Below are positions 1 to 21,822 of a stretch of DNA of 21,822 nt, one piece after another. Position 1 is the first letter of the stretch; the number at the start of each line of letters is the position of its first letter. Location of the stretch: positions 1 through 21,822 of IMG/VR virus record IMGVR_UViG_3300042691_003046, one strand, 5' to 3'. The DNA comes from a virus. The notes under the pieces are model-generated. The model worked only from the letters and a program-made list of their open reading frames with translations, ran no database searches and was not told where the DNA came from. The position numbers and the translations under genes were made by a program.

Positions 1-2
1 CG

Positions 3-647
3 CAAGCCAAGATCGCCAAACTCAACGAAGAGCGTGCGCCAATCGCCAGCGAAGTCCGTAAAGTCGAAGCAGAAGTCGGACCAATAAAGTATATTGCTGC
101 ATTGATATATGGTGACGAAAGTTCAAATGATACGAATATGCTTGAGAAGGCAGTTCGTATCGTCACCATTCTTATTGTTATTGTATTTGATCCTTTAGCA
201 GTTTTATTGTTAGTTGCTGCAAACTGGCAAAAGCGTAGAGAAAAAGAAAGTGTTATCGAGGTAGCACCAACAACATGGAATTCCTTCTTTGCAAAGAAGG
301 GTATTGACATTGATGATAAAGTTAGCGTCGAAGAAGAAGTTAAAATCGCTAAAGTTGAAGGTATGGACTACGTACAAACTTTCAAAGAAGCAGAAGAAAC
401 AGAGTTACCAGAAATTAAAATAGAAGAACATTCTAAAGACTGGGAGCCTGAGTTATATGATAGAGTTAAAAAGCGTGTAGAATATGACTCAGCTGGAAGA
501 CGTATTACTCCAGAGACTGAGGAAGAACTCGCTATAAAAAGCAGTACATCGAAAACACAATCTTTCTTGAATAAAGTTAGTGGAATGTTTCAGTCAACAG
601 GTGTGAAAACCATCGAAAAAGAAGTAGACGAACTACAAAAGAAATAA
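3..647 (+). CDS. C-terminal part of a coiled-coil membrane protein (5' partial)
   Basis: The reading frame is open from base 3, so the gene starts upstream of the window; the in-frame TTG at 102 is not needed as a start. The visible N-terminal stretch (residues 1-30 of the fragment) is rich in Lys, Glu and Ala and looks like the end of a coiled coil. It is followed by one strong hydrophobic segment (encoded near 150-225) with a conserved-looking FDPLAVLLL core, then a basic stop-transfer NWQKRREK and a long acidic, charged tail. This coiled coil + one TM + acidic tail arrangement is familiar from T4-like phages of marine bacteria, where function is unknown. It probably sits in the host inner membrane. 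It is the first of six consecutive membrane or secreted proteins that end at the terminator near 4680. Confidence 0.75.
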   Translation, partial: QAKIAKLNEERAPIASEVRKVEAEVGPIKYIAALIYGDESSNDTNMLEKAVRIVTILIVIVFDPLAVLLLVAANWQKRREKESVIEVAPTTWNSFFAKKGIDIDDKVSVEEEVKIAKVEGMDYVQTFKEAEETELPEIKIEEHSKDWEPELYDRVKKRVEYDSAGRRITPETEEELAIKSSTSKTQSFLNKVSGMFQSTGVKTIEKEVDELQKK

Positions 648-722
648 CCTTTAGTTCCTAAATAAAATTAGATGTGAGCAGTACTTCTTGATGTAACTCC
701 GCATATTTACAATAACTAAAGG
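648..722 (+). promoter_or_regulatory. Inverted repeat that can mask the RBS of the next gene
   Basis: CCTTTAGTT (648-656) is a perfect 9-base complement of AACTAAAGG (714-722). The 3' arm contains the AAAGG Shine-Dalgarno (718-722) of the gene starting at 731. The loop holds a TAAATA late promoter (657-664). Read-through transcripts carry both arms, whereas a transcript starting near 670 carries only the 3' arm. The folding is inferred. Confidence 0.55.
657..664 (+). promoter_or_regulatory. T4-type late promoter motif CCTAAATA
   Basis: CCTAAATA resembles the T4 late promoter TATAAATA. The same TCCTAAATAAA string recurs at 12576-12586, also just after a gene end. With T4 spacing the RNA would start near 670, giving a leader of about 60 bases before the ATG at 731. 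Confidence 0.6.
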
Positions 723-730
723 TTTTAAAA

Positions 731-1204
731 ATGATTAAAAAGATCGCTACAGCGGTGCTTTTTGTCATGACTACATCAATTACAATGGGTCAGCCTATTG
801 TAACCGACTCGACTAGTAGAAGCACAACTGATTCTACTTCAAATAGCACTACAACAGTAAAATCCCCTCCACCAACAGCAGTGGCTCCAGCCATTACGGT
901 TATTAACTCTGACGTTTGCGCAGTCGGTGTATCTGGCGCAGCACAAACTCAAATTCTAGGCATTAGTTTCGGTAGTACTACTACTGATAAAAACTGTGAA
1001 AGACTTAAACTTGCTCGTGGTATTTACGACATGGGTATGAAAGTTGCTGCAGTTTCTATTATGTGTCAAGATGAACGAGTGTTCTCAGCGATGATGAATG
1101 CTGGTACACCATGTCCAGTTGATGGTAAAATTGGTGAATCTGCTAAATCTATTTGGGAAGCTGATCCATCTAGACAGCCACAGAAAGTCAAGAGCAAGGA
1201 CTAA
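731..1204 (+). CDS. Secreted Ser/Thr-rich small protein
   Basis: A 157-residue protein with a clear Sec signal peptide (residues 1-20: Lys-Lys, hydrophobic core, then small residues). A Ser/Thr-rich linker (about 22-45) is followed by a compact Cys-containing domain (about 58-130) with SGAAQTQILG, NCERLKLAR and DMGMKVA stretches. Four Cys (in SDVCAV, KNCERL, MCQDER, TPCPVD) could form two disulfides after export. The start has an AAAGG RBS eight bases upstream. Similar proteins occur in T4-like phages of marine bacteria, from memory, without a known role. It is two bases upstream of the next gene's spacer and is probably co-expressed with the Cys-repeat protein. A periplasmic or outer-membrane role is inferred only from the signal peptide. 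Confidence 0.8.
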   Translation: MIKKIATAVLFVMTTSITMGQPIVTDSTSRSTTDSTSNSTTTVKSPPPTAVAPAITVINSDVCAVGVSGAAQTQILGISFGSTTTDKNCERLKLARGIYDMGMKVAAVSIMCQDERVFSAMMNAGTPCPVDGKIGESAKSIWEADPSRQPQKVKSKD

Positions 1205-1207
1205 CCA

Positions 1208-3349
1208 ATGACTAGGTTAGTTGTTATTCTTGGTGTCTTTATATTGGCAATGATACTTGGTCATTGTTCAGCACAAGCACAAACTCCAATAACATCTGAA
1301 AATATCCTAACACCATCAGTTGGTGCGTGGAGTGGTTCTGTTGCTGGACAAGCAGGTGGCTTTTCTGGTGGTGGCAATGGACCTGCATATAATGCAGCAA
1401 CCAATACACTAATCTTTGGATATACAAATGCAACAGCAACTCAAAGAATTAATGCTGAAGCGTTTGCCATTCAGCATGCCTTAGATCTATCAAACTCTGG
1501 TATTAAAATCAATGGGTATAATTATTCATGGATGATTAATAACTCTGGTGACAATATTGGAACGCTGACTGGTAAAGTTGAGATGTTGAGAGGTGGTAAT
1601 GCTCTTCAGTCATATACTTACAACTATAGCACACCAACACAAGGGTTTGAATTAAAGACTGGCACCCAAACATTTAATAACCCTCAAGATTTACTTGCTG
1701 CAGATCAAATTGCATTATCATTTACTGGTAAAGATGCTCGTTTCTGGGCAGGTTATTATGGACCACAAGTTAGAGAACCATCTCTCACTTTAAACTATAC
1801 AACTGATCCATGTATGAGTAACCCATTGTATTCTCCATCATGTGCTGGATACAATAATGTTCTTAACAGCAGACTAATGTATGCAGAAAGTTATGCCATC
1901 AACCAAGCACTTGATTTGGTTGGTGCTGGTTTAAAAATACATGGTTTGAATTATGGATACGATTATGTTCTAGGTGGTAGATGGTGCTCAGTTGCTGGAA
2001 CAAATCCAGATGGAACACTAGGTTGTTCAGTTTGGGATGATTCATCTCTTGCTGTTGGTGTTGCGGTAACAAAGAGCGACCATAGTGTTTTATATTCTAA
2101 TGCATATATTCACTCAGAGCAGAATTCATCTGGTTCTATCAGAAACTCTCATGTTTTTAATAATTCATTATTGTTAGATGATATGGGTGGGTTTGCTTTA
2201 GTTGATAATGTATATGGCACTGGCGCAGTTTTCAATAAGTTTAGTAGCTGGAAATATACACCAGATCCATGTGTAGTGAATCCACTATCATCAACATCTT
2301 GCTCAGGTTATCAAGCAGCTTATCAGGCTCAGATGTGTGCTGCTAATCCACTCTACAATTCTGCATGTTCAGGATACGCAGAAGCACTATTTACTCAACA
2401 GTGTACTGCTAGCCCATTATCTAATCCTTCTTGCCCAAATTATGCCTCTGCTTATTTGGCATATCGCTGTGCTGCCAATCCTCTTTATAGCACAACATGT
2501 CCAGGATACGAACAGGCAAATTTAAATGCTCAATGTATTTTAGATTCATTGTACAGCAACAGATGTGAAGGTTATGCCACTGCTTATGCCATCAAGTACT
2601 TAGTTCCTAATATTGATTCAACTGCTGTTAATTCCTCATTGTCTTCAACTGCTGCAACTAAAGCAAATGATCCATCAACTACTAAAGTAGCAGTCAATAC
2701 CGTAACAACAAGTATTAATACTGATGGTTCTATTTCTACTGGTGTATCAGCTACTGGTGATACCAATGTGGATAAAGTAATTACTGCAAAATCATCAACA
2801 AGCAATAACTCACCAGCTGCAGCAGTTCAGCTAGCCCCACCACCACCTCCACCACAACAGATGGCTCAGAACGAATCAAGAGGTGGAGATAAACCTGAAC
2901 CAAAGGGTGGAAACAAACAAGAGGATAAAAAAGATGATGCTCCGAAAGGCACTGGAGGCAGTAATTCGCCACAGAATACTAATACTACTCAAGCGTCATC
3001 TGATAAACCAGCAGCACCTACAGCAAGACAAGAATTACAAGCAAGAAGAGAAGCTGCAGCAAAAGCAGAAGCTGTAGAAAAGGGTAAGAATCTTGCTGGT
3101 GAAATGGGCAAAGCATCAGACTTAGAAGCACAAAAGGCAGTCCAGAATGTAGTTATCCAAGCAATGGGATTCACACCTGGATTTGATGCATATGGTAAGC
3201 AACTGATCGTTCAACAACAATTCTATAAGCCATACCAAGTTTATGGTAATCAGAAAACTATTGACAATCGTGCCAATTTAAGAATGTTTGGTGGCACAGA
3301 TAGACTACACAATGAAATGGTAGATTCTCAATACAACAAAGGAAATTAA
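1208..3349 (+). CDS. Large exported protein with duplicated domain and 22-residue Cys repeats
   Basis: A 713-residue protein with an N-terminal signal peptide (residues 1-24, ending AQAQ). Two related domains follow. Copy 1 starts around residue 80 (AEAFAIQHALDLSNSGIKI) and copy 2 around residue 226 (AESYAINQALDLVGAGLKI); each is about 125-140 residues and ends in a DPC motif. From Cys355 there is an array of five units with an exact 22-residue period, C-x9-C-x-G/N-Y (for example CAANPLYNSACSGY); a lone unit follows copy 1 at Cys202. Next come a Ser/Thr-rich stretch, a poly-Pro run, a low-complexity Gly/Lys/Gln region and an Ala/Glu/Gln helical C-terminus. Export, disulfides and repeats suggest a cell-surface or virion-associated protein, but I recognise no characterised family and assign no enzymatic role. 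Confidence 0.85.
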   Translation: MTRLVVILGVFILAMILGHCSAQAQTPITSENILTPSVGAWSGSVAGQAGGFSGGGNGPAYNAATNTLIFGYTNATATQRINAEAFAIQHALDLSNSGIKINGYNYSWMINNSGDNIGTLTGKVEMLRGGNALQSYTYNYSTPTQGFELKTGTQTFNNPQDLLAADQIALSFTGKDARFWAGYYGPQVREPSLTLNYTTDPCMSNPLYSPSCAGYNNVLNSRLMYAESYAINQALDLVGAGLKIHGLNYGYDYVLGGRWCSVAGTNPDGTLGCSVWDDSSLAVGVAVTKSDHSVLYSNAYIHSEQNSSGSIRNSHVFNNSLLLDDMGGFALVDNVYGTGAVFNKFSSWKYTPDPCVVNPLSSTSCSGYQAAYQAQMCAANPLYNSACSGYAEALFTQQCTASPLSNPSCPNYASAYLAYRCAANPLYSTTCPGYEQANLNAQCILDSLYSNRCEGYATAYAIKYLVPNIDSTAVNSSLSSTAATKANDPSTTKVAVNTVTTSINTDGSISTGVSATGDTNVDKVITAKSSTSNNSPAAAVQLAPPPPPPQQMAQNESRGGDKPEPKGGNKQEDKKDDAPKGTGGSNSPQNTNTTQASSDKPAAPTARQELQARREAAAKAEAVEKGKNLAGEMGKASDLEAQKAVQNVVIQAMGFTPGFDAYGKQLIVQQQFYKPYQVYGNQKTIDNRANLRMFGGTDRLHNEMVDSQYNKGN

Positions 3350-3350
3350 G

Positions 3351-3848
3351 ATGGCAGAAGAAATAAAAGACGTCAATAAAAAGATTGACGATGCTGAAGC
3401 AGCAGTAAAGAAGTATGCTAGTAAAGATACAGTTATCTCTATTGGTGGCTATGAGTTTACACCAGCCAAGTTAATGGTAGCGTTCACATTAGTATCAACA
3501 ATACTTGGTGGTCTGTATGGTACATTTGAAGTCTATAAAGACTATCAAAGTATGAAGAAAAAGATTGCTGAATATATCACTCCAGACTTAACAGAAGTTT
3601 ACAAAAAACTAGCTGTTATTGAAGAGAATAGCCAAAAGACTAGCGACTATACTCGTGACATTAAAGGCGACTTAAAGAATGATATCCGTCGTCTAGAGGG
3701 AGTTGTTGAGTCCGTAGAGCGTAGTGCTAAGCAGTCTGCTCGTGAAGCAACTCAAGCACAGAAAGAAACTGACCAAGAATTACGTCAAGTTCGTAAAGAA
3801 ATAGATAGTAAGATACAAAAAGCACTAGACAATCCACTATCAAAATAA
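3351..3848 (+). CDS. Membrane-anchored coiled-coil protein
   Basis: A 165-residue protein that starts one base after the previous stop, with AAGGA upstream. Residues 1-25 are charged and helical. A hydrophobic segment at about 39-60 (LMVAFTLVSTILGGLYGTF) is the only TM candidate. Residues 70-165 are almost entirely charged helix (Lys/Glu/Arg/Gln) and should form a coiled coil. Topology is one membrane anchor with a long soluble rod. The layout resembles spanin-like or membrane-tethering proteins, but no lipobox or partner reading frame supports that. It lies within the run of envelope proteins ending at 4619. Function unknown. Confidence 0.8.
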   Translation: MAEEIKDVNKKIDDAEAAVKKYASKDTVISIGGYEFTPAKLMVAFTLVSTILGGLYGTFEVYKDYQSMKKKIAEYITPDLTEVYKKLAVIEENSQKTSDYTRDIKGDLKNDIRRLEGVVESVERSAKQSAREATQAQKETDQELRQVRKEIDSKIQKALDNPLSK

Positions 3849-3870
3849 CAATAATAAAAGGTGAATTGAG

Positions 3871-4143
3871 ATGAATGATAAAACATTATTTAAACTATTA
3901 GGAATCTTGTTGTTGATTCCTATCGGATTTTCTATGGTTAGCACAGAGTCTTTTCGCTATCCATGTCAAAACCCAGAAAACTGGGATAAACAAATCTGTA
4001 AATTACCAACATGTGATGTGACAAGAACTTGTCCTGAACATATTTTCAAAGGACAGCGAGATCCAAGACTTGGTCCGCTAAAAGATGGTGAAGTTGCTAA
4101 GCCTGCGACAGCACCAGTACCAACTACAGGAGCATGTAAATGA
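3871..4143 (+). CDS. Small Cys-rich single-TM protein
   Basis: A 90-residue protein with one hydrophobic N-terminal segment (residues 7-24), then a short Cys-rich region containing YPCQNPENWD, ICKLP, TCDVT and RTCPE, and a Pro/Thr/Ala-rich tail. A GGTG RBS lies ahead of the ATG. The stop overlaps the next start as ATGA. The motif YPCQ-P-NWD followed by three spaced Cys is familiar from small proteins of T4-like marine phages, again of unknown role. The Cys-rich part is probably periplasmic, with the hydrophobic segment as a signal anchor. Confidence 0.75.
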   Translation: MNDKTLFKLLGILLLIPIGFSMVSTESFRYPCQNPENWDKQICKLPTCDVTRTCPEHIFKGQRDPRLGPLKDGEVAKPATAPVPTTGACK

Positions 4144-4619
4144 ATGATAATTTTATGTATACAGAAGAGCAGTTAATGGCTCGTCTGAAATTCTTCATCG
4201 GTATCTGTTTATCATTTACCCTTGTTGGAATTGTTTTTGTTGTTCTATATTCTATTATTTTTGTGACACAACCATTGAACGCTATCAGTCCTATCGACCA
4301 GAAGTTCTTTGAGTTAATTATTCCTATCGCTACATTCTTGACTGGTACTCTATCAGGTATCATGTTAGCTGGTGGAGATAAAGATGCGCAGAAATTAGCA
4401 CTACAAGCTGCAAACAAAGGTTGGGATAAACCACCAACTCCAGTAGCACCTGCAGCTGCACCTAAACCAATGGGAATGATGCCACCACGTCCGATGGCTC
4501 CACCTCCATCACAAAATGGATTTGGGTTTGACTTCAATACGTCTCCATTGGCAGAAGCAACTACAATGCCAGTGTATGAAGCTGGAGATCCAACTCACAG
4601 AAACAGTCGTAACGACTAA
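4140..4619 (+). CDS. Two-TM membrane protein with Pro-rich tail
   Basis: A 159-residue protein translationally coupled to the previous gene (ATGA overlap). Two hydrophobic segments are clear: residues 15-40 (FFIGICLSFTLVGIVFVVLY region) and about 58-80 (LIIPIATFLTGTLSGIMLAGG). A Pro/Ala/Met-rich, probably disordered cytoplasmic tail follows. It is the last gene of the envelope module and is followed at once by a double terminator. No holin, antiholin or lysis motif can be asserted, though two TMs plus a polar tail is a holin-like architecture. Function unknown. Confidence 0.8.
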   Translation: MNDNFMYTEEQLMARLKFFIGICLSFTLVGIVFVVLYSIIFVTQPLNAISPIDQKFFELIIPIATFLTGTLSGIMLAGGDKDAQKLALQAANKGWDKPPTPVAPAAAPKPMGMMPPRPMAPPPSQNGFGFDFNTSPLAEATTMPVYEAGDPTHRNSRND

Positions 4620-4621
4620 TC

Positions 4622-4679
4622 CCCTACACTCTGTAGGGTTATTAACCCCTGTAAGTTGTTGAAATTACAGGGGTTTTTT
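4622..4679 (+). terminator. Tandem hairpin rho-independent terminator
   Basis: Hairpin 1 is CCCTACA (4622-4628) with TGTAGGG (4632-4638). Hairpin 2 is an 11-bp perfect stem, AACCCCTGTAA (4644-4654) with TTACAGGGGTT (4665-4675), followed by a T-run to 4679. It ends the envelope module and separates it from the leaderless promoter downstream. Confidence 0.9.
4630..4654 (+). repeat. 25-bp repeat, copy A (with 18541-18565)
   Basis: Bases 4630-4654 match 18541-18565 with one difference (C/T at the 17th base). Core: TCTGTAGGGTTATTAA. Here it spans the 3' arm of hairpin 1 and the 5' arm of the terminator. Confidence 0.85.
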
Positions 4680-4694
4680 GCACGCATAAAGTTG

Positions 4695-4723
4695 TTGTCT
4701 TTAATTGCAGGATACGGTATAAT
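4695..4723 (+). promoter_or_regulatory. Sigma70-type promoter, leaderless architecture
   Basis: TTGTCT (4695-4700), 17-base spacer, TATAAT (4718-4723). The ATG of the next gene begins seven bases after the last T of the -10, where transcription is expected to start, and no Shine-Dalgarno is present. Confidence 0.85.
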
Positions 4724-4729
4724 AGTTGT

Positions 4730-4957
4730 ATGAAAAATGAAAAAGTGAATGCAATTTTAGAGTGGTCAGCCACGATAGTTACTATTGGTGCTGCAATTGC
4801 CACTGCACTCTCTATCGATCCATTGAACATCTATTTGTTCAATATCGGTTCTGTGTTGTGGTTAGTGTGGGCTGTAAGAATTAAGCGTGCAAGTTTAGTG
4901 GTAGTCAACGTAGGTTTGTTGGCTGTTTATGTTTATGGTTTGATTGTGAGGATTTGA
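4730..4957 (+). CDS. Small multi-TM membrane protein, probably leaderless
   Basis: A 75-residue protein with three hydrophobic stretches: residues 10-28, about 34-49 (LFNIGSVLWLVWAVRI), and 54-73 (LVVVNVGLLAVYVYGLIVRI). Basic residues between TMs 2 and 3 place that loop in the cytoplasm. The pattern faintly resembles PQ-loop or PnuC-type small transport proteins, but no diagnostic motif is present and I do not assign transport. It is the first gene after a strong host-type promoter and its ATG sits at the predicted +1, so the mRNA is likely leaderless. It heads an operon of small proteins that runs to about 7149. Confidence 0.75.
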   Translation: MKNEKVNAILEWSATIVTIGAAIATALSIDPLNIYLFNIGSVLWLVWAVRIKRASLVVVNVGLLAVYVYGLIVRI

Positions 4958-4958
4958 T

Positions 4959-5171
4959 ATGAGTAAAATGGCAGAGTTATCACTGGATATTGAAGAGTTG
5001 TTGGCAGAAGGTATGTCTCCAAAGTTTATCGCAGTGACACTGAATTGTCCGATTGAAATGGTTTATGATACCATTGAAAATCTTGAGTGTTTGGAATTAG
5101 AAAAGCAGTTTGAAATGATGTCGTATGCCGATGAGATGGCAAATGACGATGCACAATATTATGGAGCTTAA
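4959..5171 (+). CDS. Small acidic protein with HTH-like segment
   Basis: A 70-residue acidic protein, one base after the previous stop, with GAGGA upstream. Residues 18-38 (EGMSPKFIAVTLNCPIEMVY) read like a helix-turn-helix of the kind found in small sigma- or resolvase-like DNA-binding proteins, but the rest of the protein is very acidic, which argues against simple DNA binding. Conserved-looking small phage protein; function unknown. Confidence 0.7.
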   Translation: MSKMAELSLDIEELLAEGMSPKFIAVTLNCPIEMVYDTIENLECLELEKQFEMMSYADEMANDDAQYYGA

Positions 5172-5172
5172 T

Positions 5173-5406
5173 ATGAATTATAAAGAAGCACAATTAGCCA
5201 CTGACCATTTTGATAAAAGTCATGGATCGTTTTTCGATCGTGGTTCAGCTGATAGTTATTATGGACGTGATCGCAACCCACATCGTGGTGGTGTAGGTGG
5301 TATGTCTGGTCCACGCATTGAAGCAACTACTGAAGCTGAGTTCGAAGCATACCACGCAGGGTATGATTATAATGAAGAATTTGGTGATAGAAAGAGTTGG
5401 GATTAA
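5173..5406 (+). CDS. Conserved small phage protein (GSADSYYxR type)
   Basis: The frame is open upstream, but the start is placed at the ATG at 5173 because GGAG (5162-5165) lies at proper distance and the preceding gene ends at 5171. The resulting 77-residue protein has KEAQLATDHFD, then FDRGSADSYYGRDRNPH, and a C-terminal EFEAYHAGYDYNEEFG. The GSAD-YYxR and AYxAGYxxNE elements recur, from memory, in small proteins of many phages of aquatic and enteric bacteria. No function is known to me. Confidence 0.8.
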   Translation: MNYKEAQLATDHFDKSHGSFFDRGSADSYYGRDRNPHRGGVGGMSGPRIEATTEAEFEAYHAGYDYNEEFGDRKSWD

Positions 5407-5436
5407 AATCCCACAAGTCTTACTGGAGGGATATCC

Positions 5437-5496
5437 GTGGCAGACTTTAAACAGCCAAAACAGCAGCAGTCTATTTTTGCTGGTTACAGACTATAA
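5437..5496 (+). CDS. Mini-ORF, 19 residues
   Basis: A GTG start preceded by an unusually strong GGAGGG (5425-5430) opens a 19-codon frame, VADFKQPKQQQSIFAGYRL, ended by TAA. The strong RBS seven bases before the GTG and the otherwise empty 121-base gap between two genes are the only support. It could encode a tiny Gln/Lys-rich peptide or be a remnant of a longer gene. Confidence 0.4.
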   Translation: MADFKQPKQQQSIFAGYRL

Positions 5497-5527
5497 AGAA
5501 AAACCAGCACTAATTTGAAAGGTGATT

Positions 5528-5827
5528 ATGAATAAATTTGTGAGTAATAAAATTAAGAATGAGTCAGATCAAGAAATTCTCTTGATCACTCAGGAAGAGT
5601 GTGCTGAAGTTACGCAAGCAATAAGTAAGGTATTCAGGTTCGGTATGAACGATGAATACAATGGTGTAACAAACAGAGAGCATCTGGAAGAAGAACTGGG
5701 TGACTTGCTTTGTATGATTGAATTGTTAATCGCAAGTGACATGGTTGATGAGATGACTGTCTATCGTGCCAAGAATGCCAAGATGGCTAAACTTGCAAAA
5801 TGGTCTAACATTAAGGAAACTGTATGA
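5528..5827 (+). CDS. mazG: MazG-like nucleoside triphosphate pyrophosphohydrolase
   Basis: A 99-residue all-helical protein. Start chosen at the ATG at 5528, behind AAAGGTG, rather than the in-frame GTG at 5522. The MazG/all-alpha NTP-PPase Mg-binding motifs are both present: EECAEV (E23, E24, E27) and EEELGD (E55, E56, D59). The family hydrolyses NTPs or dNTPs to NMP and PPi; phage versions are often linked to nucleotide pools or (p)ppGpp signalling. Single-domain length of about 100 residues is normal for phage MazG-like proteins. The stop overlaps the next start (ATGA). Substrate cannot be told from sequence. Confidence 0.8.
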   Translation: MNKFVSNKIKNESDQEILLITQEECAEVTQAISKVFRFGMNDEYNGVTNREHLEEELGDLLCMIELLIASDMVDEMTVYRAKNAKMAKLAKWSNIKETV

Positions 5828-6045
5828 TTACAATTGAAGGTTTGACTAAACAACAAGTAAAACTTCTAGACATCATGTGGTCTATCTATGACATTGAAGT
5901 TTACGATGAGTGGAAATCTGCACTCAATGAAGAGTTGCAAGATATGGTAGATGTACTGGAGAAACTCGCTCTATACGAAACATTAGAACAGGAACTGCAA
6001 GACTTTACGCAAGCCAATGAGGTGCTAAAGAAATTTGCTTTGTAA
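5824..6045 (+). CDS. Conserved small acidic helical protein
   Basis: A 73-residue protein coupled to mazG by an ATGA overlap. It starts MITIEGLTKQQVKLLDIMWS, continues with an acidic, Leu-rich helix-forming region and ends with a repeated-looking LEKLALYETLEQELQDFTQ and ANEVLKKFAL. The N-terminal signature (I-x-GLT-x-QVKLLD-MW) is familiar to me from T4-like cyanophages and related marine phages, where it is annotated as hypothetical. Probably a small cytoplasmic helical bundle; partner unknown. Confidence 0.8.
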   Translation: MITIEGLTKQQVKLLDIMWSIYDIEVYDEWKSALNEELQDMVDVLEKLALYETLEQELQDFTQANEVLKKFAL

Positions 6046-6048
6046 AAA

Positions 6049-6192
6049 ATGAAAGTGTATAATAAGACTTTGAAACCTAGAGATCCTATTGCAAAGGATT
6101 TACGTACTCCCAAATATCGCATGCGTGTGGTAGAGAGTAGGGTTCAATACATCCGTAAACCTAAACACAGGAAAGAAGATTATGAGTCTTAA
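6049..6192 (+). CDS. Conserved small basic protein, 47 residues
   Basis: The ATG at 6049 opens a 47-codon frame that is strongly basic: it contains RDPIAKDLRTPKYRMRVVES followed by a Tyr/Arg/Lys-rich end. The pattern R-(D/N)-P-(I/V)-A-K-x-L-R-x-P-(K)-(Y/F)-R-x-(R)-V-V is a recurrent signature of very small phage proteins, which supports coding. It starts three bases after the previous stop and overlaps the next gene by 11 bases, fitting the dense operon. Nucleic-acid binding is plausible from charge but unproven. Confidence 0.75.
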   Translation: MKVYNKTLKPRDPIAKDLRTPKYRMRVVESRVQYIRKPKHRKEDYES

Positions 6193-6445
6193 CTATGAAG
6201 CAGAGTTCTATCGTGAGGGGTTGTTAAAGACTGTTATTATTAAAGAACGTAACAAAGGTGCATCTTATGCAACGATTGAGTTCACGATCAAAAATAAATT
6301 AACAGATGAAAATGGTAAAGTTATAATTGATACTGGACACACATCTTTCTTTTCTCCAAAAGAGTTTAGGGAGTTTTTTGGTCCAATTTTTAAAGACATG
6401 AAAGAGAGATTAGATAATGACATTCCAGACAGTATTCAAGAATGA
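6182..6445 (+). CDS. Hypothetical 87-residue protein
   Basis: ATG behind CAGGAAAG. The protein alternates charged and beta-prone stretches (LLKTVIIKERNKGASYATIE) and has a helical C-terminal half (FREFFGPIFKDMKERLDNDI). No signal peptide, TM or recognised motif. It overlaps the genes on both sides (11 and 29 bases), so it is part of the small-gene operon. Not recognised. Confidence 0.75.
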   Translation: MSLNYEAEFYREGLLKTVIIKERNKGASYATIEFTIKNKLTDENGKVIIDTGHTSFFSPKEFREFFGPIFKDMKERLDNDIPDSIQE

Positions 6446-6716
6446 GAAAGAATTCGAAGAGTTTAAAACATGGACACTAGGAGTTCTACGTGATGAAATC
6501 TCAAAAGACGTGTGTGTTACTTTCACCAAAAAAGATGGTACAACCAGAGACATGTTCTGCACCCTTGCTGAATCAAGAATTCCCACAGACAAACAACCAA
6601 AGACAGAAACAACTAGCAAGGATTCTGGATCCGCACTACGAGTCTTTGATACAGAAAAACAAGAATGGAGATCCTTTCGCTGGGACTCCGTAACAAAAGT
6701 AGGATTTAATCTATGA
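6417..6716 (+). CDS. SH3-like beta-barrel small protein (DUF2693-like)
   Basis: A 99-residue protein. After an N-terminal helix (residues 5-28) comes VCVTFTKKDGTTRDMFCTL, a linker rich in Lys/Thr/Ser, then ALRVFDTEKQEWRSFRWDSV. The KKDGT-R-M-CTL ... RVFD-EK-WRSFR-DS signature matches small SH3-barrel-like proteins common in cyanomyoviruses and other T4-like phages, which from memory are placed near DUF2693. These may bind nucleic acid or modify host proteins, but no activity is shown. The family assignment would need a profile search. Confidence 0.7.
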   Translation: MTFQTVFKNEKEFEEFKTWTLGVLRDEISKDVCVTFTKKDGTTRDMFCTLAESRIPTDKQPKTETTSKDSGSALRVFDTEKQEWRSFRWDSVTKVGFNL

Positions 6717-6898
6717 GTGACTTTATTAAAGTTGGTTTGATAGTTGCACTGCTAGCAGTTATCATTATATTTGGACCACTAATTTCCATCTGGTCTTTGA
6801 ATACACTATTCCCAGTCCTTGCTATTCCAAGTAACATCTATACTTGGTTTGCCACTCTATGGATTTTTGGATTTTTTGCTATGAAAGGTAGGAAATGA
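6713..6898 (+). CDS. Small two-TM membrane protein
   Basis: A 61-residue hydrophobic protein with two TM segments (residues 6-27 and about 38-56) and a short basic C-terminus (MKGRK). ATGA overlap with the gene before and with dsbA after. No recognisable motif; a small inner-membrane protein of unknown role. Confidence 0.75.
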   Translation: MSDFIKVGLIVALLAVIIIFGPLISIWSLNTLFPVLAIPSNIYTWFATLWIFGFFAMKGRK

Positions 6899-7149
6899 AT
6901 TACGCACTAACACCAGAACAGAAAAAAGATTTACAAGGTGCTATTCAAGAGATTAGCAATTCAATGATTCGTACTGAAGCTGAACGAGATCTAATTCGAG
7001 AAATCGTTAAGGAACAATCTGATACTTTGCAAATTCCTAAGAAAGTTATTGCAAAGATCGCAAAGACGTATCATAAGCAGAATCTGGCTCAAGAAGTTGC
7101 AGACCACGAGGACTTCGTGGAGCTATACGAGAAAATTACTGCAAAATAA
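6895..7149 (+). CDS. dsbA: DsbA-like late-transcription dsDNA-binding protein
   Basis: An 84-residue charged helical protein. Its C-terminal half, IAKIAKTYHKQNLAQEVADH then EDFVELYEKIT, lines up by eye with T4 DsbA (LLALYHKDNRDVFEAE then EEVVELYDTVF, recalled from memory): same length class, same YHK-N spacing, same ELY ending. T4 DsbA is a small dsDNA-binding protein that acts at late promoters, so the TAAATA motifs in this window may be its targets. The gene sits 1.2 kb upstream of a T4-type RNase H; in T4 the two genes are neighbours. Homology is inferred from a remembered sequence and should be confirmed. Confidence 0.75.
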   Translation: MNYALTPEQKKDLQGAIQEISNSMIRTEAERDLIREIVKEQSDTLQIPKKVIAKIAKTYHKQNLAQEVADHEDFVELYEKITAK

Positions 7150-7152
7150 GTG

Positions 7153-7181
7153 TTGTCTTTAATTCGCATTTGCGGTATAAT
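7153..7181 (+). promoter_or_regulatory. Sigma70-type promoter
   Basis: TTGTCT (7153-7158), 17-base spacer, TATAAT (7176-7181). It shares TTGTCTTTAATT and CGGTATAATAG with the promoter at 4695. Unlike that one it leaves a leader of about 23 bases with a GGAGG RBS (7196-7200). Confidence 0.85.
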
Positions 7182-7210
7182 AGATACTATATTATGGAGG
7201 TCACAAACCT

Positions 7211-8320
7211 ATGAATGTTAATGCTGCAAAAAAACGAGCTAAAGCACACGCTGAGTTGAATCGTATTAAAGACGAGCCAACAATCAGACCAGAGAATTAC
7301 AATGTCGATATCGCCACTGCTCTGGTCTGGTACACTGATCAAACAGACGATAAGAAACGTCTCAAATATGCAATCGAGCATTTTGCCAAACTGAATCGAA
7401 AGAATGAAGTTCTTGCACTAAACAAAGCAAGTGACTTTGATGTTCGTCAGATTGGCATTATGTGTCGTTTGCTTTCCAATGGCAATACTCTATCAGATGA
7501 ACACATGGCTCTTCTTGAGTCACGTGTTGCTGTTCTCGTTGCCAAACATAACGTCGTCAAAGAAGTTAAGAAAGAAGCTGTTGCACCAACCAATGTGATT
7601 AGCATTCAAGAACGCATGGATGAAAAAGCCAGAGAACTTGCTGGTGAGATCGAAGGTGCTATTGATGAATTTGTTCTTAGCAAAGGTAAAACTACTTTCT
7701 CTGCTAAGAACTATTTGCTTGCACAGGCAGTATCTGCACCAATTGCTAAACGTATCGGTGATAGTTTTGTTAAACTGTATAACGAACTAGCAGATGTAAT
7801 CAATCAAGAAGATGATCAACTTATTGAGGGATATTCAAACTTCTCTAAGAAAGAGTTAAAGGCATTCCATAAGTTTGTTGGTGAGATCGTTGATGATTGT
7901 CAACAGATGATTCAGACTGCTAAAGCAGATCGTGCACCACGTAAACGTAAGCCACAGTCGCCCACTAAGCTGGTATCTAAAATGAAGTTTATGCGAGAGT
8001 TCGCAGAACTTAGTTTGAAGTCAATCAAGCCAGAGTCCATTATTGGCTCCACTGAAGTATGGTATTACAATACAAAATATCGTCGTGTCGGTGTTTATAA
8101 AGGTGAAGGTGGTAATCCACTCTCTGTCAAAGGCACTACTATCATCGGATTTGATGTTAAAGAATCTCAACAGATGACACTGCGTAAGCCAGAGGAATTC
8201 TTTAAAGGATTGGCACTTGGTAAACGTGCATTGAATAATGCACTGAAGAAACTAACTACGAAACCATCCGTACCGAATGGACGTATTAATGAAGAATGTA
8301 TTTTGCTTGGGGCATTTTGA
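7211..8320 (+). CDS. Conserved phage protein of unknown function, 369 residues
   Basis: Start at the ATG behind GGAGG, driven by its own promoter. The N-terminal 110 residues are helical and charged. Residues about 140-240 form another helical region (ARELAGEIEGAIDEFVLSKG). A very basic linker follows (RAPRKRKPQSPTK, about 240-255), and the C-terminal part has a beta-rich segment (EVWYYNTKYRRVGVYKGEGG) and KGTTIIGFD. No TM or signal. It lies between dsbA and RNase H and overlaps RNase H by one base, which suggests a role in replication or late transcription. The basic linker fits nucleic-acid contact. I recognise no catalytic motif and do not assign a function. Confidence 0.85.
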   Translation: MNVNAAKKRAKAHAELNRIKDEPTIRPENYNVDIATALVWYTDQTDDKKRLKYAIEHFAKLNRKNEVLALNKASDFDVRQIGIMCRLLSNGNTLSDEHMALLESRVAVLVAKHNVVKEVKKEAVAPTNVISIQERMDEKARELAGEIEGAIDEFVLSKGKTTFSAKNYLLAQAVSAPIAKRIGDSFVKLYNELADVINQEDDQLIEGYSNFSKKELKAFHKFVGEIVDDCQQMIQTAKADRAPRKRKPQSPTKLVSKMKFMREFAELSLKSIKPESIIGSTEVWYYNTKYRRVGVYKGEGGNPLSVKGTTIIGFDVKESQQMTLRKPEEFFKGLALGKRALNNALKKLTTKPSVPNGRINEECILLGAF

Positions 8321-9213
8321 TGATATTAGTAGATTATAGCCAAGTTGCTCTTGCAGCAATCCTAACCTTTCAGCGAGAGTTGAAGGGTACTGAATCAGAA
8401 GTGAAGAATCTTATTCGTCATGTGACATTGTCCACTCTTAAATCATACAAGAAGAAGTATGGTAAAGATTACGGAGAGTTGGTCATCTGTTGTGATGGTC
8501 GTAAGTATTGGCGCAAGGAATTCTTTGAATTCTATAAAGGTATGCGTAAGAGCAATCGTGATAAATCAGATCTCGATTGGAAGTTGATCTTTGATACACT
8601 ATCAGAGATGCGTACTGATATTGCCACACACTTTCCTTATCGTGTACTCCATGTGGATCGTGCAGAAGCAGACGACATCATTGCAGTGATGGTAAAGTAT
8701 TTACAAGAGAATCTTCTAGTCCAAGAAGGGTTAGTGGAAGAGCCACAGAAGGTATTGATTCTGTCCTCTGACAAAGACTTCAAGCAGTTGCAGTTGTTCA
8801 ACAATGTGAAGCAGTGGTCTCCGATGCAGAAGAAATATATCACTGCAACTCATAAGGAAATTACTGAGCACAAGATTGAGCATATTGTTAAGGGTGACAC
8901 TGGTGATGGTGTGCCAAACATTCTTAGTAAAGACAATGTGTTCATGGAAGGTGAACGACAAAAGCCAATGAGTGCTAAACGACTCCAAGAGTTCTTTGAG
9001 AAGGGATTCGACGCATGTAAGAATGACGAAGAGCGACGCAACTGGCATCGTAACGCAACTCTGGTAGACTTCCAATTTATTCCTTCAGATGTATCAGAAG
9101 ACATTATCAAAGCATACATAAATACACAACCGAGTGGCGATAAGATGACTGTTATGAATTACCTTATGGAACATCGTTGCCGTTTACTATTAGACGAATT
9201 GGAAGACTTTTAA
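8320..9213 (+). CDS. rnh: T4-type RNase H / 5'-3' exonuclease (flap nuclease family)
   Basis: A 297-residue protein, against about 305 for T4 RNase H. The ATG at 8320 overlaps the previous stop (TGATG); an in-frame ATG at 8296 would add eight residues before the conserved ILVDYSQ start and is less likely. The FEN family metal-binding acidic residues are visible: D5 (LVDYSQ), D59 in CCDGRKYWR, E116/D118/D119 in EADD, D151/D153 in SSDKDF, and D193/D196 in GDTGDGVPN, the last leading into the helix-hairpin-helix region. The enzyme removes RNA primers and 5' flaps from lagging-strand fragments. It shares an overlapping stop/start with the next gene. Confidence 0.95.
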   Translation: MILVDYSQVALAAILTFQRELKGTESEVKNLIRHVTLSTLKSYKKKYGKDYGELVICCDGRKYWRKEFFEFYKGMRKSNRDKSDLDWKLIFDTLSEMRTDIATHFPYRVLHVDRAEADDIIAVMVKYLQENLLVQEGLVEEPQKVLILSSDKDFKQLQLFNNVKQWSPMQKKYITATHKEITEHKIEHIVKGDTGDGVPNILSKDNVFMEGERQKPMSAKRLQEFFEKGFDACKNDEERRNWHRNATLVDFQFIPSDVSEDIIKAYINTQPSGDKMTVMNYLMEHRCRLLLDELEDF

Positions 9214-9641
9214 TGAAAAAATATCTAACGCAAATGCTTACGGAGATTAATGAGAATCCAAAAGCCATTGAAAATTACAAACAAGACTTTTTACTTAAAG
9301 TAATTTTTGCACACTCATTCCTACCAGACTATAAGTTTATTCTACCAGATGGTGAGCCACCATTCAAACCTGCTGCTGAACCAATGGGTATGACACCAAC
9401 AAATTTGTTTAGCGAAGCACGAAGAATGTATGTGTTTACTCGCAAAGACTTGACACCTATCAAGAGAGAATCTTTATTCATCTCTTTGTTAGAAGGTGTT
9501 CATCCTGAAGAAGCCAAAGTTCTTATTGCAGTCAAAGACCAGAAACTTACAAAGTTATATCCAAAGATTACACATAAGTTAGTATCTGATGCAGGTATCA
9601 TTCCTGCTGCAGTAAAGAAAGAAAAGGTTGCAAAAGAGTAG
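9213..9641 (+). CDS. Conserved T4-like phage protein (DUF6433-like)
   Basis: The ATG at 9213 overlaps the RNase H stop (TAATG), which is preferred to the longer frame from 9177. The 142-residue protein starts KKYLTQMLTEINENPKAIEN, has LPDGEPPFKPAAEPMGMTPTN, then RMYVFTRKDLTPIKRE and a conserved LLEGVHPEEAKVLIAVKDQK followed by LYPKITHKLV. This set of blocks matches a protein common in T4-like phages of cyanobacteria and SAR11 that I recall as DUF6433. It travels with replication genes. Function unknown. The Lys-rich C-terminus may be flexible. Confidence 0.8.
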   Translation: MKKYLTQMLTEINENPKAIENYKQDFLLKVIFAHSFLPDYKFILPDGEPPFKPAAEPMGMTPTNLFSEARRMYVFTRKDLTPIKRESLFISLLEGVHPEEAKVLIAVKDQKLTKLYPKITHKLVSDAGIIPAAVKKEKVAKE

Positions 9642-9670
9642 TTGACATGTAACCTTTGATGTAGTATAAT
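9642..9670 (+). promoter_or_regulatory. Perfect consensus sigma70 promoter, leaderless architecture
   Basis: TTGACA (9642-9647), exactly 17 bases, TATAAT (9665-9670): both hexamers match the consensus. The ATG at 9677 begins seven bases after the -10, at the expected +1, and there is no Shine-Dalgarno. The -35 begins one base after the upstream stop. Confidence 0.9.
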
Positions 9671-9676
9671 TATATT

Positions 9677-10345
9677 ATGAAGCCAAGTTCTGAATTCTTT
9701 GCAACACTAGGACAGTATGTATATCAATACATTGACTCGCATGGTGTTCCTTACTACACTGGAAAGGGTAATGGGGATCGTTGTTACTCGCATGTAGCTG
9801 ATAAGGCATTCAATCCTGATGAGTGCTACATCGTTGCTAGGAATTTAGAGAAATTTGAAGAGAAGAAAGACTGGCAGTCATTCTTGTTAGAGTCTTATTT
9901 GATTGTTACACAAAATCCAGATGGCAACAGTGTGTCTGGTCATTATAAGGAATGTTTTGTTATGTTACCATTGTCCTCTATGTTCTCTGATTTCAAGTCA
10001 GAGCAATATGATAACTTTGCTAATTTACCCGAATGGTATATCAATAACTATGATGTTTTTCGGGGTAAACTTAGAGAAGTTAAAATCAATTCCACAACTA
10101 CATTCATATTGAGTTCTGCTCGAAGTGCAATGTATTTTAGTTTTTATTGGGATGCCAACTCGCTGGATCCAATTCGAGTTACTATCGAAGTTGCTGATAA
10201 CAGCGAGGATAAGAAGAAGAAAATCACTGAGTGGTTAGTCAAGTTAGACTATGATACTCATGCTGGTGATAATGAGAAGAAAATTTCAGTGTTCGCTGCG
10301 AATATTGATGATGTGATTAGTTTGTTTAAACAATTTATGATCTAA
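9677..10345 (+). CDS. GIY-YIG (LEM-3-like) nuclease domain protein, probably leaderless
   Basis: A 222-residue protein. Residues 14-40 read YVYQYIDSHGVPYYTGKGNG then DR and SHV, the hallmark of the LEM-3-like branch of GIY-YIG nucleases: Tyr16 as the first motif's Tyr, YTG at 27-29, then GKG-G-R-SH with R35 and H39. The catalytic Glu is likely E72 in LLESYLI. Residues from about 115 to the end have no recognised domain and hold a beta-rich and Lys-rich tail. GIY-YIG enzymes cut DNA; in phages they act as homing endonucleases or in host-DNA degradation or exclusion. The very strong leaderless promoter suggests immediate early expression. Activity is inferred from motifs only. Confidence 0.65.
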   Translation: MKPSSEFFATLGQYVYQYIDSHGVPYYTGKGNGDRCYSHVADKAFNPDECYIVARNLEKFEEKKDWQSFLLESYLIVTQNPDGNSVSGHYKECFVMLPLSSMFSDFKSEQYDNFANLPEWYINNYDVFRGKLREVKINSTTTFILSSARSAMYFSFYWDANSLDPIRVTIEVADNSEDKKKKITEWLVKLDYDTHAGDNEKKISVFAANIDDVISLFKQFMI

Positions 10346-10354
10346 GGATATATT

Positions 10355-10894
10355 ATGCCAAATTGGTGCTATAACAGCGTTACAATTTCCAACGAAGACA
10401 AGACAAAGATTGATGCTCTTGAACAAGAGTTGTTGAAGGAAGAAAAACAACCATTGAATCATCTATGTCCACGTCCAGCTGATCAAGAAGAAAACTGGTA
10501 TGACTGGAACGTCAACAACTGGGGTACAAAGTGGGATGTCAATCCATATGATTGGCAAAGAGAAGATGATAATACTATCAGCATGAACTTTGATTCTGCT
10601 TGGTCTCCACCAACTACAATCTATGAATATCTTGTATCTGAAGGATGGGATGTTCGTGCATACTATCAAGAAGAGGGTATGGGTTTTATTGGTAAGTTTG
10701 AAGATGGCGAAGATTTTTATTATGAGTATGACATTACATCTCTATCTTCAATTGAAGAATTACCTGAAGACTTAGTTGATTTTGCTGATTTGATGACACG
10801 TCATGAAGACTGGATTGCAGAAAACGAAGAAGATGAGAACGATGAGCCATTCGATCCTATTGCAGAGTTAGATAAATTAACTATTACCAAATAA
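10355..10894 (+). CDS. Api92-like / DUF1281 ferredoxin-fold protein
   Basis: A 179-residue protein with an AAGGATA RBS. It has the family signature MPNWCYNSVTI at the start, a CPRP-x-EE-NWYDWNVNNWGTKWD block (about residues 38-60) and FDSAWSPPTTIYEYL (about 79-93), followed by EEGMGFIGKFEDG. These are the conserved features of the Api92-like/DUF1281 family, widespread in phages and integrated elements and predicted to have a ferredoxin-like fold. The C-terminal 45 residues are very acidic. Biochemical role unknown. Confidence 0.85.
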   Translation: MPNWCYNSVTISNEDKTKIDALEQELLKEEKQPLNHLCPRPADQEENWYDWNVNNWGTKWDVNPYDWQREDDNTISMNFDSAWSPPTTIYEYLVSEGWDVRAYYQEEGMGFIGKFEDGEDFYYEYDITSLSSIEELPEDLVDFADLMTRHEDWIAENEEDENDEPFDPIAELDKLTITK

Positions 10895-10895
10895 T

Positions 10896-11330
10896 ATGAA
10901 ACAGAAGTGGATTGATGCATTCATGGACACTGCGGAGAGATTCGCACAGCTGTCCTCTGCAAAACGATTGCAGGTGGGTGCGGTTGTCGTGAAAGACAAT
11001 CGTATCATCTCAATCGGATATAATGGTATGCCATCTGGTTGGACAAACGAATGCGAAGAGGTCATTGAGGTGCACGAAGATGGTGGTGTGATTACCAAAA
11101 CCAAAGACGAAGTTATTCACGCTGAAGCAAATGCTATTCTGAAGTTAGCACGTGATGGTGAATCAGGAAATGGTGCTAGTTTATTTTGCACTCATGCTCC
11201 TTGCGTACACTGTGCTAAGTTAATCTATGGAGCAGGCATAAGTAGTGTGTACTATCGCACATCTTATCGTGACGAACTAGGTATAGATTTTTTAAATAAA
11301 TGTAAAATTGAGGTGAAAAAGTATGAGTGA
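10896..11330 (+). CDS. cd: Deoxycytidylate (dCMP) deaminase
   Basis: A 144-residue member of the zinc-dependent cytidine/deoxycytidylate deaminase family. The active-site motif HAEANA (H75, E77) and the zinc-binding PC-x2-C (C103, C106) are intact, as are the RLQVGAVVVKD start and GYNGMPSGW substrate loop. It converts dCMP to dUMP for thymidylate synthesis, consistent with an AT-rich phage genome. Shorter than T4 gp cd (about 190 residues), mainly in the insertion region. It starts one base after the previous stop with no clear RBS, so it probably depends on translational coupling. Stop overlaps the next gene by eight bases. Confidence 0.93.
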   Translation: MKQKWIDAFMDTAERFAQLSSAKRLQVGAVVVKDNRIISIGYNGMPSGWTNECEEVIEVHEDGGVITKTKDEVIHAEANAILKLARDGESGNGASLFCTHAPCVHCAKLIYGAGISSVYYRTSYRDELGIDFLNKCKIEVKKYE

Positions 11331-12006
11331 GAATGTAGAAGAGCAACAATCTGAAGTCAAAGAAATTGGACAACATTTAAAGAATGCATCTATCATGCCG
11401 TTGTTTCCAACTCCTCTTATTATTGGAGAAGTGGAAGATGAAACACTATGTGAAGAGTTAGAAGAACATATATTAAAACTAAGAAATGATAAACAAGGAT
11501 TCTTTGAAGCTGGTAATTTTGTGACTGATGATCAGTTGTATATTCCAGGAAGAGGTTTTGATAGATTCTCAGAGTTAGTTCTTAATGAATCAAAAAACTT
11601 TTTAGATTTTCTTAAAGTTAAACGTGATGAACATTATATTAGTGGTATGTGGGCAAATGTGACTAATCCAAATCATCGACATCCAGTGCACATTCATCCA
11701 AATTGTTTGATTTCTGGAATTCTTTACATTAAAACTCCAGAGAACTGCGGTAAAACTGCATTTTCAGATCCACGTCCAGCTGCCAGAGTGTTTGAGCCAT
11801 CATATGAGGAGATGTTTGAATTCAACTCTGGACTTATGAGATATCCACCAAAGCGTGGAACTATGTTGATGTGGCCAAGTTGGTTACCACATGCCGTTGA
11901 ACGAGGTTTCTGTGCAGATGAAGACCAAGAAAGAATTACTATTGCATTTAATGTTATGATGTTGGGTAGAATTGACACCATGACTGGTAAATTAGAACTA
12001 AACTAA
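11323..12006 (+). CDS. 2-oxoglutarate/Fe(II)-dependent oxygenase (TIGR02466-like)
   Basis: A 227-residue protein. From residue 25 it has MPLFPTPLIIGEVED, the typical N-terminus of the TIGR02466/2OG-FeII_Oxy_5 family. Iron-binding candidates are H123 or H125 in HIHPN, D149 in SDPRP, and H190 in WLPHAV; R204 in ERITIAFN would bind 2-oxoglutarate. The double-stranded beta-helix blocks SGILYIKTPENCGKTAF and GTMLMWPSW are present. Such oxygenases are very common in T4-like phages of aquatic bacteria; substrates are unknown. It sits directly before a peroxiredoxin. Confidence 0.85.
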   Translation: MSENVEEQQSEVKEIGQHLKNASIMPLFPTPLIIGEVEDETLCEELEEHILKLRNDKQGFFEAGNFVTDDQLYIPGRGFDRFSELVLNESKNFLDFLKVKRDEHYISGMWANVTNPNHRHPVHIHPNCLISGILYIKTPENCGKTAFSDPRPAARVFEPSYEEMFEFNSGLMRYPPKRGTMLMWPSWLPHAVERGFCADEDQERITIAFNVMMLGRIDTMTGKLELN

Positions 12007-12014
12007 GGGATATT

Positions 12015-12572
12015 ATGAAAGAAAGAGAATATATTAACAGAACAGTGGGTAGTTTTTGGCCACGATGGGTTCGAGAGAATTATTTTGCAGTAGAACCAAA
12101 CTCAACAGAGCCATCTGAAGTATCAATGACTATTGAAAATAAATGGAAAGTTTATTATTTCTATCCAAAAGACTTTACATTTGTATGTCCAACTGAGATT
12201 GTAGATTTTGATAATCTGATTCCAGAGTTTGAAAAACTTAATGCTGTTGTGTTTGGAATTTCTCCAGATAACGAATATTGTAAGTTGGCATGGAAGCAAT
12301 CAAATCCTCTATTGACTAATTTGCAACATACACTGCTTGTAGATTCTGGTAATGAGTTGGCAAAGGAATGTGGCATTGCAACATCAGATGGAACTCCACT
12401 CCGTGCTACGTTTATTGTTGATCCACAAGATGAGGTTCAGCACGTCAGCATAAACAATCACAATGTCGGTAGAAATGCAGCAGAGATTCTACGAATTCTT
12501 GATGCGTGTCAAAAAGGTAGTGAAGGTGGATTATGCCCAGCCAACCGACAAGTTGGTGGCGAAACATTATAA
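12015..12572 (+). CDS. ahpC: AhpC-type 2-Cys peroxiredoxin
   Basis: A 185-residue thioredoxin-fold peroxidase. The active site FYPKDFTFVCPTEI is complete: P51, T55, peroxidatic C58, with catalytic R130 in LRATFIVDP. The resolving Cys is C174 in GGLCPANR, near the C-terminus, as in typical 2-Cys AhpC/Prx1 enzymes. It reduces hydrogen peroxide and organic hydroperoxides. No reductase (AhpF, AhpD, thioredoxin) lies nearby, so it would rely on host reductants. RBS AAGGGA. Adjacent to the 2OG oxygenase, whose chemistry consumes oxygen; a joint role in redox defence of the infected cell is inference. Confidence 0.92.
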   Translation: MKEREYINRTVGSFWPRWVRENYFAVEPNSTEPSEVSMTIENKWKVYYFYPKDFTFVCPTEIVDFDNLIPEFEKLNAVVFGISPDNEYCKLAWKQSNPLLTNLQHTLLVDSGNELAKECGIATSDGTPLRATFIVDPQDEVQHVSINNHNVGRNAAEILRILDACQKGSEGGLCPANRQVGGETL

Positions 12573-12576
12573 TTGT

Positions 12577-12584
12577 CCTAAATA
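12577..12584 (+). promoter_or_regulatory. T4-type late promoter motif CCTAAATA
   Basis: CCTAAATA in the context TCCTAAATAAA, identical to the element at 656-666. T4 spacing puts the RNA start near 12590, just before tandem ATGs at 12592 and 12595. Confidence 0.6.
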
Positions 12585-12591
12585 AATTACT

Positions 12592-12684
12592 ATGATGAAA
12601 CATATACCTACAATTAGAACTTCCAATCCACTATTATGTGGCTTGGAAAACTCATACCTAGATCTAGGAGTGAGGGTTAGCTGA
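12592..12684 (+). CDS. Possible 30-residue leaderless ORF
   Basis: Tandem ATG codons (12592, 12595) two to five bases after the predicted late start open a 30-codon frame with an internal NPLLCGLENSYLDLG stretch. No Shine-Dalgarno. It runs through hairpin P1, so the same segment could be RNA structure rather than coding. I give it low weight. Confidence 0.2.
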   Translation: MMKHIPTIRTSNPLLCGLENSYLDLGVRVS

Positions 12685-12707
12685 TAGGTAATTATACTTT
12701 TCATCAG

Positions 12708-12742
12708 CCCTCGCAGAGAAATCTCCGAGGGTTTTTTGTTTT
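12708..12742 (+). terminator. Rho-independent terminator
   Basis: CCCTCG (12708-12713) pairs with CGAGGG (12726-12731); an inner GAGA/TCTC extends the stem. A T-run follows (12732-12737, then G and more T). Confidence 0.9.
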
Positions 12743-12755
12743 ATAGGAGAGAGAA

Positions 12756-12803
12756 ATGACAGTAGAAGAATATTGGAAGTGGATTCACGACAACGTGCAA
12801 TAA
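12756..12803 (+). CDS. Mini-ORF, 15 residues, before the tRNA array
   Basis: A strong AGGAGAGAG precedes ATG at 12756, which opens MTVEEYWKWIHDNVQ and stops at TAA. The good RBS, between terminator and first tRNA, is the only evidence. It may be a remnant of a larger gene displaced by the tRNA array or a genuine micropeptide. Confidence 0.35.
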   Translation: MTVEEYWKWIHDNVQ

Positions 12804-12810
12804 GAACAAT

Positions 12811-12885
12811 GTGCCAATAGCTTAATGGTAAAGCGTCCGACTCATAATCGGTTGAGTCTAAGTTCAATTCTTAGTTGGCACACCA
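12811..12885 (+). tRNA. tRNA-CAT (Ile2 or elongator Met)
   Basis: Acceptor GTGCCAA/TTGGCAC, D-stem GCTT/AAGC, anticodon loop CTCATAA (CAT), T-arm CTAAG/CTTAG, encoded CCA. Acceptor pairs C4-G69 and C5-G68 match those reported as determinants for the lysidine synthetase TilS on tRNA-Ile2, so it may read AUA. The pair 27:43 is a U-U mismatch. Confidence 0.92.
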
Positions 12886-12914
12886 TTGACTTGCAAGATT
12901 GTTTGATGTATAAT
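12886..12914 (+). promoter_or_regulatory. Promoter inside the tRNA array
   Basis: TTGACT (12886-12891), 17-base spacer, TATAAT (12909-12914). Expected start near 12921, three bases before tRNA-Leu. The -35 starts immediately after the CCA of the first tRNA. Confidence 0.8.
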
Positions 12915-12923
12915 AGAGTTAAT

Positions 12924-13008
12924 GCGACTGTGGTGAAATAGGTAGACACAAGAGACTTAAAATCTCTCGCTGCAGAGCATACCAGTTCGATTCTGGTCAG
13001 TCGCACCA
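12924..13008 (+). tRNA. tRNA-Leu (TAA)
   Basis: Acceptor GCGACTG/CAGTCGC, anticodon loop CTTAAAA, long variable arm typical of type II tRNAs, encoded CCA. Confidence 0.95.
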
Positions 13009-13014
13009 AGTTTA

Positions 13015-13102
13015 GGAAGAGTGGGTGAGTGGTTTAAACCAGCAGTCTTGAAAACTGCCGATGTGAAAGCATCCCTGAGTTCGAATCTCAGTTCTTCCGC
13101 CA
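13015..13102 (+). tRNA. tRNA-Ser (TGA)
   Basis: Acceptor starts GGAAGA and closes with TCTTCC, anticodon loop CTTGAAA, extra arm GATGTGAAAGCATC, encoded CCA with discriminator G. Confidence 0.95.
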
Positions 13103-13107
13103 GTTAT

Positions 13108-13182
13108 GTTGAGCATGTTGTAGTGGTAGCAACACAGATTGTGATTCTGTTAGTATGGGTTCGATTCCCATTGCTCAACCCA
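13108..13182 (+). tRNA. tRNA-His (GTG)
   Basis: Acceptor TTGAGCA/TGCTCAA with an extra encoded G at -1 (13108) opposite C73, the tRNA-His hallmark. Anticodon loop TTGTGAT. Encoded CCA. Confidence 0.95.
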
Positions 13183-13184
13183 AT

Positions 13185-13259
13185 ACGGCATTAGTATAAT
13201 GGATAATACAGTAGGCTTCTACCCTACGAATGTGGGTTCGATTCCTGCATGCCGTGCCA
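13185..13259 (+). tRNA. tRNA-Arg (TCT)
   Basis: Acceptor ACGGCAT/ATGCCGT, anticodon stem GTAGG/CCTAC with loop CTTCTAC, discriminator G, encoded CCA. Reads AGA/AGG. Confidence 0.95.
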
Positions 13260-13265
13260 GATTAT

Positions 13266-13342
13266 GTGGGTGTGCTACTGAATGGTTAGGTGACGGATTG
13301 CAAATCCGTATTATGCAGGTTCGATCCCTGTCACCCACTCCA
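13266..13342 (+). tRNA. tRNA-Cys (GCA)
   Basis: Acceptor GTGGGTG/CACCCAC, anticodon loop TTGCAAA, discriminator T as usual for tRNA-Cys, encoded CCA. Confidence 0.95.
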
Positions 13343-13350
13343 GATAATGG

Positions 13351-13379
13351 TTGTCTTGCAAAGTTAGTTGATGTATAAT
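13351..13379 (+). promoter_or_regulatory. Second promoter inside the tRNA array
   Basis: TTGTCT (13351-13356), 17-base spacer, TATAAT (13374-13379). It shares TTGATGTATAATAG with the promoter at 12886 apart from the distal part. Expected start near 13386, at the beginning of the structured RNA. Confidence 0.8.
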
Positions 13380-13385
13380 AGTAGT

Positions 13386-13496
13386 TCTTCTGAAATCCTC
13401 TCTAAGTCTTTAGTCGAAACTGAAGCGTGAGGTTGGGAAAAGATCCCATGCAAGTGCGCAAGGTTTGGTAGTTTTCCTGTACAATAAAAACTACCT
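13386..13496 (+). ncRNA. Structured non-tRNA RNA within the tRNA array
   Basis: About 110 bases directly downstream of a promoter hold no tRNA and no credible ORF but four potential stems: CCTC/GAGG enclosing CTTTAGT/ACTGAAG with a CGAA loop; TGGGA/TCCCA with loop AAAGA; and a 9-bp perfect hairpin GGTAGTTTT (13467-13475) with AAAACTACC (13487-13495) three bases before tRNA-Glu. T4 also has two extra stable RNAs (C and D) among its tRNAs. I find no match to tmRNA, RNase P RNA, 4.5S RNA or known ribozyme cores. Confidence 0.55.
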
Positions 13497-13498
13497 AT

Positions 13499-13573
13499 GC
13501 ACGATTCGTCTATCGGTTAGGACACTGCCCTTTCACGGCAGGAAGAGGAGTTCGATTCTCCTATCGTGTACCA
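13499..13573 (+). tRNA. tRNA-Glu (TTC)
   Basis: Acceptor GCACGAT/ATCGTGT, anticodon stem CTGCC/GGCAG with loop CTTTCAC, encoded CCA. Confidence 0.95.
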
Positions 13574-13579
13574 AATTTC

Positions 13580-13664
13580 GGAGAAGAAGCATCAATGGTG
13601 ATGCAGTGGACTGTAAATCCGCCACCTTCGGGTACGACTGGTTCGATCCCAGTATTCTCCACCA
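13580..13664 (+). tRNA. tRNA-Tyr (GTA)
   Basis: Acceptor GGAGAA/TTCTCC, anticodon stem GTGGA/TCCGC with loop CTGTAAA, long variable arm, encoded CCA. Confidence 0.95.
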
Positions 13665-13665
13665 T

Positions 13666-13739
13666 GCGGGATTAGTTTAATGGTAAAACTACAGATTTCC
13701 AATCTGTTGTTGTCAGTTCGATTCTGACATTCCGCTCCA
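13666..13739 (+). tRNA. tRNA-Gly (TCC)
   Basis: Acceptor GCGGGAT/ATTCCGC, anticodon stem ACAGA/TCTGT with loop TTTCCAA, discriminator T, encoded CCA. Only one base separates it from tRNA-Tyr. Confidence 0.95.
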
Positions 13740-13746
13740 AGTTTTT

Positions 13747-13821
13747 GGCTCGTTAGTATAATGGTTATTACAGCGGATTGTCTATCCGCTTATGGGAGTT
13801 CGATTCTCCCACGAGTCGCCA
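13747..13821 (+). tRNA. tRNA-Asp (GTC)
   Basis: Acceptor GGCTCGT/ACGAGTC, anticodon stem GCGGA/TCCGC with loop TTGTCTA, discriminator G, encoded CCA. Confidence 0.95.
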
Positions 13822-13826
13822 GTTAT

Positions 13827-13900
13827 AGCGGATTAGAGAAACGGTATCTCGGAAGTTTCATATGCTTCAGTTGTTGGTTCGATTCCAGCATCCGCAACCA
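13827..13900 (+). tRNA. tRNA-Met (CAT) with initiator-like features
   Basis: Acceptor AGCGGAT against ATCCGCA leaves an unpaired A1-A72. D-stem GAGA/TCTC gives A11-U24. Anticodon stem GAAGT/GCTTC, loop TTCATAT (CAT), encoded CCA. A 1-72 mismatch and A11-U24 are marks of bacterial initiator tRNA, but the three G-C pairs of the initiator anticodon stem are missing. Confidence 0.9.
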
Positions 13901-13908
13901 AAGTTTAT

Positions 13909-13986
13909 CGGAGATTGGGAAAGTCTGGTTAATCCGTCTGCTTTGGGAGCAGAAGACCGAAGGTTCGAATCCTTCATCTCCGACCA
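13909..13986 (+). tRNA. tRNA-Pro (TGG)
   Basis: Acceptor CGGAGAT/ATCTCCG with C1-G72 typical of tRNA-Pro, anticodon stem TCTGC/GCAGA with loop TTTGGGA, encoded CCA. Confidence 0.95.
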
Positions 13987-13998
13987 AGATAAGTAGAA

Positions 13999-14082
13999 GC
14001 GAGAGTGGTGTAATGGTAGCCACGCTGGTCTTAGAAGCCAGTGACGCAAGTCGTGAGAGTTCGAGTCTCTCCTCTCGCACCA
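13999..14082 (+). tRNA. tRNA-Leu (TAG)
   Basis: Acceptor GCGAGAG/CTCTCGC, anticodon stem CTGGT/GCCAG with loop CTTAGAA, long variable arm, encoded CCA. Second Leu tRNA of the array. Confidence 0.95.
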
Positions 14083-14109
14083 AATAACAATAACTGAAAG
14101 AGGTTAATC

Positions 14110-14286
14110 ATGGCAACAAAAGGTGGTAATCAAAAAACACGTAAAGCAGATCCAATGCGTACTAAGAATGGTAAAGAACGTCTTGGTCCACTAAATGTGG
14201 CACAGTTGACTGCTCTCAAAGAGAGAACATCTAAAAAGAAAATAGTTGCCAAGATTCAAAGAGAAATTGATCGTAAGTCAAAGTAA
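14110..14286 (+). CDS. Small basic protein inside the tRNA array
   Basis: An AGAGG RBS precedes the ATG. The 58-residue product is strongly basic: MATKGGNQKTRKADPMRTKN, then KERLGPLNVAQLTALKE and a Lys/Arg-rich helical end. The K-x-G-K-x-R-LGPLNV-x-QL signature recurs in very small phage proteins, as far as I remember, with K-x-x-K-I-x-R at the C-terminus. It could bind RNA or DNA; its place among tRNAs is suggestive but not evidence. Nothing else is known to me. Confidence 0.75.
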   Translation: MATKGGNQKTRKADPMRTKNGKERLGPLNVAQLTALKERTSKKKIVAKIQREIDRKSK

Positions 14287-14293
14287 ACAATAT

Positions 14294-14369
14294 TCCGCAG
14301 TAGCTCAGTCGGTAGAGTAGATGACTGTTAATCATTTGGTCGGTGGTTCGAGCCCACCCTGTGGAGCCA
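14294..14369 (+). tRNA. tRNA-Asn (GTT)
   Basis: Acceptor TCCGCAG/CTGTGGA, anticodon stem GATGA/TCATT with loop CTGTTAA, discriminator G, encoded CCA. Confidence 0.95.
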
Positions 14370-14374
14370 GTATT

Positions 14375-14450
14375 GCCCTTTTAGCTCATCTGGTAGAGCA
14401 ACTGATTTGTAATCAGTAGGTGGTCTGTTCGAGTCGGACAAGGGGCACCA
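14375..14450 (+). tRNA. tRNA-Thr (TGT)
   Basis: Acceptor GCCCTTT/AAGGGGC, anticodon stem ACTGA/TCAGT with loop TTTGTAA, T-arm GTCTG/CGGAC, encoded CCA. Last tRNA of the array. Confidence 0.95.
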
Positions 14451-14467
14451 AAATAATAGGAGAACGT

Positions 14468-14671
14468 ATGAACGAAGAAACTAAAGTACCATCGGCATTT
14501 AAACAAGAGTGGGAAGCGAAGAAGTTACTCAAGCGAACCAAAAAGAAAGCCAAGAAAGATCTACTAAATCGTGGTCATTCTCCGAGAGAAGCCAGTGGCA
14601 TGATTAAACAAGCAATCAATAACATTCAATCCAATAAGCCAATCAAACGTGCTGCTGGACGAGGTGGATAA
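14468..14671 (+). CDS. Small basic helical protein
   Basis: The frame runs back into tRNA-Thr, but the ATG at 14468 follows an AGGAGAA RBS and gives 67 residues. The product is Lys-rich (KKLLKRTKKKAKKDLLNRGH) with a second helix (PREASGMIKQAINNIQ) and a basic Gly-rich tail. Charge suggests nucleic-acid binding. Not recognised. Confidence 0.75.
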   Translation: MNEETKVPSAFKQEWEAKKLLKRTKKKAKKDLLNRGHSPREASGMIKQAINNIQSNKPIKRAAGRGG

Positions 14672-14674
14672 TAA

Positions 14675-14682
14675 GATAAATA
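14675..14682 (+). promoter_or_regulatory. T4-type late promoter motif GATAAATA
   Basis: GATAAATA lies just after the previous stop, with an expected start near 14688 and a normal short leader containing AAGGAG before the ATG at 14707. Confidence 0.55.
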
Positions 14683-14706
14683 ATAAATCTTAACAAGGAG
14701 ATTATT

Positions 14707-14967
14707 ATGTCAGTTTTTACTAAAACAGTTTGGGGTCCAGAGTTCACAGAAGAACTTGCTACTCAGTGGGACACTATTAAAATGGATACACTACAAGCAT
14801 TGATTGATTCAAACAAAGTGGCTTATCCAAAAACCATCATTGAAGGTGTTCGATTCGGTGGACAACGTGGCTGGGTAGATATGGCAACTGCTGAAAGCTG
14901 GAAAGAATTCGTTGAAGAATCCGCAGAAATCATGAATGTTACCGTAGAAGTAACAATCGTAGAATAA
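14707..14967 (+). CDS. Conserved late small protein, 86 residues
   Basis: AAGGAG RBS. The protein starts MSVFTKTVWGPEFTEELATQ, has a middle EGVRFGGQRGWVDMATAESW and a C-terminal beta-prone VTVEVTIVE. Versions with FT-TVWG and EGVRFG...V-W are familiar from T4-like marine phages. A late promoter lies upstream and a terminator downstream, so it seems to be a monocistronic late gene, and the product may be made in quantity. Function unknown. Confidence 0.8.
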   Translation: MSVFTKTVWGPEFTEELATQWDTIKMDTLQALIDSNKVAYPKTIIEGVRFGGQRGWVDMATAESWKEFVEESAEIMNVTVEVTIVE

Positions 14968-14990
14968 AATTGATTTGATGAACCAGCAAT

Positions 14991-15012
14991 AAACCCTCAC
15001 ACGAGGGTTTTC
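14991..15012 (+). terminator. Rho-independent terminator
   Basis: AAACCCTC (14991-14998) pairs perfectly with GAGGGTTT (15003-15010), loop ACAC, short T-run. Confidence 0.8.
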
Positions 15013-15027
15013 ATTTAATGAATTGAT

Positions 15028-15234
15028 ATGAATATAAAAGATTATCATAAAGAAATACAACCTAAACTCTCATTCGAAGAGTGGAAGTCAAGTCTGGCTC
15101 CAAGCATGCCAGAAGATAAAATCTCTGCATTTTCACGACTGCACGACATCGACTACAAGAAACAATGGGAAGAAACACTGAAGAACGAGTACGCAGAGTA
15201 CCTTTCTAATCTCAATGGAAACTGGTTACTATGA
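15028..15234 (+). CDS. Hypothetical 68-residue protein
   Basis: Helical, charged and Trp-containing (FEEWKSSLAP, QWEETLKNEYAEYL). There is no good RBS before the ATG, which sits just after the terminator. The stop overlaps the next start (ATGA), supporting reality. Not recognised. Confidence 0.65.
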   Translation: MNIKDYHKEIQPKLSFEEWKSSLAPSMPEDKISAFSRLHDIDYKKQWEETLKNEYAEYLSNLNGNWLL

Positions 15235-15416
15235 CAAAAGAAAAGTTAGAATCTCATATTGCATCATTAAAGAAAAAGCATCGTAAGTTAGATGAAGAAA
15301 TCACTGAGTTGGACTGTCACTACGATGAATACCTGCACTGTGAAGAACTAAAGAAAAAACGTCTAAGATTAAAGGAAGAAATTTCACGATGCGAAAAACA
15401 ATTGGAGAATCTATGA
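15231..15416 (+). CDS. YdcH/DUF465-like coiled-coil protein
   Basis: A 61-residue two-helix protein. The HIASLKKKHRKLDEEITEL segment and RLRLKEEISRCEKQLENL ending match the DUF465 (YdcH) pattern H-x2-L-x3-H-x2-LD-x2-I ... LK-x-x-I. The family forms a small antiparallel helical hairpin; its role is not established. It is common in proteobacteria, so it may have come from a host. ATGA overlaps on both sides show translational coupling. Confidence 0.75.
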   Translation: MTKEKLESHIASLKKKHRKLDEEITELDCHYDEYLHCEELKKKRLRLKEEISRCEKQLENL

Positions 15417-15583
15417 AGTGGATCATCGGAGCAATCCTAGTCGTACTATCACCACTAATTCTTGCGATCGCAATGTTCTATGCAATCGTTGTAAAGTTAC
15501 CACTGTTTGCATACTATTGCGCACATGAATACTACGAACACAAGACAGGTAAGAAGCACGAAGGCATTGGCTGGTACAAATAA
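15413..15583 (+). CDS. Small single-TM protein
   Basis: The ATG at 15413 overlaps the previous stop; an in-frame ATG at 15389 is possible but lies inside the previous gene. The 56-residue product has one long hydrophobic segment (residues 3-29) and a polar His/Tyr/Lys-rich tail (HEYYEHKTGKKHEGIGWYK). Likely an inner-membrane protein with a short cytoplasmic or periplasmic tail. Unknown function. Confidence 0.7.
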   Translation: MKWIIGAILVVLSPLILAIAMFYAIVVKLPLFAYYCAHEYYEHKTGKKHEGIGWYK

Positions 15584-15585
15584 TT

Positions 15586-15593
15586 CATAAATA
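15586..15593 (+). promoter_or_regulatory. T4-type late promoter CATAAATA, leaderless geometry
   Basis: CATAAATA lies just after the previous stop. In T4 geometry (motif at -13 to -6) the start is 15599, exactly the A of the PlcP-like gene's ATG. No Shine-Dalgarno is visible. Confidence 0.6.
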
Positions 15594-15598
15594 GTGGT

Positions 15599-16390
15599 AT
15601 GCTTAAAACATACCGCACAATCTTTATCTCCGATGTTCATCTTGGCACTCGTGACTGCAAGGCAGAACAGCTGAATAACTTTCTGAAGCACAATACCTGT
15701 GATACTCTCTATCTTGTTGGAGATATCATCGATGCTTGGAAAATTAAACAAAACAAGTGGAAATGGAAACAATCCCACACCAACGTAGTTCGTCGTGTAC
15801 TTGGCCATGCAAAACGAGATACAAGAGTGGTTTATGTGGCTGGTAATCACGATGAGTTTTTAAGACCAATGATACCCTATGGATTTTCCTTTGGTCTAGT
15901 TGAGATTCACAATCAAACTGAACACATTGGTGTGGATGGAAAGAAATATCTGGTTACTCATGGAGATCTGTTTGATGGAATTACTCGACTGGCTCCATGG
16001 TTGGCATTTCTTGGCGATAAGTTATATGATCTAGTCCTCGACTGGAACTCTCGTTTTAACTGGATTCGACATAAGCTGGGTTTTGGATACTGGTCACTGA
16101 GTAAATACCTAAAGAATAAGGTAAAGAAAGCCAGTGATTTTATGTTTCAGTTCGAAAGGAATCTGGCATCATATTGCAAGAAACGTGGTTATGATGGTGT
16201 AATCTGCGGACACATACATCATGCGGAGATAAAAGAAATCGATGGTGTAGCATATATGAACGATGGCGACTGGGTAGAATCAATGACTGCTCTGGTTGAA
16301 CATCATGATGGTCGTTGGGAAATTATAACATGGACGAAAACAAGTGATAAAAATACTGATAGTGACGGACAATCTACCAGACCAGATTAA
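15599..16390 (+). CDS. plcP: PlcP-like metallophosphoesterase (LpxH/COG2908 family)
   Basis: A 263-residue calcineurin-like phosphoesterase with all metal motifs: SDVHLG (D12, H14), VGDIIDAW (D42), GNHDE (N83, H84), THGD (H121) and GHIHHA (H205, H207). The full pattern, including FNWIRHKLG, YWSLSKYLK and NDGDWVES near the end, is that of proteobacterial proteins usually annotated UDP-2,3-diacylglucosamine diphosphatase. Members of this group in rhizobia and marine bacteria have been shown to be PlcP, a phospholipase C acting on membrane phospholipids during phosphate starvation. The following overlapping gene is an Agt-like glycosyltransferase, the usual partner of PlcP. A true LpxH role in lipid A synthesis is the alternative. 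The last 15 residues, where the next gene overlaps, are low in complexity. Confidence 0.88.
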   Translation: MLKTYRTIFISDVHLGTRDCKAEQLNNFLKHNTCDTLYLVGDIIDAWKIKQNKWKWKQSHTNVVRRVLGHAKRDTRVVYVAGNHDEFLRPMIPYGFSFGLVEIHNQTEHIGVDGKKYLVTHGDLFDGITRLAPWLAFLGDKLYDLVLDWNSRFNWIRHKLGFGYWSLSKYLKNKVKKASDFMFQFERNLASYCKKRGYDGVICGHIHHAEIKEIDGVAYMNDGDWVESMTALVEHHDGRWEIITWTKTSDKNTDSDGQSTRPD

Positions 16391-17324
16391 TGGTGTCGTT
16401 ACCACGTTCAAAAATCTGGAAGATTACGCTAATCGTGATGGGTATAGCATTGTTTATCTTGATCCCAGGAAGTTCCATCATTTTAATGCTGTGGGCTATC
16501 CTGAAGTTAAGATCTCAATCCCCATTGGTATTGGTAAAGCGATTGAAGCGATACATGCGGATCATATTCACATCGCCACAGAAGGTCCAATAGGTCTCGC
16601 TGCACGACTATATCTGGATCGAAAGAAGATACGCTACAACACTAGCTATCATACAAAATTCCCCGAGTTTCTAAAACAAATCTATGGCATTCCAATGTCA
16701 TGGACGTATCGCTATGTTCGCTGGTTTCATAAGCACTCTGGAATTGTACTGACCACCACAAAGACCATGGTCAATGACCTAAGATCCAATGGATTCGATG
16801 GTAATATTATTCCATGGACTCGTGGTGTCAATCGTGCTAATCTACATCCCAATCAATCAAGAACTGAGAGTAAGATTCCACGTGTTCTTTACGTTGGTCG
16901 TGTGTCAAAAGAAAAGAATCTAGACGCACTCTGCAAACTCACTGATTATCATATTCGAATTGTTGGTGATGGTCCAGATCGATCTAGACTAGAGAAAACC
17001 TATCCTCACGTAAAGTTTCTGGGCTATAAGTCTGGCACTGAACTTGCCAATGAATATCACAGTGCCGATGTATTTGCATTCCCATCCAAGACCGATACCT
17101 TTGGAATCGTTATTATTGAAGCACTCTCACTGGGTACACCAGTTGCTGCATATCCTGTTCCTGGACCAATTGACATACTTACTCCAGAGAATGGCATAAT
17201 GGATAACGATCTCAAAACAGCTATTAATAGTGCTCTATCTCTTCCTAGGGAAAGGGTGAAAAAATCATCCGAAGTCTGGACATGGGAAGAATGCTGGAAC
17301 ATATTCAAACGGAATCTACAGTGA
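16344..17324 (+). CDS. agt: Agt-like GT4 glycosyltransferase
   Basis: A 326-residue GT-B enzyme of the SqdX/Agt/PimB-like GT4 group. The GTG start at 16344 gives the family N-terminus ILIVTDNLPDQINGVVTT; it overlaps the phosphoesterase by 47 bases. Visible signatures: HIATEGPIGLAAR (about 76-88), NTSYHTKFPEF, RWFHKHS, VGRVSKEKN (R186, K191) and DTFGIVIIEALSLGTPV (D251, E259) with the nucleotide-sugar EX7E-like site in which the first Glu is Asp, as in SqdX-like proteins. In marine bacteria Agt makes glucosyl- or glucuronosyl-diacylglycerol from the DAG released by PlcP. Sugar donor and acceptor cannot be read from sequence. Slightly short against the usual 350-400 residues. Confidence 0.88.
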   Translation: MIKILIVTDNLPDQINGVVTTFKNLEDYANRDGYSIVYLDPRKFHHFNAVGYPEVKISIPIGIGKAIEAIHADHIHIATEGPIGLAARLYLDRKKIRYNTSYHTKFPEFLKQIYGIPMSWTYRYVRWFHKHSGIVLTTTKTMVNDLRSNGFDGNIIPWTRGVNRANLHPNQSRTESKIPRVLYVGRVSKEKNLDALCKLTDYHIRIVGDGPDRSRLEKTYPHVKFLGYKSGTELANEYHSADVFAFPSKTDTFGIVIIEALSLGTPVAAYPVPGPIDILTPENGIMDNDLKTAINSALSLPRERVKKSSEVWTWEECWNIFKRNLQ

Positions 17325-17352
17325 TTCTATACTATCCAAGGGAAACGAAAAA

Positions 17353-17508
17353 ATGAAAACACTCCAAGAACAACAAACCGAAGCAATCCTAGCCATGGCT
17401 GAAGCAATAAAAACGCTGGAACAACAACTGGCACATGCAACAAAACGAGTCGCAGAATTGGAAGCAATCGTGGCAAGCCAGAGAGAAGTTATAAAGGAGT
17501 TACAATGA
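17353..17508 (+). CDS. Small coiled-coil protein, 51 residues
   Basis: The ATG follows AAGGGA. The product is Gln/Glu/Ala/Leu-rich and helical throughout, with heptad-like spacing (IKTLEQQLAHATKRVAELEA), so it is probably a short dimeric coiled coil. The ATGA overlap with the next gene supports it as real. Function unknown. Confidence 0.7.
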   Translation: MKTLQEQQTEAILAMAEAIKTLEQQLAHATKRVAELEAIVASQREVIKELQ

Positions 17509-17702
17509 ATCCGTCTCTTACTAATATTCTCGAAGGAGAGAAAATTACCACAGATGATACTGTGGAATATCAACTATCCACTCACGAGAAGCAAGCTGAG
17601 TTCGCCAAGAAAAGAGATGCATCCCTTAATGAGTACATGAAGCAAGCACAAGAACTGTGGAATGATTCGTGTACATCACCGAGAAAACCAAAGGAAGAAT
17701 AA
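17505..17702 (+). CDS. Hypothetical 65-residue protein
   Basis: Charged and mostly helical (EKQAEFAKKRDASLNEYMKQ), no TM, no motif. Coupled on both sides (ATGA before, TAATG after), in a tight run of four small genes following agt. AAGGAG precedes its ATG. Not recognised. Confidence 0.7.
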   Translation: MNPSLTNILEGEKITTDDTVEYQLSTHEKQAEFAKKRDASLNEYMKQAQELWNDSCTSPRKPKEE

Positions 17703-17896
17703 TGTTAAAAGATCGTAAATTACTGGTAGAGAATGAGATAACCAAGCTAACCGATGTAGCTGCACATATGTACCTAGATGCAATGGTGAGTGAAAGTACG
17801 TTATCCCAAGAGTATCATGACATCCGTGAACGTATTACAGACTTACAGCATGAACGTAAGATGATACAATTACTCCTAGACAAGGGACATGAATGA
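17702..17896 (+). CDS. Hypothetical helical 64-residue protein
   Basis: The start at 17702 overlaps the previous stop and is preferred to an upstream in-frame GTG at 17669, which lies in the previous gene. Two amphipathic helices (KLLVENEITKLTDVAAHMYL and YHDIRERITDLQHERKMIQL). Not recognised. Confidence 0.7.
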   Translation: MLKDRKLLVENEITKLTDVAAHMYLDAMVSESTLSQEYHDIRERITDLQHERKMIQLLLDKGHE

Positions 17897-18051
17897 ATCA
17901 AGAGACAATACAACTGGCCATCTGTGCTTTCTACAATCTATTCATACTCTCGTTGTCTGTAGTCCTAGTAGCATTATATGGATGGAGCGTATGGTGGATG
18001 CTCGGTGCTGTACTATGTTTCGCCAGCTTTAGAGATAGGGATGCTATTTAG
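17893..18051 (+). CDS. Small hydrophobic membrane protein, 52 residues
   Basis: An ATGA-coupled frame with two closely spaced hydrophobic segments (residues 6-27, LFILSLSVVLVALYGW region, and about 33-44) and a polar end. Trp-rich around the turn. Probably a small inner-membrane protein; nothing more can be said. Confidence 0.6.
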   Translation: MNQETIQLAICAFYNLFILSLSVVLVALYGWSVWWMLGAVLCFASFRDRDAI

Positions 18052-18102
18052 TGGAGCATGGTGGACGTATATCCCCAGAAATGACAATTAGTCTGTTTAT
18101 GA

Positions 18103-18405
18103 ATGCAAGCGATGGCGTATAAAGAAAAAACTTGTCCTAAGTGTTCCGTCAAGCACACCAAGCGTGGTGAGTTCTGTAGTCGTAGCTGTGGCAACTCACG
18201 ACCACTAACGACTGAGCAGAAGCAGAAAATCGGACAGAAGAAATCAGCGTGGCTCACTGGTGGTACTGATGAAGCTGAAGCAGCAGTACATACCTTCACT
18301 AGTGGTGGTGCCAATAAGCCAGCCGAGCCCATCGCACCTATTACTAAGAAACCCATCCAGTCAAATCAATTTGTTCAGGATGGCGATCTGTGGACTGAGG
18401 TCTAG
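18103..18405 (+). CDS. Zinc-ribbon protein with NUMOD3-like segment
   Basis: Start is at the first ATG after a stop (18103) or at 18112; neither has a good RBS. Residues 11-32 form a treble-clef-like zinc site (CPKCSVKH ... FCSRSCGNSR: four Cys plus His). It is followed by TTEQKQKIGQKKSAWLTGG, which resembles the NUMOD3 DNA-binding repeat of phage homing endonucleases. No nuclease domain is present, so this could be a DNA-binding remnant of one, or a small regulator. The Pro/Ala/Lys-rich tail (about 63-90) looks unstructured. Confidence 0.65.
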   Translation: MQAMAYKEKTCPKCSVKHTKRGEFCSRSCGNSRPLTTEQKQKIGQKKSAWLTGGTDEAEAAVHTFTSGGANKPAEPIAPITKKPIQSNQFVQDGDLWTEV

Positions 18406-18413
18406 TGATAATC

Positions 18414-18434
18414 CGACAAATATCTTTGTCGTTT
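18414..18434 (+). terminator. Probable weak terminator
   Basis: CGACAAA (18414-18420) pairs with TTTGTCG (18425-18431), loop TATC, short T-run. Placed just after the zinc-ribbon gene and before a promoter. Confidence 0.5.
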
Positions 18435-18452
18435 GCAACTTGCAATTTAGAT

Positions 18453-18481
18453 TTGTCTTAGACTTGACTTTGGTGTAGAAT
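18453..18481 (+). promoter_or_regulatory. Sigma70-type promoter
   Basis: TTGTCT (18453-18458), 17-base spacer, TAGAAT (18476-18481). The expected start near 18488 is not followed by an ORF for about 170 bases, suggesting an RNA product. Confidence 0.6.
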
Positions 18482-18487
18482 CACTGT

Positions 18488-18566
18488 GTTAGGGGTTGAT
18501 CGAGACAGAGAGACACCGAGAACGACCTAAAACCCTCTATTCTGTAGGGTTATTAATCCCTGTAAA
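18488..18566 (+). ncRNA. Possible small RNA between two promoters
   Basis: No ORF follows the promoter at 18453. The segment ends in a hairpin AACCCT/AGGGTT and the 25-bp repeat also found in the terminator at 4630, here without a long T-run. It would give an RNA of about 80 nt. A leader for the ATPase gene is the alternative. Confidence 0.3.
18541..18565 (+). repeat. 25-bp repeat, copy B (with 4630-4654)
   Basis: One mismatch to 4630-4654. As at copy A, a TTGTCT-like promoter lies a few tens of bases downstream. Confidence 0.85.
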
Positions 18567-18597
18567 AACAACAACTTACGACACCTCCAGAAAGGTG

Positions 18598-18626
18598 TTG
18601 TCCTTAATTCGCAATTAGGGAATAAT
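18598..18626 (+). promoter_or_regulatory. Sigma70-type promoter for the AAA ATPase
   Basis: TTGTCC (18598-18603), 17-base spacer, AATAAT (18621-18626). It keeps the TTAATTCGCA run of the promoter at 7153. The -35 overlaps the 3' arm of a hairpin (ACACCT/AGGTGT, 18581-18598). A leader of about 26 bases holds GAGAGG. Confidence 0.75.
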
Positions 18627-18658
18627 ACTCTTATTGAATTGATTAAGAGAGGTTTTTT

Positions 18659-19555
18659 ATGAATGTATCCGCTGTGAGTTTTGACGCTAAATCTGGTAAT
18701 TATATGGCTAAAGTTGGTTCCAAGACTATCAAGTCTTACTCTAAGGCATATGTGGAGCGTCGTGTAAAAGCGATGGTCGGTGATGTTAGCGTTGCGATTG
18801 CAGCTGCTACTGAAAAGCAAAATCGTTTCGACATTAACACTCGTTTCGGTTTCGTTGAAAAGCTGGTTAATATGGTTGCCACTGGTGTTCAGCCATCTGC
18901 TGTGATTACTGGCGAAGGTGGACTGGGTAAGACTTACACTGTGACTAAGACTCTTGAAGCAAATGGCTACAAAGATATTAGTGATTTGGCTGAATTCCAA
19001 GTTGGTGCTGTTATTAATACACGTAAGTGTTTCACCATGGTTAAGGGTTATTCGACTGCCAAGGGTTTGTATCGTACTCTGTTCGAAAACAACAAGTCCA
19101 TTATCGTGTTCGATGACTGTGACGCTGTGTTGAAAGATCCTGTGGCACTGAATCTGCTTAAGGGAGCATTGGACTCTTACGGTAAACGTATCATTAGCTG
19201 GAATGCTGATATGAAGGACGATGATCTGCCACGTTCATTCGAGTTTACTGGTCGTGTTATCTTCATCTCGAACATGGACCAAGATCGCATCGATCAAGCC
19301 ATTCGTAGTCGTAGTATGATGATCGACCTGTCTATGTCGTTGGACCAGAAGATCGATCGTATGGAGTTTATTGCAAAATCCGACGAGTTCTTGCCAGAGT
19401 ACGATGCTAAGATCAAGTCTGACTCGTTATCGCTTATCCGTGAAATCAAGGATGACTGCAAAGAAATCTCTCTGCGTACCCTTATCGCTGTTTGTAAGAT
19501 TCGTGCTTCGAACAAAGAGTATCGTGATCTTGCTACTTACATGTTGACTGCTTAA
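18659..19555 (+). CDS. AAA-family ATPase
   Basis: A 298-residue single-domain AAA+ protein: Walker A GEGGLGKT (85-92), Walker B SIIVFDDCD (147-155), sensor-1 FISNMD (N205), and RSRS (R216, R218) as the likely arginine finger. The N-terminal 60 residues are basic and lack a known domain; the C-terminal lid is helical. The family drives remodelling of protein or nucleic-acid complexes; phage members of this size are usually unassigned. Own promoter and good RBS. It precedes a run of tiny genes and a conserved small protein (19565) that may be co-expressed. Confidence 0.88.
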   Translation: MNVSAVSFDAKSGNYMAKVGSKTIKSYSKAYVERRVKAMVGDVSVAIAAATEKQNRFDINTRFGFVEKLVNMVATGVQPSAVITGEGGLGKTYTVTKTLEANGYKDISDLAEFQVGAVINTRKCFTMVKGYSTAKGLYRTLFENNKSIIVFDDCDAVLKDPVALNLLKGALDSYGKRIISWNADMKDDDLPRSFEFTGRVIFISNMDQDRIDQAIRSRSMMIDLSMSLDQKIDRMEFIAKSDEFLPEYDAKIKSDSLSLIREIKDDCKEISLRTLIAVCKIRASNKEYRDLATYMLTA

Positions 19556-19564
19556 GGAGTTATT

Positions 19565-19771
19565 ATGATTAGAGTAATAGTAAATGGTGTTTCATTCTAC
19601 ACTACTAAGAGTAGGATTAAGAATCGTAATATTGGTAGCGATAGTAATATAAATCTGGCTGTGGCTCAGTTATATGAAGACATGTTTAATGCTGTCGGTA
19701 TTACTAGTAGGATTACAGTATACGATAGCAAAATGAATCGTGTTAGCTATGATATTCAAATTAACAAATAA
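19565..19771 (+). CDS. Conserved small phage protein, 68 residues
   Basis: AAGGAG lies ahead of the ATG, nine bases after the ATPase stop. The product is beta-rich at both ends (MIRVIVNGVSFYTTKSRI, then ITVYDSKMNRVSYDIQ) with a helix in the middle (NINLAVAQLYEDMFNAVGI). The G-V-x-F-x-TTK-RI and SN-N-AV-x-Y-E-MF signature is familiar from phage proteins without known function. Confidence 0.78.
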   Translation: MIRVIVNGVSFYTTKSRIKNRNIGSDSNINLAVAQLYEDMFNAVGITSRITVYDSKMNRVSYDIQINK

Positions 19772-19781
19772 GGAAATAATT

Positions 19782-19859
19782 ATGGACAATATTAGATATA
19801 TTGGAATCGCAGTGGCGATCTACGCTATACCTATTAGTTTATATTGGCTCACTAGGTAG
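19782..19859 (+). CDS. Tiny TM peptide, 25 residues
   Basis: An AAGGAAA RBS precedes the ATG; the frame encodes one TM helix (YIGIAVAIYAIPISLYW) with a polar start and a basic end. A second similar tiny frame lies at 20043. Plausible single-pass micropeptide, but short. Confidence 0.5.
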   Translation: MDNIRYIGIAVAIYAIPISLYWLTR

Positions 19860-20042
19860 GAGGGGGTAGGGGTCAGAGCAAATCTATAAGAGGGTTAGGG
19901 ACTCCTACTGATAGAGAAGCGATGTATTATCCCCCATCATACACACCACTCCACCCTATGAATCTATAGAGGGTTACAGCGTTTGAAACGGTAATTCACT
20001 AAAAAATTCCCCGAGATATTTTTTGACTTAGAAAGGTTGCAT
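19860..20042 (+). other. Intergenic stretch with a direct repeat
   Basis: No credible gene. A direct repeat AATCTATAAGAGGGTTA (19881-19897) / AATCTATAGAGGGTTA (19961-19976) lies 80 bases apart. G-rich at its start (AGGGGGTAGGGG) and followed by a C-rich stretch (TCCCCC at 19930-19935). A TTGACT at 20023 has no matching -10. Confidence 0.6.
19881..19976 (+). repeat. Direct repeat AATCTATA(A)GAGGGTTA
   Basis: Two copies (19881-19897 and 19961-19976) differ by one inserted base and are spaced 80 bases. GGGTTA also ends motifs at 4636, 12674 and 18547, all in non-coding sequence. Confidence 0.6.
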
Positions 20043-20123
20043 ATGAACTACGAACACAAACGAGCATGGCTTATTCTGGGAATCGGCTATGTACTGGTAA
20101 TTGGAGCATTGGTGCTATTATGA
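20043..20123 (+). CDS. Tiny TM peptide, 26 residues
   Basis: AAAGG lies about nine bases ahead of the ATG. Basic N-terminus then one TM helix (AWLILGIGYVLVIGALVLL), stop overlapping the next gene (ATGA). The coupling and clean TM pattern support coding. Confidence 0.55.
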   Translation: MNYEHKRAWLILGIGYVLVIGALVLL

Positions 20124-20341
20124 ATACAGGTTTAACGATTCCCCACGAAGTTAGTGATGGTATTACCCTAGCTACACTAATAGAAGGTAGAGACTATCTA
20201 CAGTCGGAGTTGGATCAATGGAATAACAATCCCAAGGATGAATCTAATCCTAGTGGTTATTGGTTACATCCTGAAGATGTTGTGAATAACATGAATCTAA
20301 TTCGTGCAATGAATACGCTTATTAAGTATTATGGAGGTTAG
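20120..20341 (+). CDS. Hypothetical 73-residue protein
   Basis: The frame extends upstream to 20066 but the ATG at 20120, coupled to the tiny TM peptide by ATGA, is preferred. Contains PHEVSDGITLATLIEGRDYL and YWLHPEDVVNNMNLIRAMNT: a helical protein with a Trp/His loop in the middle. I recall similar small proteins in T4-like phages but know no role. Confidence 0.75.
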   Translation: MNTGLTIPHEVSDGITLATLIEGRDYLQSELDQWNNNPKDESNPSGYWLHPEDVVNNMNLIRAMNTLIKYYGG

Positions 20342-20342
20342 T

Positions 20343-20540
20343 ATGGAAGAATATACACGTAAGACTAAGATAACTGTGTTGAAGAACTATGATCATCTTG
20401 CAAAGGAACACGACTTCATCGAGCTATGTGAATGGCACAATGGCGAGGGATTCGATGTAACCATTAGTGATACTAAGAGCATCTCTCTTACATGGGGTGA
20501 GTTCGAAGCATTAACTGCTTTGGCTCATTACAAGGGTTAA
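20343..20540 (+). CDS. Conserved small phage protein, 65 residues
   Basis: The ATG at 20343, six bases after GGAGG, is favoured over the in-frame ATG at 20331, which lies in the previous gene. The product, TRKTKITVLKNYDHLAKEHD then ELCEWHNGEGFDVTISD and LTWGEFEALTAL, is a recurrent small phage protein pattern to my memory. Mixed beta/alpha; no known function. Confidence 0.8.
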   Translation: MEEYTRKTKITVLKNYDHLAKEHDFIELCEWHNGEGFDVTISDTKSISLTWGEFEALTALAHYKG

Positions 20541-20575
20541 ATTTTCCGATCCCGAGATAGAAAGAGACTAGACTA

Positions 20576-20713
20576 ATGGACGACTGGGTTGCAGCCAAAA
20601 ATTATCGTACCTACTATTGGAGGAATGGGATATTGCAAGTTAAGAATGGTATTCGTATGCTATGGTATGGAGTTCTCCTTAATCGAGGACATCCTAGTAG
20701 ATGGCGAAAATAA
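20576..20713 (+). CDS. Hypothetical 45-residue basic protein
   Basis: A 45-codon frame with many Trp, Tyr and Arg residues (WVAAKNYRTYYWRNGILQV, HPSRWRK at the end). Upstream AAAGAGA is a weak RBS. It fills the space up to the promoter at 20717. Reality is likely but not certain; not recognised. Confidence 0.55.
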   Translation: MDDWVAAKNYRTYYWRNGILQVKNGIRMLWYGVLLNRGHPSRWRK

Positions 20714-20716
20714 TGC

Positions 20717-20745
20717 TTGTCTTAAATGTTTAATTGGGGTATAAT
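20717..20745 (+). promoter_or_regulatory. Sigma70-type promoter, leaderless architecture
   Basis: TTGTCT (20717-20722), 17-base spacer, TATAAT (20740-20745). The ATG at 20752 begins seven bases after the -10, as at 4730 and 9677. Confidence 0.85.
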
Positions 20746-20751
20746 AATCTT

Positions 20752-21081
20752 ATGTTATCGACTATAAAATTTCTCTTCCTAATTGCAGGACTGTACCTAG
20801 TAGTTGCAGGGTATATGGTACTGGGATTAATTTGCCTTGCCATTGCAATTGGACTAACATTCTTACTTTCACTGAGTTTGTTATTCGTTGGAATGGTTGC
20901 AGTGTTAATGTTAACTGGATGTGGATCTTTTGTCGAGACAAAGAATATCTACATTGATAATTCAGCAGTCAATAACTACGTTGGTAATCCCTGTGGATTT
21001 TATCTTGGGGATCATTGTTTGGTATGGAAAGATGGTCGTATGGCTCGTAATCCAGAAAACCCATATAGAGGTAATAAATGA
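20752..21081 (+). CDS. Membrane protein with a lipobox-like LTGC, probably leaderless
   Basis: The frame is open from 20734, but that TTG lies inside the promoter, so the ATG at 20752 (predicted +1) is chosen. The 109-residue protein has two long hydrophobic segments (about 5-21 and 26-55), the second ending in LTGCGSF, which looks like a lipobox though it is far from the N-terminus. A polar tail with two Cys follows (NPCGFYLGDHCLVW). It may be a membrane protein with a periplasmic tail or a lipoprotein with an unusually long leader. It overlaps the phosphoesterase (ATGA), so both share the promoter. Confidence 0.75.
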   Translation: MLSTIKFLFLIAGLYLVVAGYMVLGLICLAIAIGLTFLLSLSLLFVGMVAVLMLTGCGSFVETKNIYIDNSAVNNYVGNPCGFYLGDHCLVWKDGRMARNPENPYRGNK

Positions 21082-21822
21082 AAATCGCAATTTGCTCAGA
21101 TGTCCATCTAGAGTTTGGACAACTGGAATTAGAAAATACACAGGATGCTGAGGTACTTGTACTCTCAGGAGATATCTGCACGGCAGTGGATCTTAAAGTC
21201 ACGGACAGTATCTTGTCCTCTGCAAAGACAGATCGTTACATGGAGTTCTTTACTCAGTGTTCTAAAAACTTTCCCCACGTGGTGTATGTCATGGGTAATC
21301 ACGAGCACTATCATGGTGACTACGCTGAGTCTATTGTTCACATCAAGCGTGCATTGAGGCATCTGGAAAACATTCATGTTCTAGACAAAGAAGTATTCAC
21401 TCTTGGAGATTATGTATTTCTGGGTGGCACTCTTTGGACTGATATGAATGGTGAAGATGAACACACCATCAATCATGTACAGCGTCGGATGAATGACTTT
21501 CAAATCTGTGTGAATAGTAATGAGATGGTTAATTACAGAGTTTGGGATGAGAAGGATGATGGTACTGAAACTGTAAAGTTTAAGATTCGCCCAGCAACTT
21601 TGACTCCACGACATGTGATTGAAGACCACAAAGAGATGTTAAAGTTCATCGAGGTTAATTACAATATGACTCCTCCATGGATGACAACCATTGTTTGTGG
21701 TCATCATGCTCCAAGCAAGAGTTCAGAGCATCCTCGCTATGCTCATGATACACTAATGAATGGTGCATACAATTCTCGTTTGGATCAATTCATTATGGAT
21801 CGTCCAGGAATTAAATTGTGGA
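21078..21822 (+). CDS. Metallophosphoesterase (3' partial)
   Basis: The ATG at 21078 overlaps the previous stop; the frame is open to the window end (248 codons visible). Calcineurin-like motifs are present: SDVHLE (D8, H10), LSGDI, MGNHEHYHGD and CGHHAPS, the last being the C-terminal His-containing motif. This second phosphoesterase is not of the PlcP type: it is close to a small phosphoesterase family common in T4-like cyanophages and SAR11 phages, whose substrate is unknown (nucleotides or phosphodiesters are usual for the fold). It is expressed with a membrane protein from a leaderless promoter. Confidence 0.88.
   Translation, partial: MKIAICSDVHLEFGQLELENTQDAEVLVLSGDICTAVDLKVTDSILSSAKTDRYMEFFTQCSKNFPHVVYVMGNHEHYHGDYAESIVHIKRALRHLENIHVLDKEVFTLGDYVFLGGTLWTDMNGEDEHTINHVQRRMNDFQICVNSNEMVNYRVWDEKDDGTETVKFKIRPATLTPRHVIEDHKEMLKFIEVNYNMTPPWMTTIVCGHHAPSKSSEHPRYAHDTLMNGAYNSRLDQFIMDRPGIKLW

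Follow-up and report, generated by a model that had tools for sequence, protein, structure and literature searches.

Comparison with related phage contigs indicates that the segment between tRNA-Cys and tRNA-Glu of a 21,822-base IMG/VR contig (IMGVR_UViG_3300042691_003046; the whole stretch of DNA analyzed, hereafter the window) is a genuine, new and lineage-restricted family of phage leader RNAs, the function of which can only be inferred. We assign it to a new RNA family, one of the options offered by the first-pass annotation of this locus, because it has a conserved core, covarying stems and a constant genomic context and lacks a match in Rfam. Its significance derives from its relatives and not from the fold of one sequence. 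Little is known about the transcription and regulation of the large, long untranslated tRNA arrays of phages, and transcriptomes can be searched for this new RNA family by its exact consensus. The features described below are collected in Table 1.

Promoter and leader of the tRNA-Glu unit

The phage is judged to be T4-like from its T4 RNase H-like exonuclease, dCMP deaminase, 2OG-Fe(II) oxygenase and AAA ATPase. The tRNA array of the window spans positions 12811-14450 and contains fourteen tRNAs predicted by ARAGORN, as well as an extra tRNA-Tyr (13580-13661) that was detected by Rfam only (35 bits) and missed by ARAGORN; a 31-nt part of this tRNA-Tyr is identical across at least ~120 viral contigs. 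Host-like phage genes for a peroxiredoxin-like protein, an LpxH-like metallophosphoesterase and a glycosyltransferase are found at 12015-12572 and 15599-17324, the LpxH and peroxiredoxin assignments being made by eye.

Between the end of tRNA-Cys at 13342 and the start of tRNA-Glu at 13499, neither ARAGORN nor Rfam detected a tRNA, and no ORF has a credible start. The putative promoter in this interval would start transcription at ~13384-13387, and an internal tRNA unit headed by tRNA-Glu is predicted, with positions 13386-13498 as its untranslated 5' leader, in agreement with the initial description of ~110 nt with their own promoter and free of tRNAs and ORFs. A short peptide, MQVRKVW, at 13448 was rejected as a coding product, as it has no ribosome site. 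A second internal promoter (TTGACT-17-TATAAT, 12886-12914), located directly before tRNA-Leu, shares 83% similarity with the region of the 13351 promoter, yet it is not followed by a structured leader.

Folded as a single sequence, the leader is not exceptional: the minimum free energy of 13383-13498 is -26.9, compared with -22.4 +/- 3.4 in shuffles (z = -1.32; 22/200 shuffles as good). Thus, the several hairpins reported at first are by themselves not above chance, although stems of the leader covary in relatives (see below), and the unremarkable single-sequence fold made the comparison with relatives necessary. Two small hairpins, at 13435-13447 and 13446-13463, are present only in the window and in contig L254; the latter segment is also kept as sequence in contigs L005, L057, and L060.

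Table 1. Features of the leader, its tRNA unit and related arrays (window positions unless a contig is named)
Feature	Position	Strand	Remarks
Sigma70-type promoter TTGTCT-17-TATAAT	13351-13379	+	putative
Conserved core, 40-41 nt	13395-13434	+	consensus AUCCUCUCUAAGUCUUUACGUNAAGUCGGAAGCAUGAGGNN; at least 11 members
P1 helix	13397-13432	+	13397-13400 (CCUC) with 13429-13432 (GAGG); compensatory changes
Internal-loop strand UCUAAGU	13401-13407	+	invariant in all members listed, but part of the search pattern
P2 hairpin CUUUAGU-CGAA-ACUGAAG	13408-13425	+	candidate; lower stem invariant
18-mer CCATGCAAGTGCGCAAGG	13446-13463	+	possible small hairpin; exact in L005, L057, L060, L058; diverged in L254
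Pseudoknot helix	13461-13478	+	likely; AGG 13461-13463 with CCU 13476-13478 (P3 loop)
P3 hairpin	13467-13495	+	13467-13475 with 13487-13495; perfect 9-bp stem; no T-run
tRNA-Glu(TTC)	13499-13573	+	heads the downstream unit; follows the core in 11/11 members listed
Attenuator leader ORF (MMKHIPTIRTSNPLLCGLENSYLDLGVRVS)	12592-12684		
Antiterminator	12660-12722		fold -20.8 kcal/mol
Terminator	12690-12740		fold -15.6 kcal/mol
~200-270 nt element	L318 1906-2125; L005 ~4797-5062		also in L354, L330, L341, L386, L282 after tRNA-Glu
~120-150 nt elements	L005 5138-5283		also in L057, L060, L254 after tRNA-Glu

Conserved core and 3' module in related phages

Viral contigs were scanned stepwise with a neighbor gene, the 18-mer, a tRNA-Tyr pattern, and a core pattern. 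The peroxiredoxin neighbor gene led to L005, the tRNA array of which has a matching 3' part, and the 18-mer led to L057 and L060; in these three contigs the 18-mer is located within tRNA arrays, 5' of tRNA-His. The tRNA-Tyr pattern, which is blind to the element, was used to collect phage tRNA arrays, and among those collected and searched the core is carried only by L254, with the entire element (88% identity), and by L206, where the copy is diverged, in each case shortly 5' of tRNA-Glu; the family is therefore lineage-restricted. Further members were obtained with the core pattern TCTAAGTCTTTAN{6,13}GAAGC, which fixes 17 core positions. The unfixed columns (UCCUC before, CGUNAAGUCG in the middle, and RUGAGG after) are nearly invariant in the tRNA-array matches and, among the matches listed, are shared by none of those outside arrays, and this contrast is an internal control for the pattern. 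The family has at least 11 members (the window, L206, L254, L282, L318, L330, L341, L354, L370, L386, and L387, with L284 duplicating L282 and counted once), and others probably exist.

The order promoter, core, tRNA-Glu is found in 11/11 members listed, while the neighboring genes vary, with tRNA-Cys or tRNA-Leu upstream and different genes downstream; in L354 a coding region is inserted before the promoter. All 11 promoters (TTGACn/TTTACn/TTGTCT-17-TATAAT) are located 5' of the core, and shuffled upstream regions reach the promoter score in only 0-12 of 300 cases. In 10 of these members the core is located 18-35 nt past the -10 box; in L330 a small ORF is inserted between them, promoter and core being >120 nt apart. 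Between the core and the tRNA there are a few to ~80 nt of non-conserved sequence. Each contig, including one of 165.6 kb, has one copy. Diverged pairs share an identity of 0.86 in the core, 0.81 in tRNA-Glu and 0.61 in the 80 nt upstream, which suggests that the core is conserved about as well as tRNA-Glu, partly by construction as 17 positions were set by the search pattern.

A covariance model of the element (R1) scores 61-80 bits in members, whereas nothing else in the loci searched with it exceeds 18 bits. No match was found among 50,697 cultured-phage records, and in 274 genomes of one bacterial class R1 gave two 26-bit matches, about the number expected by chance, both of which look unrelated. 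A host-derived motif was likewise rejected: the 18-mer has nine matches in 84,980 genomes, about a chance number, in unrelated and mostly coding-like contexts.

The core is composed of P1, an internal loop and P2. P1 is supported by compensatory changes, C-G having become U-A at one pair in L254 and at a different one in L206 and L387; jointly with the lower part of P2, 98.9% of cells are paired vs. 96.0% in shuffles, with three double-change cells. The partner strand of the internal loop (13426-13428) reads CGU in the window and CAU in most members. P2, which in most relatives reads CUUUAC-GUNAA-GU(CG)GAAG, obtains little covariation support and is not proven, since its lower pairs never vary. 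A small ORF over the core was considered and discarded: one frame is open in several members, but both a start codon and a ribosome site are missing, and a 1-nt length change in the window copy also opposes it.

The 3' part of the leader is formed by P3, whose arms GGTAGTTTT (13467-13475) and AAAACTACC (13487-13495) confirm the perfect 9-bp stem noted just before tRNA-Glu, ending 3 nt from it. As originally observed, no T-run follows, and a role of P3 as a processing site rather than a terminator would fit this absence. Over nine sequences P3 is paired in 54/54 cells with eight double-change cells, and its covariation score is 0.57 vs. 0.21 in shuffles, with all slid controls far lower. The P3 loop and the bases upstream likely form an H-type pseudoknot, generally NNGG shortly 5' of P3 with CCNN in the loop, for which the comparative evidence is strong but not final: the third and fourth pairs covary in the nine sequences (the third being A-U, C-G, or U-A), and the permutation p is ~0.001, for a helix that was noticed before it was tested and in sequences that are related. 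In a count test with the two strands excised and joined by a fixed spacer, 7/500 shuffles reach the observed pairing (five distinct rows). The conservation of structure in relatives, proposed as a test by the first-pass annotation, was thus observed in P1, P3, and the pseudoknot.

The P3/pseudoknot part is missing in L318 and L354, where the core ends close to tRNA-Glu, and a different 78-nt stretch takes its place in L370 and L387, so that it is lost or replaced in 4/11 members listed. Conversely, it stands alone before tRNA-His in L005 (5287-5340), L057, and L060, with no promoter-core. Therefore, the 3' part and the promoter-core are separate modules.

The location of the core right after the promoter and its sequence conservation could also be expected of a DNA-level control site with an incidental RNA fold; however, the compensated pairs found in all three helices (P1, P3, pseudoknot) and the distant core of L330 make this very improbable. 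A degenerate tRNA or functionless spacer, to which the place within a tRNA array and the single-sequence z of only -1.3 might point, is hardly credible: the element receives no tRNA score with E allowed up to 10, is conserved at the level of tRNA-Glu and covaries. The degenerate tRNA that had been named in advance as a refuting outcome was thus not found.

Possible roles of the leader

We tentatively favor a cis-acting leader that affects how the untranslated tRNA operon is transcribed or processed, a reading that in its full form falls somewhat short of an even chance. The core would be transcribed first and would offer its invariant loop to a conserved partner, for which RNA polymerase or a Nus-type factor of the host is the most likely candidate; this contact would help the polymerase to read through the long untranslated tRNA block. 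The pseudoknot would keep leader and tRNA insulated from each other until the 5' end of tRNA-Glu is cut by RNase P; by analogy, the leader would work like the put and nut leaders. The transcription signals, conserved structure, and linkage are the sequence-based steps of this model, and the cis action on polymerase or processing is the step that we infer. The downstream tRNAs number up to 15 per unit, and in the members examined a search from the core to the last of them revealed no intrinsic terminator; a put- or nut-like leader would fit because of this and of the promoter-proximal place.

The cis leader is favored by the constant order of promoter, core, and tRNA-Glu in spite of differing neighbors, by the short distance from the -10 box in 10 of the 11 members, by the tRNA-Glu-like conservation of the core together with the covariation in P1, P3, and the pseudoknot, and by the HK022 putL RNA, which is likewise structured and found just after a promoter (PMC9378689). 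However, there is no terminator or Rho site in evidence that would need antitermination, the array promoter before tRNA-Leu has no such leader, the pseudoknot is missing or replaced in four members, and P2 does not covary while 17 core positions are fixed by the search pattern. A more specific version, in which the core binds the elongating host RNA polymerase as a protein-independent, put-like but unrelated antiterminator for phage tRNA operons, appears rather unlikely.

A dedicated ncRNA gene would likewise be compatible with the single copy per contig, even in 165.6 kb. The main rival, doubtful on its own but nearly as likely as the cis leader, is a stable trans-acting RNA that would start at ~13385 and obtain its 3' end from the RNase P cut at tRNA-Glu, with P3 and the pseudoknot guarding this end and the core loop binding a host or phage target. 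The 3' hairpin close to the tRNA in the window, the conservation of unpaired core sequence and the stable RNAs annotated without an assigned role in the tRNA cluster of T4 are consistent with such an RNA, whereas the element was never found apart from tRNA-Glu or with its own terminator, and its 3' part is lost or replaced in four members. The constant link to tRNA-Glu, as well as the related 3' hairpin/pseudoknot before tRNA-His, might instead reflect a leader whose sole role is to help tRNA-Glu mature or to stabilize the transcript (RNase E/P access, 5' protection). We consider this unlikely in view of the variable, non-conserved stretch between core and tRNA and of the other array tRNAs, which have no such leader.

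Attenuator-like leaders, other array elements and known systems

Many of these tRNA arrays are headed by an element similar to the Trp-operon attenuator (12545-12740 in the window), which consists of a promoter, an ORF of 24-51 codons, mutually exclusive antiterminator and terminator, and then the array. It is also found upstream of the first tRNA in L005, L154, L155, L156, L165, L182, L205, L206, L222, L246, L251, L254, L271, L318, L341, and L370. The short leader ORF ends within the 5' arm of the antiterminator, which overlaps the terminator. All 20 amino acids are present in ten of the 21 leader peptides (24-51 aa) and 18 or 19 in most others, with individual chance probabilities of mostly 0.004-0.06 for peptides several of which are related and hence not independent; the window peptide, in which 30 residues include 16/20 amino acids (P 0.32), is unremarkable when taken alone. 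This composition suggests that the attenuator may sense a shortage of any charged tRNA: a ribosome stalled at a codon short of its tRNA would leave the antiterminator free and the array on, whereas a ribosome reaching the stop codon would cover the antiterminator and the array would stay off. No description of such a tRNA-array attenuator was found in the literature searched, and it may be a more important lead than the leader RNA. Together, the promoter-bearing leader RNA and the array-head attenuator suggest dedicated RNA-based control of phage tRNA arrays.

Two further kinds of elements occur between tRNA genes of related arrays. One is a conserved element of ~200-270 nt with a long terminal stem, for which no Rfam match was found in L005. 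The other comprises structured elements of ~120-150 nt with perfect or near-perfect terminal inverted repeats, absent from the window; similar-looking elements are found in L206 (4660-4776) and L318 (2127-2247). In addition, ATCCCATGCAAGTGCGCAAGG is common to the window and L058 (6926-6947), between a gp32-like gene and its terminator. A gp32 3' UTR motif was rejected, as the 18-mer is absent from every region inspected downstream of related gp32 genes, and the L058 case may be due to chance.

The proposed Rfam search was carried out, and no family matched the element: at the gathering threshold of Rfam 15 the window contains only tRNAs, the best match of 13340-13510 at E up to 10 has E 3.4, with all matches far below gathering, and the best 150 of 185 matches in 10 relatives are all tRNA. 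A hammerhead ribozyme (CUGANGA...GAAA core, three stems) was rejected, as the match lacks the entire catalytic core and reaches 12.5 bits where gathering requires 48.5. In the open literature searched, no account of an element like that of the window was found, most subscription journals being outside that search. GOLLD RNA is a giant structured RNA associated with phages and tRNAs; it is far larger than the window element, which has no Rfam match to it.

The suggested analogy with T4 RNAs C and D (rnaC and rnaD, species 1 and 2 stable RNAs) holds loosely, as these are extra structured RNAs of similar size (139 and 119 nt) in a phage tRNA cluster, annotated without an assigned role; place, model, and alignment differ. 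They are sited after tRNA-Arg, whereas the window element follows a promoter and precedes tRNA-Glu, and rnaC, unlike the latter, ends in a hairpin similar to a tRNA T-arm. Unfiltered R1 scores at best 10.1 bits over the T4 tRNA region, not at rnaC or rnaD, and comparison with the two RNAs revealed no homology, the rnaD alignment being forced.

The boxA-boxB sites of rrn and nut leaders are alike in heading untranslated stable-RNA operons and in their pentaloop hairpin, which reads GUNAA in most members of the present family. BoxA is a single-stranded TGCTCTTTAACA followed by boxB; this order was not recognized by eye in the member alignment, where only the hexamer UCUUUA recalls boxA, inside the P2 stem. 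Put RNAs, with a consensus of ~70 nt and two stem-loops, act in antitermination via the zinc-binding domain of the RNA polymerase beta' subunit. In phage HK022, putL is a structured RNA just 3' of a phage promoter with two stem-loop domains (PMC9378689). The window element resembles putL and putR, by general layout only, as a structured, promoter-proximal RNA of two domains, placed near and downstream of its promoter (18-35 nt past the -10 box in 10/11 members listed); however, put precedes coding operons and the window element precedes tRNAs, and its second domain is a likely pseudoknot that is absent in some members.

Follow-up and report, generated by a model that had tools for sequence, protein, structure and literature searches.

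A virally encoded plcP-agt-like gene pair

The 21.8-kb viral record analysed here (39% GC; the whole stretch of 21,822 nt is referred to as the window) carries a metallophosphoesterase gene (PE) followed by a glycosyltransferase gene (GT), and it raises the question of whether a phage can remodel the membrane lipids of its host. In bacteria, phosphate-starvation lipid remodelling by plcP-agt is known from SAR11 HTCC7211, Agrobacterium and Methylosinus (PMC4796936, PMC8231724, PMC9239053). The first-pass annotation had described two overlapping genes encoding a complete metallophosphoesterase and a GT4 glycosyltransferase. Both open reading frames are indeed intact and their Pfam domains agree with this description (Table 1); the GT start codon lies inside the 3′ end of PE, with an overlap of 47 nt. 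We consider it likely that the pair is the phage counterpart of the plcP-agt operon by which bacteria remodel their lipids. The family identity of both proteins, their conserved pairing, purifying selection, motif enrichment and pstS linkage are computed results, while enzymatic activity, PhoB binding, the benefit in phosphate and the host are inferred.

The window is a fragment of a T4-like phage. It encodes a T4-type RNase H and 14 tRNA genes, and its nearest long relative, a 164-kb record, has the same gene order across 14676-21614. The T4-type capsid protein Gp23 was found in 10 of 15 related records of up to 357 kb, including this syntenic 164-kb record. The window also encodes a dCMP deaminase, a 2OG-Fe(II) oxygenase and a peroxiredoxin, with the cluster of 14 tRNA genes downstream; a peroxiredoxin is again found near PE in about 20 relatives. 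At its end lies another metallophosphoesterase of phage type, which does not belong to the PHROG of PE.

Table 1. Coordinates of the gene pair, its upstream motif and other features in the window and in related phage records
Feature	Record	Position	Strand	Description
T4-type late-promoter motif	window	15586-15593	+	CATAAATA; 5 nt upstream of the PE ATG; from sequence
PE (metallophosphoesterase)	window	15599-16390	+	263 aa; ATG start; intact ORF; Pfam Metallophos
GT (GT4 glycosyltransferase)	window	16344-17324	+	326 aa; GTG start; intact; Pfam Glycos_transf_1 / Glyco_transf_4
dCMP deaminase	window	10896-11330
2OG-Fe(II) oxygenase	window	11323-12006
Peroxiredoxin	window	12015-12572
Other metallophosphoesterase	window	21078-21822		phage-type (phrog_1649); cut by the window end
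Transporter-PE intergenic region	Mosig (L001)	5851-6000
GT2-type glycosyltransferase	L049	6749-7462		~237 aa
DesA-type desaturase	L022	2727-3431		beside PE-GT2
DesA-type desaturase	L031	7576-8277		beside PE-GT2
DesA-type desaturase	L066	7459-8169		beside PE-GT2
RimK-type ATP-grasp ligase	L156	3917-4789		~295 aa; between plcP and agt
CHASE2 + adenylate/guanylate cyclase	L157	7211-9265		~680 aa; directly 3′ of agt
CHASE2 + adenylate/guanylate cyclase	L014	8624-10666
CHASE2 + adenylate/guanylate cyclase	L065	7893-9911
Gram-negative porin	L126	3287-4441		PF13609; 0.6 kb upstream of PE
Mpo1-like membrane protein	L158	6996-7607	-	weak match; just after agt

PE is predicted to be a PlcP-type phosphoesterase

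The nearest solved structure to PE, both by sequence and by predicted fold, is LpxH, and the closeness of the modelled fold fits a shared superfamily. All seven metal ligands of the metallophosphoesterases, as listed in PMC5016852, are found in PE (D12, H14, D42, N83, H121, H205 and H207) and are invariant in the phage and bacterial sequences. At the GNRD site, arginine is exclusive to LpxH, and other family members have a catalytic histidine (PMC5016852). The motif of the window PE is GNHDE in place of the GNRDF of E. coli LpxH and three further LpxH proteins, and GNHD was present in all bacterial PE homologues sampled. The NCBIfam LpxH models TIGR01854 and NF003743 gave PE 34.8 and 47.5 bits, far under their cut-offs of 190 and 134, and gave E. 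coli LpxH 389 and 364 bits. Four bacterial PlcP-type homologues (one each from Pelagibacteraceae, the SAR11 order, a betaproteobacterium and Pseudomonas) scored 37-58 bits on these models, as low as PE. LpxH was rejected as the identity of PE on the GNHDE residue and these scores.

A tree of PE was built with SAR11-order homologues in plcP-agt arrangement as the PlcP reference, without an experimentally characterised PlcP. LpxH was split from all PlcP-type sequences at 100/100, and the phage clade was placed among or beside the bacterial PlcP-type proteins. An AU test did not reject phage PE and LpxH as one clade (p 0.15), leaving unsettled the point at which LpxH joins, and for this reason we rely more on the residues and model scores than on the tree. 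Two cellular sequences (L165 and L166) joined the PE clade of Pelagibacter phage Mosig, and their contigs look bacterial when checked for phage origin. PE is under strong purifying selection (dN/dS 0.07-0.08 against close relatives). A firm grouping with LpxH had been named in the first-pass annotation as grounds for giving up the PlcP reading, and, within the limits of sequence evidence, PE is not an LpxH. Taken together, these results predict that PE is a PlcP-type phospholipase C that would remove a phosphate-containing head group, an activity inferred from its family.

GT is predicted to be an Agt-type glycosyltransferase

Mutagenesis of the SAR11 Agt (GTcp) identified 14 residues that matter, namely three glycines, His104, Thr162, Arg163, Arg190, Lys195, Asp256, Thr257, Phe258, Gly259, Glu264 and Trp320 (PMC8231724). 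The mapping used the SAR11 homologue L243, which is numbered in parallel with GTcp, in place of GTcp itself, and all 14 residues had counterparts in the window GT: G17, G81, G84, H103, T159, R160, R186, K191, D251, T252, F253, G254, E259 and W314. They include the catalytic His-Asp dyad (H103 and D251) and the Thr, Arg and Trp of the diacylglycerol site (T159, R160 and W314). Both UDP-sugar motifs are also present, as GRVSKEKN and FPSKTDTFG (family forms GRVAXEKN and FPSXTDTFG). The residue equivalent to D251, which is essential in SAR11 Agt, is Asp in the window, but 8 of 30 phage GTs and 12 of 43 cellular GTs have Glu there.

The first-pass annotation had left room for a lipopolysaccharide or O-antigen enzyme. 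In the GT tree, however, the phage proteins grouped with plcP-adjacent bacterial GTs at a support of 99-100, apart from GT4 paralogues and WaaG/WaaB. They grouped with SAR11 Agt at 100/99, and an alternative root was not rejected (p 0.27). The predicted structure (pLDDT 91.8) has a GT-B fold closest to GT4 enzymes, and a search of solved structures with GT gave remote matches only. GT is also under strong purifying selection (dN/dS 0.15 against close relatives). From family membership and conserved residues, GT is predicted to be an Agt-type UDP-sugar:diacylglycerol glycosyltransferase.

The pair is conserved in viruses and in SAR11

In IMG/VR, relatives of PE were found in at least 299 stretches and relatives of GT in at least 125, both of which are lower bounds fixed by the seed patterns; since the relatives are this numerous, the pair is not a chance arrangement. 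The adjacency of the two genes in related phage contigs, which the first-pass annotation had proposed as a check, was borne out: PE and GT were both present, in this order, in 123 of 164 viral loci, and GT follows closely in nearly all of them. Most PE-GT spacings fall between -50 and +240 nt; a few loci have 650-1250 nt, and in some of these the gap is filled by a RimK-like ATP-grasp gene. In the isolated phages Mosig and S-SRM01, no GT was found beside the PE homologue.

Among cellular sequences, where the pair is conserved in SAR11 and other proteobacteria, a GT homologue lies just downstream of PE in 42 of the best 80 PE homologues. Within the SAR11 order, 104 of 197 genomes have a GT homologue, and PE is followed by GT in 30 of 30 loci inspected. 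This order is the "type 2" arrangement of PMC4796936, and a SAR11 Agt from that arrangement produced MGDG and GADG in E. coli (PMC4796936). The same paper used SAR11 PlcP to complement a plcP deletion of Phaeobacter MED193. Transfer of the SAR11 operon in one step is not supported as an origin, since phage GT groups with SAR11 Agt and phage PE does not (AU p 0.041). The nearest cellular kin thus differ between the two phage proteins, which could mean that they were brought together from two separate sources or that the evolution of PE was fast.

Late-promoter motifs and, in relatives, Pho-box-type repeats precede PE

The late-promoter core NATAAATA was found within 30 nt upstream of PE in 31 of 103 distinct upstream regions, compared to 37 of 1176 for other genes and 0 of 87 for GT4 genes. 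Of 33 occurrences before PE, 26 lie 5 nt from the start, that of the window among them. According to the T4 late-promoter geometry, which we presume to apply here, the transcript is expected to start at the A of the PE ATG or at a neighbouring nucleotide, which would make the late PE message leaderless; there are no transcript data. The motif occurs in two spacing classes before other genes of these phages, at 3-7 nt and at 15-30 nt. The longer class often has a Shine-Dalgarno sequence (for example at 14675 of the window), and leaderless mRNA is expected for the shorter one.

Pho-box-type repeats (two TGT[AC]A[CT] units, 11 bp apart) were found in 19 of the 103 distinct PE upstream regions, compared to 0 of 87 for GT4, 0 of 17 for GT2 and 3 of 1176 for other genes. 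The only other gene cluster with such repeats is pstS (4 of 6 members). The repeats before PE lie mostly at -38 or at -48 to -50, positions that are one repeat unit apart. As a negative control, the reversed motif gave no matches. The enrichment is strong (Fisher 4e-19), although this p value overstates independence because the upstream regions are mutually related, and strict sites are missing from about 80% of PE upstream regions in the family. A one-mismatch pattern run across whole phage records was uninformative, with forward and control counts alike, and the signal therefore resides only in position and in the downstream gene. Near-canonical repeats also precede phage pstS in two records, CTGTCATATAACGGTCACT in L129 and TGTAATATTACTGTCACAATTATGTCACT in L158, and TTTTAACAATTCTGTAACA is found upstream of some SAR11 plcP genes. 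In their layout the repeats agree with PhoB sites; binding of PhoB is inferred from the motif alone.

Near the window PE, no Pho box was found in exact or degenerate form, and only the late motif is present. The link to phosphate stress raised in the first-pass annotation is thus supported by the relatives, through these repeats and pstS adjacency; the window copy has no visible Pho box. The same annotation had called a late promoter unexpected for nutrient scavenging. That surprise is partly eased by the relatives, which often have both elements before PE.

pstS adjoins the pair in four relatives and GT2 replaces GT4 in others

A search for PstS in 50 related phage records gave four over the cut-off (367-390 bits), which is only 8% of the records. 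In all four, pstS directly adjoins the pair at a distance of 30-90 nt, upstream in L158 and L097 and downstream in L142 and L129. In 21 loci, a GT2-type glycosyltransferase replaces GT4 directly after PE; the example in Table 1 scores below every named NCBIfam model, and its substrate is unknown. The glycosyltransferase beside plcP varies in bacteria as well (PMC4796936). That PE is kept while its partner changes fits a function in lipids rather than a fixed two-protein complex. Some PE-GT2 pairs have a DesA-type desaturase gene after them (401.8 bits against a cut-off of 400), and its cluster is found nearby in 18 loci. These desaturase neighbours suggest a wider lipid module.

Proposed function and alternative explanations

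We propose that the virus probably remodels the host membrane when phosphate is scarce; the enzyme activities and the benefit to the phage are inferred. PlcP would cut host phospholipids (phosphatidylethanolamine or phosphatidylglycerol) into a phosphorylated head group and diacylglycerol, and Agt would add glucose, galactose or glucuronic acid from UDP-sugars to the diacylglycerol, giving phosphorus-free glycolipids that would keep the host bilayer intact. The infected membrane would be made or kept low in phosphorus, and the phosphate freed could enter phage nucleotides. Because PlcP releases a phosphorylated head group, another enzyme must free the phosphate. Alternatively, after the loss of host mRNA the pair may continue a remodelling that the starved host has already begun. 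In many relatives, the pair would be read from the Pho-box-like promoter, presumably by host PhoB under phosphate stress, and from the T4-type late promoter, and pstS in some of them would add phosphate uptake. Under low phosphate, lysis is delayed in cyanophages lacking pstS and not in those carrying it (PMC10976474), which makes a similar benefit from the pair plausible. Against our explanation count the absence of activity, expression or lipid data for the pair, the lack of a Pho-like site at the window copy and of strict sites in most relatives, the rarity of pstS, the Glu at the D251 position of some GTs, and the two isolated phages whose PE homologue has no neighbouring GT. For the group as a whole, the evidence tips only slightly towards a scheme in which T4-like phages salvage membrane phosphate with a PhoB-switched and then leaderless late plcP, interchangeable GT4 and GT2 partners, and optional pstS and desaturase genes.

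The same enzymes could serve to maintain a host function, as cyanophage psbA does: the phage would make up for host PlcP-Agt while the host's transcripts are lost, without gaining extra phosphate. The host-like gene order and the late-promoter control agree with this, and mRNA replacement has been proposed for phage PstS (PMC10976474). Pho-like control in the relatives suggests a response to starvation rather than constant maintenance, and we regard pure maintenance as unlikely, even though it is hard to tell from our preferred explanation by sequence. Somewhat less likely still, in our judgement, is that the glycolipids change the envelope in order to block superinfection or ease lysis or assembly, with phosphate incidental. 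A late promoter would suit such a function at a late stage of infection. In Caulobacter, a phosphate-regulated glycosphingolipid reduces phage adsorption (PMC6445935), and in Ruegeria aminolipids influence phage attachment (PMC9938194). However, the Pho-like elements on both PE and pstS and the strict adjacency of pstS point to phosphate. In addition, PlcP and Agt work on the diacylglycerol pool of the inner membrane, whereas adsorption takes place at the outer surface.

The pair might also modify lipopolysaccharide, with PE as an LpxH-like UDP-2,3-diacylglucosamine hydrolase and GT as a lipopolysaccharide glycosyltransferase. The solved structure nearest to PE and the AU result, which we take to reflect an unresolved root, leave this conceivable. 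It is very improbable given the GNHDE motif and low LpxH-model scores of PE, the Agt-specific residues of GT, at many of which WaaG differs, and a genomic context shared with plcP-agt and pstS.

Relation to known systems

The phage pair is like bacterial plcP-agt in both protein families, in gene order, in the Agt residues proven by mutagenesis and, in relatives of the window, in the Pho-box-type elements upstream of plcP. It differs in its T4-like phage carrier, in a late promoter that stands 5 nt before the start of plcP, in a gene overlap that is often tens of nucleotides, and in the GT2 swap and the pstS, desaturase or ATP-grasp gene found nearby in some phages. Cyanophages carry the phosphate genes pstS and phoA under host PhoBR control (PMC10976474). 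The phages described here resemble them in having phosphate-stress genes, pstS and upstream Pho boxes, but the predicted source of phosphate is the membrane phospholipid rather than uptake or a phosphatase.

Pelagibacter phage Mosig EXVC030M encodes a PE homologue (48% identity) annotated as a putative UDP-2,3-diacylglucosamine hydrolase. It resembles the window PE, and a divergently adjacent gene is annotated as a phosphate ABC transporter; unlike the window, Mosig has an LpxH-type annotation and no Agt beside PE. The region between transporter and PE (Table 1) contains TTTAAC/CTTAAC repeats at 11 bp and, at a distance of 5 nt from the start codon, AATAAATA. A Lake Baikal virome paper reports a viral 'lpxH' (K03269) among auxiliary genes, beside a desaturase. 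These 'lpxH' entries, from Lake Baikal and Mosig, may be the PlcP-type gene, and virome surveys that take 'lpxH' as a lipopolysaccharide gene may partly count PlcP.

The first-pass annotation knew of no phage system of this kind. Among open-licence papers searched for phage PlcP-Agt, phage lipid remodelling and lpxH as an auxiliary gene, none described a phage PlcP-Agt, which agrees with that statement without proving novelty. The pathway itself is known from bacteria, but it has apparently not been described in phages, where it has regulation and gene exchange of its own. If the group-wide salvage scheme is true, bacterial viruses would have their first described pathway of this kind for remodelling membrane lipids. 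Phage DNA demands much phosphate, and the known phage answers are uptake (pstS), a phosphatase (phoA) and the recycling of host nucleotides. If the cassette works as in bacteria, phages also tap the large store of phosphate in membrane phospholipid, and the glycolipid-rich membranes left behind could change grazing and the adsorption of other phages.

Other genes near the pair

The RimK-type ATP-grasp gene is located between plcP and agt in L156, L014, L012, L037 and others, and its product might add an amino acid to a lipid or protein. In about 11 loci, the gene directly 3′ of agt encodes a protein with CHASE2 and adenylate/guanylate cyclase domains; to our knowledge, a membrane cyclase carried by a phage is unusual. 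One phage (L126) has a porin gene upstream of PE; porins of this type are typical of betaproteobacteria, which is a weak hint of a betaproteobacterial host. A membrane protein weakly matching Mpo1 (2-hydroxy fatty acid dioxygenase) is encoded just after agt in L158 and about nine other records.
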